Positions 1 to 64,000 of a stretch of DNA of 64,000 nt are shown here, piece by piece. The stretch's first letter is position 1; every line of letters starts with the position of its first letter. The stretch is from Paenibacillus mucilaginosus 3016. GTDB lineage: Bacteria; Bacillota; Bacilli; Paenibacillales; NBRC-103111. The position numbers were made by a program, and so were the translations under genes. The DNA is taken from positions 7,768,001 to 7,832,000 of the forward strand of contig NC_016935.1 in assembly GCF_000250655.1 (NCBI RefSeq), read 5' to 3'. Under the pieces are notes generated by a model, which ran no database searches, had not been told where the DNA came from, and saw only the letters and a list, made by a program, of their open reading frames with translations.

Positions 1-1204
1 GCTCGTTCAGCTGGGCGAACGAGAATCCCTCGGCTCCCCGGGCCGCCGCAGCGAGCGCTTCTTCGCCGCACAGCTCCCCGAGACGCTTCAGCGTCAGGTA
101 GTGAAGGCGCTGCGCCTCATCCGGCAGCCGGATCTCATAGGCCCGGTCGAACCGGCCTGCACGGTTCATGAGCGCGGGGTCGATACGTTCCGGGTAATTC
201 GTGGTGCCGATCAGGAAGACACCCTCCTTGGAAGTCGCCCCGTCCAGCGTGTTGAGGAAGAAGGACCGCACATTCTCCGGCATGGAATCGATGTCCTCAA
301 TGACAAGCACCATGGGAGCGAGACTCACGGCATTCGAAAACACCTGCTGGACCGAATAGGACGAGGTGTGCTCGGTAATCTGCCAGTACGCCACCGGCGC
401 CTGCACGCTGCCCGCAATCGACTTCACGAGCGTCGTCTTCCCGTTGCCCGGCCGGCCGTAGAGGAGCAGCCCCCTTTTGTACGGGATCCCGTAATCCCGG
501 AAGAACTGCCGGTCCCCCGCGAAAAATTCGTCGATCGACCGGAAGATTTCGGTCTTCAGCGCCGCATCCATCACCACCTCGTCCCGGCCGACCCCGCGGG
601 TAATGCTCATCTTCTCGATCTCAAGGCCCTCCCTTGTATCGGTGAACACGGTGACCCTCCGGCGGTCCGTATCCCGCCGCCTGTCCCGCACATAGGCGGT
701 GAAGCCCTTCATGCAGTCATCATCCTCCGCCCAGATGAAATCCTCCATATCCAGGCCCTGCCTGCGGAACACCGGCACCTGGGCCAGCGCCACGCCGCGC
801 TGCGCATAGAAGAACAGGTTGTTGCGGAGCGTAGGGAACACCCCCGGCTCCTCGTCCCCGCTCTCCTCCTCGGAAGTAAAAGCCTTCGTCTCCAGCCCTT
901 CATAGACGGAAGCGAGATGCTCGACGTCCCGGCTTCCCTTCTTGACGTCCTCCTCCAGCACCTGCCACAACTGCCGCCCGTAATCGTCCTGCAGGTACAG
1001 CGTGAAGGACTTCCCCGTCCGCTCCCGCAGCAGGGCCTCGATCTTCTCCGTTACCTGTGCATATTGGGGGTAGTCCCCCATCCCCTGCAGTCCGCGCGCT
1101 TCCTCCTGCCGGAAGAGCAGCCCGGCGGCAGCCCCTATCGAACCATCGCTGCTGCGGCCGGCTGCCCGTTCGTTAAGATCATCAATCGTTAATCCCCTTG
1201 CCAA
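1..1204 (-). CDS. AAA+ ATPase, classic AAA clade (partial, runs off the window)
   Basis: The frame is open on the minus strand from about 1204 to the window edge, so the C-terminus is missing. The ATPase core is plain: Walker A LLLYGRPGNGKTTLVKS near 480-420, Walker B MVLVIEDIDS near 320-290, sensor-1 region LIGTTNYPERIDP and arginine-finger region NRAGRFDRA near 215-140. This pattern is that of classic AAA proteins (BCS1/FtsH/Cdc48-like), which remodel or unfold proteins using ATP. About 240 residues precede Walker A and match no domain I recognise. There is no good ATG; I chose TTG at 1204, preceded by a GGAAAGGA stretch, and this is uncertain. It lies about 100 bp downstream of rtcB on the same strand and may be co-transcribed with it. 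Confidence 0.85.
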   Translation of the reverse strand, partial: MARGLTIDDLNERAAGRSSDGSIGAAAGLLFRQEEARGLQGMGDYPQYAQVTEKIEALLRERTGKSFTLYLQDDYGRQLWQVLEEDVKKGSRDVEHLASVYEGLETKAFTSEEESGDEEPGVFPTLRNNLFFYAQRGVALAQVPVFRRQGLDMEDFIWAEDDDCMKGFTAYVRDRRRDTDRRRVTVFTDTREGLEIEKMSITRGVGRDEVVMDAALKTEIFRSIDEFFAGDRQFFRDYGIPYKRGLLLYGRPGNGKTTLVKSIAGSVQAPVAYWQITEHTSSYSVQQVFSNAVSLAPMVLVIEDIDSMPENVRSFFLNTLDGATSKEGVFLIGTTNYPERIDPALMNRAGRFDRAYEIRLPDEAQRLHYLTLKRLGELCGEEALAAAARGAEGFSFAQLNE

Positions 1205-1310
1205 AATGCTTATCGTATCCTTTCCGAAGTGAAGTGTTAACAGAGCAAGATCAACGGCCTCACAGTCCTTTAAGGACCATGCGCGTTTATAAGAAATAGA
1301 AAGCTGAATA

Positions 1311-2762
1311 CTATACGCCCTTAATGACCGCAAGCGGCACGCACTTCGCCACGACACCCGCGAGTCCGGCACCGACCACGCTGTCGATGATCGCGTCCAC
1401 ATCCTTGTAGGCCTGCGGCGCCTCGTCCACGATCGCCTCCAGGCTCCGCTGGTTGACGACGACCTCGTCCGGCGTGCCGACCCCAAGGGCAGAAGCGAAG
1501 TCCCCTGCGCTGACCAGCCGCTTCGTCGCACTCCGCGAGCGGACCCGGCCCGCCCCGTGGCAGATCGAATGATAATTCGCCCGCCCCTGCGGCAGGCCCG
1601 CCATGAGGTAGGACGCGGTCCCCATCGAGCCGGGGATCAGCGCCGGATGACCCGTCGCACGGTAGGGCTCCGGGTTGTCCGGATGGCCCGGCGGCAGCGC
1701 CCGCGTCGCTCCCTTACGGTGCACGAAGTAAGCTTCGCCTTCGTGCTCCTCTTCCCATGCATAGTTATGCATGAGGTCGTACAGCGTCCGCATCTCGAAG
1801 CGGGAGCCGAATACGTCCTTCGCCGCCTCGCGGATGGCATAGGCGATCAGATGCCGGTTCACGACGGCATAGTTCAGCGCCGAGTACATCAGGTGCAGGT
1901 ACAGCTGCCCGGCTTCGCTGTCCAGCGGGGCGAAGGCGAGCTTCGGGTCCGCCGTGCCCATGCCGCTGCTGCGCATCCACTTCGCCACTTCCCGGCCGGC
2001 CAGCTCATTGACCGCGCCGCCCCACGCCCGGGATCCCGAGTGGATCATGACGATGATCTGCCCGTCCTTCAGTCCCCACTGCTCCGCGGTGGCACGGGCC
2101 TCTTCGGGAATCTCCAGCGCCTGGATCTCGGCAAAATGGTTCCCGCTCCCCAGCGTTCCGAGCTGCCGGTGCCCCCGGTGCCAGGCCGCCTCGGGCATCC
2201 GCTCCAGGTATTCCTCATCGAAGCGGAACCGGCTGTGCTCGACGTGAGAGAGCGAGGTGGCTTTCTTCGGCGTATAAGCGTCCGGCACGTACTTGCGCGG
2301 CAGTCCGTGCAGCCCCTTCCGCACCACCTCTTCCAGCCGGAAGTCAGCGAACTGCCCCCTGCTCTGACTGTCCGCCGGCAGCAGCTTCTCCACGGCCCGC
2401 ACCAGCTTGCGGCGCAGCTTCAGATCCTGCAGCTCTTCCCGCTGCAGATTCGTCACATGCACCCGCATGCCGCAGCCGATGTCGCTGCCGACGATCGACG
2501 GCGAAACGTACGCCTCCTCCGCCCGCCACACCGCCGTTGTGCCGATGCAGGTCCCGACGCCCACATGGACGTCCGGCGTATAGCTCAGGTAATGCCCTCC
2601 CGGTATCTGCAGGTTGTTGTTCGCCATGGTGAATACCTGGGTCTCCATCGCCTCGAACAGCTCCCGATTCGCATACACGTGCAGGTCCCCCGCCGGCAGC
2701 CGCATCCTGCGGTAATACTCATCTTCCCAATCCTTGATGTCGTTCATAATAAAGAAAGTCAA
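1311..2762 (-). CDS. rtcB: RtcB family RNA-splicing ligase
   Basis: About 480 aa, the usual length of RtcB. Family members join RNA 2',3'-cyclic phosphate (or 3'-phosphate) ends to 5'-OH ends using GTP and Mn2+. Visible signatures: SIVGSDIGCGMRVHV, carrying the metal-binding Cys; LGSGNHFAEI and VMIHSGSRAWG, carrying metal-binding His; and SICHGAGRVRSRS, whose His is guanylylated in characterised RtcB. All key residues seem present, so an active ligase is likely. The start is ambiguous: an AGGAGG lies just upstream of TTG at 2762, and an in-frame ATG follows at 2747; neither spacing is ideal. No archease or RtcA gene is nearby. Its substrate (tRNA or mRNA repair) cannot be read from context. 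Confidence 0.95.
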   Translation of the reverse strand: MTFFIMNDIKDWEDEYYRRMRLPAGDLHVYANRELFEAMETQVFTMANNNLQIPGGHYLSYTPDVHVGVGTCIGTTAVWRAEEAYVSPSIVGSDIGCGMRVHVTNLQREELQDLKLRRKLVRAVEKLLPADSQSRGQFADFRLEEVVRKGLHGLPRKYVPDAYTPKKATSLSHVEHSRFRFDEEYLERMPEAAWHRGHRQLGTLGSGNHFAEIQALEIPEEARATAEQWGLKDGQIIVMIHSGSRAWGGAVNELAGREVAKWMRSSGMGTADPKLAFAPLDSEAGQLYLHLMYSALNYAVVNRHLIAYAIREAAKDVFGSRFEMRTLYDLMHNYAWEEEHEGEAYFVHRKGATRALPPGHPDNPEPYRATGHPALIPGSMGTASYLMAGLPQGRANYHSICHGAGRVRSRSATKRLVSAGDFASALGVGTPDEVVVNQRSLEAIVDEAPQAYKDVDAIIDSVVGAGLAGVVAKCVPLAVIKGV

Positions 2763-2866
2763 CTTCCTCCTTCTGCATTCTTGTACCGCGGCAGTCCGCC
2801 TGCCATATAAGTTAATTCATACGTCAAATGATTAGAGTCCCGAATAAAAGTCGAACGGAATGCGCA

Positions 2867-2944
2867 TTACGTTTGGGGTCCGTAGAGGCCGGAGAAGCTG
2901 GGATGACCTGTACGGGCCCCCCTGAATTTCTGCTCTTTCATCAT
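2867..2944 (-). CDS. Possible 25-residue small protein
   Basis: A short reading frame starting ATG-ATG (2944) follows a strong AAGGAGG with 9-nt spacing. It encodes about 25 residues beginning MMKEQKFRG and ending GLYGPQT, with several Gly, Pro and aromatic residues. It lies between the TerB-like gene and rtcB on the same strand. I recognise no family. The only support is the ribosome binding site and the clean stop; it could be a chance frame in an untranslated leader of rtcB. Confidence 0.35.
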   Translation of the reverse strand: MMKEQKFRGARTGHPSFSGLYGPQT

Positions 2945-3183
2945 GGCGTCCGGCCTCCTTGTCGTATGAGATAGGCTTATGATACAGCCACCGAGCGCCT
3001 CCTGTGGAGGGAGAGCTTCGGTATAAACGAATTTGTACCGCCCCCGCTGCCGGAGCGCCGCCTTCCAGCAACACGAGATCAGCGGCCCGAGGAGCCCTAT
3101 GTTCGGACAGTGCGCGTTACGCTTCAAGCACAGAGGAAGGAACCGGGTTCCCCGAGCCCCCATTTCCGTCCTCCATACACAGC

Positions 3184-3217
3184 AAAAAGCCCGGCTGCGC
3201 ACTGCGCTGCCGGGCTT
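3184..3217 (-). terminator. Rho-independent terminator of the TerB-like gene
   Basis: On the minus strand AAGCCCGGC and GCCGGGCTT form a stem followed directly by a run of five T. It sits about 30 bp after the stop of the gene ending at 3245. Confidence 0.85.
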
Positions 3218-3244
3218 CCCCTTGCTTGGAACAGGGATGTTCGC

Positions 3245-3751
3245 TTATACGTTCAGGCTGACTTGATAGCCAGGCTGATTCTTCGGATGGCTCTGGTCGA
3301 GGAACACCGAACGGTCATTCTTCAGCATGATGACCTCGAAGAATGGAGTGAATCTCTGCTCCGTAATGTTGAAGGCCGTCAGGAACTTCGCGAAGAGCTC
3401 CTGCTCCTGGCGCTCCGGTTCGCCGTCCGCCAGCGAGGAGTCGACGAGGTTGACGAGAATACACATTTTCTGCGCATCGGTCAGGATCGGAGCCGCTTCC
3501 TTCAGGAACGTATCGATGGAGTTCGAACGAATGTACTTCAGCGCGCGGTCGAGCAGCGCGCGGTTGTTCGCGCCTACGCCGATCGTGCCGCCGCTCTTCT
3601 CGCCGCCGAGCACCGCCAGCAGCTGGCCCACTTCCTCGTTATCCATCTCTCCGTCGGACTGCATCATGTAGAGAAGCGAAGTCGCGAATGCGAAGTGAGG
3701 TGTCATGCCTTCCGTTGATTTATCGCCTTTGAACATATCAAACAAACCCAT
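3245..3751 (-). CDS. TerB-like (tellurite resistance B fold) protein
   Basis: A 168-aa soluble protein. Segments such as FAFATSLLYMMQSDGEMDNEE and KMCILVNLVDSSLADGEPER show the TerB pattern: helices with two acidic D-G-E type motifs that bind metal in family members. TerB-fold proteins are found in stress and phage-defence contexts, but stand-alone forms like this have no settled function. The start ATG has GGGAGGG at good spacing. It is monocistronic, with its own terminator downstream. I find no other ter genes in the window, so tellurite resistance should not be assumed. Confidence 0.8.
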   Translation of the reverse strand: MGLFDMFKGDKSTEGMTPHFAFATSLLYMMQSDGEMDNEEVGQLLAVLGGEKSGGTIGVGANNRALLDRALKYIRSNSIDTFLKEAAPILTDAQKMCILVNLVDSSLADGEPERQEQELFAKFLTAFNITEQRFTPFFEVIMLKNDRSVFLDQSHPKNQPGYQVSLNV

Positions 3752-3944
3752 GAGTGGAACCCTCCCTGATTTATGTAGCCTGGGCCGGCTGTGCCGCCCG
3801 ATACCCGTTCATACGGACGAGCCTCCGGATGGTTTCAGACAGGTTTATGCTTTTTATTTATCAGGACGGATTTCCCTGGATTCCCCTTGAATCCTGACTT
3901 CGAACAGCGTATCATGAGCACCAAAAGATGAGGTGAACATGTCC

Positions 3945-4250
3945 ATGTATGAACATATCGTAGCTTTCCGATTCCACAAGCCGATCGGCCCGGAGATCGA
4001 ACGCGGGCTGCTGGAGCAGCTGCATGCCTTCAAGGGCCGGATTCCCGGTATTGTCGAGGTGACAGCCGGCGTCAATATGACCGAGGAGAAAGACAACATT
4101 CACGACTATACGCTGGGCCTGCGGGTCACCTTCGACAGTCTGGAGGCCCTGCGCGCTTACGGCCCGCACCCGGTACATCAGGAGTTCGTCCGGTCGCTGG
4201 ACGGTATTCTGAAGAACGTGGTTGTCATCGACTATCCGATCGCTACCTAG
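3945..4250 (+). CDS. Dabb (stress-responsive alpha/beta barrel) domain protein
   Basis: About 101 aa. The opening MYEHIVAFRF followed by a helix and LKNVVVIDYP at the end is typical of Dabb proteins, small dimeric ferredoxin-like barrels whose bacterial members mostly lack a known reaction. Length matches the family. The chosen ATG at 3945 lies 8 nt after GAGGTGA; an ATG at 3939 and a GTG at 3933 are in frame. The stop codon lies inside the first copy of a 13-bp tandem repeat. Confidence 0.85.
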   Translation: MYEHIVAFRFHKPIGPEIERGLLEQLHAFKGRIPGIVEVTAGVNMTEEKDNIHDYTLGLRVTFDSLEALRAYGPHPVHQEFVRSLDGILKNVVVIDYPIAT

Positions 4251-4289
4251 GATCGCTACCTAGGATCGCTGCCTAAGCCGGCTGCCTAA
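4238..4289. repeat. Short tandem repeat, four 13-bp units
   Basis: The unit GATCGCTACCTAG occurs twice exactly (4238-4250, 4251-4263), then as GATCGCTGCCTAA and GCCGGCTGCCTAA. The first unit carries the last two codons and stop of the Dabb gene, so copy number changes do not alter the protein. Confidence 0.9.
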
Positions 4290-4340
4290 CCCACCGCGGT
4301 CCCCTTTTTGTCCAAGCGCCTTCCGGCCAAACGATCCTCA

Positions 4341-4397
4341 CCAAAAGAAGCTTAGCCAAGCGTCGCTGTCCGCAGCCGCCGGTTAAGCTTCTTTTGG
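4341..4397. terminator. Bidirectional terminator
   Basis: CCAAAAGAAGCTTA and its exact complement TAAGCTTCTTTTGG form a 14-bp stem around a loop of about 29 nt, with T-rich flanks in either direction. It separates the Dabb gene (+) from the glyoxalase remnant (-). Confidence 0.7.
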
Positions 4398-4465
4398 TTT
4401 GTTCCCTGGAAGATCCGTCCACACCCGCCGCCTCCTGCATCCGCAGCTCCCTTCGTGGAACCTCA

Positions 4466-4626
4466 TCAGAAGAACCCGCAGGCCGGCCCCTCGGTGTGGG
4501 TATGGGCATACCCCTGCACGCCCTCGGGCACGTAGATCTCCAGCCGGACTCCGTCCGGATCCAGGAAGAAGATGCCGCCGACCGGTCCAGATCCGTAACG
4601 TTCAACCCGACATGCCCTGTTTTCAT
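4466..4626 (-). pseudogene. Glyoxalase/VOC family remnant with internal deletion
   Basis: The first 16 codons read MKTGHVGLNVTDLDRS, a typical start of a vicinal-oxygen-chelate protein, behind an intact AAAGGAGA ribosome binding site. In a second frame this is followed at once by GGIFFLDPDGVRLEIYVPEG and an end in PACGFF, the typical C-terminal part with its metal-ligand Glu region. The middle of the protein, roughly 75 residues, is missing, and the junction near 4575-4583 shifts the frame. The gene cannot make a functional VOC enzyme. Confidence 0.8.
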
Positions 4627-4751
4627 GCTCCGCACTCTCCTTTTAACCATCATAATGTACTTACGGGTATTATATTATCGATTTTGGTTTAACTTGTAAA
4701 TACCTAATTTACAGGTTAGAATAAAAAGACAACACGAGGAGGACCGCTCTT

Positions 4752-5480
4752 ATGAAAGAATCCAAAATGCCATCACCCTTCCTATGGATCGGCAACCACT
4801 GGGTCGTCGACTTCGTCAATACCCGGATCATCGCCTCGGGCAGCCGTGTGGAGCTTATCCCCGCCTTCGGCGATGTCCTCCGCTGGCTCGGGGAAAGCGG
4901 CCGTTCCTCTCTCATCCAGCCAGCGGTGGCACAGCTTCCGGCCGGCAGGGAAGAGGAGCTGTACGCCGAAATCCTCGAGCTGCGGACGCGGCTGGAGGAC
5001 GGCTTCGAACAGCTGCTCCGGGGCGGGTCCTGGCCTCCGGAAGACATGCGCAGCCTCTGGAACGATGCGCTGCAGCGCCATCCCGGCTGCCTTCAGGTCC
5101 GCACGGAAGGGGGCGCCTTCCGGACGGAGCGCGTCTACGCGCTGGAGCACCTGCCCGGGCTGTTCTGGGAGGAAGCCGCGCTGTTCCTGCAGTCGCTCGA
5201 GCCCGGCAAGCTGAAGCGCTGCGAGAACCCGGCCTGCATCCTGTACTTCTACGACAACAGCCGCAACCAATCACGCCGCTGGTGCTCCATGGCCGGCTGC
5301 GGCAACCGCATCAAGGTAGGCCTGCACTACAAGCGCAAAAAAATACCGCTTCCGAAGGAAACGGTACGGCATTGGAGTAGCGAAGCACCTGAATCGTCAG
5401 GCAAGACCGCGGACGTGGCGGGATTCATTCCGGCCGTTGAAAAAGGCCTCAGCCTGGGCGGCAGTGCCCGCCCAGGCTGA
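4752..5480 (+). CDS. CGNR zinc finger / ABATE domain protein
   Basis: The 242-aa protein has an N-terminal region beginning WIGNHWVVDFVNT, as in the ABATE (stress-induced transcription regulator) family, and a C-terminal zinc finger with Cys pairs in KRCENPACILYFYDNS and RRWCSMAGCGNRIK, the CGNR signature. Such proteins are thought to be DNA-binding regulators. AGGAGG lies 9 nt before the ATG. About 45 residues follow the zinc finger, which is longer than I expect, and the last dozen codons lie inside the terminator hairpin. It is divergent from the VOC remnant, with a shared intergenic region near 4627-4751. Confidence 0.9.
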   Translation: MKESKMPSPFLWIGNHWVVDFVNTRIIASGSRVELIPAFGDVLRWLGESGRSSLIQPAVAQLPAGREEELYAEILELRTRLEDGFEQLLRGGSWPPEDMRSLWNDALQRHPGCLQVRTEGGAFRTERVYALEHLPGLFWEEAALFLQSLEPGKLKRCENPACILYFYDNSRNQSRRWCSMAGCGNRIKVGLHYKRKKIPLPKETVRHWSSEAPESSGKTADVAGFIPAVEKGLSLGGSARPG

Positions 5481-5487
5481 GGCTTCT
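5446..5487 (+). terminator. Terminator overlapping the CGNR gene 3' end
   Basis: GCCTCAGCCTGGGCG pairs with CGCCCAGGCTGAGGC in a 15-bp stem followed by TTCTT. The CGNR stop codon (5478-5480) is inside the second arm. Confidence 0.75.
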
Positions 5488-5729
5488 TATGGTTTGCGCC
5501 GGACACATGCGTGCTGCCCCTGCCCGGAGACCCGATGCCGCACAGAGGCGGGGCCGGGCAGCATACACGGACTGGCCCCGAGGGACCAACGGGGTTCCCC
5601 CCCTGCGGGAGCGGACCGCTCCGGCAGTGAGCCCCGGGCTGCCAAGCTCGCCGCGTGCCGGCGAGCCTAACGCCCCGGCCCCAGCCGTCTACGCGGCACG
5701 CTGAGCAGCAGCCTGCCTCCCGCCTTCGG

Positions 5730-8700
5730 TCACTCCCTGCCTGCGGCCGGCCTGCCGGCCCAGTGGCGGAGCACCCGCTCCACCTCCTGCTTACGCACCG
5801 GTTTCGGCAGGAAATCCTTCATCCCGCTGCGCAGGCAGGCCTCCCGGTCCTCCGGCCTCGCGTGGGCCGTGACGGCAATGATCGGCGGCACGCACTCCGG
5901 CGGCAGACGACGGAAGAGCGTACGGGCGGCCTCCGTGCCGTCCATGACCGGCATCTGCACGTCCATCAGCACGGCATCGTACGGCCGGGAGAGCACCGCT
6001 TCTACGGCCTCCGCCCCATTCTCGGCGAAGTCCGCCCGGCACCCGAGCTTCTCCAGGATGCGCAGGAGAAGCTGACGGTTCACGGGGTGGTCCTCGGCCA
6101 CGAGCACCCGTACCCCGTACAGCCCGCTCTCCTCCGGCGCCGGGCCGGCCTGATCTTCTTCCGGCGTTGCCGCCGCAGGAGCACCGCCCTCATCCGCGTC
6201 TTCGGCCCCCCCGAAGGGCAGCACAAAACGGAACGTCGAACCCCGCTCCCACTCGCTGGCCACGGTGATGTAGCCGCCCATGAGCTCAGTCAGCTTTTTG
6301 CAGATGGCCAGGCCCAGTCCGGTACCGCCATACTTGCGGGTAATGACCGGATGCAGCTGGGAGAACGACTGGAAGAGTTCGCCAAGCCGCTCCGCAGGAA
6401 TCCCGATGCCCGTATCCTGCACGGCGAATTCGACGAGCAGCCCGCCCGGCTCCCGCACCGGGATGCGCCGGACATTCACCAGGACGCCGCCGCGCTCCGT
6501 GAACTTGACAGCATTGCCGACGAGATTGACGAGCACCTGCCGGACCTTGGCGCTGTCCCCGGTGAGGATGAGCGGCAGGTCCGGGGCCAGCCGGCACGAG
6601 AGCTCAATGTCCTTTTCGGCCGAGCGCGGCCGGAACAGCTCGAGAACGCCGTCCAGCAGAGACCGCAGATCGAAGGGTCCCGGGTCCAGCGGCATTTTGC
6701 CCGCCTCGATCTTGGAGAAATCCAGCACATCGTTCAGCAGGAGCAGCAGCGCCTGCGAACTCTGGCGGACGATCTCCCCGTACTCTCTCTGCTCCTCCGT
6801 CAGCTCCGTCTCCAGCAGCAGCTCCGTCATGCCGATGATCCCGTTCATCGGGGTGCGCAGCTCATGGCTCATCATCGCCAGAAATTCGCTCTTGGCATCG
6901 GCCGCCCGCTCCGCCGACTCCTTCGCCCGCAGAATCTCTCGTTCTCCGGACATGTCCCGGAAGACGACGACGGCCCCTTGAATACTCCCCCCGTCCAGCA
7001 TCGGGTTCACGCTGTACTCGACGAGAAAGCTGGAGCCGTCCTTGCGCCAGAACACTTCGTCGCTCACCTGGCGGCTCCGCCCATCCCGAAGCGTACGGTG
7101 AACGGGGGCCTCGCCGGCTTTGTAAGGACTCCCATCCACATGGGCATGCTGCAGGAGGCGGAAAACCTCGGCCCCGAGCAGCTCTTGAATCCCATAGCCG
7201 GACATGTCCGCCCCTGCCGGATTCATGAAGATGAGACGGCCTTCACGGTCCACCCCGAAGATGCCCTCGGACACGGAATCCAGAATGAGCGTGTGACGGT
7301 AGCTCAGCTGCTCGATCTGCTTGATGTACCTTTTGCGCTCGGTAATATCGTTCGCGATCCCGTACACCCCGACCACGCGCGCCCCCACAACAATGGGCAC
7401 ATTGGCTACGCTGATATCGATGCGGCGCCCCTCCTTATGGATGATCGCCGTCTCGTAATATTGGGGGCTTCCCGCAGCAGCCCGTTCGAAGTGCATTCTC
7501 GTGCGCGGCAGCTCCCGGGGGTCCACCACTTCGGCGAAAGACATGCCGAGCAGCTCCTCCCGGGTATACCCGCTCAGCTCCTGAAGATTCGCATTCACGG
7601 AGAGGTAGCACCCCTCGAGATCGAACGAATACACGCTGGCCGGGTTGTACTCGAAGAGCGACTTGTACCGCTGCTCGCTCTCCTGCAGGCGCTGCTCCGC
7701 TTCCTTGCGTTCCGTTATGTCGCGGGATACCGCGATAATCTCCAGTCCTGCACCTGTCATGGCATCATACGTATACCTGCCCGTACTCTCGAACCAGACG
7801 TAATGCCCTCTCTTATGCCGGACGCGGTACGTTACCGTGTAGATGCCCTGTGCCCGCAGATTGGCGGAGAGATAGTCGCTCACGAGCGCAGCGTCTTCCG
7901 GGTGAAAATAATCGTAGGCACTGCTGCCCAGGAGCTCCTCCGGCTCGTAACCCAGCAGGGCAGCCGAGGACGGAGAGGCGTACAGGTAGGTCGCCCGTTC
8001 ATCGGCCGCATGCAGCGAAATGAGATCCATCGAATGCTCCGAGAGCAGCCGGTACCGCTTCTCGCTTTCGCGCACCCGCTCCTCCATCCGCCGGCGCTCC
8101 GTGATATCCTGAACGGTTCCGATGCGCCGCACCTCATTCCCCTGCTCGTCCCGTATGGTGCTCCACCGCGAGTGAACGAACTTCTCCGTGCCATCGGCCA
8201 GTCGGACGCGGTACTCCATGCCGTCCGGCGCCCCTACCCTCGAGCGCCGCAGTTCTTCATCGAATGCGGGACGGTCCTCCGGATGGATGCAGTCCACGAA
8301 TACCCTATAGTCCGCAACCGCCTCTCCGGCCGGCAATCCGTACATGCCCAGCAGGTCATCCGAGCAATAGAACTCCCTTGTCGCAAGGTCCATGCTCCAG
8401 AACCCGAGCTTCGCCACCTGCTGGGCCTGGGCGAGGCTTTCCCCGCTGCGGCGCAGCTCTTCCTCGGCCGCCTTGCGCTCACTGATATTGCGGCCGATGC
8501 CGATAATCTTGTCCACTCGGCCTCCGGCATCCCGGATCAGCTTGACGGTGGTCTCGAACCAGACATAGTGTCCGTCCTTGTGGCGCACACGCCCGGTGTT
8601 CAGCAAATGATTTCCGCCGGTCCGGTTGTTCATCTGTGCAGCATCCTCCGGATGGTAGAGATCCTTCAGCTGCGTCCCGACCAGCTCTTCCGGCCGGTAA

Positions 8701-9276
8701 CCGAGCTGCGGCTCCACCGACGGGGAGATGTACCGGCAACCCCCATCCGGCGTGCTGTAGGAGATGACATCCTGCGCATTCTCCGAGATGAGGCGGTACA
8801 GCTCGTCGGACTCCTTCCACCTCCGCTCCATCTCCCGCTGCCCCGTCACATCTTTGGCGAGTCCGTAGATGCCGACAACCGTGCCTTCCGCCGTGATCGG
8901 CACATAGGTGACCTGCAGGTCAATGAGGATGCCGTCCTTGCGAAAAAAAATCAATCTCGAAGGAGCTCGGACGCCCCTCCAAAGCCTCAGCCAGATGCCG
9001 CCTGCGCTTCTCCAGCTTCTCCTCCGTCAGGAGCCGCCTGCAGGGCAGTCCGATGAACTCGTCCACGGTGTAGCCGGTAATCCGCTCCACCGAAGGATTC
9101 GCGTCGATGTAACAGCCGCCAGTGTCCATCACATAGATGGCATCGGGATGATTGTGATACAGGGACTTGTACGCTCCGCCCTCCGAGATGATCTGTCTGA
9201 GCCGCTCCGTTTTGTTCGTCTCCAAGTCCAACTTCCTTTCCCGGGGGATGAGGGCACCGGCGTTACCGAAGTCCAT
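5730..9276 (-). CDS. Hybrid sensor histidine kinase with six PAS domains (frameshift at a T8 run)
   Basis: Read as one gene this encodes about 1,180 aa. In order: a PAS domain (from YKSLYHNHPDAIYVMD), five more PAS/PAC units each ending in a DITERK-like motif, a HisKA domain with MMSHELRTPMNGIIG (phospho-His), an HATPase_c domain with N box LVGNAVKF, G1 QDTGIGIP and G2 GGTGLGLAI, and a C-terminal receiver with VLMDVQMPVMDG (phospho-Asp). No membrane segment is seen, so it should sense a cytoplasmic signal. The frame breaks at eight T (plus-strand A at 8943-8950): 8954-5730 is open in one frame and 9276-8920 in another. Removing one T gives EIDFFRKDG and restores the gene; the span is 3n+1. 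No response regulator gene is adjacent. A GGGAGGGG precedes the start at 9276; a TTG near 9229 is an alternative. Confidence 0.93.
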
Positions 9277-9458
9277 GCCCCTCCCTGTTGTCCGTAAATG
9301 TACACGCTCCCATTATAGGGCCTGCGGCCGGATTATCCAATGCGGACCCGGGCAGCTGCCGCCCGGGCCTCACGATTATGCTTCCTGTGCACCGGGCAGG
9401 AAACCGGCCGAAGGACGGATTAGTCCGGCGCCCGCACTCCATCCGCACTCAAGCAAGG

Positions 9459-11420
9459 TCACCGGGCCTCATCCTTCCGGGCAGCCGCCCGCCCCATCAT
9501 ATACGGATAGAGGAACACGAGACCCAGGGCGTACAGCATGAAGGCAAAATAGGCCGGCAGCAGGTGGATGAAGCTCGTGTAGCCGATGAAGTAATGAACG
9601 CTGAAGCCGGCCAGGAAAGCCGGCAGGCCTCCCAGCGCCAGCGTCCACCATACCCACCGCCGCCCCTCCCCGATGCCCCAGAGGGCGATAATCAGCACGG
9701 CCAGCGCATCGGAGAACAGCGCACCGCCGAAGCCGGCCCGGTCATGCGCGATGAGCGGAATCAGCCGCGCGTTGATCTCATTCAGCATCTCCGGGGTCGC
9801 ACACAGGTACTCGAGGTCCGTCGGAACGAACACCCGGGTGATGCCGATCGAAGCGATAATGACCCCGCCGGCAGCCAGGGCGAAGCCCAAGACGACGAAC
9901 AGGAGCTGTCCGAGCTGCGCGAGCCGCCACTCCGGGCTGTTGAGCCGACCTGCCGGCTCATAGGACGGCCGATCCGCTGGCGCCCGCATCGCCAGCACGA
10001 ACATCGGCAGGAGCAGCGCGGCCGCCAGCGCATGGAGCGGGTCAAAGTAGCCGTAGCCGAGGTACAGGAAGAACGAGCTGAAGCCGACAAGCCCGGAGGT
10101 CATCAGCGCCGTGCGCGTCCAGTGCTGCCCGTGCCGCAGGCCGTGATAAGCGAGCTGGAAGTAGACGACGCCGATGGAGATCATCGTGCCCGCCAGGGTG
10201 ACCCGGTCATGGGACATGAAGCGCAGGATGCCGCTGTTCGCCAGGTCCAGCAGAGCCGGGTCCATGCCGAGGAAGCTCACGTCATAAGGCAGCACGACGG
10301 TGGTGGCCGCGATCATCCAGGCCAGCACCCCGCCGAGGATCATGCCGAGCCCGAGCAGGCACATCCAGCCCCAATGCGCCCAGAAGGAAGGCAGGGCGGG
10401 AGGCGCCGCTCCGCGCACCTTCTCGTAGATCAGCGCCTCGTTGATCCGCTTCGGCAGCCCCGGCCCCGAGAAGACGAGCCCGCTGTGCAGCAGTACCGCA
10501 TCCGCTCCCGCCTCCACTGCATCCAGCGCATCCTGCGGCTGGTGGATCCCCGCAGCGGCGACCAGCGGGAGCCCGGGGCCGAGCGCGCTGCGGACCCGCC
10601 TCAGCTGCGCCAGTGCGGGCTCCAGGCCTCCTCGGCCGATATGGGCCGCTCCCTGCGCCGAGTAGACGGCCTCGCCGACCACGAGGCCGTCCCACGCCTG
10701 CTGCCGCAGGAAGGGCAGCAGTGCCGCGAAGCCCGCCGCGGTGAAGTCGAGCGGCAGGTAGAACAGCATCGGCCGGCCGCCCTGCTCCGGCTCTGCGGCC
10801 CCCGCTTCCCGTACCGCCCGCATCACCCCGGCCGCCGCTTCCAGCGTCCAGCTGTCCCGGACCTCCGGTGTCAGCACGTCGATGTGGAAGCCGGCCGCAT
10901 AAGGGGCCAGCTTCGCGGCCATCTCCTTCAGCTGCGCGGACGCCTCCGCCGGGGAAGCGCCGGGCATCGGCCGCAGGCGGAAGAAGCGGGGGAGGGTGTG
11001 CCCCTCTCCCCGGGCCAGCCGGCCCAGCAGACGCTCCAGCCCAACGTTTACGGCCGGCTCGGGATACACCAGCGTCTCCTCAGCGGTATCCCGGCCGACG
11101 GGCAGGCTCCCGGGGATCTCCCTTACGGTGACCGGGCCGATCTCCATGAAGCCGAAGCCGAACTGCGCCAGCGCTTTCTGGGCCGCCCCGCGGATATCCA
11201 GCGAGCCGCTGAGGCCGACCGGATACTTCACGGGTATGCCGCACAGCTCCCCTTCCAGGATCGGGTGCGATTCCATATGGCCGAGCGTCTTGATCACGAA
11301 CGTACCGCCCGGGATCCGGCTGAGCAGCCCCATCGCCCCGAGCGTCAGATCGCGGGCCGGAAGGGAAGGCAGACGGAACAGAAGCGGGCGGAACAAGGAT
11401 TGATAAGACCAATCCGGCAT
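9459..11420 (-). CDS. Dihydroorotate dehydrogenase-like domain fused to a membrane domain
   Basis: 653 aa. Residues 1-345 follow the class 2 DHODH fold: GFMEIGPVTVREIPGS near 90, and a C-terminal phosphate/FMN site LVAAAGIHQPQDALDAVEAG with LLHSGLVFSGPGLPKRINE near 287-330. The family catalytic loop (NxSSPNT) is replaced by a stretch reading DVLTPEVRDSW, so normal dihydroorotate oxidation is doubtful. Residues 350-640 hold about eight hydrophobic helices with no domain I recognise. AAGGAGG precedes the ATG at 6-nt spacing. It is divergent from the imine reductase-like gene, across a MerR-type promoter. A membrane flavoprotein passing electrons to quinone is possible but is inference. Confidence 0.8.
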   Translation of the reverse strand: MPDWSYQSLFRPLLFRLPSLPARDLTLGAMGLLSRIPGGTFVIKTLGHMESHPILEGELCGIPVKYPVGLSGSLDIRGAAQKALAQFGFGFMEIGPVTVREIPGSLPVGRDTAEETLVYPEPAVNVGLERLLGRLARGEGHTLPRFFRLRPMPGASPAEASAQLKEMAAKLAPYAAGFHIDVLTPEVRDSWTLEAAAGVMRAVREAGAAEPEQGGRPMLFYLPLDFTAAGFAALLPFLRQQAWDGLVVGEAVYSAQGAAHIGRGGLEPALAQLRRVRSALGPGLPLVAAAGIHQPQDALDAVEAGADAVLLHSGLVFSGPGLPKRINEALIYEKVRGAAPPALPSFWAHWGWMCLLGLGMILGGVLAWMIAATTVVLPYDVSFLGMDPALLDLANSGILRFMSHDRVTLAGTMISIGVVYFQLAYHGLRHGQHWTRTALMTSGLVGFSSFFLYLGYGYFDPLHALAAALLLPMFVLAMRAPADRPSYEPAGRLNSPEWRLAQLGQLLFVVLGFALAAGGVIIASIGITRVFVPTDLEYLCATPEMLNEINARLIPLIAHDRAGFGGALFSDALAVLIIALWGIGEGRRWVWWTLALGGLPAFLAGFSVHYFIGYTSFIHLLPAYFAFMLYALGLVFLYPYMMGRAAARKDEAR

Positions 11421-11468
11421 ACCTTTCCTCCTTAAGGGCCGGCATCCCGCCGGCCTGAAACTTCCGTA

Positions 11469-11500
11469 TTGACCTTGACACTAATGTCAATCGCTAGAAT
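11469..11500 (+). promoter_or_regulatory. MerR-type promoter with palindromic operator
   Basis: TTGACC (11469) and TAGAAT (11495) are separated by 20 bp, the over-long spacer typical of MerR-activated promoters. The spacer holds the imperfect palindrome TTGACACTAATGTCAA (11475-11490). A MerR gene lies just beyond the target gene. Confidence 0.75.
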
Positions 11501-11535
11501 AGGATCATCCCACCGACACAGGAGATGATCGAGAT

Positions 11536-12450
11536 ATGATGAATAAGGAACAGGCACAGATAAGAATGAATCCGGAGGACCGGCCGCCCGTTACGGTGGT
11601 CGGCCTCGGCCCGATGGGCCGGGCGCTCGCCGGCGCCTTTCTCCGCGGCGGCCATCCCGTCACGGTATGGAACCGCACGGCCGGGAAGGCCGGGGAACTA
11701 GTGGCTCAGGGGGCATTCCTTGCGGACAGCCTGACCGCCGCAATCTCCGCCAGCCCGCTCGTCATCGTCTGCGTGCTGGACTACCACGTCGTCCGCACCC
11801 TCCTCGGCCCTGAGGCTCAGGCACTCGGCGGACGAACGCTCGTGAACCTGACGGCCGACACCCCCTCGCGCTCCCGCGAGATGGCCGCCTGGGCAGCTGG
11901 GTACGGCATCGATTATCTCGATGGGGCGATCATGACGCCTACGCCGACCATCGGCAGCCCAGCAGCCGTCGTGCTGTACAGCGGTCCCGAGGCCGTCTAC
12001 GAGGCCTCCCGGCCGGCACTTGCAGCCATCGGAGGCAGCGCTTCCTACCTCGGGACCGATCCCGGCCGGGCCGCCGCCTATGACGTGGCCCTGCTCGATG
12101 TCTTCTGGACGGCGATGAGCGGATACACCCATGCTCTGGCCCTGGCCCGCGCCGAGCGGATCGCCCCGCGGGAGTTCGCGGCGTATGCCAAGGGCATTGC
12201 GGCCATCCTGCCCGATATCATGGAGTATATGGCTGCCTTCGTCGAAGAGGGCCATCATCCCGGCGACGCCTCGAACCTGAACTCCGCGGCCGCAGGAATG
12301 GATCATATCATCCAAGCCTCGGAAGACCACGGCATGGAGGCCGGCGTGATGAAGGCCGCCAGGGCCCTGGTTCAGAGAGCCCTTGACGCGGGACATGGGA
12401 ACGATGGGTTCTCATGGCTGACCGGACTTTTGGAGAAGGACTCCGTCTAA
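11536..12450 (+). CDS. NAD(P)-dependent oxidoreductase, imine reductase-like
   Basis: 304 aa. The N-terminal Rossmann motif VVGLGPMGRALAGAF is followed by TVWNRT, as in 6-phosphogluconate dehydrogenase/beta-hydroxyacid dehydrogenase relatives that prefer NADPH. The second half (AYDVALLDVFWTAMSGYTHA onward) fits the helical dimerisation domain of imine reductases and places an Asp where many of them have their catalytic Asp. Natural substrates of the family are mostly unknown. The start has AGGAGATG at 8-nt spacing. Expression is probably under the MerR regulator encoded convergently at 12504-12914. Confidence 0.85.
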   Translation: MMNKEQAQIRMNPEDRPPVTVVGLGPMGRALAGAFLRGGHPVTVWNRTAGKAGELVAQGAFLADSLTAAISASPLVIVCVLDYHVVRTLLGPEAQALGGRTLVNLTADTPSRSREMAAWAAGYGIDYLDGAIMTPTPTIGSPAAVVLYSGPEAVYEASRPALAAIGGSASYLGTDPGRAAAYDVALLDVFWTAMSGYTHALALARAERIAPREFAAYAKGIAAILPDIMEYMAAFVEEGHHPGDASNLNSAAAGMDHIIQASEDHGMEAGVMKAARALVQRALDAGHGNDGFSWLTGLLEKDSV

Positions 12451-12464
12451 CCCGCCGCCCGTCC

Positions 12465-12492
12465 CCCCCATCCATCCCGGATGGGGGCTTTG
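12465..12492 (+). terminator. Terminator of the imine reductase-like gene
   Basis: CCCCCATCC and GGATGGGGG form a 9-bp stem followed by CTTTGG; the T run is short. Confidence 0.55.
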
Positions 12493-12503
12493 GGCTTGGA
12501 GCG

Positions 12504-12914
12504 TTAGACGGGCGCGGTCTGCTCCGCTCCTTCGCTTAGCGCCGCCCTTTCCCTTGCCCTCTTTTTGTCCAGCATGGCTTTGATCTGCCGGTCCAGCCGC
12601 GCTTTCACCGTCTGCAGGTCACGAATCTGCTCTTGAATCCGGTCCGCCTTCTGCCGGTACAGCTCCAGCATCTCCTCACAGAATTCGTATTCCTCCGGCC
12701 CGCTGTTCTCGCCGCGCAGAATATTCTCGATCTGCTCCACGGTCAGCCCCAAGCCCAGGTAGAGCTGAATGATGCGGATCCGTTCCACGGCCGACTCGTC
12801 GAACTCCCGGTAATCGTTCCCAAGACGTACGGCCGGGAGAATCTTCTTTTTCTCATAATGCCGGATGGAGCGCGTGCTCGCCCCGGTGAGTCTTGAGAGC
12901 TCCCCTATCTTCAT
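12504..12914 (-). CDS. MerR family transcriptional regulator
   Basis: 136 aa. MKIGELSRLTGASTRSIRHY is the canonical MerR winged-helix start, then YREFDESAVERIRIIQ, and a long coiled coil (residues 75-120) for dimerisation. There is no cysteine cluster, so it is more likely a redox- or small-molecule-responsive regulator than a metal sensor. It faces the imine reductase-like gene; the long-spacer promoter with a MerR-type palindrome at 11469-11500 is its likely target. Confidence 0.93.
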   Translation of the reverse strand: MKIGELSRLTGASTRSIRHYEKKKILPAVRLGNDYREFDESAVERIRIIQLYLGLGLTVEQIENILRGENSGPEEYEFCEEMLELYRQKADRIQEQIRDLQTVKARLDRQIKAMLDKKRARERAALSEGAEQTAPV

Positions 12915-13118
12915 CTCCGAATCCCTCCCTGTTCTCCCATTGTACCCCAGGGCGGATCAATCAGGAAGCCTCCCGACCCTTCCCCCGAACGAAAAACGCG
13001 CCTCCAGAAAACAAAAACACCGTGTCTCCATAAAAATAAAGAAACGCCCCCTCCATCAAAGGGGACGTCGTATCGTGATACTGCTCGTGCTTCGGACCAC
13101 AGCGGTCCGGACGTCTTC

Positions 13119-13268
13119 TCACTCGGCTGCAGGCAGATCGAGCGTAGGGGTTTCGTCAAAGAAATTCCACGGCTTCAGCATGGCATGCACCCATTCGGTC
13201 GGCATGATCGGCCACTCTTCGGCGCGCGCCACGTGGGTAGCTCCGGTGGTGATCCACACCACATTGTC
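13119..13268 (-). pseudogene. C-terminal remnant of a copper amine oxidase
   Basis: The frame from 13268 to the TGA at 13119 reads DNVVWITTGATHVARAEEWP, then IMPTEWVHAMLKPWNFFDET and a short tail. This is the well-known C-terminal end of copper amine oxidases, where THVPRPEDWPVMP and MLKPxGFFD are conserved. Only 49 residues remain. The piece overlaps, in another frame, the last part of the padR gene and seems joined to it by a deletion near 13266-13272. Confidence 0.8.
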
Positions 13269-13806
13269 CCGTCAAAGGCAGATGCTCCGTGATCTGCCGG
13301 ATCCAGGCCTTCTCGGCCTCGAACAGCAGCCTCTCATGCTCAATGAAGAGCAGGTCATAGGCATGCTGCTCCTTCTGCCCCTCCACGGAATGAAGATGAG
13401 CCTCCATATCGCCGAGAATACGGTTGATCTTCAGGAGGGCCAGATCGGCGAAGCGCCGGATCTCTTCAGGGGAACGGCGCATATTGAATTTCAATGCCAG
13501 TTTGAAGCCGTAGAAGCTCGGATACAATCCCTCGAACGCAAGCTCCTGCAGCGAATCAAAATACCGCCGGCCTGCCTCCGTAGGTTCATACATCGTTTTG
13601 GGCGGAAACGGTCCTCCTTTCATCTGCTTTGTCTCCTGAATGTACTGCTCTTTCTGAAGCTGCCGGATCGCATGGTAAATGGAGCCCGGCTTGATCCCGA
13701 TCCAACGGTTAACCTTCTTCTGTTCGAGCACCTGCAGAATATCGTATCCGCTGCCTTCCCCCAACTGCTCCAGGGCGCCCAGCGTAACGAACTGGGGAAT
13801 GTTCAT
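13156..13806 (-). CDS. PadR family regulator with a chimeric C-terminus
   Basis: 216 aa. The N-terminal winged helix (QFVTLGALEQLGEGSGYDIL, then IKPGSIYHAIRQLQKEQYI) is typical of PadR. The effector/dimer helices run to about residue 172 (WIRQITEHLPLTG). The last 43 residues are Arg/His-rich and unlike PadR; they are translated out of frame from the copper amine oxidase remnant. The regulator may still bind DNA, because only the extreme C-terminus is replaced. No ribosome binding site stands out before the ATG at 13806. A long AT-rich stretch with repeated CAAATTT lies just upstream and may hold its operator. Confidence 0.85.
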   Translation of the reverse strand: MNIPQFVTLGALEQLGEGSGYDILQVLEQKKVNRWIGIKPGSIYHAIRQLQKEQYIQETKQMKGGPFPPKTMYEPTEAGRRYFDSLQELAFEGLYPSFYGFKLALKFNMRRSPEEIRRFADLALLKINRILGDMEAHLHSVEGQKEQHAYDLLFIEHERLLFEAEKAWIRQITEHLPLTGQCGVDHHRSYPRGARRRVADHADRMGACHAEAVEFL

Positions 13807-13972
13807 GATGGACCGCCATTCATTATTGGGATATTTTAGATTATTTTATTCAAATTTTACTATTCAAATTTGAATAAGTCAACAGGCTGATGGTAACCCA
13901 AGGCAGTCCCCTGCCCAGCGTTCGGGGTCCCTTTGGAAGAAGTACATCCGTGGGTGATATGAATCCGGCACC

Positions 13973-14006
13973 AAAAAAAGGACCACACGCTCCAGGCATG
14001 TGATCC
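13973..14006 (-). terminator. Terminator of the solute-binding protein gene
   Basis: On the minus strand GGATCACATG and CGTGTGGTCC form a stem with wobble pairs, followed by seven T. Confidence 0.75.
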
Positions 14007-14052
14007 TCTCCTCTCCCCTTCCTTTCCCTCCATCGCCTAGCGTCCCGGTGAT

Positions 14053-15382
14053 CTACTGCTTGTTCTTCCACTCCAGCAGAATTTCTTTGTCGCGGCCGAG
14101 CCGCTTCTCGATCTCCTTCCGGACTTCCTCCAGAAGCGCCTTCGAGTCCTGGTCCGCCTCTACGCCCTTCACGATCGCTTGAGACCAGATGGCCTGCGCT
14201 TTCTTGTCCAGCGGAGTCACTGTCCGCTCCTTCATCCGCCCGGCCAGCTCTTCGAACAGGGCGTACGTCCGCTGGCCGCCCAGGTACGCGTTGACCCGCT
14301 CCAGCTCAACCGGATTCCCACGAGCCGGCAGGTAAGCGGGAATGGAGCCGCCCATGCCGTCCTTGCTCGCCACCGTTACCGAATGCTCGATGAACTTCCA
14401 GGCCTCCGCCTTATGCCTGCCTTGGGAAGGCAGGAGGAAGCTCGAGGAATTCTCGAATCCGTACAGCCCGAACGGCAGGCGGGCAGCCCGCCACTTCCCC
14501 TCGAGCTCCGGGGCCCACGCCTGAATCTGGTCCGCCCCCCAGGTGCCGAGATACATCATGGCGATCCGGCCGCTGCGTACGGCCTTCTCCCCCACCTCGG
14601 TCCACACATCCACATTGGCGTCCAAGCCCCTGTGGTTCACTTCCTTCGCCAGATCAAGCGCACGTTCGAACTCGGCGCTGCTGCGCTGGAAGTTCAGATT
14701 CCGGTCAAACAGAGGCGTACTCGCTTCAAAGAACCGAATCAGTTCATTATCCCATTGGGTGATGTAACTGCCGTGCTTCAGCAGCTCCTCGCCCATGGCC
14801 AGCCAATTGGCCGGGTCCTCCATGAACGTCCCGAGCGCTTCCGGCTCATCCGGGAACCCGTACGCCTTGAGCAGGTCCGCGCGGTAATAGGTGAGCGACG
14901 GTGCCGTTGCCAGCGGCAGGGGCGATCAGCCTTCCGCCGTCCAGCGAGAGCATGCTGTCCCACATCGCCGGGCTGAACCCGGCTTGATAGCGGCCCGCAT
15001 CGTATGGGGGGGACAGCAGATTCTCCACCCCTTCGATGGCTCCGAACTCACCCAGATGCGCGCTGTCCACCATCAGGATGTCCGGAGCCGTCCCGTCAGC
15101 GAGCGCGGCCAGGTATTTCTGCGAGTATTCGGCGAACGGATGGACCTCCACCTTGATGTCAATCTCCGGATAATGCCGGCGGAAGCCTGCGATCGTCGCG
15201 TCCCAGCCGTTCGGGTAATACGTCCACATCGTGAGCTCGACCGGCCCCTGGGAGACGGCCGGCGAATCGGCAGGCGGGGCCGGGAGCGGAGGATCCGCAG
15301 GTTGGCTGCATCCCGCCAGCACAGCCAGACAGAACGCAGGGAGCGCCGCCGTGAAGCGGCGGAATAGGTCGGAAGCTTTCAT
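14053..15382 (-). CDS. Extracellular solute-binding lipoprotein, sugar ABC type (frameshifted)
   Basis: As one gene this gives about 442 aa, normal for family 1 sugar-binding proteins. The N-terminus has a lipoprotein signal with lipobox LAVLAGC, then a mature part starting VELTMWTYYPNGWDATIAGF. The frame breaks near 14920-14930 at CCCC: 15382-14846 ends early, and 14823-14053 continues with the rest. Dropping one C restores a reading in ALPLATAPSLTYYRADLL; the span is 3n+1. AAGGAGA precedes the start. No permease or ATPase genes follow. It lies 44 bp behind the GGDEF-EAL gene, so it may supply ligand sensing for that protein rather than transport. Confidence 0.88.
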
Positions 15383-15426
15383 GCTGCATCTCCTTTTTGA
15401 TCCGTAATCGTCTTACTCCCTCAGTC

Positions 15427-18119
15427 TTACTGCCGCACCATCAGCGGCTCTCTGCGGGCCACCAGCTGTGCGAACTCCGGGACGGGCAGCGGACGGCTGA
15501 AATAATACCCCTGCAGCTCGTCGCATCCCTGCTCCACAAAGAAATCGACCTCGCCCTGCGTTTCGATCCCCTCCGCCACCACGCGCATCCGCATGCTGTG
15601 CGCAAGCTCGATAATCGCCTGGACGACCGCAGCCTTCTTCCGGTCCGCTTCGATGTTCTCGATGAACGAGCGGTCCAGCTTCACATGATGAATCGGCAGA
15701 TGGAGCAGCTGGCTCAAAGAAGAATAGCCCGTCCCGAAGTCGTCGATCGAAATCTGCACACCGAGATCCTTGATCTGCTCGATGGTCCCGATGACGCTGT
15801 CGACATTCTTGATGAACACCCCTTCGGTCAGCTCCAGCGAGATGTAGCGCGATTCCAGACCGGTTTCGTTCAGAATGCTCCGAAGCTTGCCGGCCAGGTC
15901 GCCTTCTTCAAAATGCCGGGCCGAGATGTTCACGGCCACCGGCAGGGCGGGCAGCCCTTCATCCTGCCAGGCCTTGTTCTGGCGGCACGCTTCCCTCAGC
16001 ACCCACCGGTCAATCTCAAGAATGAGGCCCGATTCCTCCGCCTGCGGAATGAAGCGGTCCGGCGGGACCGCGCCGAGCTCCGGATGCTGCCACCGGATGA
16101 GCGCCTCCATCCCGCAGATCCGCCCGGTAGCTCCGCAGACCTTCGGCTGATAGTGCAGCCGGAACTGCCTCTGCTGCAGCGCCTCCCGGATGCCCGTATC
16201 CATCCGCAGCTTCTCCGCGGCCCCCTCCTGCAGCGGTTCGTCGAAGAACCGGATGCGGCAGCCCCCCTGCTCCTTGGCATGGTACATCGCCATATCCGCA
16301 TTCCGCACGATCGTATCCATATCCCGGCCGTCCCGCGGGAAGAGGGACACGCCGAGACTGGTCGTGACATAGACCGGGGTTCCCTGCAGCACGACCGGCT
16401 CCTCGAACGAAGCGAAGAGCCGCTCAGCCTGCCGGCGGAGCAGAGCTTCATCCGATCCCTCCGCGACCAGGACGAACTCGTCGCCGCCCAGCCGGAATAC
16501 CCGGGAGCCGGCCGGCGCATGCGCCACGAACCGGCTTGCGGCCACCTGAAGCAGCTCGTCTCCCGCCGCATGGCCGAGTGTGTCGTTGATCTGCTTGAAG
16601 CGGTTGAGGTCCGCGAATAGTACGCTTGCCGGACGCTCCGCAGCATCCTCCCGCTCCATGAGCTCCCGCAGGTAGCTCATGAAATACAAGCGGTTCGGCA
16701 GCCCTGTCAGCGCGTCGTAATAAGCGAGACGATGAAGCTTCTCTTCCGAGCTGCGCAGCTGCCCGGCCTGCTCCTCCAATCGCGCGTTGATCCGCTGCGA
16801 TTCCTGGAACATGCGGCTGAGATTGTGCGACATTTCCCTGAAGTTGAAGATGAGATGGTGGAACTCCGAGATCCGGCTGCTCGGCCATTCGACGGCCTGT
16901 CCTTCCTGCAGCTTCCGGGGCAGTCCCGTAGTCGCTTCCGTCAGCTGAAAGACAGCCCGCATCAGCACTCGCCGAAGGAAAACGGACACGAGCGTGATAC
17001 AGGCGACGAACAAGAAGAGAAACCGGAACTGTTCCTTGTATTCCCCGAACACCTGGCTCTGGTAAGCCGACGTCGGCACCTCAATATACAGGTGGAACGG
17101 AAGCGGCTCAAGCTGCTGCACGAGCACGAAGCCGCCCTCCTGCCACTGCTGCGCCGGGAGACGGCCGGACTGCGGCTGGGACAAACGGAGGAAGAACCGC
17201 TCCCCAAGCGGTACGGTCCTGTGCTCCTCCTGCCACCGGAAGACCTGGCGGGACACCACACCGTCGCCGTTGCCTGCAAGAATGCGCCCGTCCGGATTCG
17301 TGATAATGATCTGGAACAGCGTTTCCGACGTATGCTTGTCCACCAGATCCTGCAGACGCCCGAGCTGGACCACGCCCATCAACCGGACCCCGGTCAGGTC
17401 CTCCTGCTCCCACTGCTTCAGTTCCTGGATCAAGCTGTTCGCGGTATTGACCGCAAGTCCTCTGGAGCTCCGAACCGCGGCATCGTAGGACGACCAGGAA
17501 TTTACCACCATATAGAGCATGTAGGGAAGCACCAGTCCGCCGAGGGTCAGGTGGACGAACAGCTGACCGAGCGACAGAATGCCCTCCGGTTCTCTGCAGG
17601 CACCGATGCCTGCAGGGTACAGCACACTGCGGATGAGCAGATCCGCCGCCAGGGCATTGAATACGCCGTTTGTAATCGAGAACATCAGAATCGGCACCAG
17701 CAGGCTTTCCCCCGCCCCATACCCCACGTCCCGGCCCAGTAGGTCAAGGGCAGCCCGACTGCAATCCAGTAGACAAAATCCCACCGCGCCAGATTGGCTC
17801 TTCCCTTGCCGGAGAAGAGTCCGAGGAACAGCACTTCCAGCATCAGCACACCGGCTTCATAGACCGGACCTCCGAACCAGAGCCCTGCGGCCCCCGCCGT
17901 CGCTCCCGCGGCAAGCCCCGCCCACAGGCCGAAGAGACGAAGGGCGGTCAAGAGAAAGAGGCTCGCAGCCGACAGGGAGATCCCATACACCAGCTGCAGC
18001 TCCCAGGCGGCTCCAAGCACCGCGAGAAGCAGACAGGCCAGGAAGAGGAACAATTTCCTCTTCCTGCCCCCGCCTCTCCCCTTTGCCTGAGGATTTCTAT
18101 GTAATTCACCGCTATTCAT
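15427..18119 (-). CDS. Membrane GGDEF-EAL protein, cyclic-di-GMP turnover (frameshifted)
   Basis: About 897 aa if repaired. An N-terminal block of several membrane helices (from RKRKLFLFLACLLLAVLG) is followed by an extracellular sensor region (VVNSWSSYDAAVRSSRGL to about LPFHLYIEVP), another membrane segment (FRFLFLFVACITLVSVFL), a coiled stretch, GGDEF (ADLNRFKQINDTLGHAAGDE, FRLGGDEFVLV) and EAL (GMEALIRWQHPELG, IDDFGTGYSSLSQL, VAEGIETQGE). Both active-site motifs are intact, so either cyclase or phosphodiesterase activity is possible. The frame breaks near 17700-17720 in a G-rich stretch; the span is 3n+2, which suggests one missing base. AAAGGAGA precedes the ATG at 18119. A cyclic-di-GMP riboswitch precedes the gene. 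Confidence 0.92.
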
Positions 18120-18223
18120 AGCCGTAGTCTCCTTTTGGCGCGCTGCCAAAGAAAATTTGCGGTCGTTAGGGCCTGGTCGAAGAGCATCCGGGAGTGGCGG
18201 GCCATCCCGCATTCCTTCCAAGC

Positions 18224-18254
18224 AAAAAAGGAGCACCTATGATTAGGCAGCTCC
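18224..18254 (-). terminator. Riboswitch expression-platform terminator
   Basis: On the minus strand GGAGC..CCTA and TAGG..GCTCC pair around ATCA, with a small internal loop, then six T. It lies between the cyclic-di-GMP aptamer and the GGDEF-EAL start, so ligand binding probably changes its formation. Confidence 0.8.
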
Positions 18255-18358
18255 AGTTATGGTCCTTCCATCGCTGTCTGCAGCAGCCCGGCTGTCATGC
18301 GCATAACGCTGTAGACCCGTGGCTTTGCGTCCCATGCTTTCGCATGGTTTGCCTTTTT
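18255..18358 (-). ncRNA. Class I cyclic-di-GMP riboswitch (GEMM-I)
   Basis: The minus strand carries GGCAAACC, a P2 hairpin CCATGC-GAAA-GCATGG with GNRA tetraloop, the near-invariant GGGACGCAAAGCC, then ACGGGTCTA (tetraloop receptor side), and a P3 part ending GACAGCCGGGCTGC. These are the signature blocks of GEMM-I aptamers. A terminator follows at once, then the GGDEF-EAL gene at 18119. The arrangement means a cyclic-di-GMP enzyme is controlled by cyclic-di-GMP. Whether it is an ON or OFF switch cannot be read by eye. An AT-rich promoter region lies upstream (about 18360-18470). Confidence 0.95.
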
Positions 18359-18480
18359 CGATCGCATATCTAAATACTTTTCGACACAAATCATCAAATT
18401 CCTCTTTTTATCCTACTTTGTTCCTATTGGAAAATGCTGCTGACCCTCTTACGAAGCTTCATTATACTTGTTTATCGCTT

Positions 18481-18516
18481 AAAAAAGCGGCCCGCCGGAT
18501 GTCTCCGGAGGCCGCT
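18481..18516 (-). terminator. Terminator of the Bax inhibitor-1 family gene
   Basis: AGCGGCC/GGCCGCT with inner TCCGGA/TCCGG pairing, followed by six T on the minus strand, 25 bp after the stop. Confidence 0.85.
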
Positions 18517-18541
18517 GTCTGCTTAGCGTACCTGGCTCCGC

Positions 18542-19198
18542 CTAATCGCGGTTCCAGCCGGCAATCGCCGCCAGGAAGCGCAGAATGTAGAGGAACAGGT
18601 TGATGAAATTCAGGTACATGTTCAGTGCGGCCAGCGGCACTTCCTCCGGCTCCACTCCGTCGCGGTACTGGGCTACGTCATAGAGCACCCATCCGCTGAA
18701 GATCAGGATGCCGAGCGTCGACCAGACCAGGTTGACCGCCGGCCCCATCGGAACGAAGATTGCAATGACGCTCATCAGGATCAGGCCGATCGTGCCGGCG
18801 AACAGGAAGCCGCCGAGGAACGAGAAGCTGCTCTTGGAACGGTACGCATACCAGGCCAGCGAACCGAAGATCACCGTAGTGGCGAAGAACGCGCCCGATA
18901 CGATGTTGGCGCCAAGGACACCGCCATAATGCATGATGACCGGATACAGAGCCACACCGGAGATGGCCGTGAAACTGTAGAGGAACCCGTAGCCGATGTG
19001 TCTGCCCCTCATCCGGAGCACGAACGCCGCCACGAGCATTACCAGCTCGGCCACAATGAAGGCCGGCACGAGGGCCGGCGGCACGAAGACCGCGCCGAGC
19101 AGGGTGCCCACGAAGGACACCAGCAGGGACAGGGAGAACATGCGGAGAATGTGGCCTAAGCTTCCCCGGTCCGAATACGTTAATGTTTGCTGCTGCAT
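18542..19198 (-). CDS. Bax inhibitor-1/YccA family membrane protein
   Basis: 218 aa with about seven membrane helices. The C-terminal part SGWVLYDVAQYRDG, then ALNMYLNFINLFLYILRFL, is the BI-1 signature; the conserved Asp in LYDV is one of the pair that gates the calcium leak in the Bacillus relative YetJ. Likely a pH-sensitive calcium leak channel or stress-related membrane protein. AAGGAGG lies 12 nt before the ATG. It is monocistronic. Confidence 0.93.
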   Translation of the reverse strand: MQQQTLTYSDRGSLGHILRMFSLSLLVSFVGTLLGAVFVPPALVPAFIVAELVMLVAAFVLRMRGRHIGYGFLYSFTAISGVALYPVIMHYGGVLGANIVSGAFFATTVIFGSLAWYAYRSKSSFSFLGGFLFAGTIGLILMSVIAIFVPMGPAVNLVWSTLGILIFSGWVLYDVAQYRDGVEPEEVPLAALNMYLNFINLFLYILRFLAAIAGWNRD

Positions 19199-19304
19199 GG
19201 AATGAGACAGCCTCCTTTTTCCATTTCATGAACTAGCTTCATTATCTTGTCTATTTTATATTACGTCAATAGCCGCGTTATGCCTTTTCCCGTTCCTCAC
19301 TTTT

Positions 19305-19330
19305 GTTTGAGGCCGGACAGGCAGGGGTAA
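19305..19330 (+). promoter_or_regulatory. Sigma-B-like promoter
   Basis: GTTTGA (19305-19310) and GGGTAA (19325-19330), 14 bp apart, fit the Bacillus sigma-B consensus GTTTAA-N12-15-GGGTAT. The gene downstream belongs to a general stress family, which supports the reading. Confidence 0.65.
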
Positions 19331-19406
19331 ATACATAGCGTAATCGTGAGAGGGCTGCTGGACGAGGGGCCCCACAATCCAATTGACGGTATGGGAGGTT
19401 ATTCAA

Positions 19407-20627
19407 ATGAGCAAGCAAATTGTCGGGGTATTCAATACGGAGGAAGAAGCGATTCGCGTCATTGACCAGTTGAAAGACCAAGGGTACAGCGCAGACGATA
19501 TCTCGGTTGTCGGCAAAAACCGCGGCGGACTCGATATGATCGAGGACGAGACGGGTTCGAAGGCCGAAGAAGGCGTTGCTACCGGTGCGGCAGCCGGCGG
19601 GATGCTCGGCGGAGTAACCGGCCTGCTGGCGGGGATTGGGGCACTGGCGATCCCTGGCGTAGGTCCGGTGATTGCGGCAGGTCCGATCGCAGCGGCGCTG
19701 ACGGGCGCGGCGGTAGGTGCGGGTGCCGGCGGGATCGTGGGCGGTCTGATCGGCCTCGGCATTCCGGAAGACGAAGCGCGTGACTATGACGCCTACGTCC
19801 AGGAAGGCAAGATCCTGGTTCTCGTCGAGTCCGACGCCGTTCGTGACGAGCATGCCTTCGGCACGTTCCGCTCGAACAACTCGCTGAACGCCGACCGCTA
19901 CGGTACGGATTATTCCTACCGCGCCGACAAGGACAGTGCGCTGGATCGCGCCGGTGACGCGATTGACCGTTCGGCCGACCGTGCGGCTGACGCCATCGAG
20001 CGCGGCTGGGAGAAAACGAAGGATGCGGTAGGCAGCGCTGCCGACAAGACGGCTGACGCGGTAGACCGCCTCGACGGCGAAGTGGAGCGTCCGTATGCCG
20101 GCAACGCGGATGCGGCCAACGTCAGTGTCTACGGCCAGTCGCTCGACGGTACGGCTACGGCGGACCTGAGCCGCTCGAACCTGGGCGCCCCTCTGAACGA
20201 AACCGAAGCGGAGCGTGAGCTGCGCCTGCGTGAAGAGCGTCTGCAGGTGGACAAGGAGCGCGTGCAGTCCGGCGAAGTCAGCATCCGCAAGGAAGTCATC
20301 GAAGAGCAGCAGACGATCAACGTGCCGGTGAGCCGCGAGGAAGTGTATATCGAGCGCCGCGACGTAACGGACGGCCGCACGGACAACACGCCGCTCGGCG
20401 AGGACGAAGTCATCCGCATTCCGGTCACGGAAGAGCGCGTCGAAGTGACGAAGAAGCCGGTCGTTACCGGGGAAGTGGCTGTCGGCAAGCGTGAAGTTAC
20501 GGAGAACCGTCAGGTGTCCGATACGGTGAAACGCGAGGAAGCCGTCATCGACAGCACAGGCGAAACCCGGGTGAAGGGCGACCTCGTCGATGCCGACGAA
20601 GAGCTCATCAACCGCAACCGCCGCTAA
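19407..20627 (+). CDS. General stress protein with YflT-like and YsnF/AvaK (DUF2382) domains
   Basis: 406 aa. Residues 1-50 (KQIVGVFNTEEEAIRVIDQL) form the small YflT-like fold, followed by a Gly/Ala-rich hydrophobic hairpin of about 70 residues (GGMLGGVTGLLAGIGALAIP). A central amphipathic repeat (DRAGDAIDRSADRAADAIER and similar) resembles late-embryogenesis/apolipoprotein-like helices. The C-terminal third is a YsnF/DUF2382 domain rich in charged strands (LREERLQVDKERVQSGEVSI). Such proteins are strongly induced by salt, heat or desiccation; the molecular role is unknown. GGGAGG lies 8 nt before the ATG. A sigma-B-type promoter precedes it. Confidence 0.9.
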   Translation: MSKQIVGVFNTEEEAIRVIDQLKDQGYSADDISVVGKNRGGLDMIEDETGSKAEEGVATGAAAGGMLGGVTGLLAGIGALAIPGVGPVIAAGPIAAALTGAAVGAGAGGIVGGLIGLGIPEDEARDYDAYVQEGKILVLVESDAVRDEHAFGTFRSNNSLNADRYGTDYSYRADKDSALDRAGDAIDRSADRAADAIERGWEKTKDAVGSAADKTADAVDRLDGEVERPYAGNADAANVSVYGQSLDGTATADLSRSNLGAPLNETEAERELRLREERLQVDKERVQSGEVSIRKEVIEEQQTINVPVSREEVYIERRDVTDGRTDNTPLGEDEVIRIPVTEERVEVTKKPVVTGEVAVGKREVTENRQVSDTVKREEAVIDSTGETRVKGDLVDADEELINRNRR

Positions 20628-20674
20628 TCCGGAGGCCGGCTGCAGCCCATCCCTGCAGCTCCCCAGGCCGCCGT

Positions 20675-20711
20675 GCCGTTGCTCCCGCATAAGCGGGGGT
20701 AACGGCTTTTT
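20675..20711 (+). terminator. Terminator of the general stress gene
   Basis: GCCGTTGCTCCCGC pairs with GCGGGGGTAACGGC around ATAA, followed by five T. Confidence 0.85.
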
Positions 20712-20875
20712 GGCGTGGACAGGGTTTCCCCCGGCCATTGTGCAGGCGCAGGCTGCGCGCGAACCGCCTTCCACCCTCTGGAATAAATTCCAGACTTCAG
20801 GCGCATCCTGAAGAGGTATGGAAGCCCCGTTCGCCCCTCGCGGGGAATCACGTATGGAAAAGGCTGTGATGCATT

Positions 20876-21388
20876 TTGGTTGCCGTGCTGTATTCACTGC
20901 TGTGGATTCTGGCTGCCTTCCGGTGGGCGGACCGCAATTGGGAACGGTATTATCCCACCCTCCTCTTCTCCGTCATAGGCAACTGTCTGTACGAACTGCT
21001 CTGCTACCGGTACCCGCTGTGGCAGATGGAACCGAACGGCCTGCCCGCCGCCATGATTCCCATCCTCCTGCTCATTCTGATCGGCATGCCGCTGTCCACC
21101 TGGGTGTACCTGTCCCTCTATCCGTCCGGGGGAGGCTGGCTCGCTCAAGCCCGGCACATCCTTGCCTTCACGGCTGTATTCATCCTGCTCGAATTCGTCT
21201 CCGTGAAGTGCGGCTCCATTACCTACCATAACGGCTGGCACCTGGGCTGGTCGCTGCTCTTCAATATCTTTATGTTCATCATGCTGCGGATTCATTTCTT
21301 GAAGCCCCTCACCGGCCTGGTACTGTCGGCCGCATACACCCTGCTGCTCATGAGCCTGTTCCATGTGTCCCTCGATAAGATGAAATAA
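20876..21388 (+). CDS. CBO0543 family membrane protein
   Basis: 170 aa with about five membrane helices and the motif FSVIGNCLYELLCYRYPLW near residue 30, typical of CBO0543 proteins, common and uncharacterised in Firmicutes. The start is unclear: the open frame begins with TTG at 20876 without a clear ribosome binding site. An ATG at 20853 in another frame begins MEKAVMHF, which would suit this family, so the true N-terminus may be lost to a small frameshift at TTTTGG (20874-20879). Confidence 0.75.
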   Translation: MVAVLYSLLWILAAFRWADRNWERYYPTLLFSVIGNCLYELLCYRYPLWQMEPNGLPAAMIPILLLILIGMPLSTWVYLSLYPSGGGWLAQARHILAFTAVFILLEFVSVKCGSITYHNGWHLGWSLLFNIFMFIMLRIHFLKPLTGLVLSAAYTLLLMSLFHVSLDKMK

Positions 21389-21451
21389 AGCCTGTTAGCC
21401 CGGCGGGCCGCAGCCATCTGACAAGCTTAACGGCTTTGCCGTCCTCCTAAG

Positions 21452-21484
21452 AAAAAAAGCCCCCACCGCTCCCTGCGGTGAGGA
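21452..21484 (-). terminator. Terminator of the HtrA-like gene
   Basis: On the minus strand CCTCACCGC pairs with GCGGTGGGG, followed by GC and seven T. Confidence 0.85.
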
Positions 21485-21504
21485 CTCTCCTGCCTGCATA
21501 CCCC

Positions 21505-24003
21505 TTATTGCTTCGGTTCCTGGAAGGTGATCGACGCGGCGGCCTGCTGGATCTGTGCCCAGAGCGCATCGGTCTTCACCGCTTCATTGACCCGGACTTC
21601 CATGGTGTACACCACGCCGTTCTTTTCGAACACATATTGATTGAGCGTGTACGGAATATCCTTGCTGATATACTGCAGAGCGAATTTCTTCACCGTCAGT
21701 CCGAGCATCGGCTCATCGCTCACCGTATACACATACTCCGCATCAATCCCGTGATTCGTCTGATGCTCCTTTTCGATCCGGCTGACGGTCTCCGCCAGAT
21801 TGCCGTCTTCCACGGCGGACAGCTTAATGCTGCCTCCGTAGAAGTAGAACGTGCGGCCGGTGCCCAACTGGCTGAGGTACTCCGCATACCGGCTGTCAAA
21901 ATCCTCGCGGCTTGTCGTGCTCCAAGACTCCGGCACCACAATCGAGTACCCGTATTTCTCACTGGTGACCGTCACGGTGTCCGTGTCCTTCAGAAGCTCG
22001 TTCTCGTCCTGAATGAATCCGATGGAAGCATTCATGCTGTCCTTGGGGAAATGAACCGAGGCGATAAGGTCCGCCATCGTCTTCTCCGCAGCTTCCTGCG
22101 CCTCTTCGGCATACTCGAACTGCAGCTCATACTTGTACTTGTCTTTGAAAATATACAGAACGAGCGCGTGCTTCCACTCATCCCCCATCGTGTAGGCGAA
22201 CCGCTGGCTCAGTGCAGGCACGCCGTCTACCGTAATGTCAGCCGGCGCTTCTACCTTGCGGTACTCTTCCACGTAGGTCCGCTTGAAGCGTTCCTCGTCG
22301 CGGGCCGCCCAGTCCTTCAGCGTATCGCCCGACGAGACGGAGCTGACGCGTACGGACAGATCCACATCTTCTTCGGTATGGGTATAGGTCATGCCTTCCC
22401 CATAGCCTTCCTCCCAATCCGCCGGCAGGTCAAAGGAAATTCCGTATTCCGTCGCCACCGTGTTCTTGTCCCCGTAGGAAGAAATGTCCTTCAGCGCCTT
22501 GTCCTGCTTATCGAAGGCAAGCGTGAACGTATCGAGGAGATCCTCATACGAGCTGCGCTTCGCATTGTTCTGGTAGTCGGCTTCCTCCGACACAAGAAGA
22601 GTCAGGTAGTAAACTTGGTCTCCCTTGTGGAAGGCCCGGGCCTGGTAATAATACTCTCCGTCGGCCTTGCCCACAAGCTTGGCGTAAGGCTGGGAGCCCT
22701 CTTCCACATAGCGCCTCTCGAGCACGGTCTCCGCTTCCCCGTCCAGCTTGCGGAGCAGGCCGTAAGGGGACAGGTCCGCACTCTGGTTCTCTTCGACATG
22801 GATGGTGATCGCATACTCTTCCTTCGCATCCCGGAAAGTCACGGAGCCTTCATCGGACTGGTTCATCTGGATGAGGCCGGCCGGATATCTCATCGACCAG
22901 CCGTAATGGCTGTCGCCGATCCTCGTCTTGCCCTGGTCCGAATCGATGTACGAGCCTGCCGCATCCTGGACCAGCTTGACATCAGCCGTCTTCACCTCGC
23001 CGAGGACGAGCTCGACGGTCTTCGACTGGCCGCCGGAGCGCAGGGTCAGGCTGATCTTCTCCTGCGGAAGATACTTCTTCAGAGCCTCATTGTAACCGAC
23101 CAGGGTGTTCACGGCGGTCTGGCCGATGGATTGGATGATATCGCCCTTCTTCAAGCCCGCCTTTGCCGCCGGCGATTCGGCTTCCACGTAAGTGACTTCA
23201 AGCCCGCTGCCCGAAGGAATGCCCACGACCGCTTCCCAGCTCTCGCTGAGCTCCACACCGACATACGGCCGTTTGACCTTGCCGTACTTGAAGAAATGGC
23301 CCAGCACATGCTGCACCGTATCCACCGGGATCGCAAAGCCAAGGCTGTCCACCCCGTACTCCACATACTTCAGGGTGTTGATCCCGATGACCTGTCCCTT
23401 CATATTCACGAGGGCGCCGCCGCTGTTGCCCGGATTGATCGCGGCGTCCGTCTGGATCAGGCTGTAGGACGAGTGGACCGAACGCTCCATCCCGCTCACA
23501 ATCCCCGAGGTCACCGAATTGCGCAGGGCAAACGAAAGCGGCGTGCCGATCGCCATGACCTGCTCCCCTACCTGGATGTCCGACGGTGAAGCGAAGGTGG
23601 CCAGCGTCAGTCCGGAGGCTTCGATCTTCACCAGAGCCAGATCGCTCTCTTCATCATAATGCGTGGTGCGGCCCGCATAGGACTTCCCGTCCGAGGTCAC
23701 GACGGTGATGTTGCGCATATCCTTCACGACATGCGCGTTCGTCAGAATGTACCCCTCGCTGCGCACAATGACACCCGTTCCGTGCGCGAGCTGATAGCGG
23801 CTCTCGACCTTCTTGCCTTCGCCCGGCTTGCCGATGATCGCGACGACCGACGACGTCGTCTTCTCGATCACCGCCGCGCTGCCGGTCTTGGCGGCTGCAG
23901 CCGTCTCTGCGAATACGGACGCAGGTCCCGCCAAAGTCACCAGCAGCAGCGCCGCCGCGGAAGCATATCCTACTTTCGAACCCCAACTCTTTGTTGTCTT
24001 CAT
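21505..24003 (-). CDS. Secreted HtrA-like serine protease with PDZ and a long C-terminal extension
   Basis: 832 aa from the ATG at 24003 (GGGGGA upstream). A Sec signal peptide (GYASAAALLLVTLAGPASVFA) is followed by a trypsin-like domain with all three catalytic residues: His in ILTNAHVV, Asp in ESDLALVKI, Ser in INPGNSGGALVNM. One PDZ domain follows (GLEVTYVEAESPAAKAGLKKG). The remaining 450 residues contain three similar segments with W/Y-rich openings (HYGWSMRYPAGLIQ, EYGISFDLPADWEEG, KYGYSIVVPESWSTT), which look like PsbP/MOG1-type repeats. Likely a cell-surface protease or chaperone; the extension may bind the envelope or substrates. It is monocistronic. Confidence 0.9.
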   Translation of the reverse strand: MKTTKSWGSKVGYASAAALLLVTLAGPASVFAETAAAAKTGSAAVIEKTTSSVVAIIGKPGEGKKVESRYQLAHGTGVIVRSEGYILTNAHVVKDMRNITVVTSDGKSYAGRTTHYDEESDLALVKIEASGLTLATFASPSDIQVGEQVMAIGTPLSFALRNSVTSGIVSGMERSVHSSYSLIQTDAAINPGNSGGALVNMKGQVIGINTLKYVEYGVDSLGFAIPVDTVQHVLGHFFKYGKVKRPYVGVELSESWEAVVGIPSGSGLEVTYVEAESPAAKAGLKKGDIIQSIGQTAVNTLVGYNEALKKYLPQEKISLTLRSGGQSKTVELVLGEVKTADVKLVQDAAGSYIDSDQGKTRIGDSHYGWSMRYPAGLIQMNQSDEGSVTFRDAKEEYAITIHVEENQSADLSPYGLLRKLDGEAETVLERRYVEEGSQPYAKLVGKADGEYYYQARAFHKGDQVYYLTLLVSEEADYQNNAKRSSYEDLLDTFTLAFDKQDKALKDISSYGDKNTVATEYGISFDLPADWEEGYGEGMTYTHTEEDVDLSVRVSSVSSGDTLKDWAARDEERFKRTYVEEYRKVEAPADITVDGVPALSQRFAYTMGDEWKHALVLYIFKDKYKYELQFEYAEEAQEAAEKTMADLIASVHFPKDSMNASIGFIQDENELLKDTDTVTVTSEKYGYSIVVPESWSTTSREDFDSRYAEYLSQLGTGRTFYFYGGSIKLSAVEDGNLAETVSRIEKEHQTNHGIDAEYVYTVSDEPMLGLTVKKFALQYISKDIPYTLNQYVFEKNGVVYTMEVRVNEAVKTDALWAQIQQAAASITFQEPKQ

Positions 24004-24169
24004 CTGACGCCTATTCCCCCGTCTCAAGTTTCCATAGCTACTAAAATCTATCACAGCGCCGGGGGCTTGGCAATAGAGAATATAGGACTTTATACCTGGT
24101 AGTTTCCGCCTGTTTCAGGCTTGCGAATCTGCGTTTCCCATTCAAGAATTGGGTCTCGGCAATTAGATG

Positions 24170-24198
24170 TTGCATTGATAGACCTTCCTCTTTATAAT
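24170..24198 (+). promoter_or_regulatory. Promoter of the siderophore importer operon
   Basis: TTGCAT (24170-24175), 17 bp, TATAAT (24193-24198). The Fur box begins 8 bp after the -10 element, a position where Fur would block transcription. Confidence 0.75.
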
Positions 24199-24206
24199 CG
24201 ATAAAT

Positions 24207-24225
24207 GATAATGATAATTATTATC
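24207..24225 (+). promoter_or_regulatory. Fur box
   Basis: GATAATGATAATTATTATC matches the 19-bp Fur consensus GATAATGATAATCATTATC at 18 of 19 positions. Confidence 0.95.
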
Positions 24226-24269
24226 GATGAATACATAGCAGTCACTACCTATCAAAGGAGCCCTCCGTC

Positions 24270-25304
24270 ATGACCCGCTCCTCTCTCCCTTCCGGAGACC
24301 GTACCGTCCCCTGGCGTACGCTGCCGTATCTGGTTCTGGCCGCGTCCCTGCTCGGCCTCATCCTCTCCCTGTTCTTCGCGGTATCGTTCGGAGCCAAGGA
24401 GCTGACCAACGCGTCGGTATGGCAGGCGGTCACCGCTTATGACCCGGCGCTGCCGGCCCATCAGATCATCCGCGAGCTGCGCCTGCCCCGTGTGCTGGGC
24501 GCCGCTCTTCTCGGTGCCGCCTACGCCGTGGCCGGTGCCCTGATGCAGGGGGTCACCCGCAATCCGCTGGCCGATCCCGGGATTCTTGGCATCAATTCGG
24601 GGGCCATGCTGGCGGTTGCGCTCAGCTTCGCCTTCTTCCCCAATCTGCCGTATGCCGGCATGATCGCGCTCGCCTTCGGCGGGGCCGTGTGCAGCACGCT
24701 CATCATCTACCTGCTGGCCTCCTCGGTTCCCGGGGGACTGACGCCGCTGCGGCTGACGGTCGCAGGCTCGGTCGTGGCCGCCCTGCTCGGCTCCCTGTGC
24801 GAAGGCATCGCCATCTACTATGAGCTGAGCCAGGATCTGGCGTTCTGGTATGCCGGTGGAGCCGCCGGCGTCAAATGGATGCACTTGAAGCTGCTCCTGC
24901 CCGTCATTCTGGCGGCCCTGCTCTTCACCGTGCCGCTGGCCCGCTCCGTCTCCCTGCTCTCGCTGGGAGAGGAGACCGCCTCGGGGCTTGGGATCCGCAC
25001 CGGGCGGGTCCGCGTCCTGGCGATGGCCACGGCCGTGCTGCTCGCCGGCGCTTCCGTCTCCGCCGTCGGCCCGGTCGGCTTCGTCGGCCTGGTCGTCCCG
25101 CACATGGCGCGCAAGCTGATCGGCGGCGATTACCGGCTGATCCTGCCGCTCTCCGCCCTGCTCGGCGCCCTGCTGCTCGTGCTGGCGGACCTCGCCGCCC
25201 GCACCGTGAACCCGCCCCGGGAGCTGGCGCTCGGCGTGATGGTGGCGATGATCGGCGTACCGTTCTTCCTGTATCTCGCCCGTCAAGAAAGGAGCGGTCT
25301 CTAG
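24270..25304 (+). CDS. FecCD family siderophore ABC transporter permease 1
   Basis: 344 aa with about nine to ten membrane helices. Motifs LPRVLGAALLGAAYAVAGAL, GVTRNPLADPGILGINSGA and GPVGFVGLVVPHMAR are hallmarks of FecCD/BtuC permeases, which pass ferric siderophores across the membrane with an ATPase partner. AAAGGAG precedes the ATG. The next gene begins 1 nt after the stop. Fur-controlled through the box at 24207. Confidence 0.95.
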   Translation: MTRSSLPSGDRTVPWRTLPYLVLAASLLGLILSLFFAVSFGAKELTNASVWQAVTAYDPALPAHQIIRELRLPRVLGAALLGAAYAVAGALMQGVTRNPLADPGILGINSGAMLAVALSFAFFPNLPYAGMIALAFGGAVCSTLIIYLLASSVPGGLTPLRLTVAGSVVAALLGSLCEGIAIYYELSQDLAFWYAGGAAGVKWMHLKLLLPVILAALLFTVPLARSVSLLSLGEETASGLGIRTGRVRVLAMATAVLLAGASVSAVGPVGFVGLVVPHMARKLIGGDYRLILPLSALLGALLLVLADLAARTVNPPRELALGVMVAMIGVPFFLYLARQERSGL

Positions 25305-25305
25305 C

Positions 25306-26319
25306 ATGCTCTCATTCACCGCCAAGGGGAGGCGTGCCTGGACCGCCGGCGCGGCCCTTGCGGCCCTCAGCGCCTGCGTGGTGCTCCTCTCCCTGAATAC
25401 AGGATCGATGAGCATCCCGCCGTCGGGCGTTCTGCGCACGCTCCTGGGATTCGGCTCCCCGGACGAGAATCTGGTCCTGTTCGAATACCGGCTGCCCCGC
25501 ATTCTCGTGACGGCCCTGGCGGGCATCGGGCTCGGGCTCTCCGGCGCCATCCTGCAGGGCCTCTCGCGCAATGCGCTGGCGGACCCCGGCATTCTCGGGC
25601 TGAACGCCGGAGCGGGGTTCGGTCTCGTGGTCTTCATCTCGTTCTTCTCGGCGATGAAGGGACCGCTCTCGCTGCTCATACCGTTGTTCGCCTTCGGGGG
25701 CGCCGTCTTAAGCGCGGGGCTCATCCTGCTGCTGGCCTATGACCGCCGGCTCGGCCTCACCCCGATCCGGCTGATCCTCACGGGCATCGCCGTGGCCGCC
25801 GGCTTCAGCGCCCTGGCGCTCTTCCTCTCGCTTCAGCTCGATGAGGATACCTATGCGTTCGCGGCCCGGTGGCTCGCCGGGAACGTGTGGGGACGCACCC
25901 CGGAGCATGCCGCTGCGCTGCTCCCCTGGATCGCCGTCTTCGGGCCGTACGCGCTGCTGCAGGCCCGGGCGCTCAACGCCTTCTCGCTCGGCGACGAGGT
26001 GGCGGCCGGGATCGGCCTGCCGGTGAACCGGCAGCGCATCCTGCTGCTGCTGACTGCCGTGGCGCTCTCGAGCGCTAGCGTGGCCATGGCCGGCGGCATC
26101 GGCTTCCTCGGCCTGCTGGCCCCCCAGCTGGCGCGCAGGCTCGCCGGGAACCGGCACGAGCATCTGCTCCCGCTGGCCGGGCTCATCGGGCTCGCGGTTC
26201 TCGTGGCCGCCGATACCGCCGGCCGGACGCTGTTCCTGCCGAGCTCCATTCCCGCCGGGGTGGTGGTGGCCGCGGTCGGTGCGCCTTATTTTCTCTACCT
26301 GCTTACCCGCACCAAGTAA
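25306..26319 (+). CDS. FecCD family siderophore ABC transporter permease 2
   Basis: 337 aa, the second permease of a heterodimer. Motifs LPRILVTALAGIGLGLSGAI, SRNALADPGILGLNAGAGFG and GGIGFLGLLAPQLARRL match the FecCD pattern. Its ribosome binding site AAAGGAG lies inside the end of the first permease gene, so the two are translationally linked. Confidence 0.95.
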   Translation: MLSFTAKGRRAWTAGAALAALSACVVLLSLNTGSMSIPPSGVLRTLLGFGSPDENLVLFEYRLPRILVTALAGIGLGLSGAILQGLSRNALADPGILGLNAGAGFGLVVFISFFSAMKGPLSLLIPLFAFGGAVLSAGLILLLAYDRRLGLTPIRLILTGIAVAAGFSALALFLSLQLDEDTYAFAARWLAGNVWGRTPEHAAALLPWIAVFGPYALLQARALNAFSLGDEVAAGIGLPVNRQRILLLLTAVALSSASVAMAGGIGFLGLLAPQLARRLAGNRHEHLLPLAGLIGLAVLVAADTAGRTLFLPSSIPAGVVVAAVGAPYFLYLLTRTK

Positions 26320-26367
26320 CATCCATTTGTACAATTCTACAGTCATCCAGAAGGAGATCCGTAACCC

Positions 26368-27288
26368 ATGTCCATGAAAAAGCCTGCTCTGATGCTTACC
26401 GTCCTCTCGCTGCTGGGGCTTGCCGCCTGCGGCACCCCTGCCGCCCAGCCGGCCGCCAGCCCGCAGCCGCAAACCGCGGCTCAGCAGCCTGCAGGCGCCG
26501 AGCCGCGGGTCGCCTCCCTGTCCATCCACCTCACGAACAACCTGCTGGCCCTCGGCATTACACCGGCCGGCTCGGTACTTGGGGGCAAGGCCAAAGATTT
26601 CCTGCCCCACGTGGCTGACCGTCTGACAGACACGAAAAAGCTCGGCGTCGCCGCCGAACCGGATATGGAAGCCCTGCTGGCCCTGAAGCCCGAGACGATC
26701 TATGCGGACGAGGCTTTCGCCGGCAAAGATCTCTCGAGCTACGAGAAGATCGCCAAAACCGAAGTGATCTCACTTGATAAAGGGACCTGGCGGGATCACC
26801 TCAAGCTGATCGGGAAGAGCGTTCACCGCGAAGCCCAGGCGGAGACCTTCATCGCCGATTATGAGAAGCAGGCGGAGAAAGTCAAGGCACTGCTCCGGAA
26901 CAAAATCGGCGGCGGCACGGCGATGGCGATCCGGGTGTCGGCCAAGGAGCTGCGCGTCATGGGCATGGCCCGGCCGCTCGGTCCGCTGCTGTTCCAGGAC
27001 CTCGGCCTCAAGCCTGCGCCGGGGGTCGAGAAGATCAAGAAAGCCTATGAGGTCATCTCGCAGGAAGTGCTGCCGGACTACAACCCGGACGCGATCTTCG
27101 TGATCGTGAACGTCGAGGACGACGCCAAGAAGGTGTTCGAGCAGCTGCAGAGCAACCCGCTGTGGCAGGGGCTCAAGGCCGTGAAGTCGGGCCAGGTGTA
27201 TCTCATCCCTGAGCAGCCATGGCTTGACTACTCCGCCCTCGGCAGCAAGATGTCGCTCGATGAGGCGGAGAAGATGTTCTCCAAGTAA
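26368..27288 (+). CDS. Iron-siderophore ABC transporter substrate-binding lipoprotein
   Basis: 306 aa. Signal peptide with lipobox LGLAACG, then a Pro/Ala/Gln-rich linker, then a Fe3+-siderophore binding fold (RVASLSIHLTNNLLALGITP, ending with LWQGLKAVKSGQVYLIPEQP). AAGGAGAT lies 9 nt before the ATG. The operon has no ATPase gene, as in the B. subtilis yfiYZ-yfhA and feuABC systems, which borrow a shared ATPase. The ligand (catecholate or citrate-hydroxamate type) cannot be told by eye. Confidence 0.93.
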   Translation: MSMKKPALMLTVLSLLGLAACGTPAAQPAASPQPQTAAQQPAGAEPRVASLSIHLTNNLLALGITPAGSVLGGKAKDFLPHVADRLTDTKKLGVAAEPDMEALLALKPETIYADEAFAGKDLSSYEKIAKTEVISLDKGTWRDHLKLIGKSVHREAQAETFIADYEKQAEKVKALLRNKIGGGTAMAIRVSAKELRVMGMARPLGPLLFQDLGLKPAPGVEKIKKAYEVISQEVLPDYNPDAIFVIVNVEDDAKKVFEQLQSNPLWQGLKAVKSGQVYLIPEQPWLDYSALGSKMSLDEAEKMFSK

Positions 27289-27363
27289 GAGCGGCGGGCG
27301 GTCCTGATTTCGTCAGGGAAGGTGATCTGGGAGATACCCCAGCACGATGTGCCGTTCCATAAC

Positions 27364-27403
27364 AAAGAGGCTGTCCGGAACCTTTCCGGACAGCCTCTTT
27401 TTA
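27364..27403. terminator. Bidirectional terminator between the importer operon and the GGDEF gene
   Basis: AAAGAGGCTGTCCGGAA and TTCCGGACAGCCTCTTT form a perfect 17-bp stem around CCT, with T-rich exits both ways. Confidence 0.95.
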
Positions 27404-29050
27404 CATACTTACGACCGTATTGCGGCCCTGTCGCTTCGCCATGTACAGACTGCGGTCGGCCCGCTTCAGCATGGCGGGGATATCGTCCTTCGCCCCGTTC
27501 CACACCGTAAGGCCGATGGACACCGTCACCCGCTCCGGCCCGCCCGGGCCGTACTGGAACGAGTGCCCGGCAATCCGCTGCCGGAGCCGCTCGGCGAAGG
27601 CCGCAGCCTGCTCGATCCCCGCCTCCGGGAGCAGCACGATGAACTCTTCACCGCCGAAGCGGCCCACGAGATCCGCCGAGCCGGCCGTATCCCGGAGCAC
27701 ACGGGAGATCTCGGTAAGGACCACATCCCCCGTATCATGGCCATACGTGTCGTTGATCTTTTTGAAATGGTCGATGTCGAGCAGCACCACGCTCAGCTTG
27801 CGCTGGGCTGCGGCATGCTTGTGCAGCCATTCGTTGATGCTGCGGCGGTTGCTCAGCCCCGTTAGAAAGTCCGTGCGGGCCTCCGCTTCGCGGGAAGCGT
27901 TCAGCTCGTTCAGCTGCCCGATCGTCCGCTCCAGCTCCTCTTTATGATACAGGTTCTCGCGGTGCAATCGCTCCAGTTCCTCGTGCGAGCGGGAGACGAC
28001 ACCGAGCAGCTTCTCGTAGCTGAGAATCGCCACAACCTGACGGGCCAGCACCAGCAGCGTCGTCACCATCATGCCGATCGTCAGCGGCCGCCATTCCTTA
28101 GCATCGAAGAAAACGAAGCAGATCAAGAGGCTGGCGGCAAGGTAAGGCAGCAGGGTTTGCAGCCGGTGCTCGATTCTTCTCGCCTTGGGGCGGTCTGGTA
28201 CAGGGAAATTCTGCGGTGTATCCGGCAGGATCGAAGCCAGGGCGAGCAGATGTAGTCCCAGCGTCCACAGCGGGTCGATCCAGCTGCCCGAGGCATAATG
28301 TCCCTCGATATTCAGGATAAAATACAGATGATTCACTGCGGTCCATACGCCTACGGCTCCAATCCCGCACAGCTCCCCGGCATTCCTGCGGCTGTGCTCG
28401 CGGTAACGCAGATAGAAGAGCACACTTCCAATCCAGCCTCCCGCCGACATCACGGGATACAGGAACGATAACATCATCGCCCCCTTCTCGGAATCGGCAG
28501 CCCCCGCCAGATGGGGAGCCAGCAGAAACTGCCACTCCAGCGTACACGCTACAGCCACAATAATGACAAGATCGAACAGCACCCGCAGAGCGGCAGAACG
28601 GCTGGGCCGATTCAGGGAATAAGTAATGCCGGCAAAATAGCATAGGGGAATGAACACATAGAGAAGATCGTAGACGGAGGCCATCGGGCTGTGGCCCTTC
28701 CAGGCCAGAAGATCGGTCCCTCTCCAGAGGAACTCGACCACGTTGTAGACACAGGTTCCGATAAAAAAGAATCGCCAGCGCATACGCTCCCCCGGCTCCT
28801 TGGACTTCATCCCCTTCCAAAGAATCCAGAGTGCGCCGGCCGCACCCAGCGGGCTGAGAAGATCCGCTGCCGGCCCTCTCAGGGATGCGGGCACCAGAAA
28901 GAGCAGCATATAATAGAGAGGAGTATAGAGAACCAGGAACCCTAAAGCCGGACGCCGGAAGGAAGGCGTCAGCCTGCGGGCGTCCAAGACAGTTTCAATC
29001 ATGTGATCATCATGCCCTTCGGGTGGTCGGATAAGTGGTGTTGTCCCCAT
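27401..29050 (-). CDS. Membrane diguanylate cyclase (GGDEF)
   Basis: 549 aa from the ATG at 29050 (upstream AGAAGGGCGG); an ATG near 29000 is an alternative start. About ten membrane helices occupy residues 30-340, then a coiled coil (EELERLHRENLYHKEELERT) and a GGDEF domain with ARTDFLTGLSNRRSINEW, LDIDHFKKINDTYGHDTGD and VGRFGGEEFIVLLPE. The active-site GGEEF is intact. The RxxD product-inhibition site expected a few residues before it is absent (GSAD), so feedback inhibition is unlikely. No EAL domain. It probably makes cyclic-di-GMP in response to a membrane signal. Confidence 0.93.
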   Translation of the reverse strand: MGTTPLIRPPEGHDDHMIETVLDARRLTPSFRRPALGFLVLYTPLYYMLLFLVPASLRGPAADLLSPLGAAGALWILWKGMKSKEPGERMRWRFFFIGTCVYNVVEFLWRGTDLLAWKGHSPMASVYDLLYVFIPLCYFAGITYSLNRPSRSAALRVLFDLVIIVAVACTLEWQFLLAPHLAGAADSEKGAMMLSFLYPVMSAGGWIGSVLFYLRYREHSRRNAGELCGIGAVGVWTAVNHLYFILNIEGHYASGSWIDPLWTLGLHLLALASILPDTPQNFPVPDRPKARRIEHRLQTLLPYLAASLLICFVFFDAKEWRPLTIGMMVTTLLVLARQVVAILSYEKLLGVVSRSHEELERLHRENLYHKEELERTIGQLNELNASREAEARTDFLTGLSNRRSINEWLHKHAAAQRKLSVVLLDIDHFKKINDTYGHDTGDVVLTEISRVLRDTAGSADLVGRFGGEEFIVLLPEAGIEQAAAFAERLRQRIAGHSFQYGPGGPERVTVSIGLTVWNGAKDDIPAMLKRADRSLYMAKRQGRNTVVSM

Positions 29051-29097
29051 AATACTACCGCCCTTCTGCCCGGAAAGCAACGACTAAATAGGCCATT

Positions 29098-29817
29098 TTA
29101 CCTACTCGCTTCCGTTGTAACATCTTCCATGCCCCCGCCGGCAAACAGCACCTGCAGTGCCAGGCTCTGCCTTACTTCTTGCCCGATCAGACCGGCCAGA
29201 TAGCGCGGGTCCTCCTGCCCGAGGGCCATGACATATTCCGTACGTCCCTCGGTGCGGATCACGGCGGAGGGATAACCCTCCTTCTCCAGGATCCAGTTCA
29301 TGCACAGACGCGCCACCGGGCCGTTTCCCTCCGGGAAGGGATGCAGGCGCATCAGACCGAGATGCAGCTCGGCGGCCGTATCCACCGGATGACGGCGGCC
29401 TTGGGCCTCACGGCAGCGCTCCAGGAGCGCCCGCACCTCTGCCGACGCATGCGCCGAAGTACAGGCTCCGGGGCGGAACGGCAGCCCCGAGATCCCTTCG
29501 TACAGCCTTGCATGCAGATCCAGCAGGCTTTCTTCCGTCAGCCCGTCCATCTTCAGCACCTCATCCCAGCCGCGGATCACGGCCGCCCGGTTCGCGATCT
29601 CCTGATGCTCCCTCAGGGTGCGGCCGTGTACCGTCAGCCCCTCCCTGAGGAAGCCGACCGTCTCCCTGTACGTGAAGCTGCCGCCCTCCAACACGTGGCA
29701 GTGATGGATCCAATCCTCCTGAAGCTTGCGCCGAAGCGCCAGGCGGATCTCGGACCCCGCCGCCTCCACCTGCTCGAGCCGGACCTTCAGCCGGGTTACC
29801 TCCTGCCGTACATCCAC
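29098..29817 (-). CDS. Fic/DOC family protein with altered motif (GNGP)
   Basis: 239 aa from a GTG at 29817 behind AAGGGGAG; the frame is open further upstream without a good start. The Fic core reads LMRLHPFPEGNGPVARLCMN. The canonical motif is HPFx(D/E)GNGRxxR; here the first Arg of GNGR is Pro while His, the acidic residue and the second Arg are kept. Upstream HCHVLEGGSFT resembles the inhibitory (S/T)xxxE(G/N) helix of Fic proteins, with Cys at the S/T position. Fic enzymes usually transfer AMP to proteins; the missing Arg helps hold the nucleotide phosphates, so activity or donor may differ. No antitoxin gene is adjacent. Confidence 0.85.
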   Translation of the reverse strand: MDVRQEVTRLKVRLEQVEAAGSEIRLALRRKLQEDWIHHCHVLEGGSFTYRETVGFLREGLTVHGRTLREHQEIANRAAVIRGWDEVLKMDGLTEESLLDLHARLYEGISGLPFRPGACTSAHASAEVRALLERCREAQGRRHPVDTAAELHLGLMRLHPFPEGNGPVARLCMNWILEKEGYPSAVIRTEGRTEYVMALGQEDPRYLAGLIGQEVRQSLALQVLFAGGGMEDVTTEASR

Positions 29818-29969
29818 TTCCCTGCTCCCCTTTCCTTTTCCATGTGCCCTGTTTTCTTTTACTTCAGCCTCCGGGCGGATTTTGAAACAGAGAAGAAACC
29901 GCAAGAAGCCGCAGCCCGGCATTCCGGAGTGCAGCTTGTCCAAGGGGAACGAATGAAGGTTACGGAACT

Positions 29970-30185
29970 CTATCGTTTTTTCATGCCGAAGAACTCACAG
30001 CCGGCCCGTGGATGATAGGCCAGCTCGGAGACGCCGGACTGGATGACCACCGTCGTCTCGTCGAAGCGGATGACGCAGCCTCCCGCATCAATCACATGGT
30101 CGTCCTTGAATACCCGGACCGGCACCTGCCGCTCCAGCGCTTCCTGAAAATCCTGGTCCGTCTCCAGACGGCGGTTATAGGCCAT
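29970..30185 (-). CDS. Small conserved-looking hypothetical protein, 71 aa
   Basis: ATG at 30185 with AAGGAGA at 9-nt spacing. The sequence starts MAYNRRLETDQDFQEALE and continues with beta-rich text (VPVRVFKDDHVIDAGGCVIR, TTVVIQSGVSELAYH). It looks like a small folded beta protein. I recognise no family. Neighbours (Fic, MarR) give no functional hint. Confidence 0.65.
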   Translation of the reverse strand: MAYNRRLETDQDFQEALERQVPVRVFKDDHVIDAGGCVIRFDETTVVIQSGVSELAYHPRAGCEFFGMKKR

Positions 30186-30406
30186 GGGCGTAAATCTCCT
30201 TGATTCATTATATGCTCCGCTAAACGGCGAAAGCCACCCCACCAAAATACCATGTTCGGTCCCAAAATCCAAGAGGAGCGAAGGGTCCAACTGCGGTCCA
30301 CATGGATAGGAGCGTCAGGAAAGTGCGCGCGGAATCCTCCCGCCGCAGCTTTTTTACGTTGTCCCTGGGGCGATAAGCCCATTTTGCAGCTACCCCTTGC
30401 CAATGA

Positions 30407-30418
30407 TACGATTTCGTA
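30407..30418 (+). promoter_or_regulatory. MarR operator site 1
   Basis: TACGATTTCGTA, a perfect inverted repeat (TACGA/TCGTA) upstream of marR. The same 12-mer, as its complement, recurs in front of the ATPase gene at 30976. Confidence 0.7.
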
Positions 30419-30440
30419 GTATTCTGACGGTAGTTCATAT

Positions 30441-30452
30441 TACCATTTCGTA
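30441..30452 (+). promoter_or_regulatory. MarR operator site 2
   Basis: TACCATTTCGTA, one mismatch from site 1, immediately before the marR ribosome binding site (CTGGAGG). Its place suggests autorepression. Confidence 0.65.
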
Positions 30453-30471
30453 GCAACTGGAGGATCACATC

Positions 30472-30948
30472 ATGGATCAGCTGCTGGAGCTCTTTCTGAG
30501 GAACGGCCTGCGCCCCTTGAGCCTGTTCGCCGACACGGCCGATCTGGAGAAGAAAGTCAACCGCTCCGAGCTGACCGCCCTGCTGCTGCTTCTGCTGAGG
30601 GGCGAGCTGACGATGTCCGAGCTGGCCGTCCAGCTGGGGGCACCGCTCAGCACCTTGACCTCGCTAGCCAAACGCCTGGAGAAGAAGGGGCTCATCGCCC
30701 GCAGGCCCTCCCCCGTGGACCAGCGGATTACGCTGGTGGATCTCACCCCCGAGGGGCGCGAGATGGCATCCCGGGCGAAGGAAACGATGGCCGCTTACCT
30801 GAAGCGGATCGAAGAGGTACTGACACGCGAGGAGACCGAGCAGTTCTTCACGCTGTTCCTCAAGATCGCCAAAGCGCTGCAGGACGGCGGCGGGGAGCAG
30901 GCCGTACCGGAGAAACCGGCACTTCGGAAGATCAGCATAGAGGAGTGA
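30472..30948 (+). CDS. MarR family transcriptional regulator
   Basis: 158 aa. A winged helix-turn-helix is seen in LTMSELAVQLGAPLSTLTSL and KRLEKKGLIARRPSPVDQRI, with the conserved DxR wing. It precedes an ArsA-like ATPase gene by 60 bp and is likely in its operon. Three copies of the inverted repeat TACGA-N2-TCGTA (one degenerate) flank it, two upstream and one before the ATPase gene, as expected for an autoregulated MarR repressor. No conserved Cys is visible for redox sensing, so a small ligand is more likely. Confidence 0.92.
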   Translation: MDQLLELFLRNGLRPLSLFADTADLEKKVNRSELTALLLLLLRGELTMSELAVQLGAPLSTLTSLAKRLEKKGLIARRPSPVDQRITLVDLTPEGREMASRAKETMAAYLKRIEEVLTREETEQFFTLFLKIAKALQDGGGEQAVPEKPALRKISIEE

Positions 30949-30975
30949 GAGCCGGCCCTTTTTTTGCCCAATTAG

Positions 30976-30987
30976 TACGAAATCGTA
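30976..30987 (+). promoter_or_regulatory. MarR operator site 3
   Basis: TACGAAATCGTA between marR and the ArsA-like gene, identical to the complement of site 1. It may act as a roadblock or control a second promoter. Confidence 0.65.
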
Positions 30988-31008
30988 ATAATTAAAGGAG
31001 CGGATCAT

Positions 31009-32193
31009 ATGCGGATTCTCATCTATACCGGCAAGGGCGGCGTGGGCAAGACCAGCACCGCCGCGGCCACCGGCCTGAAGCTCGCCTCTCAAGGGTGCCG
31101 GACCCTCGTCATGAGCACGGATGCGGCGCACAGCCTCTCCGATTCGTTCGGCATCCCGCTCGGCAGTGAGCCCGTCTTGGTGGCGGAAGGCCTCTGGGCA
31201 CAGGAGATCGACTCCCTGCGGGAGACCGAGAAGCGCTGGGGCTCGGTTCAGAGCTGGCTGCAGGGCATGCTGCAGTGGGCGAAGCTCAGCGACATCACGA
31301 CGGAGGAGATGCTCGTCTTCCCCGGCATGGAGGAGCTCTTCAGCCTCCTGCGGATCAAGGAGCATGCGGAGAGCGGCCGGTACGACTGCCTCATCGTCGA
31401 CTGCGCGCCCACCGGCGAGACGATCCGGCTGCTGAGCTACCCGCAGCTCCTCGGCTGGTGGGTCGACAAGATCTTCCCCTACGAGCGCCGGCTGGTCAAA
31501 CTCGTGCGGCCGGTCGCCAAGGCGGTCACCCGCGGCAATCTGGAGCTGCCGAGCGACCAGGTCATGGACTCCATCGAAGCGTTCGTGCGCGAGCTCGAGG
31601 AGCTGCAGGAGCTGCTCCTGAACCCGGAGACGACCACGGTACGCATTGTCATGAACCCCGAGAAGATGGTCGTGGCCGAAGCCCGGCGCACCTTCACGTA
31701 CCTGAACCTCTTCGGCTTCCGCACGGATGCCGTCATCGTCAACCGGGTCCTTCCCGAGGAAGCCGGCACAGGCTACTGGGCCGCCTGGCGCGAAGTGCAC
31801 GGGAAGTACGAGGAAGAGATCCGCTCCTGCTTCGCCCCGCTGCCGATTCTGCGGATTCCGCTGATGCCCTCCGAGGTGCACGGCCTGGAGATGCTGCGGC
31901 GGGTCGGCGAGACCGCCTTTGCGGAGCACGACCCGGGCGAGGTGCTGTACCATGGCAATATCCAGGAGCTGCGCAGCGAGAACGGGGAGCGGCTCCTCGA
32001 CATTACCCTGCCCTTCGCCGCCAAGGAAGACCTGCAGCTCAGCCAGAAGGGCGACGAGCTGACCGTCCAGGCCGGTCCCTACAAGCGCAAGGTGCTGCTC
32101 CCCCGCATGCTGCTCGGCTGCCCGATCGCCGGGGCCCGCTTCGCGGACGGCAAGCTCTCGATCCGCTTTGGCGAGCGTACTGCAGCTCAATAA
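31009..32193 (+). CDS. ArsA/GET3 family ATPase
   Basis: 394 aa, single ATPase unit. The deviant Walker A IYTGKGGVGKTSTAAATGLK, switch I STDAAHSLSDSFG and DCLIVDCAPTGETIRLL (switch II) are those of ArsA/GET3. The C-terminal 80 residues (LDITLPFAAKEDLQLSQKGD, then PYKRKVLLPRMLLGC) form the HSP20-like beta domain found in many bacterial ArsA-like proteins. There is no arsB, arsC or arsR nearby and no clear metal-binding Cys cluster, so an arsenite pump is unlikely; targeting or chaperoning of membrane or cofactor proteins is a guess. AAAGGAG precedes the ATG; MarR operator 3 lies 22 bp upstream. Confidence 0.9.
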   Translation: MRILIYTGKGGVGKTSTAAATGLKLASQGCRTLVMSTDAAHSLSDSFGIPLGSEPVLVAEGLWAQEIDSLRETEKRWGSVQSWLQGMLQWAKLSDITTEEMLVFPGMEELFSLLRIKEHAESGRYDCLIVDCAPTGETIRLLSYPQLLGWWVDKIFPYERRLVKLVRPVAKAVTRGNLELPSDQVMDSIEAFVRELEELQELLLNPETTTVRIVMNPEKMVVAEARRTFTYLNLFGFRTDAVIVNRVLPEEAGTGYWAAWREVHGKYEEEIRSCFAPLPILRIPLMPSEVHGLEMLRRVGETAFAEHDPGEVLYHGNIQELRSENGERLLDITLPFAAKEDLQLSQKGDELTVQAGPYKRKVLLPRMLLGCPIAGARFADGKLSIRFGERTAAQ

Positions 32194-32212
32194 ACGAAGG
32201 AGGTATAGGTCC

Positions 32213-32473
32213 ATGGACAAACGACCGCTGACCACCCACCTGTTCGATACGCTGATCGACCTGCAGGAAGACCTGATCCGCGAGGTTCTTCCGCGCGAAG
32301 CCCGCACCCACTTCCTGGCAGCCCGCAGGGAAGCCCTGCTCGGCATCCGCTCGCTGCTCGACGAGGCGATCGAGAGGACCCGGGAGAGGGAGCAACGGCA
32401 AGGGGACCCCACTCAGGGGCCGGGGAAGCGCCAGGATCCGGCCAGCCCGGGCACCATTCCAATCGAGGATTGA
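32213..32473 (+). CDS. Small helical protein downstream of the ArsA-like ATPase
   Basis: 86 aa from the ATG at 32213, with AAGGAGGT at 8-nt spacing, 19 bp after the ATPase stop. The sequence is helical and charged (TLIDLQEDLIREVLPREA, GIRSLLDEAIERTREREQ) with a disordered Pro/Gly tail. I recognise no domain. The tight spacing suggests it works with the ATPase, perhaps as a partner or client. Confidence 0.75.
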   Translation: MDKRPLTTHLFDTLIDLQEDLIREVLPREARTHFLAARREALLGIRSLLDEAIERTREREQRQGDPTQGPGKRQDPASPGTIPIED

Positions 32474-32568
32474 ACTCCTGTACAGGAACGCGCTGCTTAC
32501 ACTTACATGCCAGGCCCCCTCTGGCACTTAGATTTCCTCTATTAATGAAGGAAAGAGACGGTGATTTT

Positions 32569-33018
32569 ATGCTGACCCCGGCTTCGCACGTCCGTCCGGC
32601 TCCCCATGCCCGGCGATGGTATACCCTGGCTTCATGGCTGGTCGTCCTGCTCGGCCTGCTCCACAACGGCGCGTTTGTGTCCGGATTTCTGCTGGACGCG
32701 GTCCGCCGGCAGAGCAGCCCGGTGTTTCAAAGCATGCAGGAATACAAGATCAATCTGTTCGGCACGCACAGCCTGCTGAAGTTCTATGAAGGCTTCAGTC
32801 TGACGATGGGCTGTCTGCTTATTCTTCTCGGGGTACTGAACCTGATCGTCTCCCGCTCCCTGCCGCTTCCTGCCCTGCGCAGCGCTGCGCTGTTCAATGC
32901 TGTGGCCTGCCTGCTGCTGACGGGCTTGTCGCTGGTCTATTTCCATGTGCTGGCCACGTCGCTTTTCGTGCTGGCTCTCGCAGGGTATGCGGTCTGTTAT
33001 GTTCGTTCCGCTCCATAA
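32569..33018 (+). CDS. Four-helix membrane protein (LIC_13387-like)
   Basis: 149 aa from the ATG at 32569, preceded by GAAGGAAAGAGA. Four membrane helices are seen, with KINLFGTHSLLKFYEGFSLT and MGCLLILLGVLNL between helices 1 and 2, a layout I associate with LIC_13387-type proteins of unknown function. It follows the MarR/ArsA module by about 95 bp and could be in the same transcript. Confidence 0.75.
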   Translation: MLTPASHVRPAPHARRWYTLASWLVVLLGLLHNGAFVSGFLLDAVRRQSSPVFQSMQEYKINLFGTHSLLKFYEGFSLTMGCLLILLGVLNLIVSRSLPLPALRSAALFNAVACLLLTGLSLVYFHVLATSLFVLALAGYAVCYVRSAP

Positions 33019-33125
33019 CAAGAACACAAGATCACAGTCTGAAAATGGTACACACCAAAGCCCGTCCTGCCGTGATGGCGGAACGGGCTTATTGGCCTTT
33101 GAATTATGCTTTAATTCGCGTTAGG

Positions 33126-34199
33126 TTATACCCCCCACCCCGTACGCGTGACCTCCGCGTAGAACCGGTGGAACTCCTCGATGTTCAGCTGCTGGGCGGC
33201 ATCGGACAGCGCGGTGGCCGGGTCCGGGTGGACCTCCACCATAATGCCGTCGGCGCCGGCTGCGATGGCTGCTTTGGCGCACGGCGCGAGAATGTCCTTG
33301 CGGCCCGTGGAATGCGTGACGTCAACGAGCACCGGCAGGTGGCTTTCCTGCTTGAGGATCGGCACAGCCGAGATGTCGAGCGTATTGCGGGTCGCTCTCT
33401 CGTACGTGCGGATGCCCCGCTCGATGAGCATCACCTGCGTATTGCCTCCAGCCACGATGTATTCCGCCGCATGCAGGAATTCGTCGATCGTCGCAGCGAG
33501 GCCGCGCTTGAGCAGGATCGGCGTGCGCACCTCGCCGGCGGCCTTCAGCAGCTCGAAGTTCTGCATGTTGCGTGCGCCGATCTGGATGACGTCGATGTAT
33601 TCGGACGCCAGCCCGACGTGCGCCGGGTCGACGATCTCGCTGATCGTCTTCAGGCCAAACTCGGATGCCGCTTCCTTCAGAATCTTGAGCCCCTCGATGC
33701 CGAGCCCCTGAAAATCATACGGCGACGTTCTCGGCTTGAACGCCCCGCCCCGCATGACCGTAATCCCCGCTTCCTTCAAGGCGGCAGCCACCTGGCGTAC
33801 CTGTTCGTAGCTTTCGACCGAGCATGGCCCCGCCACCATAACCGGACGGCCGCCTCCTATGGACACGCCGCCCAGCTCGACGATCGTGTCTTCTTTTTGC
33901 TTCTTGCGGGAGACGAGCAGCTGCTTCTTATGATCGGTCTGCTGCAGACTCAGCGACGCCTGGAAAATCTGCTTGAACAGATGGCGCACCGTCTCATGGG
34001 AGAACGGCCCCGTGTTGCGGGAGACGAGATCCTCGAGCATCGCTTTTTCGCGTACGGGGTCGAACTTCGGCACGCCCTGCCTCTCCTTCTCCTGCCCGAT
34101 CTCCTGGGCAATCCTTGCCCGCTCCGACAGCAGCTCCAGCATCACCCCGTTGATTTCGTCCAATCTTCCCCTGAGTTCATCCAGCCTTGTTTGTCCCAT
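33126..34199 (-). CDS. aroA: Chorismate mutase-DAHP synthase bifunctional protein
   Basis: 357 aa from the ATG at 34199 (AAAGGAGA, 9 nt). Residues 1-90 are an AroQ-type chorismate mutase ([20 protein letters not shown]); the rest is a class I-beta DAHP synthase ([59 protein letters not shown]). It makes the first committed compound of the aromatic pathway from phosphoenolpyruvate and erythrose-4-phosphate. As in B. subtilis AroA, the mutase domain serves as the allosteric sensor. A T-box leader precedes the gene, so uncharged tRNA also controls it. Confidence 0.96.
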
Positions 34200-34244
34200 C
34201 GTCTTGACTCTCCTTTGCCACATTAAATGTTGATATGGAAAAAC

Positions 34245-34585
34245 ACAAAAAGCCCCCCGCCGCAAGGGACGAGGAGCCGTGGTACCACCCTTATTAGAAG
34301 AAGCCTGCCTGCCGCCGGAATCCTGCAGATCGGCATCCTTCTCACTTGAAGCCCTGTAACGCAGGGCATACGGGGAACCCTAGACGCCTGCCTCTGGACA
34401 AAATGCGGGGCGGACGCTTCAGGAACCGGCTCGGGAGTGAACTTCGGCAGCCGGCTTCAATCGGGTGCTCTCAGTCTCCGGCACGCCGTCCCTGTTATGA
34501 ATCCGGTCCGCTTACTCTTTCCTTCATTGCCTTTGGGGAAAATGCTGTATGTATGTATTTTCTTTGGTTCTTGGTTGCTGTGTTG
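34245..34585 (-). ncRNA. T-box riboswitch of aroA
   Basis: The minus strand carries the diagnostic T-box AGGGTGGTACCACGGCTCC near 34292-34274. It is followed by a terminator (CTCCTCGTCCC / GGCGGGGGGC, then TTTTT) at about 34281-34245. Upstream is a long stem I with an AGAGTA-like motif (about 34515) and a distal-loop region (about 34460-34490). On the 3' side of stem I the sequence GAAGTTCACTCC (about 34446-34435) suggests TTC as specifier followed by A, that is tRNA-Phe. The specifier assignment is by eye. Confidence 0.95.
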
Positions 34586-34590
34586 AAAGG

Positions 34591-34619
34591 ATTGTAACCT
34601 GCCCGTCCGAATGGCGCAA
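34591..34619 (-). promoter_or_regulatory. Promoter of the aroA T-box transcript
   Basis: On the minus strand TTGCGC and TACAAT are 17 bp apart, just upstream of the T-box leader. Confidence 0.7.
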
Positions 34620-34763
34620 GAACATGGTTTAACGCAGATTTGCTTCATCGCAGTGAAGAGGTATAGGAATACGGGGATATGCATGGGGAAGAGGGGTGCG
34701 GCTCCGGCAAACATGGTATACTGGAAGCGGATATCGACTATGGGAAAGAGCAAGGTGAACTTC

Positions 34764-35132
34764 ATGAAGGATTCGCTCATTTGGCTGGCTTTTGCCGCCG
34801 TGTGCCTGGTGTTATATATCGTCAACCGGATCTACCGCAGAACGGGACGTCTCGGCCAGGCGACGCGGGAGCTCCGGCGGCTGACCGGCCGTGTGCGGGA
34901 AGGACAGGCTTCCGCCGGGGACCTCGGCGAGTGGGACCGGTGGCTGCCGCAGCTTGAGAGCTACCCGTCGGATTACAATCAGCTCAATCAGGATATTGAT
35001 TTTACGGGAGCGTTCACAGCCTTCCTGCAGCAGTATTATCCGCAGGACCCCAGGCTGCCCGCCTTGGCGGAAGCGGCCCGTCATAAGAAGGATACGATCT
35101 GGGGGATCAAAATCCCGGGGGACAAACGATGA
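34764..35132 (+). CDS. Small protein with one N-terminal membrane helix
   Basis: 122 aa from the ATG at 34764 (AAGGTGA upstream). A single membrane helix (LIWLAFAAVCLVLYIVN) is followed by a basic segment and a soluble helical domain (DYNQLNQDIDFTGAFTAF). Its stop overlaps the start of the next gene (ATGA at 35129), so the two are translationally coupled. No family recognised. Confidence 0.75.
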   Translation: MKDSLIWLAFAAVCLVLYIVNRIYRRTGRLGQATRELRRLTGRVREGQASAGDLGEWDRWLPQLESYPSDYNQLNQDIDFTGAFTAFLQQYYPQDPRLPALAEAARHKKDTIWGIKIPGDKR

Positions 35133-36150
35133 AGCTCAGCGTTCTCGATCTTGTCCCTGTCCTGCAGGGTGCCGATAACGCCGGGGCGCTGGGGCAGGCG
35201 CTGCGGCTCGCGCGGACGGCTGAGACCCTCGGCTACCACCGCTACTGGGCGGCCGAGCATCACGACCTGCCGGGCCTCGCCTGCACGGCGCCCGAGGTGC
35301 TTCTTGCGCATATCGGCGCACAGACGCAGTCGATCCGCCTGGGCACCGGCGCGCTGCTCCTGCCCCATTACAAAGCGATGAAGGTCGCCGAGACGTTCCA
35401 TATGCTCGCCGCCCTCTATCCGGGGCGCATTGATCTCGGTCTCGGCCGGGCCCCCGGCGGGTCCGCCCACGCGGCGATTGCGCTCAGCGGCAACTTCCTG
35501 GAGGGCGTCCGGCAGCTTCCGGACACTCTCCGCAGCCTGCTGCAGCTGCTCGAAGGCACCTTCCGTGTAGAGAACGAGCCGGTCACGGCGAGGCCGATGC
35601 CCGGCATTCCGCCGGAGGTCTGGCTGCTCGGCACGAACCGCAAGAGCGCGGAGCTCGCCGCCGAGCACGGGACCGGCTACGTCTTCGGCCAGTTCATGAG
35701 CGACCAGGATGCGGGGCAGACGCTGGACGCGTACCGGCAGGCCTACCGTCCCTCGGGGCGTGCTCCCCGGCCGAGGTCCATCGTGGCCGTCGGCGTGGTG
35801 TGCGCCGAGACGGAGGTCGAGGCCCGGCGCCTGGCCGCCGAAGGGCGGAAGGCGTTCCGGCCCGAGGCCGGTGAGGCCGGGCGGGCGCAGACGGAAGCCG
35901 GCGGCCGCTTGGCGGGCGAGGGCGCTGAGGCGTCGGGCGCGGAGCGGCCGGCCGGCCTTGAGGCGCCCGGCGAGCCCGAGGCGGCGGAGGGCGCAGGCTG
36001 CTGGCCGGCACGCCACAGCAGGTGAAGGCCCGGCTCGAGGCCATGGCGGCGGAATACGGTGTGGACGAGTTCCTCGTCGTCACACCGGTTTCGCACTATG
36101 GGCAGCGGCTGCGCTCCTACGAGCTGCTGGCGCAGGCGGTTCTGACATAG
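35129..36150 (+). CDS. LLM class flavin-dependent oxidoreductase (frameshifted)
   Basis: About 340 aa if repaired. The start MKLSVLDLVPVLQGADNAGA and the motifs YWAAEHHDLPGLACTAPEV and IDLGLGRAPGGS are typical of the bacterial luciferase-like single-component group (YhbW-like), which use FMN. The frame is open to 36025, but the real C-terminus reads in another frame: LLAGTPQQVKARLEAMAAEY through ELLAQAVLT, stop at 36148-36150. The break lies near 35985-36000. The segment before it (about residues 245-290) is unusually rich in Glu/Ala/Gly. The span is 3n+2. Confidence 0.85.
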
Positions 36151-36370
36151 GCCGGCAATCAGAACGCAGGCTGCTTATTGCCGGCATCTGCGGACAGAAG
36201 CGTAATCTGCCGGAACCCGCTTAGATTGGACATTCGCTGGAACCAGGAACGCGATTCGAACATACGGGCGGAGGCTCTCCACTGTCGGGAATCCATGAAT
36301 AGCCAGCCTCTGCGGCTGGCGGAGTCCAAACAGTCGACCCGTTCACCGGCGTTCACAGCTTCTTTTACAG

Positions 36371-36412
36371 CAAACGGCCTTCCGGGAGAAACACCGGCAG
36401 GCCGTTTTGTTT
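36371..36412 (+). terminator. Terminator downstream of the LLM oxidoreductase
   Basis: AAACGGCCT..CCGG pairs with CCGG..AGGCCGTTTT, followed by GTTTTC. Between the gene end (36150) and this hairpin I see only a GCCGGCAAT/ATTGCCGGC inverted repeat (36154-36184) and no gene. Confidence 0.65.
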
Positions 36413-36464
36413 TCTTCCGCATTCCATGCAGCCCTCGGCCGCGAGATGCAGAGCATGAACAGCG

Positions 36465-36553
36465 CTGTCGGCTTACTTCCTGGCCGGCTCACGCTGGCTC
36501 CTGTACGGACTGCGGACACCCGCACTCTCGCGCATCTTTGCCTCAGGCAGCCG
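36465..36553 (-). repeat. Decayed tandem copy of the aldo/keto reductase 3' end
   Basis: This stretch resembles 36576-36664, the 3' end of the neighbouring reductase gene, at an offset of 111 bp. On the minus strand it still reads LPEAKMRE and ends REPARK-stop, against LPEAKMREIRERW and REPAWAGLK-stop in the real gene. It is a diverged partial duplication with no start of its own. Confidence 0.7.
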
Positions 36554-36583
36554 TCCAGCCTCTATCCCGGCACTGCTGCCGGC

Positions 36584-37483
36584 TTACTTCAAGCCTGCCC
36601 ATGCCGGCTCCCGCACGGACTGCCAGCGCTCCCGGATCTCGCGCATCTTTGCCTCGGGCAGCGGGCCTCGGGCCGCCATCTCGACATTGCTGCGCAGATG
36701 CTCTTCCTTTGTCGTACCGACAATGGCCGTATGCACGCCCGGTACCGACAGGGTAAAGCGCAGCGCCGTCTCGAGAATCTCCTCGGACGATTGCTCAAGG
36801 AACGGGTAGTTCAGCTTGTCCAGCCGCTCCCTGTACTCATCCGGGTTGTTCGGCTCATCTTTGCCGCGGCTCCAGGCGACATTGGCCACAGGGCGCTTGG
36901 CTATGACGCCAAGCCCGTCACGTGCCGCACGTCCCAGCGTCATCTCGATCGCCTCCTGATCCGCGAAGTTTACGGTCGTCTCGATTGCGTCGAAGAGCCC
37001 CAGCTCCAGCGCATACAGCATATCCGTGCTGTCGCCGCTGTAGCCGATATAGCGGACGAGTCCGTCGCGCTTCAGCTTTTTGACCTCCTCCACAAGCCCT
37101 CCCTGACGCAGCACCGCCTCCGTACAGCTGTGGATCAGAATCAGGTCCAGATAATCCGTCTGCAGCCGCTTCAAGCTCCGCTCCACACTGGGCCGGACAT
37201 TCCTCGGGTCCCAATCCGGGTACTCCAGGCCGACCGAGGTGCCTTCGCCGCATTTGCTGAACAGGTAATAATCCTGCCGCCGGTCAGAGACGGCTTGTCC
37301 GATCAGCTCCTCGCTGCTCAAATAGCTCGCCGACGTATCAATCACATTGATGCCCAGCTCCAAAGCCGTGTTGAGCAGCTTCTTCGCCTGATCCAGCGGC
37401 GTATCCTCCAGCCCGATCATCGCTCCGCCAAAACCAAGCACCGACACTTTCATATCCGTTCTGCCGAATGTTCGCTGTTCCAT
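36584..37483 (-). CDS. Aldo/keto reductase family oxidoreductase
   Basis: 299 aa from the ATG at 37483 (GGAGGTGG upstream). The catalytic set is seen: Asp and Tyr in NVIDTSASY, Lys in LFSKCGEG, His in LILIHSC; NADPH-binding text IVGTTKEEHLRSNVE lies near the C-terminus. This is the AKR subtype with a long loop after the lysine. Substrate unknown. No operon partners on the same strand. Confidence 0.92.
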   Translation of the reverse strand: MEQRTFGRTDMKVSVLGFGGAMIGLEDTPLDQAKKLLNTALELGINVIDTSASYLSSEELIGQAVSDRRQDYYLFSKCGEGTSVGLEYPDWDPRNVRPSVERSLKRLQTDYLDLILIHSCTEAVLRQGGLVEEVKKLKRDGLVRYIGYSGDSTDMLYALELGLFDAIETTVNFADQEAIEMTLGRAARDGLGVIAKRPVANVAWSRGKDEPNNPDEYRERLDKLNYPFLEQSSEEILETALRFTLSVPGVHTAIVGTTKEEHLRSNVEMAARGPLPEAKMREIRERWQSVREPAWAGLK

Positions 37484-37746
37484 CGTTTCCACCTCCACAG
37501 GGTTTCAGTATTTATTACCCTCTACAAGGCCTGGCAAACGTTTCCTTTTTCTCTTTCCCATCGTCTATTATGTACCTGCTACCGATTCGCCGCTCCCATG
37601 AGGTGAGAAATGGCTCTATGCCGCGCCAGCCTTCCTCTGCCCTCCATCTTCACCGTCGCAGACCACTGCCGCATGTTTGCTGCTGGAGATTCTCCTCTGC
37701 CGCCCAGGTTCTGGTTTTCCACTTTTTATTTGGAGGTGTTACGGTG

Positions 37747-38040
37747 ATGCTGACCCTGTTCACTTGGCCGCTGGTCATTTTATCCGTCCCGCTGGCCCTG
37801 ATCGGTCTCATCCTGCGCTCCCCTGCCCTGCTGTATGCCGCCGCTCTATGCATTGTCCCCACCTTTCTTTATTTGGCCATGACGCCGCGGTTCCTCGGCT
37901 GGGGACTGCTGTTCCCCTTCGGTTATACAGGTGCGGGCTGGCTGCTGATGCGAAAAGCACCGCTCTGGGCCTCTTCGCTGCCCGTTCTTCCGGTCTGCTG
38001 CCTGTTCGGCTGGCTTGGGTATATCATCTGGCAGCAATAA
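37747..38040 (+). CDS. Small integral membrane protein, 97 aa
   Basis: ATG at 37747 with GGAGGTG at 8-nt spacing. Three to four hydrophobic helices (WPLVILSVPLALIGLIL, ALLYAAALCIVPTFLYLAM, SLPVLPVCCLFGWLGYIIW). No recognisable family. The frame is open further upstream, but that part is low-quality protein sequence. Confidence 0.65.
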   Translation: MLTLFTWPLVILSVPLALIGLILRSPALLYAAALCIVPTFLYLAMTPRFLGWGLLFPFGYTGAGWLLMRKAPLWASSLPVLPVCCLFGWLGYIIWQQ

Positions 38041-38194
38041 TGGAACACTCCACGTTCTGCACAAAAAGGGTATAACCAATCTCCCCCATGACCTTTCCGC
38101 CTGCCCGTGGTAAGATGGAAACATTGGTAATTCCATCCATATCCATTCATCATTCTTATGATCCCCATCCCAATACCGAGGTGAATCTGAATCC

Positions 38195-39208
38195 ATGAAG
38201 TATTCGATCCGCAGGCTGCGTCTTCCCCAGGATTATCCGGCTATCGCCGAGCTGCTCGGCCATGCTTTCTCTGAACCGACCACAGCGGAGAACCTTGCAC
38301 TGGAAGATTCCAAAATCCCCGCCCACGGCAATCTGAGCCGGGACGACCAGGGCCGGCTGACCGGCCACGACCGCTACCGTCTCGTCGCCGTCGACGACCA
38401 GGATGTGCCTGTCGCTTACGGCATCTCTTGGCGCGCCCCGTGGACAGCTCCCGGTGAGCTCAACAATCTGCTCATCGTCTCCCCGGACTACCGCCGCCAA
38501 GGAGCCGGCCAGGAGCTCTACGGCCGGTTCGAGCAGTGGGCCTACGAGGTCGGCGCCTCCAAGATCAATTACGAAATCCGTGAGCAGAGTGAGGACTCGC
38601 TGCGGTTCGCCCTGGCCCGGCATTATGAGATCGAACGGCATTCGTTCGAATCGGTGCTGGAGCTTCCGGGCTTTGACCTGGAGCGGCACCTTCCCGCCCT
38701 GCAGCGCCTGACGGATCAAGGCCTGAAGGTCGTTACCCTGGCGGATCTTCCGGGCGAGGAAGCCGAAGCCCGGCTCTACGAGCTGTACCGGGAGACCGCC
38801 TTCGATATCCCCGGGTTCAGCGGGGATTATTTCAGCCGCAGCGAATGGCGCAAATGGACGCTCGACCTGCCTGGCGCAAGCCCTGCACAGGTCTTTATTG
38901 CTCTGGACGGCGAGATGTTCGCCGGAGTGGCGAGCCTGGTTCATTTTGAAGCCACCTCGAGCATGTATCACGAGTATACGGCCGTCCGCCGCGCTTACCG
39001 CGGGAAGGGCATCGCCCTGGCGCTGAAGATCCGCACGATCCAGCATGCCCTGGAACGCGGAGCGGCCTATATGCGCACCCATAACGATTCGTTGAACGCC
39101 CCGATGCTGCGGATCAACCGGGACCGGCTCGGTTTTGTCGCGGTGCCCGGGATGTACAAGGTCGTCAAGCGGCTGCCGCAGGGTGCGCAGACCCCTGCCT
39201 CCGTATGA
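38195..39208 (+). CDS. Tandem GNAT acetyltransferase domains
   Basis: 337 aa. Two GNAT folds: the first with acetyl-CoA loop text LIVSPDYRRQGAGQELYGRF near residue 95, the second with YTAVRRAYRGKGIALALKIR near residue 270, followed by a typical NxxM and GF strand (INRDRLGFVAV). Two-domain GNATs of this size resemble mycothiol synthase-like and antibiotic-modifying acetyltransferases; the substrate is unknown. GAGGTGA precedes the ATG. Confidence 0.9.
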   Translation: MKYSIRRLRLPQDYPAIAELLGHAFSEPTTAENLALEDSKIPAHGNLSRDDQGRLTGHDRYRLVAVDDQDVPVAYGISWRAPWTAPGELNNLLIVSPDYRRQGAGQELYGRFEQWAYEVGASKINYEIREQSEDSLRFALARHYEIERHSFESVLELPGFDLERHLPALQRLTDQGLKVVTLADLPGEEAEARLYELYRETAFDIPGFSGDYFSRSEWRKWTLDLPGASPAQVFIALDGEMFAGVASLVHFEATSSMYHEYTAVRRAYRGKGIALALKIRTIQHALERGAAYMRTHNDSLNAPMLRINRDRLGFVAVPGMYKVVKRLPQGAQTPASV

Positions 39209-39212
39209 CAAA

Positions 39213-39241
39213 CACCCCCGGGGAAACTTTCTCCGGGGGTG
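39213..39241. terminator. Hairpin between the GNAT gene and the 39287 gene
   Basis: CACCCCCGG and CCGGGGGTG form a 9-bp stem. A short TTTG follows only on the minus strand, so it fits better as the terminator of the minus-strand gene. Confidence 0.5.
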
Positions 39242-39286
39242 CCGCCGTATGGCCTGAACCTTGTCGTGATCATCAGACGTTATCGC

Positions 39287-39694
39287 TTACTCCTCGCCCT
39301 CTTCGCTGCACGTGACGTTCGTAAACCGGTTCAGCGGGAAGATCGTAGGAACGCTGCGCCCGGGAACCTGAATGAATTCCACGAAGCCCCGTCCCACGCA
39401 GATCAGCTTGCCGGTGAGGCTGCCGATGTCCTCAGCCGCAGCCACCACTTCGTACGGCAGCCGCTGGCTGGCCCTGCATCCGAGCACGATGTAGAACGAC
39501 GTATTGTAATCAAATACCCGGCTGCCTACCTTAAAGTTCCGGTGAGAAACGCAGGTCAGCACCCCAACGGTACGTGTCAGCTTGGGGAAGCCGGGGGAAT
39601 ACACGGTGACCTTCTTTCCCAGTAACAGACGAAGCCTCTGCTGCAAAGTGATCGGGCGCGGCTTCGGACAACCCTGCCTGTTCTTTGTCGGCAT
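39287..39694 (-). CDS. Hypothetical protein, 135 aa
   Basis: ATG at 39694 with AAAGGAGA at 7-nt spacing. A basic N-terminus (MPTKNRQGCPKPRPITLQQR) is followed by a beta-rich core (KKVTVYSPGFPKLTRTVGVL, NFKVGSRVFDYNTSFYIVLG) that reads like a small SH3/Sm-like barrel, and an acidic end (CSEEGEE). No family recognised; spore-related or RNA-binding roles would be guesses. Confidence 0.65.
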   Translation of the reverse strand: MPTKNRQGCPKPRPITLQQRLRLLLGKKVTVYSPGFPKLTRTVGVLTCVSHRNFKVGSRVFDYNTSFYIVLGCRASQRLPYEVVAAAEDIGSLTGKLICVGRGFVEFIQVPGRSVPTIFPLNRFTNVTCSEEGEE

Positions 39695-40683
39695 ATCGCA
39701 TTCTCCTTTGCTGGTAATTGTCGGTACACGATAGTGTATGCCAAGCCGCCCGATTCCGTATGGGGAGCCGCCGGGAAGCCCGCACCCAATCTGCACTGAA
39801 GCCTCTGGACGGAACGGAGTGCAGGCGCGCTGCCCGGCAGCGTCTTCGGCAATGAGGGGCCTTGGTCCTAACTGCACCGCTGTCCAATGACCCCGGCATA
39901 CGCCTCCAGCTGCCCCGCTACGGCACCAGCCTTCAGGCGCCGCGATCCAATAACTGACACCTTCCAGGCTGAAATATCATACGATACGCCTCCCAACGTA
40001 CCGCAGGCATGCCAAACACCCCTGCCTGGCAGCAGAGGTATTTGTTCCCGCCGAGTCCGAGCAGCGTTCGGCCCAGGGCGGCTTGTATATGCGAAATTCT
40101 ATGTGCCCCTCCGGGAACGCTTCTAAAAATAACGGAACTCCAATGCCTTATCCGTTTATTTCCCGGTATTTCCCAAGATATAACGGAACTCAGATGCTTT
40201 ATTGGTCGGGAATCCACCGCCAGGCCCCCGGATCCGTCCAGATAGTCTCAGTTCCGCTATCTGTAAATCAGGCCTTTGGCTGGACTGGATAACGAATCTG
40301 AGTTCCGCTAAACAGCCACCCCGCTTCACGACTGGTGCGTTCTGTGTTCTTCCAGCGGAGTCTAACAGGCTGCAAGAACAAGTATACCTTCCCGGGCCTT
40401 GCAAAAGGATTTCAGTCAGTCGGCTCTTTTGCTAGCAGACCACCAGCGCCCAACCCAGCGGCACTTCAACCCGCCGCCCTTGAGCCAAAAGCCTCCAGCC
40501 GGTCTACTTTCAGCCCTCCAGTCCGCCAGCCCTCAGGCTTTCTCCCCTTAGCGCTGCGCTCTCTTCAGCCGTGGCCTTTTTCCTTTAGCTCTGACCTCCT
40601 TCTGCCTGCCAGCCCAGCCCGTGCCCTTCCGGCCCCGAAGCTCTTCCCGCCGCACCTGCCCTGCTTACGATCGTCCCTTACGC
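39695..40683. other. Long intergenic region without a convincing gene
   Basis: About 990 bp between two minus-strand genes. It contains repeat element A (40129-40311). The part from 40430 to 40680 is Pro/Ser-codon-like low-complexity sequence rich in CCAGCC and CCTTC on the plus strand; open frames there lack ribosome binding sites and overlap the alcohol dehydrogenase in reverse. I see no gene. Confidence 0.6.
40129..40311. repeat. Structured dispersed repeat, copy A
   Basis: Four related 23-bp units: forward ATAACGGAACTCCAATGCC.. at 40129 and ATAACGGAACTCAGATGCT.. at 40180, then inverted units at about 40242-40260 (shortened) and 40289-40311 (ATAACGAATCTGAGTTCCGC). Unit starts are 51, 62 and 47 bp apart. 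The forward units are joined by a linker with TTATTTCCCGGTATTTCCC. The element can fold on itself. A second copy with the same layout is at 45298-45483. Confidence 0.85.
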
Positions 40684-41844
40684 TTACAGCGACTTGCGGT
40701 AGATCGCCAGCACATCCTCACGGTCCAGCTTCTGGAAGTGGCCGAACGGCCCGTACACCATCGCCTTGTCGGCCATCTCCTCGAGACGGTCGTCGCCGAT
40801 CTCGTAATCCGCGAGGCGGCTCGGAGCGCCGATGGAGGTCCAGAACGCGCGCAGCGCCGCGATGCCTTCGAGCGCCGTCTCTCGGTCGGATTTGCCGGAC
40901 GGATCCACGCCGAAGACGTTGACCGCCATCTGCTTGAACCGGCCCACGCCGCTGTCCAGCACGTGCTCCATCCAATTCGGGAACAGGATGGCGAGGCCGC
41001 CGCCGTGCGGGATGTCGTACACCGCGCTGACCGCGTGCTCGATATTATGCGTCGCCCAGTCACCGCGGACGCCCATGGCGAGTACGCCGTTCAGGGCCAT
41101 CGTGCCGCTGTAGAGGATCGTCTCGCGGTGCTCGAAGCTCGACAGATCCTGAAGCAGCTTCGGCGCCGTATCGATCACCGTGCGCAGGATCGTCTCGCAG
41201 AAGCCGTCCTGTACCAAGCTGTTGCCCGTGTGGTTGAAGTACGTCTCGAACACGTGCGACATGATATCGACCATGCCGTACACCGTCTGGTCTCTAGGCA
41301 CGGAGAAGGTGAACTCCGGATCGAGGATCGAGAACCGCGGGAAGGCATGCGGGGAGCCCCAGCCGAACTTCTCCTTCGTCTCCCAGTTCGTGATGACCGA
41401 GCCCGAATTCATCTCGGAGCCGGTCGCGGCCAGCGTGAGCACGGTGCCGAACGGCAGCGCATCGTGAGCCGCGGCCTTGCGGGTGATGATCTCCCACACG
41501 TCACCCTCGTACTTCGCCCCTACCGCGATCGCCTTGGTGCAGTCGATGACGCTCCCTCCGCCTACCGCGAGGATGAAGCTCACGCCCTCATTGCGGCAGA
41601 TCTCCACGCCCCGGTGCACCGTGGTCAGCCGCGGATTCGGCTCTACACCGCTCAGCTCGTGCACCTTCGCCCCCAGCTCCTTCAGGTGCCCGAGGACGCC
41701 ATCGTACAGGCCGCCCCGCTTGATGCTGCCTCCGCCATAGACGAGCAGCACCGTGCTGCCCTGCGGCACCTGCGTGCGAAGCTGCTCCAGCGTGCCTTTG
41801 CCGAAGATCAGCTTCGTCGGATTGTGGAATGTGAATGTATTCAT
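40684..41844 (-). CDS. Iron-containing alcohol dehydrogenase (butanol dehydrogenase type)
   Basis: 386 aa from the ATG at 41844 (AGGAGAGAAG upstream). Starts [17 protein letters not shown]; the NAD(P) site [15 protein letters not shown] and the metal site residues in [12 protein letters not shown] and [20 protein letters not shown] match YugJ/YugK/BdhA-type enzymes that reduce aldehydes with NAD(P)H and Fe2+ or Zn2+. Monocistronic. Confidence 0.95.
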
Positions 41845-41925
41845 GATCTTCTCTCCTATCCTTATCATCATTGACTCTTCTCAAAAAACGGACCCCTGTA
41901 CCATTACCCGAATCCGCCCATAATA

Positions 41926-43284
41926 TTACAGTCCGTACTTCCGCAGCACGTCCTCGGTCAGTCCTTCGCCGCCGTAAGAGTCGAGCGGGGAAATCTCGAC
42001 CTCCCGTCCTTCCAGCCGGGATGGCTGAACCCCTGCTTCCAGCAGCCAGCGCTGATGCAGCGCAAGCACGAGCTCCCGGGCCGTGGCCGGACTGTCGGCT
42101 CCTTCCTTGTTCTTCACCGGGGCGAACTCCCGCTCCCGGTCCATCCGCAGCACCGTCATCTCCTCCATAAGAAGGAAGAAGTCAAAAATAAACCGTTCGA
42201 ACTTGTACGCATTGGGCTCCTGCGGGGTGAAAGGCTCTCCGGCGCTATCCAGCGTCCGGATCTTTTTGTGGGCCGCATGGTAGGGCAGGTCCGTCTCCGC
42301 ATGGGCTTCGATGAAATCCGTACGGAACAGGTGGATCGAGATATTCCCGAGCCCATACACATACCGGCTCCGGCTGTCCCGTTCGTACATCAGCTCAGGC
42401 GGCACATCCGTATACTCGACGACGGCCGGACGGCCGTTCCTGCGGCAGAGAATGCCCACCTTTTCCTCCGGGTACGCCTTCTCCACAACCTTGGTCGCCA
42501 CAGGGTGGTTGAAGTGCGCGGCCACGCCGACGAACGCCGGGTCCGCGATCGCGATCAGCGCATTGTCCACGTTATAGTAAAAGAGCCACTCCACCCCGCG
42601 GCGCTTCAGGTCGGCCAGTGCCCCCTGATGCTTCATGGAGGCGAACACCTCCCCGTTGCCGCTCGGCGCCAGAGACACTTCGCCCTTGGCCGCCAGCAGG
42701 ACCCGTCCGTGCTCGTCAAGTGCGGGCATCACCCCCTGCTCGAAGAAAAAGATGTGCTCCTTCGGATAGCCGAAATGGCCGTGCTCCTCGAAGAAGCCGG
42801 TCGTCGCCCCGTGATTCTCCGGGCTCGTCATGATGTACCACGGCACCGTCCGCCCCGAGAGAGCCGACAGCCTCAGCAGACGTTCCGCCTGCAGCTGGAA
42901 CAGCGATTTGCCGGACGGCAGGCCGATGTCGTAGGTACCCTTGGGCCCTTCGTGACCGAGCCGGCTGCCCTGGCCCCCGGCCACCACAAGCGCCCCGACC
43001 TTCCCTTGGCGCAGCAGCTCCCAGCCGGCCTCCTCGAACCGCCCCCGCTCCGCGTCACTGTAGTCAACCCAGTGCACAGCCCGGATGGGCTCCATCGTCC
43101 CCGTCAGCTCCTGAGGCTGCCCCACCTTTCCGAACAGCCGGGCCATCCGCCCAAAATCCAGTGCGGCGACCTGCTCCAGCAGCCGGCTCTGCGCCTGCCG
43201 CGGCAGTTCTTCATAATACCGGAGCAGATGCTCCTGCCCGTAGGCCTTGGTCCGCTCCAGAAGCTCCCCGTAGCTTGCGCTCAT
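41926..43284 (-). CDS. UDP-sugar pyrophosphorylase (UDPGP/AGX family)
   Basis: 452 aa. The nucleotide-binding signature LVVAGGQGSRLGHEGPKGTY and the VEWLFYYNVDNALI and KVVEKAYPEEKVGIL segments match the eukaryotic-like UDPGP family (UDP-HexNAc pyrophosphorylase). It likely makes a UDP-sugar from UTP and a sugar-1-phosphate for envelope glycans; the sugar is not decidable by eye. Its ATG overlaps the stop of the upstream GNAT gene (ATGA), so the two are coupled. Confidence 0.93.
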   Translation of the reverse strand: MSASYGELLERTKAYGQEHLLRYYEELPRQAQSRLLEQVAALDFGRMARLFGKVGQPQELTGTMEPIRAVHWVDYSDAERGRFEEAGWELLRQGKVGALVVAGGQGSRLGHEGPKGTYDIGLPSGKSLFQLQAERLLRLSALSGRTVPWYIMTSPENHGATTGFFEEHGHFGYPKEHIFFFEQGVMPALDEHGRVLLAAKGEVSLAPSGNGEVFASMKHQGALADLKRRGVEWLFYYNVDNALIAIADPAFVGVAAHFNHPVATKVVEKAYPEEKVGILCRRNGRPAVVEYTDVPPELMYERDSRSRYVYGLGNISIHLFRTDFIEAHAETDLPYHAAHKKIRTLDSAGEPFTPQEPNAYKFERFIFDFFLLMEEMTVLRMDREREFAPVKNKEGADSPATARELVLALHQRWLLEAGVQPSRLEGREVEISPLDSYGGEGLTEDVLRKYGL

Positions 43285-43850
43285 TCTCTTTCCCCCTTAG
43301 GTACCCGGTAAGCCCTGGCGTGAAAACCGCCCATCTGCCGGAACAGGCTCGCCCCGTCCCGCTGCAGCAGCTTAGCCGAAGAATCGAAAGCATACACCAT
43401 CGCCTGAAACGGCTCCGGCACCCAAATATATTGATGGACATAGTCCCGGACAAGCTGAAATCCATTCTTTTCCCAAAAAGAGGCGCGCCTGCGGTTCACG
43501 GCGTTCTCTTCGCATTCGATCTCGATGACGATCCCCTCGAGTCCCTGCGCCTGTCCCCATGCCTTGAGCGCATCCAGGAACCTCCGGCCCATCCCTTGGC
43601 TTCGTACCGCCTCCGCCACCGCGATGTAATCGATCAGCAGCGCCCGGATCTCCTCCAGCCTGCCGGTCAGCGCCATGGCGGCCACTTCTCCCTCATCCAC
43701 ACCGGCATGAAGGTAGCCTCCGCCCCGTTCGACGGCATTGCGGATTACCCTTACCGGCTTGCGGCAGTGCGGGGGAAAGCCTTCGTGATAGACGGGTTCC
43801 ATCCGCTCCCACAGGACCGGGTCCCATTCACTTTTGGTTATCAATTCCAT
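43281..43850 (-). CDS. GNAT family N-acetyltransferase
   Basis: 189 aa from the ATG at 43850 (GGGGAGG, 8 nt). Acetyl-CoA motif IAVAEAVRSQGMGRRFLDAL and the later FWEKNGFQLV strand are typical. It is translationally coupled to the UDP-sugar pyrophosphorylase gene, which suggests a joint role in amino-sugar or glycan metabolism, but that is inference. Confidence 0.88.
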   Translation of the reverse strand: MELITKSEWDPVLWERMEPVYHEGFPPHCRKPVRVIRNAVERGGGYLHAGVDEGEVAAMALTGRLEEIRALLIDYIAVAEAVRSQGMGRRFLDALKAWGQAQGLEGIVIEIECEENAVNRRRASFWEKNGFQLVRDYVHQYIWVPEPFQAMVYAFDSSAKLLQRDGASLFRQMGGFHARAYRVPKGERE

Positions 43851-44129
43851 GTGCCGTCCCTCCCCTGTCATCATAACAGAAAGGCCCCGGCGAACCCAAA
43901 CCGAGCCGCGGCCCTGCGGACCAGAGTGCCGCCACACCGGTCGGCATCAGCCATGCCCCTTTTCGCATACGGCGTCGCTCCCCACACCCTCCTCCGTCAG
44001 CCCACTTTCCGCTGCCTTTTTCCCTCCGGCTTGACCGGCATGCCGGACTTGTAATACGCTGTACAACGGACTCCAATCCGCCCGGACTCCATCTTCATCC
44101 ATTCTTCATGAAACTTTCATGATCGGGTC

Positions 44130-44158
44130 ATGACGCTAAAGACCCCTCTCGGTATAAT
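44130..44158 (+). promoter_or_regulatory. Promoter of trxB
   Basis: ATGACG (44130-44135), 17 bp, TATAAT (44153-44158). The rest of the 385-bp intergenic region (43851-44235) shows no gene. Confidence 0.65.
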
Positions 44159-44235
44159 GAAAATACATTCCGTTTTTTTCAAAAACGCAGCCGCAGAACC
44201 ACATAAAAAAACAAGTATCACTAGGAGGAAACCAT

Positions 44236-45189
44236 ATGTATAAATCCATCGTTATCGGCACAGGCCCATCCGGTCTGACCGCCGCCATCTACCTGGCCCG
44301 CGCCAACCTGAGCCCGCTTGTCATCGAAGGACCGGAGCCGGGCGGCCAGCTCACCACGACGACTGAAGTCGAGAACTTCCCGGGCTTCCCGGACGGCATC
44401 ATGGGCCCTGAGCTCATGGCCAACATGCGCAAGCAGGCCGAGCGTTTTGGCGCCGAGTTCAAGACCGGCTGGGTGAACTCCGTGGACATGTCCCAGCGTC
44501 CGTTCAAGCTCCAAGTGGAAGGCATCGGCGAGCTCGTCTCCGAGACGATCATCATCTCCACCGGCGCTTCCGCGAAGCTGCTCGGCATCACCAACGAGAA
44601 GGAAAGCATCGGACGCGGCGTGTCCACCTGCGCAACCTGTGACGGTTTCTTCTTCCGCAACAAAAAGATCCTCGTGGTCGGCGGCGGCGACTCCGCTATG
44701 GAAGAGGCGGACTTCCTGACCCGCTTCGCATCCGAAGTAACGCTGGTCAACCGCCGTACGGAGCTCCGCGCTTCAAAGATCATGCAGGACCGTGCGCGCA
44801 AGAACCCGAAGATCTCCTGGGCGCTCAACAAGACGCCGCTTGAAGTCATCTCCGGCGACAGAGGCGTAACGGGCCTGAAGGTGAAGAACAACGAAAACGG
44901 TGCGGAAGAGATCCTCGAGACGGACGGTATCTTCGTAGCCATCGGCCACACGCCGAACACCGGATTCCTGAACGGCCAGATCAAGACCGACGAGATCGGC
45001 TACATTCAGGTGACACCGGGCACCACCATGACGAACGTCCCTGGCGTATTCGCCTGCGGCGACGTGCAGGACAGCAAGTACCGCCAGGCGATCACCGCAG
45101 CGGGCAGCGGCTGCATGGCGGCACTCGAGTGCGAGAAGTTCCTCGAAGGCCACATGGTGCACGACTGGAGCCAGACGCTGAACGCGTAA
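44236..45189 (+). CDS. trxB: Thioredoxin reductase
   Basis: 317 aa. FAD site IGTGPSGLTAAIYLARA, redox-active STCATCDGFFFR with the CATC dithiol, NADPH site VVGGGDSAMEEADFL and C-terminal FAD motif GVFACGDVQDSKYRQA are all present. Reduces thioredoxin with NADPH. AGGAGGAA precedes the ATG. Monocistronic with a strong terminator. Confidence 0.97.
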   Translation: MYKSIVIGTGPSGLTAAIYLARANLSPLVIEGPEPGGQLTTTTEVENFPGFPDGIMGPELMANMRKQAERFGAEFKTGWVNSVDMSQRPFKLQVEGIGELVSETIIISTGASAKLLGITNEKESIGRGVSTCATCDGFFFRNKKILVVGGGDSAMEEADFLTRFASEVTLVNRRTELRASKIMQDRARKNPKISWALNKTPLEVISGDRGVTGLKVKNNENGAEEILETDGIFVAIGHTPNTGFLNGQIKTDEIGYIQVTPGTTMTNVPGVFACGDVQDSKYRQAITAAGSGCMAALECEKFLEGHMVHDWSQTLNA

Positions 45190-45220
45190 CTTACGCGGTG
45201 AAGCTTCCCATAGATTTGCG

Positions 45221-45250
45221 AAAAGAGACTGCCCCGCGGCAGTCTCTTTT
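45221..45250 (+). terminator. Terminator of trxB
   Basis: AAAAGAGACTGC and GCAGTCTCTTTT form a perfect 12-bp stem around CCCGCG. Confidence 0.9.
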
Positions 45251-45297
45251 CGTTGTTCTTCCCGCGCAGTTCAAACGCGGTAACATGCATATATGAA

Positions 45298-45483
45298 ATA
45301 ACGGAACCAGAATGCGCTATTAGGGTATTTCCCGTCATTTCCCAGAGAATAACGGAAGTACGATATCTTATTAGCCCCCTGCTCTCCGAAAAGCGCCTCA
45401 TTCCCACAAATAACGAACCTCAGTTCCTCTATTCTCAGAACAGCCCTATGGGTGAAGAACATAACGAATCTGAGTTCCGCTAT
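45298..45483. repeat. Structured dispersed repeat, copy B
   Basis: Units at 45298-45320 (ATAACGGAACCAGAATGCGC..), 45349-45371 (ATAACGGAAGTACGATATCT..), then inverted at 45410-45432 (ATAACGAACCTCAGTTCCTC..) and 45461-45483 (ATAACGAATCTGAGTTCCGC..). Unit starts are 51, 61 and 51 bp apart, the same layout as copy A. The first linker has GGTATTTCCCGTCATTTCCC. Flanked by two near-identical terminator hairpins. Confidence 0.88.
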
Positions 45484-45537
45484 TTCTCTTATTACCCTGA
45501 AACGGCGTTCAACTGTGCCGCCGCAGCTGCTCCAGCA

Positions 45538-45564
45538 AAGAGACTGCTCCGCGGCAGTCTCTTT
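45538..45564. repeat. Second copy of the trxB terminator hairpin
   Basis: AAAGAGACTGC-TCCGCG-GCAGTCTCTTT repeats the trxB terminator (45221-45250) with one change in the loop; following text GTCGTTCTTCCTGCC matches CGTTGTTCTTCCCGC after the first copy. The two copies bracket repeat element B. From here to 45913 I see no gene. Confidence 0.85.
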
Positions 45565-45913
45565 GGGTCGTTCTTCCTGCCGCAAGCTACAAGGCCGATT
45601 CAATTCAGCCTGCGTTCCGGCTGATCCGGTTTGGGATTCAGCCGGAAGCGGGCTTGCGCTTAGACCAGCCTTGCCTGCGGCTGCATCCGAGGCAGGCTGC
45701 GTTTGCTGCCGCATGATTGCGGTGCATTCGTACCGGCTGCGCTTGCCAAACCCGGAAGTCATCCTTAGCTGGCCTGTCTTACTACAGGCCTTCGGTTCCA
45801 TGCATGTGCAGTCTGCCTGCTCTATTGCCGCTGCCTCGGAAGGCCGCTCCCCTGTACCCGGCGACGCAGCTGCGGCGTGCCATGTTCCGCAGCTCACCGC
45901 CGCAGCATTCTGC

Positions 45914-46888
45914 TTATTCCGCTCCCCGGAAGTAGCCGGTCCACTCGGACTTGGCCAGCGCATGCTCCTCCAGCACCGGCTCCAGGTCCTCGAAGAACAC
46001 CGGAGCGTTCTTCAGCTCCACCTTCTCCGTATCCAGGGCATACACGACGACGCGGTAAGGATGATCGCCCGAATGCGGCGGCGGGCCCATGCCGAAGTAT
46101 GCGTTCGTCTCCGCTCCTTCCGGGAGAGCGCCTGTGACCCCTTCGGAGATTCCCTGCGCGGACGCCGGCAGATTCAGCACGCTCCAGTGAATCCAGTTGT
46201 CCGCGATCGGATGCAGGTCGTACATTACGACGGCGTACGACTTCGTCCCCTGCGGCGCGCCTTCCCACTGCAGCGGCGGGTTCACGTCCTTCCCGTCCGC
46301 CGAAGCTCCGTGCGCATAGCGCGCAGGAATATCGCCTTGGGCTTCATAGGCCGGCGACCCGGCCTTGAACCCGGAAGCCGTCGGGGCCGCTGACTCGAGC
46401 AGAAGCGTGCGGCTCACCAGGTCCCACTCGAACCGGGTGCCGGAGGCCGCAGTCAGCATCCGCAGGGGCACGTACAGGCTGCCCTCACGGTTCACGGCTT
46501 CGTGGTCATAGGTGTAGGAGCTTCCGTCCACGACGGCTTCTTCCTCCCCGGCCCGTACCTGTACGGAGTGTGCCGACCCGCCGGACCCCATCACCGCCGA
46601 AGCGCTCCCTGCCGCCCCATCCCAGGTCACCTTGGCGCCGAGCGCCTCGAACGCCGCCCGGAACGGGATGAGAATTTTCGTGCCCTCCATCTCCGCCTTC
46701 ACCGGCAGCTCCTGCCCGTCCAGCTTCACCGTCACCGGGGAATTCCACTGCAGATAACTTCCGACGTTCTTCATAACGTCCCGCTCCTTCGCGGGTGCCT
46801 CTGCGCTCACCCCACCGGTTGACGCCATGATCAGGGAGAAGACGGCGGCGGACACCGCCCACCGGTGGATCCCGCTTGTTCTGTTCAT
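45914..46888 (-). CDS. Secreted protein: copper amine oxidase N-terminal-like domain plus PEBP (YbhB/YbcL) domain
   Basis: 324 aa from the ATG at 46888 (GAAGGAG upstream). Sec signal peptide (WAVSAAVFSLIMASTGGVSA), then a stalk-like domain of the copper amine oxidase N-terminal type (KILIPFRAAFEALGAKVTWD, SLYVPLRMLTAASGTRFEWD), common in Paenibacillus surface proteins. The C-terminal half is a phosphatidylethanolamine-binding-like fold (ARYAHGASADGKDVNPPLQW, SYAVVMYDLHPIADNWIHW, GPPPHSGDHPYRVVVYALD). The PEBP ligand is unknown. Divergent from paaX. Confidence 0.88.
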   Translation of the reverse strand: MNRTSGIHRWAVSAAVFSLIMASTGGVSAEAPAKERDVMKNVGSYLQWNSPVTVKLDGQELPVKAEMEGTKILIPFRAAFEALGAKVTWDGAAGSASAVMGSGGSAHSVQVRAGEEEAVVDGSSYTYDHEAVNREGSLYVPLRMLTAASGTRFEWDLVSRTLLLESAAPTASGFKAGSPAYEAQGDIPARYAHGASADGKDVNPPLQWEGAPQGTKSYAVVMYDLHPIADNWIHWSVLNLPASAQGISEGVTGALPEGAETNAYFGMGPPPHSGDHPYRVVVYALDTEKVELKNAPVFFEDLEPVLEEHALAKSEWTGYFRGAE

Positions 46889-47069
46889 ACCCATTCGCTC
46901 CTTCGTGTTGGAATGTTCAGTCTGCGCCGCTTCCGGTATAATAGGGGGAAGTTGCCGGAAAGAAGCAGGCAGCAGATTCGAAACCAACTTTGTAATAAAA
47001 ATAATAACGTTCGTATAAATTTATGTTATAACCAAATCTTGCCTTTGTCAATAAGGAGGTGGGCTTCTT

Positions 47070-47864
47070 TTGCTGTCGATCGAAAAACAAATCCTGTTCC
47101 TGCTCTCCCGCTCCGGCCCCATGGACACGCAGGAGCTCCTCCGCATCTATGAACGCCGGGGTTATACCGCGCCTACAATCCGCAATGCCCTGTCCCATCT
47201 CAAAAAGAACGGCTACGCCGTGTCCCCCGCCCGTTCCGTCTATGAGATTACGGAGACCGGACGGACCTTCATCCGTACGATCAACCGGAAGCCTCAGTTC
47301 TATGACCGTGCTTGGGACGGGTCCTGGCATCTGGTTATGGTGGAGATCCCGGAAGCCGAGCGGCGCCGGCGCGATGCCTTCCGTGCGGATATCCGGCAGA
47401 CCGGCTTCGGCCTGCTCTATCACAGCGTCTACATCGCCCCCTGGAATTACAGCGAGGAGGTGCAGGACCTGCTCGGCAAGCACGGGATCGGGGACAAGGC
47501 CCGGCAGTTCCACGGCTCCATGCAGGAACCCCGCCTGTCGGCGGCGGAGGCAGCGGAGATCTGGGAACTCGCGGCAGCCGGGCGAGAGTACGAGAAGATG
47601 TGGGCCTGGTACACGAGCATCTGCCTGCCTGCCGCCGGAAATCTCCTTGCCCAAGGCGAGGCGGCCGATCCGCTGGATCTGTTCACGCTCTACCTGGAGC
47701 TCGGCGAGGTGATCAGCGGCCTGTACCTCGTCGACCCGATGCTGCCTCCGGAGCTGCTGCCGGCGGACTGGCAGGGCAGGCACCAGCTGCGGACCATGCA
47801 GGAAGGACTGCGGCAGCTGGCCGAAGCCATTCCGGCCGACTCGCCCTATGCCCGTTTCCTGTAA
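47070..47864 (+). CDS. PaaX family transcriptional regulator
   Basis: 264 aa from a TTG at 47070, 9 nt after AAGGAGGT. N-terminal winged helix (LLRIYERRGYTAPTIRNALS), central PaaX domain (WHLVMVEIPEAERRRRDAFR) and C-terminal domain (GREYEKMWAWYTSICLPAAG). Relatives repress phenylacetate degradation genes using phenylacetyl-CoA, but no paa genes are here. The 180-bp divergent region to the PEBP gene contains the palindrome ATAAATTTAT (about 47013-47022), a possible operator. Confidence 0.88.
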   Translation: MLSIEKQILFLLSRSGPMDTQELLRIYERRGYTAPTIRNALSHLKKNGYAVSPARSVYEITETGRTFIRTINRKPQFYDRAWDGSWHLVMVEIPEAERRRRDAFRADIRQTGFGLLYHSVYIAPWNYSEEVQDLLGKHGIGDKARQFHGSMQEPRLSAAEAAEIWELAAAGREYEKMWAWYTSICLPAAGNLLAQGEAADPLDLFTLYLELGEVISGLYLVDPMLPPELLPADWQGRHQLRTMQEGLRQLAEAIPADSPYARFL

Positions 47865-47989
47865 GGCAGCCTTCTCCACAAAACGTTAACGTTCCGTTCA
47901 TATCCGGCACACCTTCCTCCTCTAGAATGAATGCTTGAGCAGGCCCACACGCTCTGACCCAAGTCCGCTTTAGGAAACGGAGGAAGTCC

Positions 47990-48439
47990 ATGATGTTCAG
48001 CCAAGCGCTCCGCCGCACAGCGGCCTGGCTCTCCCTGGTCCTTATGACCGCCGCTCTCGCCGGAGGCCTCTTCACCCTGCATACGAGCCAGGCAGCAGCT
48101 GCCGGAGAGTACGACGCCGTCCTGTATTTCCCGTTCAACAAGTATCCGTACACGGGAGACCATATCCGTGATGCGATCGCCGCCGGCCATCCGGACGTCT
48201 GCACGATCGACCGCGACGGAGCCGACGAGAACCGCGCCGAATCGCTCCAGGGCATCCCCACCAAGACAGGCTATGACCGGGACGAGTGGCCGATGGCCAT
48301 GTGCGAGGAAGGCGGCGCCGGCGCCGATGTCCGCTACGTGCCTTACTCCGACAACCGGGGCTCGGGCTCCTGGGTAGGCAACCAGCTCTCCGTTTACCCG
48401 GACGGCACCCGGATCAAGTTCATCATGTCGTATAACTAG
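47990..48439 (+). CDS. nucA: NucA/NucB-type DNA-entry nuclease
   Basis: 149 aa. N-terminal hydrophobic signal or anchor ([18 protein letters not shown]), then the NucA/NucB core with [18 protein letters not shown], the catalytic [16 protein letters not shown] and [16 protein letters not shown]. In B. subtilis NucA cuts DNA at the membrane during competence. GGAGG lies 6 nt before the ATG. The ComJ inhibitor gene follows. Confidence 0.93.
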
Positions 48440-48447
48440 ACGAATGC

Positions 48448-48474
48448 AAAAAGCCCTGCTTATGCAGGGCTTTT
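48448..48474 (+). terminator. Terminator between nucA and comJ
   Basis: AAAAGCCCTGC-TTAT-GCAGGGCTTTT, a perfect stem with a T tail, 9 bp after the nucA stop and 28 bp before comJ. It would reduce comJ transcription unless read through. Confidence 0.85.
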
Positions 48475-48501
48475 GAACACCTATCCAAGGAGGTCCGGCA
48501 C

Positions 48502-49008
48502 ATGTCCGATCCCTTACAAACCTGGCCGAAGCAGGAGCTGCTGATCTCCTATGCCCAGCTCGCCGTCTACGCCTCCGGACTGTCGAATCCGTTTCCCGAG
48601 TGGACAGACCGGCATCTCCGGCAGGGCTTTGCCTGGCGGCCGGGCAGCGTTTCGTTCGCCGCCCTGGAGGACGTCCACAGCGAGATCATGGTTTCCCTGG
48701 GCGGGAAACCGGCACCCGACAGGGACGCCGTACGCGCCATCTCCGTCCCATTCACAGTTACAGGGGGCGGCGGCATTACGGTCAGCAGCATTTTGTCCCG
48801 TTCGTACTCCTACGATCTTCCTCATGGAAGCTATGAGCTGCTCTTTCAAGCCGTACCTCTGCCCGCGCCGGAGCCCAAAGCACCGAAGGTCCGCTACCTC
48901 CTGCATTTCACACCGAACGCTCAAGCCGAGGCACAGATCCTGAAGCGGGATCAGACCCTTGCCCCTACGCTGCCGCTGCTCATGGAAGCCGAACCCGCTG
49001 TTTCCTGA
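48502..49008 (+). CDS. comJ: ComJ (Nin) DNA-entry nuclease inhibitor
   Basis: 168 aa. The opening WPKQELLISYAQLAVY, the middle WTDRHLRQGFAWRPGSVSFA and SYSYDLPHGSYELLF match the ComJ/Nin pattern. In B. subtilis it binds and inhibits NucA. AAGGAGG precedes the ATG. The C-terminus is somewhat longer than in B. subtilis. Confidence 0.9.
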   Translation: MSDPLQTWPKQELLISYAQLAVYASGLSNPFPEWTDRHLRQGFAWRPGSVSFAALEDVHSEIMVSLGGKPAPDRDAVRAISVPFTVTGGGGITVSSILSRSYSYDLPHGSYELLFQAVPLPAPEPKAPKVRYLLHFTPNAQAEAQILKRDQTLAPTLPLLMEAEPAVS

Positions 49009-49144
49009 CCGATACCCGAAAACCGAACATTAGACGACAAATTTAGAGTTATTTGTAACGGAATTGAAATCTATTATTCATCCTGCCTTAATGTCGCTGT
49101 TCTATAATAAATCTCGACCCCCTTTTTAATATATAAACCCTTTA

Positions 49145-49178
49145 GGCCCGCAGCCCGTTGCTGTGGGTCTCTTTTTTT
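49145..49178 (+). terminator. Terminator after comJ
   Basis: GGCCCGCAGC pairs with GCTGTGGGTC, then CTC and seven T. Confidence 0.85.
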
Positions 49179-49251
49179 GATGGCGGCCATATGATTCGGA
49201 GAGGAGCCTTCCGTCCAATTAAACTTATCACTTGAAAAGGAGATGCACCCG

Positions 49252-49926
49252 ATGGATATGCCCATCTATGCCGCCCTGGCCTGCGCTTACCTGGTCCTCA
49301 TCGCCTTTGGCTGGAGCCGGGTCCGGGAGCAGGGCGACTTCAGCTATTCCTCGATCCCCCTGCTCGTGGCCCTGGGACTCTTCTACGACAATGCCATCAT
49401 CGCCGCGGGCGAGTGGATCGGCGAAGGCCGCACGCTGCGCTTCCTGAGCACGTTCCGTTACTGGACGCACGCCCTGTTTACTCCTGCGCTGGTCCTCTTC
49501 GCATGGGACACCCTGCGGCGCGCGGATCTTCGCTGGGCCCAGCACCCGTGGAGCCGGGGAGCGGCCTGGCTCGTAACCCTGGGGCTGGTCGCCTACCAGA
49601 CCTTCACAGCGGCCCTGCCCGAGACGGCGAGCCTGGCTCCGCTGCGCGAATACGGCGTGCTTCGCTATGTGCCGCAGGCGGAGACCGGCGGACCGCTCAT
49701 GGTGATTGTTACGTCCATGCTTCTGCTCGCCGCCGGCCTCATTCTGGCCTTCCGGCAGCGGTGGATCTGGATGGCCGCCGGGACCGCTGCGCTGTTCGTC
49801 GGCCGGATGATCCCGCTGCCCTTCGAGAGCTCCGCGCTGACCAACATCTACGAGCTGATCCTTATCGTGTCCCTGTGGGTCACGGCAAGGCATCAGGACC
49901 ACAGCAGCCGATGGACCGTGCGGTAA
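49252..49926 (+). CDS. Integral membrane protein, unknown function
   Basis: 224 aa from the ATG at 49252, AAGGAGAT upstream. About six membrane helices (IYAALACAYLVLIAFGW, IPLLVALGLFYDNAIIAAG, LMVIVTSMLLLAAGLILAF, IYELILIVSLWVTAR). Conserved-looking polar residues lie in helix 2 (YDNAIIAAGEW). No family recognised. Confidence 0.8.
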   Translation: MDMPIYAALACAYLVLIAFGWSRVREQGDFSYSSIPLLVALGLFYDNAIIAAGEWIGEGRTLRFLSTFRYWTHALFTPALVLFAWDTLRRADLRWAQHPWSRGAAWLVTLGLVAYQTFTAALPETASLAPLREYGVLRYVPQAETGGPLMVIVTSMLLLAAGLILAFRQRWIWMAAGTAALFVGRMIPLPFESSALTNIYELILIVSLWVTARHQDHSSRWTVR

Positions 49927-49937
49927 CTCCGCAGAAC

Positions 49938-49986
49938 AAAAACAGCCCGCAGAACAAAGGCTTAGGCATCTTCGTTCTGCGGGCTG
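49938..49986. terminator. Convergent terminator
   Basis: CAGCCCGCAGAAC and GTTCTGCGGGCTG form a perfect 13-bp stem; five T follow on the minus strand, serving the isomerase gene. Confidence 0.85.
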
Positions 49987-49998
49987 CCGTGTTCCAGG

Positions 49999-50826
49999 CT
50001 ACAAATAGGGCTCTACGATCTTCCGGATTCGCTCCAGGCCTTCCCACATATCTCCCGGCCCGTCATAGATGAGTACGACCGCGCCGTTATAACCTGCGGC
50101 TCTTACCTGCTCCAGGCAGCGGAGATACTCCTCTTCGTCGGGGAAGCCGTTCTCATCGTAATTCGCCTTCGCATGCACGGAGACGCTCCCCGGGATGGCC
50201 GCCGCCAGCTCCTCGTACTTGGCCGGCGACTTGAAGTTGCCGAAGTCGGTGATGAAGCCGACCTGCTCTCCCGCCAGGGAGCGCAGCTTCAGGCAGCTGT
50301 CCGCCGTGGAGGTGAGCGGCTTGAAATTCTCCGTGACGACGCGCACGCCGTGCTCCGAAGCATACGCTGCCAGGCTGGCCAGCGTCCCGGCGCTGAGGCG
50401 GAGCGCCTCTTCGTCGTCCGGCTGGGCCTCTCCCGCTACCACGCGGATCTGCTTCGCCCCGGCAAGAGAGGCATAGCCGATCCAGCGCCGGATGAACTCG
50501 ACGTCCGCGGCGCGGCGCCGCTCATCCCCGCTCGTCAGATCGCCGTAGTCGAGCAGCAGCGTATCGAACGAGATGCCCGCGGCGGCGAAGGCTTCCCTCA
50601 GCCGGCCGAGATAAGCCGGGTCCGTGGCAGGGAAGTGGAAGTGGCACACTTCCAGCGCCGCGTAGCCCCGGCCCGCTGCCTCCCGGGGCAGCTCGAGCAG
50701 GCTCAGCACCTCGGGCTGTTCCTGCTCGAGCGTGACGTGCGTGCCGGTCTCCGCATCCCACTGCGTCCAGCGCAGCGGTCCGAGCAAGCGGTGCAGACTC
50801 CAGGTACTTACGGACAAGTAAGACAT
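49999..50826 (-). CDS. Sugar phosphate isomerase/epimerase (xylose isomerase-like TIM barrel)
   Basis: 275 aa from the ATG at 50826 (GGGAGG, 9 nt). The barrel strands YAALEVCHFHFPA, VRVVTENFKPL, VGFITDFGNFKSP, SVSVHAKANYDENG and GAVVLIYDG give the metal ligands typical of the family (Glu, Asp, His, Glu/Asp). The exact sugar or cyclitol is unknown. The same superfamily includes AsbF at 57961, but this gene is far shorter in similarity to it and stands alone. Confidence 0.88.
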   Translation of the reverse strand: MSYLSVSTWSLHRLLGPLRWTQWDAETGTHVTLEQEQPEVLSLLELPREAAGRGYAALEVCHFHFPATDPAYLGRLREAFAAAGISFDTLLLDYGDLTSGDERRRAADVEFIRRWIGYASLAGAKQIRVVAGEAQPDDEEALRLSAGTLASLAAYASEHGVRVVTENFKPLTSTADSCLKLRSLAGEQVGFITDFGNFKSPAKYEELAAAIPGSVSVHAKANYDENGFPDEEEYLRCLEQVRAAGYNGAVVLIYDGPGDMWEGLERIRKIVEPYL

Positions 50827-50921
50827 CGTAACAAGCCTCCCTATACAGAGCGTTCGAATGGAATACACCACGTTGTATTCCACGCCCGGTTGGAATATCC
50901 TGCCTGCAGACGTTGGCTGTC

Positions 50922-51494
50922 TTAGCTGCCCGAGCAGGCCATCGTTTTCCAGCCGTTGGTTTCGATAGGTTCTTCTAGAGGATTCAGAGGACAAAGCTGC
51001 CCGATGTCCGGCAGGCCACCTGTAAATACACTGCGGTAAGTCACTGTCCGTTCCCCATCACGAAACGTCAGGTTCGCATGGCCGCCGCACACGCAGGCAT
51101 CATCATAAAACGCATTGACGCTGTCATATCCCACTAGGTAGAACCCCTGCTCCTTCAAGCCCCGCATCCGTTCGATCCAGGCTTTCCGGTGCGCTTCCCG
51201 CTTCTCAGGGTCGTCCGCATAGGAGTGCGCCGTGGCAATCGCCGCCGCTTCCTCCCACTTCTGCTCCACCATCAGGTCCAGAAAGCGCTCCGCATTCCTG
51301 CCGGCCTGCCACATGTTCACCCCGACCCAGCCGTAATAGGCAATAATGAAAACCCCATAGAGCAGCAGCAGTCCCCCAATGATATTCCTCACGTATCTCA
51401 CTCGGCTCATCCTTCTGTCCCGAGGGCCAGGCAGCCTGTCTATAGAGGCAGGCCGCCCCGGGTCTCCTCCTGTGATCTTTGCTGGCTTCATCAT
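50922..51494 (-). CDS. Hypothetical protein with one membrane anchor
   Basis: 190 aa from the ATG at 51494; an internal ATG at 51410 (MSRVRYVRN) is an alternative and may be the true start. One membrane helix (IIGGLLLLYGVFIIAYYGWV), then an extracellular domain with several Cys (DDACVCGGHANL, QLCPLNPLEE, MACSGS). Reads like a secreted or surface lipoprotein-like domain of unknown role. Confidence 0.7.
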   Translation of the reverse strand: MMKPAKITGGDPGRPASIDRLPGPRDRRMSRVRYVRNIIGGLLLLYGVFIIAYYGWVGVNMWQAGRNAERFLDLMVEQKWEEAAAIATAHSYADDPEKREAHRKAWIERMRGLKEQGFYLVGYDSVNAFYDDACVCGGHANLTFRDGERTVTYRSVFTGGLPDIGQLCPLNPLEEPIETNGWKTMACSGS

Positions 51495-51547
51495 ACCTTA
51501 TACCGGGATGGAATATCCCCTGATAAAACCAGCATATGTCCCAAGCG

Positions 51548-54346
51548 TCACCCTGCCGCAGCCGTTTTGTCCGCCACGTACTGGATATCCGTCCGATCGA
51601 TCCGGCCGTCCCGGTTCAGGTCGAACTGCGGTTCGTAGCCCGCCTGCTCCGCTGTCTGCCCGTAATGCCCCGAGATTCGGACGAGATCGCTCAGTCCGAC
51701 CCGGCCGTCGCCGTCAAAGTCCCCGGCCCCTACGTTCACCTTCAGCACGACCGCCGTACCCAGCGGGGTGACCACTCCCCGGCTGTTCGAAACAGCGGAG
51801 TCGGCAAGCAGCCGGATCTCGCTCTCCCCTGCCTTGAGTGCCGTGAACTTCAGGGTAATCAGATTCGCACGTCCGCTCCGGCCCGGCACATCGCCCAGCA
51901 GGGAACCGGTGAGCTTGGCCCGTCCTGCAGCCGAAGCCACTCTGCCGAACACGGCATTCTCCTGCTCCCGGCCGAAGTCCGGATGCAGCCCGGTCTGCAT
52001 CAGCTTCAGCCGGGACGGATCGTACTCCAGCTTCGCCAGGAAGCCGTAGAGATCCTGCGCCCCTTCCGCTTTCACCGTCACTTCCAGCACGGATCCGGCT
52101 TCCACCATGCCCTTCTTGGCCTGCAGGCCGAGCAGGCCCGCCGGTCCCGGCTCGGGGCCATATGCGGAAGTCGTGACCGTGACGCTCGGGTTGTTCAGGC
52201 TCACATTCCCCGCCGCATCGCGGGCTTTCAGAGTGAACACATAGACGGTCTCCGGCGAAAGACCCGAGGCCCGGTAGCTGTACACCGCTCCGCTGACCGT
52301 ATCCAGCAGCTCCTCGTTCCTGTAGATCTCATAGGCGGTCACGCCCTTGAGATCCGAGGCCGGAACCCAGCGCAGCTCGGCCGCCGCATAGGTTACGCCG
52401 CTGACGGTCACGGCTTCCCCGGAAGGCCACTCGGGTGCCGCCGTATCTTCCGGCTCGGGCTCCTGTCCTGTCGTGAAGGACACGGAAGGGTTAGCCGTAC
52501 TCCGGTTGCCTGCAGCGTCTTCCGCCGCCAGGCTGAACGTATAGGCTGTCCCCGGCTGCAGGCCGCTTACCCCATAGGTCGCCGCCGTGACGGGAAGCTC
52601 GGCGGTTCTCGCTCCGTTCTGCAGCAGGATGTACTTCGCAACCCCTACGTTATCCGATGCAGGCCGCCAAGCCAGCCTGGCTGTCGAATAGGTCACGTCC
52701 GTCACGGTGAGTTCGCTGCCGGCCGGCCACACGGGCGCCTGTGTATCCGCGGGTTCTCCGGTTCGGATCTTGAACAGCGTGTTCCCCAGCAGACCGTACC
52801 ATGTGCCGTCCCTTTGAACCAGCTTTTTCATAGAGGCAAATTCCAGCACGGGTTTATCACTGCCAGGCGTGTAATAGAAGGTCTTTCCGTTCACGGAATA
52901 GAATAAAGCTCCGTTCGCCCCAAGCCCCTGGATTCGTTTGGTTTCGCCGAGCGTATAGGTCAGCTGACGGTCCTCGCCCTGCGGAGATTGAAGGACCACC
53001 TGCTCATGGGATCCCATGGAGGATTTCTTCAGATAGGCGGTCCACCCTCCGCGGGTCACGGCTCTCTTTTCGAAATCGGGTTCATATAACCCATAGGACA
53101 GCGAGGTCTGCTGCCCGGACTTCACGTCGTACTTCGAGGCCCCTACGGAAGAATAAATCAATACGATATCCCCGTCCACCTGGAACGCTTCGATGTTGAA
53201 CCCTAATGCCGATGAACCCATATGGGTAATGGTTCCATCCTTCTTGGACAATCCGAACCCATAGTAAGTGGAGAACCAGACGTCTCCTTCCGGGGTAAGC
53301 TCCGCCTTAAGGACGGAGGGAAGGTGCGGATACCCGCTTACGATCTCCCGAGTTTCGCCTGTAACCCTATGCTTCACCAGGAGCTTGCCTGAGTCATAAT
53401 ACATCATGTAGCTCCCTCTCCACTGCACGCTTCCGATCTGGGTCACCTCCCCGTCCTTCCATTGGTAGGTAGGCCCGTCGTAGGAAGAATCCTTGTCTTT
53501 CACCGTGAAGATGACCTGCCCGTACTGCAGCGATGCGGAATGGAACAGCTGGTTCGCACCTGCGGTATGGATCAGCGTCTCTCCGCCGCCCGCCCGGTTC
53601 TTGAGCTTGAGCTCCTTCTGAGGGGTCAGGTACAGGTAATGCACTGCATCAAAATCCAGCAGTTCACCCTCCACCTGCCCCACCTTCACTGCGTGCTCGC
53701 TGTTATGGGTATAAAATTGGCTCGACTCCTTAACCTGCCTACCCGAGCTGTCTTCGGCGGTCACCGTGATGTCGAGCAGCTGCCCGTCATAATCGCTGAG
53801 CAGGATCCATTTGTCCAAGCTGCCGGCTCCCGTGCTGTTGTATATTCCTTTGCCTTGAGAGGAGACGGATATGCGGACCTTGGGTGCACCCAAATCATCG
53901 CTCGCGGAAGCCTTGATGTGCAGCGGACTTTTCACTACGGAGAGGTTCGCCGGCAGCTGCGTCTTCAGGACCGGGTAATGATCGTGCTGGAACGCGAGCA
54001 CAGCTTCTCCCTTATTCCCGAAGTGATCTACAGCCGTGACCTTCACCGTCTTCTTTCCCTTAGGCAAGCCCGAGAGAGACAGCTCGCCTTCCCAGTAGCA
54101 GCGGGTGGACAGGATACAGTGCGGATACATGATCGCTGTCCGTCCCTCCACCTCCATCACGACTTCCTTCAATTCGACGCTAAAATCAATGTCTCCCACA
54201 CGAACCACGAGCTTATCGTTGGAGGGTATCTCGGCCGACAGCTTGCTTACCGTTACGGTATGCTCTTCGGCCGAAGCAGACAAGGGGACCAGCATCATCA
54301 GGAACAAGCAGCAGATTGTGAACAACAGGCGGCGGTACGGTTTCAT
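51548..54346 (-). CDS. Secreted multidomain protein with FN3, cohesin-like and dockerin-like domains
   Basis: 932 aa from the ATG at 54346; ATGs at 54358, 54355 and 54382 are in frame, and GAAGGG lies before the first pair. Signal peptide (LLFTICCLFLMMLVPLSASA). A 500-residue N-terminal part has Ig-like strands and repeated YxW/TY motifs suggesting a propeller-like domain. Two fibronectin type III repeats follow (DTQAPVWPAGSELTVTDVTY and DTAAPEWPSGEAVTVSGVTY), then a cohesin-like domain (EAGSVLEVTVKAEGAQDLYG, AKLEYDPSRLKLMQ) and a C-terminal dockerin with two calcium loops (GDFDGDGRVGLSDLVR, FDLNRDGRIDRTDIQY). Probably an extracellular structural or polymer-binding protein. Confidence 0.87.
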   Translation of the reverse strand: MKPYRRLLFTICCLFLMMLVPLSASAEEHTVTVSKLSAEIPSNDKLVVRVGDIDFSVELKEVVMEVEGRTAIMYPHCILSTRCYWEGELSLSGLPKGKKTVKVTAVDHFGNKGEAVLAFQHDHYPVLKTQLPANLSVVKSPLHIKASASDDLGAPKVRISVSSQGKGIYNSTGAGSLDKWILLSDYDGQLLDITVTAEDSSGRQVKESSQFYTHNSEHAVKVGQVEGELLDFDAVHYLYLTPQKELKLKNRAGGGETLIHTAGANQLFHSASLQYGQVIFTVKDKDSSYDGPTYQWKDGEVTQIGSVQWRGSYMMYYDSGKLLVKHRVTGETREIVSGYPHLPSVLKAELTPEGDVWFSTYYGFGLSKKDGTITHMGSSALGFNIEAFQVDGDIVLIYSSVGASKYDVKSGQQTSLSYGLYEPDFEKRAVTRGGWTAYLKKSSMGSHEQVVLQSPQGEDRQLTYTLGETKRIQGLGANGALFYSVNGKTFYYTPGSDKPVLEFASMKKLVQRDGTWYGLLGNTLFKIRTGEPADTQAPVWPAGSELTVTDVTYSTARLAWRPASDNVGVAKYILLQNGARTAELPVTAATYGVSGLQPGTAYTFSLAAEDAAGNRSTANPSVSFTTGQEPEPEDTAAPEWPSGEAVTVSGVTYAAAELRWVPASDLKGVTAYEIYRNEELLDTVSGAVYSYRASGLSPETVYVFTLKARDAAGNVSLNNPSVTVTTSAYGPEPGPAGLLGLQAKKGMVEAGSVLEVTVKAEGAQDLYGFLAKLEYDPSRLKLMQTGLHPDFGREQENAVFGRVASAAGRAKLTGSLLGDVPGRSGRANLITLKFTALKAGESEIRLLADSAVSNSRGVVTPLGTAVVLKVNVGAGDFDGDGRVGLSDLVRISGHYGQTAEQAGYEPQFDLNRDGRIDRTDIQYVADKTAAAG

Positions 54347-54584
54347 CCAATTCATCATCCCTTCAAAAAGTTGAATGGCCATCCGGGGTTTCTTTTTCTC
54401 GTCACACAGCTGTTCCTAGTACGATTCGTCTTCTGCGATGAAAACCCTATCATCAATTGGCGTTATATCCTAAAATTAACTTTATATAGGAACCAATCCA
54501 TGCCGAATAAACGGTTCAATGAAGCCAACCGGTTTTCTCCCCCGCCTGCCGTTATGGTACGATGAGAACAAGGAGGGATTATTT

Positions 54585-55571
54585 ATGATGAAAGCACTCG
54601 TACTATTGGGGCCGGGCAAGCCCGATACCCTGCAAATCGCGGAGCTGCCGCTGCCGGAGCCCGGACCTGGCGAAATCCGCGTCCGTATCCATGCCGCCGG
54701 CCTTAATCCGGTCGATTACAAAGCGGCGGCGAACGGCCATCCGGCCTGGATCTATCCCTTCGTTCCGGGAGTGGATGGTGCAGGCATCGTCGATGCGGTA
54801 GGCGACGGGGTCACAGAATGGAAGTCCGGCGACCGGGTGGCGTATCACGGCAGCTTTACGAAGCCGGGTACGTTCGCCGAGTATGCGGTCACTACCGCAC
54901 ATACCGCCGCCCGGATTCCCGAGGAGCTCACCTTCGAAGAAGCGGCTGCCTTCCCCTGTGCGGGCCTGACCGCCTACCAGGCGCTGCAGCGCAAAATGAA
55001 CCTGCAGGAGGGCCAATCGGTCCTGATCCATGCGGGAGCCGGCGGCGTCGGGGGCTATGCGGTCCAGCTCGCCAAGGTGTTCGGGGCGTCGAAGATTTTG
55101 GCTACGGCTTCCCCCGCCAATGCGGACTATGTGCGGAGCCTTGGTGCCGACGAAGTCATCGACTACAACACAGAGGATGTACATGCTCGGGTCATGGAGC
55201 TGACGGACGGGCTGGGGGTTGATCTCATCCTGAACTCCGTCAACCGCAAGACGGCGCAGGCCGACCTCTCCATGCTGGCCTTCGGCGGACAGCTGGCTGT
55301 CATTGCGGGAGCGCCCGAGAACGTGGCGGACTTCCAGCCGTCGACCAAGACGTTCTCCGTCCACAAGCTGATGCTGGGCGGAGCCCACGGGTCGGGCAAT
55401 CTCCGGGCGGAGCGCGACCTGGCCGTGATGGCCGGCGAGTTCATGGAGCTGCTGCGTACCCGCCGCATTCAGGCTATGGTCACCGAGACGCTCGCTCTTG
55501 AAGATGTGCCAGCCGCGCTCACCCGGATGTCAGAGCGTCATGTCCGGGGTAAGATGGTAGTGAAGTTCTGA
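54585..55571 (+). CDS. Quinone oxidoreductase/zinc-type alcohol dehydrogenase-like protein
   Basis: 328 aa from the ATG at 54585 (AAGGAGGG, 7 nt). MDR superfamily: AAGLNPVDYKAAANG at the N-terminal domain, NADPH site VLIHAGAGGVGGYAVQLAK. No zinc-binding Cys/His set, so it belongs to the zinc-free quinone reductase branch. A Rieske protein gene follows by 54 bp and may be in the same transcript. Confidence 0.92.
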   Translation: MMKALVLLGPGKPDTLQIAELPLPEPGPGEIRVRIHAAGLNPVDYKAAANGHPAWIYPFVPGVDGAGIVDAVGDGVTEWKSGDRVAYHGSFTKPGTFAEYAVTTAHTAARIPEELTFEEAAAFPCAGLTAYQALQRKMNLQEGQSVLIHAGAGGVGGYAVQLAKVFGASKILATASPANADYVRSLGADEVIDYNTEDVHARVMELTDGLGVDLILNSVNRKTAQADLSMLAFGGQLAVIAGAPENVADFQPSTKTFSVHKLMLGGAHGSGNLRAERDLAVMAGEFMELLRTRRIQAMVTETLALEDVPAALTRMSERHVRGKMVVKF

Positions 55572-55625
55572 ACCCGTCCCCTTTGGGGAAGGATGAATGA
55601 TAATCATCCAAAAGGAGGCTGTTCC

Positions 55626-55922
55626 ATGAAAGAGGTTGCGTTGGGTGCTGTGAACGAGTTCACGACCTTCCCCGCCAAGGTGGAGGTCGAGTCGAAAGCT
55701 TACTTCGTGCTGAAGGAGCTCGATACCTATCATCTCGTCTCGCGGACCTGTCCGCATGCCGGTGCCCGGGTCGAGGCAGAAGACGGCGAGCTGGTCTGTC
55801 CGCTGCACGGCTGGACCTTCGATGAGCACAACGGCGCCTGTCTGAACGTGCCGGTGAAGCGGCTCGCGTCCTATCCGGTCGAAGTGCGGGACGGGCAGCT
55901 TATCGCGCAGATGGAAGAGTAG
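55626..55922 (+). CDS. Rieske [2Fe-2S] ferredoxin-like protein
   Basis: 98 aa from the ATG at 55626 (AAGGAGG). Both cluster motifs are present: RTCPHAGARVE (CxH) and LVCPLHGWTFD (CxxH). Small soluble Rieske proteins of this size donate electrons to oxygenases or serve as NirD-like subunits; no partner oxygenase is here. An ATGATAATCAT stretch with GGATGA/TCATCC arms just upstream is only loosely Fur-like. Confidence 0.92.
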   Translation: MKEVALGAVNEFTTFPAKVEVESKAYFVLKELDTYHLVSRTCPHAGARVEAEDGELVCPLHGWTFDEHNGACLNVPVKRLASYPVEVRDGQLIAQMEE

Positions 55923-56008
55923 CAGAAGAAGGCCCGGCACCTCTGGGGCGCCGGGCCGATTCTGAAAGGAACGGAACCAGAAAATCCGTACATACAGAGG
56001 AGGCCGCG

Positions 56009-56858
56009 ATGAGCCAATCCCTCGCCGTCCTGATTGTCCATGGAATGGGACAGCAAAAAGAAGAATATGCCGACGAACTGAAAGAGCAGCTGGCCGATGC
56101 CTATCGGCTGCGGTCGGAAGATCCGGAAGCCTCCACCCACTTGTGCATGGAGGCCGTTCAGTGGTCCCATGTGTTCGAGTCCGGAGAACAGGAACTTTTC
56201 GAACGGCTCGTCCGCCGGCATGATCTGCGGTACCAGGGCCTGCGCCGGTTCATTATCCACTATCTGGCGGATGCCATCGCCTACCAGCCGGTGGAGACCG
56301 CCGAGCATAACTATGACGCGGTCCACCATACGATCAGCGGGGCGCTCCGGCGGCTGTCGGAGCGCTGCGGTCCGGCCGCCCCGCTCTGCGTGATCGCCCA
56401 CAGTCTCGGCGCGGTCATTGCCAGCAACTACTTTTATGATCTTCAGTATGAAGTGAGGCAGCCTGCCGCCGAGTGCGAACACCCCGTTGGAATGCGGGGA
56501 TACGCTGGCCCTGTTCTATTCCATGGGTACGACGCTGCCGCTGTGGAGCCTGAGGTACCGGAATTTCAACCGCCCCATTGCGGTCCCGTCGCGTGGACTG
56601 CACAGCCGCTATCCCGCCGTGGACGGCGAATGGGTCAACTTCTACGACAAGGACGATATTCTCGGCTACCCGCTGCGAAGCATCGACCCAGCCTACGAAG
56701 AAGCTGTGCGGGAGGATTACGAGGTGCGGATCAGCGACTGGCTCCGGGGGTGGAACCCGCTGTGCCACAGCGAGTACCTGAGAAGCCCCGAGGTGATCGG
56801 CCGCATGGCGGACGGGCTCGCGCAGACCTGGCGCGCGGTGCACGGTGGGCGAGTGTAG
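56009..56858 (+). CDS. Alpha/beta hydrolase-like protein (frameshifted)
   Basis: About 282 aa if repaired. The N-terminus LAVLIVHGMGQQKEEYADEL and the nucleophile elbow LCVIAHSLGAVIASN (Ser in GHSLG-like motif) indicate a hydrolase of the lipase/serine-esterase type. The frame is open from 56009, but after about 56485 the proper reading continues in another frame (ECGDTLALFYSMGTTLPLWS to HGGRV, stop at 56856-56858). The break lies near the CACCCC at 56478-56484; the span is 3n+1. Confidence 0.8.
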
Positions 56859-57065
56859 TACCGGTGTGCAGGGGACGCGTGAGGCGGCAGCAGAGGGCAA
56901 GGCGGCCTGCGCGAGCGAGGTAGGACAGGAAGTGGGCGGGGATGCTGTCGGTTGCGTGCCGGCTGACCAGTGAGTATGAACACTCGTGTGGCACCTCCGC
57001 TGCTCCTGCTGCTTAGGATGGTGCTTCTCCCTTCTATTGCTTCAGCTATATAAATGAGCAGTAAA

Positions 57066-57114
57066 TAGCGAAAAGAGGCATCCGGTCCCATGGGCCAGAT
57101 GCCTCTCTTCGCTA
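57066..57114. terminator. Convergent terminator
   Basis: TAGCGAAAAGAGGCATC pairs with GATGCCTCTCTTCGCTA with one mismatch; serves the DJ-1 family gene and possibly the hydrolase. Confidence 0.75.
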
Positions 57115-57124
57115 TCGTCACCTT

Positions 57125-57682
57125 CTACTTCAACAGCTTGAGGAACTCCCGCATGAAGCCCGGCAGGTCCGGCCAGGCATGGCCGGTGACCAGCTTGCCG
57201 TCCACATGCAGCGGGTCCTTCGCATACGTTGCGCCAAGCTGCTCGACATCCAGTCGGCAGGCCGTGTAAGCCGTCAGCGTACGGCCTTCGAAGAAGCTCG
57301 TATCCTTGAGCGCGGAGAACACCTGCGCCGCGTGGCAGATCGCGCCGACCGGCTTGTCCGCTTCGAAGAAGTGGCGCAGAATGCGCGGCAGGTTCTCATC
57401 CGAGCGGATATACTCCGGCGCCCGGCCTCCCGGGATGATCACCCCGTCGTAATCCTCCGGATTCACATCCGCGAAGCCGATATTCGACGGCAGCAGATGC
57501 CCCGGCTTCTCCGTGTACGTCTCCCACCCTTCCACGAAATCATGGACAACGGTGTGCAGCACCTTTTTGGTCGGGGAAGCAATCACCGGTTCATAACCTT
57601 CCTCCTGAATCCGGAAGTACGGATAATAGACTTCCAGCACTTCACACGCGTCGCCGGTCAGAATCAGAATCTTCTTGGACAT
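57125..57682 (-). CDS. DJ-1/PfpI family protein
   Basis: 185 aa. The nucleophile elbow VGAICHAAQVFSA carries the conserved Cys-His, preceded by DGVIIPGGRAPEY. Members include Hsp31-like glyoxalases, proteases and deglycase-like proteins; this form fits the PfpI/YhbO group. GAGGAGT precedes the ATG. Monocistronic. Confidence 0.92.
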   Translation of the reverse strand: MSKKILILTGDACEVLEVYYPYFRIQEEGYEPVIASPTKKVLHTVVHDFVEGWETYTEKPGHLLPSNIGFADVNPEDYDGVIIPGGRAPEYIRSDENLPRILRHFFEADKPVGAICHAAQVFSALKDTSFFEGRTLTAYTACRLDVEQLGATYAKDPLHVDGKLVTGHAWPDLPGFMREFLKLLK

Positions 57683-57837
57683 GGGATCACTCCTCAGCTT
57701 GGATATGGAAAAGTCTGGAGTACGTTCCTCTCCATTATGAGCAACCCGTCTTTCGTTGTAAATGGGTGGAATTTGTCGAAGACGGAAGCTTGGTTAACAA
57801 CTCTTTAGATTGGAGATAAAGGGACTGCGCTAACCCC

Positions 57838-57876
57838 AAAAATATAACAGGACCCTTCGTGAGCCGAAGGGTCCTG
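57838..57876 (-). terminator. Terminator of the asb operon
   Basis: CAGGACCCTTCG and CGAAGGGTCCTG form a 12-bp stem; TTATATTTTT follows on the minus strand, 85 bp beyond asbF. Confidence 0.85.
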
Positions 57877-57960
57877 ATCATGATCGTGTGAGGATGAGGC
57901 TGCGGGGAAGGAAGTACGGAGAAAAGGCAGGCTCAGGTGCAGGAGCTCTCCCTGCGTGTA

Positions 57961-58803
57961 CTAAACGCCGGCCATGACCGGAAGCTCCTCGCGAAGCCAC
58001 TGCATCTCTTCGGCGAGCACACGGGCGGGATCGGGACCGAACCATTCGAGGGAGGCATAGTGATCCGTCTCGCGGATCGCCTCCAGGATCGGCCGGTAGT
58101 CAACCACGCCTTCGCGGAGCGGAACCATGCCGGTCCGGCTGCCGCTCGGGGCATACACATTATGAGGGGCGAAGACACCAAGGTGACTCCGGTCGGTAAT
58201 GTTCTTCATATGGTAGTGCATCACCCAAGGCTCCAGCTTCTTGAGGCCTTCGACCGGATCGGTTCCCCCTTCCCAGACATGCAGGAAGTCGAGGTTGATC
58301 TTCAGCGCGGGATGATTCACCATCCGCAGCAGATCGAGCGCCGACTCCACCGTGTCGGTGAGGGTGCCGGGGTGCATTTCGAGCAGCAGGTACACGCCCT
58401 GCTCCCCGCACAGCTCGCACAAGCGGTGCAGGTTCTCCGCGTACAGCGGGCGCTCCTCGGCCGGAACGTCCCGGCTGCCGAGCTGCCCGGCGAACGTGCG
58501 GACGCGCGGGGTGCCGAACCAGCGGGCGAGCGAGATCAGGCGCTGGCACTTGTCCAGCACCGCCTGGCGGTCCGCCTGGGGCGAGATGTCCAGATAATCG
58601 CTGACCATGGAGATCCCCATGCCGGAGGCATGCAGCCGCTGCAGGTGATCCCACGCCGTGACGCGTTCATTCTCGTACAGCTGCTGGGCATGGGTCCCCC
58701 ACAGCTCGATCCCGTCGAACTGCAGGCGGGAAGCCAGCCGGACCAGGTCGCCGAAGGAGACGAGCTGGTGGCGGAACGAAATCGTGCAGAGGGAGGTTTT
58801 CAT
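57961..58803 (-). CDS. asbF: 3-dehydroshikimate dehydratase AsbF (petrobactin)
   Basis: 280 aa from the ATG at 58803; open frame upstream is noise. The start KTSLCTISFRHQLVSFGDLV, then FDGIELWGTHAQQLYENE, MVSDYLDISPQADR and HYASLEWFGPDPA match B. anthracis AsbF closely. It turns 3-dehydroshikimate into 3,4-dihydroxybenzoate, the catechol of petrobactin; metal ligands sit in the Glu/Asp/His strands. It is the last gene of the operon; four bases separate its ATG from the stop of the repaired upstream frame. Confidence 0.95.
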   Translation of the reverse strand: MKTSLCTISFRHQLVSFGDLVRLASRLQFDGIELWGTHAQQLYENERVTAWDHLQRLHASGMGISMVSDYLDISPQADRQAVLDKCQRLISLARWFGTPRVRTFAGQLGSRDVPAEERPLYAENLHRLCELCGEQGVYLLLEMHPGTLTDTVESALDLLRMVNHPALKINLDFLHVWEGGTDPVEGLKKLEPWVMHYHMKNITDRSHLGVFAPHNVYAPSGSRTGMVPLREGVVDYRPILEAIRETDHYASLEWFGPDPARVLAEEMQWLREELPVMAGV

Positions 58804-58807
58804 AACG

Positions 58808-61196
58808 TCACACCTTTCCTGTAGTAAGCTCCGCTCCGGCCGCCGTAGTGGCGAAGTGTGCAATGTACGGCCGGCACAGCGGCATCCATGCCTCGTAAGG
58901 CGTCTCGCTCCGCGAAGCCAGAAGCGACAGCGGCGTCTGCGAAGCGAAGACGCCGGAGCGCACGGCCGGCGTGTACAGCGCCGGCGAGTCGGCCAGCGGC
59001 CGCTGGAACACAGCAGCGCCTGTGGCCGGTCCGCCCGCTGGCGCGCACTGCAGGCCGGGGCCTGCGGCACGGCCATCGCGCAGCGCGGCCTCCCGCTCCG
59101 CCAGCCGTGCGGACCAGCTGCGGCATAACCTGCGCCGGCGCATAGCGCCCGAGCCCGGCCAGGGCCTCCGCGCGCATCGCCGCAAGGCGCGGTTCGTCCT
59201 GCAGCAGGCCGAGCAGCTTGGCGGATGCTTCCGCCGGGTCGATCTGCGGGCACGGCCCGGACCAGTCGACGCCGACCAGTACGGCGTCCCGGCCATCCGT
59301 CACGAGCTCGCGGAAGCCGTCCCACGCGGTGCAGAGCACCGGCAGGCCCCAGGCCTTGGCCTCGATCAGGTTGTAGCCGAACGTCTCGCCGGGATCGGTC
59401 GAGAAGTTCAGAAGCACGTCGGCCGAGCGGAACAGGGCGTCCTTGGCCTCACCCGACACCGGTCCGGTGAAGGTCACGCTGTCCTGCAGGCCGTACGCCT
59501 CCACCTTCTCCTCCAGGAGAGAGCGGTAGGCAGCGATCTGCTCCGGCGTGCGGCCCGTGTATTCCCCGGCAATGTTCAGATGCACGTGCGGGAAGGCTTC
59601 TCTTACCGCATGGAACACGTCCAGCAGTACGTGAACGTTCTTCACGTCCTCCAGCCGGCCCATGCAGAGCAGCTGCTTCACGCGGTTCGCCTCCGTTCGC
59701 AGCGGCTTGGCAGGCTCCGTGCGGATGCACAGCGGAGCCCGGAAGGCCTCTGCGTAAGCCGGCGACAGCGCCAGGAGCGCCTCCTTCGCCGTATCCGTCG
59801 CGCAGAGCAGCGTATCTCCCTCCCGCAGCAGCGGCGCCATGGCCAGCCACTGCTTCATCCACCACTCGGAGCCGACCGAGTGGGCGAGGAAGAAGAGATT
59901 CAGCGGCACCTCCGCGCGGCCCCGGGCCAGCATCAGGTACGGGATCAGCGGCGTCAGATTCGCATATAGCGTGCTCACGCCGTACTGTGCGCAGAGATCC
60001 GCCAAGGCCTGACCCTTCGCTTCCGCCTTCGCGAGGAAGCCCGCCGGGTCCCTCGACGGATCGCCGCCGGCCCATTTCATGAGCTTCAGCGGAGGGATCG
60101 GCACGAGCTCGGCATACTCGCCCAGCGCGCCGACCCACTCGCTGTCGATCGCCCGCTCGTTGACCCGTCCGGCCTGGCCGCCGATATAGCCGATGCGCAG
60201 CCCGCTAGACATGGCCCACCCGGCCGGCTCGGCCGCTCGGCCCTCCATTGCTGCGCACCACAGGCCGAACTGGCGCTGCAGCTCGCCTTTGATACGGAAT
60301 TCGATCTCATCCGCCTTGTCGATCGTCTCGAAGAGCTGGGGAAGGATCGACCTGCGGCCGGTCATGGACAGCTTGACCGCCAGATATTGGGCGTGGTTAA
60401 ACGCACTCACCAGGTCACGGATCTCCTGGCACCAGTCTTCATAATTCTGCTTCGGCAGCTTCAGCGTGTCGTCGAAGAACATCAGGGCATAGTCATAGCT
60501 GTACTTGCGGATCACCAGAATATTGAGCTGCTTCACCGCACGGGTCAGCAATGGAAGGTCCCATCCGTGGTTTCCTTCCGCCATATCCATGACCAGCCGG
60601 CGCAGACGTGAGACCAGTTCATTGTCCTCCGGATGGAACGTCGTCACAAAATGGTCTCGGATCGTCTCGAACGAAGGCTCCTGCACGGTCTCGGCATCCA
60701 CATAAAAGCCACCGCCGAACTCGTTGCCGAGGATCGCTTCGATCACCCGGTCCCGGCTCACATTCCCCTCCCACCGGAAGTCGGGATCGAACATGAACCA
60801 CTCATCCTCCTTCTCGGTCTTCGAGATCATGAGGTAGTGGGGAAACGGCTTCTGCTGGAACTTGTTCTCCCGCTCCGGCATCAGCGACATGTCGATCTGC
60901 ACGATGAGGTACCGGTGCTCCGGCTTGTTCTCGAGCAGCTCCAGGAACACCTCCAGGTTCTCCTCCCGGCTTCGGGCGGCATCGTACCACTCGTGCACCT
61001 TCAGCCCGAAAAACTGTTCGTAGGTGTTCAGGAAGGCATCATGCCCGATCCGGTCCGAGAAATAGGTGATCTCCCCTTCGTCCGTAATGTCGAAGTCGGA
61101 ATCCCATATTCCGAAATAGTAGGACCGGTAATCAACGCTGCTGCGCCGTTTGACGATCTCGCAGAGGCAGGAGATCAGGCAGTGGACCTTGATCAT
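58808..61196 (-). CDS. asbE: AsbE-type petrobactin condensing protein fused to a GT4 glycosyltransferase (frameshift near the end)
   Basis: About 795 aa if one base near 59118-59125 is removed. Residues 1-328 (start KVHCLISCLCEIVKRRSSVD) cover the normal full length of AsbE, which passes 3,4-dihydroxybenzoate from AsbD to the spermidine arms of petrobactin. Without a stop, a GT4-type glycosyltransferase follows from M329 (60212): SGLRIGYIGGQAGRVNERA, a VKQLLCMGRLEDVKNVHVLL nucleotide-sugar region, and the EX7E motif ETFGYNLIEAKAWGLPVL. After VMPQLVR the frame shifts; the good reading (LAEREAALRDGRAAG to TTGKV) ends at 58808. No ribosome binding site precedes M329, so the fusion looks real. 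ATG overlaps the asbD stop (ATGA). Glycosylation of the siderophore is inference. Confidence 0.87.
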
Positions 61197-61477
61197 ACGC
61201 CCTGCCCCGCCGCATCCAGCGGCCGCAGCTCCGCCATGAAGTCCAGCAGTGCGCCGACCGTATCCAACCCCTTGAAGTCCAGCTCCTCCTCGGGCACCGC
61301 CAGCTTCAGTTCTTCTTCTATGTACACGATCAGCTGCAGCAGCCGTACCGAATCCACATAGAGATCCGCATTCAGCTTCAGCGAATCGTCCAGGGTCTCC
61401 CGCTTCGCCGCTTCCGGCAGCTCCAGGTTCTCCGTCAGCAGGCGCTTCAGTCCTTCTCTTAATTCCTCGCGGTTCAT
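61193..61477 (-). CDS. asbD: Aryl carrier protein AsbD (petrobactin)
   Basis: 94 aa carrier protein. The phosphopantetheine serine is in DLYVDSVRLLQLI. It carries the activated 3,4-dihydroxybenzoate. Its ATG overlaps the asbC stop and its stop overlaps the asbE start, both as ATGA, so expression is translationally coupled. Confidence 0.93.
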   Translation of the reverse strand: MNREELREGLKRLLTENLELPEAAKRETLDDSLKLNADLYVDSVRLLQLIVYIEEELKLAVPEEELDFKGLDTVGALLDFMAELRPLDAAGQGV

Positions 61478-62727
61478 TGGGTCGCATCCTCCATTTCCAG
61501 CCGTTTGCGGCTGATCTTGCCTGTCGGGTTCTTCGGTATGGCCGTTACGAATTCAATGTCCGCCGGCACCTTGTAAGCGGGCAGCCGCTGCAGGCACACA
61601 TCCCGCACATCGTCGGCGGAGACCCGTCCGGACGCTACGATCCGGGCTTTGACGATCTCGCCCATCACCGGATGGCGGCCCCGGTACACGACCGCTTCAG
61701 CCACTCCCGGCATGCCGAGCAGCACCTCTTCGACCTCGAGCGGAAAGACTTTGAGCCCCGATACATTGATGACGTCATCGATCCGCGACAGCAGGTGAAT
61801 ATGCCCGGAAGGGGCAATATAGCCAAGGTCGCCGGTCGCAATGCGTCCGGCCCTGCCGGTAACGGCCAGCTCCGACGGCTGTGCCTCCTCCCGGCTGTCC
61901 AGCTCGAGCTTCCAGTGCCGCAGCGGCAGCCCCATATCCGTCGCGGCTTCCATCCGCGGGGAGATCGAGATGCAGCCCGCCTCCGAGCAGCCGTACTGCT
62001 GCAGCAGCGTGTCCGCGAGCCCGCTGAGCCTCTCGAACAGCGGGGCCGGCATCGGCGCGCCGGAGGTCATCAGCTTGTGGAACCGCAGCCCTTCCTGGCT
62101 GAAGCCCGTCAGCATGTGGAACAGGGTCGGCACGCCGTACACCAAGTGCTTAGGCGTATCGCGGATGACGCTCAGCGCGAACTTCGGGTTCTTGTTGGTC
62201 ACGATCACGGGGCTCACGCCCCGCTCGAGGGTCGCCAGTACGCCGCACAGGAGCCCGTAGGAGTGCGTCACCGACGCAAGCACCACAGGCGTCTCACCGG
62301 CATCGGCGGGAATGGCCTCGTTGTAGGCGGCGATTTCTTCCGCCACCGCGCTCCAGGAGCGGCGGATGAGCTTGGCTCCGCCCGTCGTGCCGGAGCTGAA
62401 GCTGTAGAGCGACGGCTCCTCTTGGGCCGCCGGCGTCCCCGGCAGCACCTGGCACTGCTCCGGCGTACCGATGACGAGCGCATAAGCTCCCGCCTGGCGT
62501 GCCGAGGCCAAGGCGGTCTCGAGCGGCGTATCGGCGGCCAGCAGCAGCACCGAGCCGCCACGCTCGCGCAGGAAGAGCACGAGCGTGACCACGTCGGCCG
62601 GGGAGCTCAGGCACAGCGCATAGAGCCGGCCCTCCGGGCTGCGAAAATGCTCCAGCGCCCCGTATGCATCGAGGCGCACGCGGGCATCCGATGCTGAGAA
62701 GCGTTCACGGTTCACGGTAAACATCAT
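61474..62727 (-). CDS. asbC: 3,4-dihydroxybenzoate-AMP ligase AsbC (petrobactin)
   Basis: 417 aa from the ATG at 62727 or 62724; the GTG at 62745 lies within the AAAAGGAGG ribosome binding site, so it is not the start. Adenylation motifs: LYSFSSGTTGGAKLIRRSW, QYGCSEAGCISIS, IATGDLGYIAPSGHIHLLSR and the C-terminal Lys in NPTGKISRKRLE. It activates 3,4-dihydroxybenzoate and loads AsbD. Confidence 0.94.
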   Translation of the reverse strand: MMFTVNRERFSASDARVRLDAYGALEHFRSPEGRLYALCLSSPADVVTLVLFLRERGGSVLLLAADTPLETALASARQAGAYALVIGTPEQCQVLPGTPAAQEEPSLYSFSSGTTGGAKLIRRSWSAVAEEIAAYNEAIPADAGETPVVLASVTHSYGLLCGVLATLERGVSPVIVTNKNPKFALSVIRDTPKHLVYGVPTLFHMLTGFSQEGLRFHKLMTSGAPMPAPLFERLSGLADTLLQQYGCSEAGCISISPRMEAATDMGLPLRHWKLELDSREEAQPSELAVTGRAGRIATGDLGYIAPSGHIHLLSRIDDVINVSGLKVFPLEVEEVLLGMPGVAEAVVYRGRHPVMGEIVKARIVASGRVSADDVRDVCLQRLPAYKVPADIEFVTAIPKNPTGKISRKRLEMEDATQ

Positions 62728-62802
62728 GTTCCTCCTTTTGGACAAAGTGGACTGTATGGTTAGGTTGAAAAGGTTGGAAGTAAGGAAAGGCTCGACTGCA
62801 GA

Positions 62803-64000
62803 TCAGACGCCTGCCGTCTGCAGTTCCGCGCCGGCCTTCTCACGTTCCCGCACATGATACAGGGGATTCGGCACGTCATGACTGCAGCCCCCCCGCTCTT
62901 CGGCAGGAACCAGCCGGCGCTTCGTCAGCTGCTCGACCCGGGTCTCCGGCACGAACAGGTCCAGCGTCCGGAACCGCTCCTCGTACTGCGGGAAACGGAT
63001 GCGGTAGCTCTCCAGCAGATCCGCCGCCAGCGTCCAGAAGCGAGTCTCCTCATAGCCGTACCGGTCCGCCAGCGTCAGCGCCAGCTCCCCGAGATTGATG
63101 AAGAACAGCGCGCCGAGCGTCAGCCCCCGCACGGTAGAGAGGCTGCCCGCCTCGAACGAGGTGCCGGGTCCTGCATTCCGGTAAATCTCGTGTACCGCCG
63201 GGAAGTCCGGACAGCGCTCCGGCTCCCGCAGGAAGTCGCGGGTATAGAGCACATCCTCGTGAAAATCCTTCAGTGCCGCCCGGACCGGCATGCCGCCCCG
63301 GTGCACCAGCACCATGTTCTGCGCATGCGATTCGAGCGCGATGCCGTGGGCCACCGCCAGGTGGACGACCGGCAGCACGCACGTCTTGAACAGCCGGCGC
63401 AGCCAGCTCTCGACGCCGATGGACTCCAGCCACGGAGCGATGAACAGCGACCCGTCCAGCTCCCGCGAGCACAGGGCATGGAACGGCACGGCCTCCTCAC
63501 CCGGCTCCAGGTAACGGTGTACGCTCTCGCGCCAGATGCAGCCGAGCGAGCCTGCCGAGCCGCCCGTCCGCGCGCCGTCTCCGGCTTCGACCGGAGGGTC
63601 GTACGACACCCCGGCGAACTCGCCGAGCAGGATCAGCTTCGTCTCCTCCCGCAGGTACGGGTCGGAGGCGGCAATGCCCTTCAGCCAGCCGGTAATCGGC
63701 GGAGCGGTCACGACGAAGTGCGGAAGCAGCTCCCGCGACGAGGACGTATTGATGAGGTCCATCGACAGCTTCGCGTAGGCTTTGCGCGGGTTCGTGCGGT
63801 TCGACAGCGTACGGATCGACTGCTGGGGCACGTACAGATCTCCGGCCGTCCCGAGCGGAACGATCCGCCCGTCACGGATATCCCGGAAGAACCGGCCGGC
63901 CGTGTGCCGGCGCCACTGCCACGGATGTACCGGCAGGAACACGTATGCCTCCGGTGTATAACCCTGCTTCCGCAGCTCCGTGCGGAAGGTCTCCAGCTGG
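62803..64000 (-). CDS. asbB: AsbB-like NIS siderophore synthetase (IucA/IucC family, partial)
   Basis: The C-terminal 400 or so residues are in the window; the gene continues beyond 64000. Family motifs: VFLPVHPWQW, then QQSIRTLSNRTNPRKAYAKL with the ATP-binding Arg/Lys, HGIALESHAQNMVLV and LKDFHEDVLY. NRPS-independent synthetases condense citrate with amines; AsbA and AsbB attach spermidine arms in petrobactin. I assign AsbB because it directly precedes asbC, as in B. anthracis, but AsbA cannot be excluded without the upstream gene. Confidence 0.88.
   Translation of the reverse strand, partial: QLETFRTELRKQGYTPEAYVFLPVHPWQWRRHTAGRFFRDIRDGRIVPLGTAGDLYVPQQSIRTLSNRTNPRKAYAKLSMDLINTSSSRELLPHFVVTAPPITGWLKGIAASDPYLREETKLILLGEFAGVSYDPPVEAGDGARTGGSAGSLGCIWRESVHRYLEPGEEAVPFHALCSRELDGSLFIAPWLESIGVESWLRRLFKTCVLPVVHLAVAHGIALESHAQNMVLVHRGGMPVRAALKDFHEDVLYTRDFLREPERCPDFPAVHEIYRNAGPGTSFEAGSLSTVRGLTLGALFFINLGELALTLADRYGYEETRFWTLAADLLESYRIRFPQYEERFRTLDLFVPETRVEQLTKRRLVPAEERGGCSHDVPNPLYHVREREKAGAELQTAGV

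Follow-up and report, generated by a model that had tools for sequence, protein, structure and literature searches.

A single open reading frame that runs from a siderophore biosynthesis gene into a glycosyltransferase (GT) raises two questions, i.e., whether both activities are carried by one enzyme and what a glycosyltransferase contributes to an operon of the petrobactin type. Such a frame lies on the minus strand of the window, the 64,000-nucleotide stretch of Paenibacillus mucilaginosus 3016 analysed here, whose genome is assembled as a single contig of 8,739,048 bases. The open reading frame listing and translation give 798 uninterrupted codons at 58800-61196, with asbB (truncated by the window end), asbC, asbD and asbF as neighbours on the same strand. 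The Pfam profile search assigns residues 1-322 to DUF6005/AsbE (E 6e-141) and residues 505-673 to Glycos_transf_1 (E 4e-25; 88.9 bits against a cut-off of 26.4), while all GT4 models above their cut-offs together span residues 505-679; the GT itself starts at residue 329 (60212). The preliminary description had placed a complete AsbE in the first 328 residues, followed by a GT4 domain with an EX7E motif, and both assignments hold, with PF19468 matched over 1-322/327 at 470 bits, Glycos_transf_1 above its cut-off and the two glutamates in place. The features are listed below, with the nearest relative, locus L028 of Paenibacillus caseinilyticus GW78 (the same genome as G064; 91% identity to the window in the best segment), as reference.

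62803..64000, minus strand: asbB, IucA/IucC-type siderophore synthetase, continuing past the window end (PF04183, E 1e-49; PF06276, E 4e-33)
61474..62745, minus strand: asbC, AMP-dependent aryl ligase (AMP-binding domains; acyl-CoA synthetase model NF006167 above cut-off)
61193..61477, minus strand: asbD, aryl carrier protein (PF00550; top NCBIfam match AsbD NF005798, 91.9 bits, slightly under the cut-off of 100)
60213..61196, minus strand: asbE (DUF6005), residues 1-328 of the open frame (PF19468; 95% identity to L028 asbE)
60205..60212, minus strand: ATGTCTAG, GT start codon overlapping an asbE stop of the L028 type, the stop being out of frame in the window
59115..60212, minus strand: conserved core of the GT4 glycosyltransferase, in the asbE frame (PF00534, PF13692; among 25 collected relatives)
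59361..59387, minus strand: EX7E motif of the GT4 domain, glutamates at residues 604 and 612
58811..59035, minus strand: conserved C-terminal tail of the GT, in a frame that differs from that of the core (ORF 58808-59296; 83% identity to the L028 tail)
57961..58803, minus strand: asbF, 3-dehydroshikimate dehydratase-like TIM barrel (PF01261, E 7e-36; 95% identity to L028 asbF)

In L028, asbE ends with its own stop codon and the GT gene begins with its own ATG in another frame, the two genes overlapping by the eight bases ATGTCTAG. The identical eight bases are found in the window at 60205-60212, and they also form the overlap between the E and GT genes of two further clusters, L083 and L084. 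Across the 18 neighbouring E-GT pairs compared (L028 and 17 other clusters), the two genes lie in different frames in every case, each pair has an ATG as candidate GT start within the E gene, and none reads AsbE and GT in a single frame (0/18). The fused enzyme proposed earlier, which was to be sought in other AsbE homologues and would have been contradicted by a stop between the two genes in a related genome, is thus not a family trait, because such a stop separates asbE from the GT gene in the nearest genome; as a family trait it is ruled out by the separate frames of all 18 pairs. What survives of that proposal is the single open frame of 798 residues, not its interpretation as a fusion. 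Judged against its relatives, the apparent fusion in the window is a shifted reading frame rather than a conserved AsbE-GT fusion.

The organization in the relatives points to asbE and the GT gene normally being two overlapping, translationally coupled genes. A small length difference just 5' of the GT start would have brought them into one frame, and a further length difference 3' of the catalytic core would have put the tail of the GT out of frame. The open frame departs from the GT at about residue 695, and the GT tail is found instead in ORF 58808-59296; this conserved tail (pattern W..KPII.HFA and variants) ends the other 24 GTs aligned. The GT of the window strain as sequenced, without its conserved tail, may be inactive. 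A true strain- or species-specific fusion, with AsbE and GT activities on one polypeptide, would account for 798 open codons that contain complete AsbE and GT cores, yet we regard it as very unlikely: none of the 18 neighbouring pairs shares one frame, the stop/start overlap of the relatives is still present in the window DNA, the conserved tail is missing from the same open frame, and further genes of the window are also split between frames.

These further splits emerged when 46 frames of the sister genome were compared with the window. Matches of at least 70% identity were obtained for 29, at least one of which is an antisense frame; six of the 29 are split over two frames in the window, at five distinct places, one of the six being a repeat that arises from the overlap of L028 and L134, through which some genes are counted twice. 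Six splits at five places suggest an indel-prone assembly. Genes split relative to the sister genome lie at window positions 56009-56846, 35129-36141, 15430-18002 and 14056-15367, suggesting indel errors or pseudogenes. It appears likely from this comparison that assembly errors lie behind the frame breaks in the window, with mutation as the alternative, and some of the splits could be real or located in the sister genome. The two frame changes of interest, before the GT start and after the GT core, most likely stem from errors in the assembly or from recent mutation.

Selection on the coding sequence indicates that the GT gene is not an accident of the reading frame. The dN/dS ratio of the window relative to L028 is 0.124 in the GT core, compared with 0.056 for asbE, 0.053 for asbF, 0.046 for the window part of asbB, 0.110 for asbC and 0.232 for asbD; the GT tail, when translated in its own frame, gives 0.364 (74 codons). 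These values indicate that constraint acted on the GT during much of the time since the two species diverged, less clearly so on its tail. Both glutamates of the EX7E motif are invariant in the 16 relatives aligned, a set separate from the window sequence, and the GT is placed between asbE and asbF in both P. mucilaginosus and P. caseinilyticus. A chance open frame is ruled out for the GT, since its core is homologous to other GTs and under selection. The coupled GT of the operon is real and has been kept in two species. Its acceptor is not indicated by the search of solved structures, which returned general GT4 enzymes only, the structures nearest the family profile being 2jjm/3mbo (E 5e-15 to 6e-15) and PimA (E about 1e-14).

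The distribution of the GT was surveyed alongside that of DUF6005. Relatives at E 1e-30 or better occur in 24 of 392 genomes sampled from the order. The 25 GTs collected comprise those of the window and L028, 18 from DUF6005 clusters without asbA and asbB, and five without a clear DUF6005 gene (L102-L106, of which L106 has one weak, 32-bit DUF6005 match). All of them except L100 (24/25) have an AsbF-like gene within the fetched stretch. Counts were made over 55 loci, i.e., the DUF6005 matches together with L028 and L029, minus a weak fragment in G242 and minus L101, which had no match in the frame scan and a DUF6005 score under the family cut-off; asbA, asbB and asbE were counted from stop-to-stop frames because greedy gene calling lost some overlapping genes. 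The GT is carried by only two of the 32 loci with asbA, asbB and asbE, namely those of the window genome and L028, so most such operons dispense with it, and by 18 of the 23 DUF6005 loci without asbA and asbB (it is absent from L042, L044, L045, L046 and L099). It lies immediately 3' of the DUF6005 gene in 17 of these 18 loci and adjoins the AsbF-like gene in L096. At E 1e-60, with at most four candidates scored per genome, relatives were found in 5 of 398 genomes of the class sample, including the window genome and one already known, and in the window genome only (1/348) of the phylum sample; because of this limit on candidates, absence at the class and phylum levels carries little weight. 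Three more distant relatives from another family of the class (L114-L116) have no asbA, asbB, asbE or asbF matches around them. By the measure of these searches, the GT is a member of a narrow GT4 family.

This distribution bears on whether the GT belongs to the pathway. Its absence from 30 of the 32 comparable loci and the free-standing position of the three distant relatives could be taken to mean that it is a passenger of the operon, glycosylating something unrelated to the siderophore. We consider this unlikely, since the gene overlaps asbE in L028, is conserved between two species and is repeatedly co-located with DUF6005 and AsbF-like genes across different cluster types. The preliminary description had GT and AsbE working jointly. 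Its fused enzyme is no trait of the family, given the stop in the nearest genome; the tie between the GT and the 3,4-dihydroxybenzoate pathway has gained support, since two species keep the GT between asbE and asbF and since its relatives in other clusters adjoin DUF6005 genes and have AsbF-like genes nearby.

The phylogenies bear on the history of this association. In the AsbE tree, the 31 asb-type sequences fall on one side of a branch with 100/100 support, and the DUF6005 proteins of L083 and L084 are their sister, a placement that depends on midpoint rooting and carries a long-branch warning. In the GT tree, which carries the same warning, the GTs of the window and L028 are sister to those of L083 and L084 (100/97). 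Together with the shared ATGTCTAG junction, the sister placement suggests that the GT arrived together with an E-GT pair resembling that of L083/L084, or was derived from one. The same observations, namely the two sister relationships and the junction common to L083/L084, L028 and the window, could also mean that AsbE was ancestrally paired with the GT, which most asb operons then lost, instead of the GT being gained by this lineage; this would be compatible with the other readings. We hold this to be possible but rather doubtful: the window AsbE is nested within the asb group, so that retention requires several independent losses and a single gain is simpler, and the long branches leave both joins unsure.

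The clusters that pair DUF6005 with the GT outside siderophore synthetase operons (L043, L083-L098 and L100) form a family unmatched to a known one. They carry AsbC- and AsbD-like genes, DUF6005 and GT4, with an AsbF-like gene in all but L100; several seem to have a second ligase and an ABC exporter, and some apparently have Gfo/Idh/MocA and DegT genes. In L106, two full AMP ligases are accompanied by a third protein that matches the AMP-binding model alone; the cluster also encodes an ABC exporter and, besides the GT and an AsbF-like protein, a Gfo/Idh/MocA oxidoreductase and a DegT-type aminotransferase, and similar-looking oxidoreductase and aminotransferase genes were recognized by eye in the translations of L096, L100 and L102. 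This gene content suggests that such clusters make sugar-bearing 3,4-dihydroxybenzoyl compounds, for which the Gfo/Idh/MocA and DegT genes of some could supply an amino sugar. Other DUF6005 loci show variations of their own: a UDPGT/EryCIII-type glycosyltransferase lies about 5 kb from a DUF6005 cluster without GT4 (L042:2570-3763), the DUF6005 gene is in two pieces at L046:8914-9934, and longer-than-usual DUF6005 frames with no separate AsbD match, possibly real asbD-asbE fusions of the kind reported for other asb clusters, occur at L035:8221-9720, L070:7895-9292 and L071:8189-9439. A broader reading, which we offer tentatively and hold at somewhat below even chances, is that an old, translationally coupled pair of an AsbE-type aroyl transferase and a GT4 enzyme yields glycosylated 3,4-dihydroxybenzoyl compounds in uncharacterised Bacillota clusters and, in P. 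mucilaginosus and P. caseinilyticus, a glycosylated mixed siderophore from a hybrid catecholate-hydroxamate-citrate operon.

The hybrid nature of the operon becomes apparent upstream of asbB, where L117:6429-11845 forms one gene run with window positions 57961-64000. The complete order is diaminobutyrate aminotransferase, putative diaminobutyrate decarboxylase, asbA, N-acetyltransferase, N-hydroxylase, MFS exporter, asbB, asbC, asbD, asbE, GT4 and asbF, with asbA and asbB both encoding IucA/IucC synthetases according to Pfam. The aminotransferase, 5' of asbA, scores 796 bits with NF005393 (cut-off 671), and the decarboxylase, also 5' of asbA, has RhbB as its top family at 460 bits, under the cut-off of 900. 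Between asbA and asbB, the N-hydroxylase is of the lysine/ornithine type (PF13434, 409 bits; top NCBIfam match histamine N-monooxygenase, 517 bits, under the cut-off of 700), and the acetyltransferase is IucB-like (PF13523, 174 bits; every NCBIfam match under cut-off). The latter two genes are present in 17 of the 32 asb loci, and all 17 also have both diaminobutyrate genes, which occur in none of the 13 plain asb loci whose stretches reach at least 2.3 kb beyond asbA (the plain loci L033 and L034, short contigs of one genome, are outside these 13). Three Fur-box-like sites (0.01 expected) precede the first gene, two of them overlapping and close to it and the other about 1 kb farther upstream, so the operon looks iron-regulated. 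Two overlapping Fur-box-like sites also lie at window positions 24206-24226, where 0.07 matches are expected by chance.

The earlier name of petrobactin operon is therefore justified in that asbA-F are all there, but it is too narrow because genes resembling a diaminopropane hydroxamate pathway are part of the same operon. Plain petrobactin, the product that the antiSMASH label would imply, could be argued from the complete set of six asb genes and from the cluster of P. mucilaginosus G78, given as 83% similar to petrobactin in the consulted part of PMC9956331. It seems an improbable product, however, of a gene run that also contains a diaminobutyrate aminotransferase, a decarboxylase, an N-hydroxylase and an acetyltransferase, which recur jointly in all 17 loci having the last two. 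The gene content predicts a mixed catecholate/hydroxamate citrate siderophore instead.

From the observed gene content, order, frames and conservation, we infer the following chemical steps. AsbF, held responsible for 3,4-dihydroxybenzoate synthesis in the part of PMC5596346 consulted, would produce this compound, with which AsbC would charge AsbD. A diamine or polyamine would then receive the AsbD-bound aroyl group through AsbE, acting as a papain-like, BtrH-like enzyme; the consulted part of PMC10318531 describes DUF6005, which serves as the AsbE model in the portion of PMC11317620 seen, as papain-like and possibly siderophore-related by genomic context, and assigns BtrH_N, an ACP acyltransferase domain, to the same superfamily. 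AsbA and AsbB would couple the 3,4-dihydroxybenzoyl arm and an N-acetyl-N-hydroxy-diaminopropane arm to citrate, and the GT would glycosylate either the dihydroxybenzoyl unit or the completed siderophore. The expected product, citrate bearing one arm of each kind, is inferred from the chemistry of rhizobactin and schizokinen. Altogether, we think it rather probable that the operon directs the synthesis of a citrate siderophore joining petrobactin-type and schizokinen/rhizobactin-type chemistry, that asbE and the GT gene are normally coupled overlapping genes whose frame changes in the window are errors or recent mutations, and that the GT acts in glycosylation. The siderophore predicted for the P. 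mucilaginosus/P. caseinilyticus lineage would probably be glycosylated.

Among the literature matches listed, seen as titles and abstract starts, there is no description of a glycosylated petrobactin, of an asb/diaminopropane hybrid operon or of a coupled GT in a hybrid siderophore operon. If the proposed reading is true, asb operons are more varied than the petrobactin label implies: a mixed catecholate/hydroxamate siderophore would be the product of 17 of the 32 sampled loci, and in one soil lineage it would bear a sugar. The same reading would offer an initial clue to those DUF6005-GT clusters that lack siderophore synthetases. The locus further cautions that a fusion seen in one genome needs comparison with a sister genome.

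The operon shares features with several known systems. Petrobactin is a symmetrical spermidine siderophore whose asbABCDEF operon is not known to contain hydroxamate or diaminopropane genes. The window operon has asbA-F in the same order but departs from that definition by adding four diaminopropane-hydroxamate-like genes, an MFS gene and the GT4 gene between asbE and asbF. With the rhizobactin 1021 and schizokinen operons, for which the rhbABCDEF gene names and siderophore chemistry are the reference, it shares the diaminobutyrate aminotransferase, a putative RhbB-like decarboxylase, the acetyltransferase, the N-hydroxylase and two NIS synthetases, and differs by the added asbC-F 3,4-dihydroxybenzoate genes and the GT. 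Salmochelin, to which the IroB C-glucosyltransferase contributes the sugar, provides the notion of a sugar-bearing catecholate siderophore, yet IroB belongs to another GT family. No UDPGT/GT1-type domain is among the Pfam matches of the window protein at E 0.01, which rules out IroB-like C-glucosylation as judged by family membership. The BtrH/butirosin-type ACP acyltransferase clusters are related through DUF6005 and BtrH_N, both counted among papain-like proteins in the consulted part of PMC10318531, and L102-L106 pair the GT with ligases and proteins that look BtrH-like by eye only, the one in L106 having no match in the Pfam search. Finally, the methylolanthanin and rhodopetrobactin clusters also combine asb homologues with an acetyltransferase and, in the part of PMC11317620 consulted, no GT is mentioned; they contain true fusions of asb genes, mllBC and mllDE, in which the partner of asbE is asbD instead of a GT.
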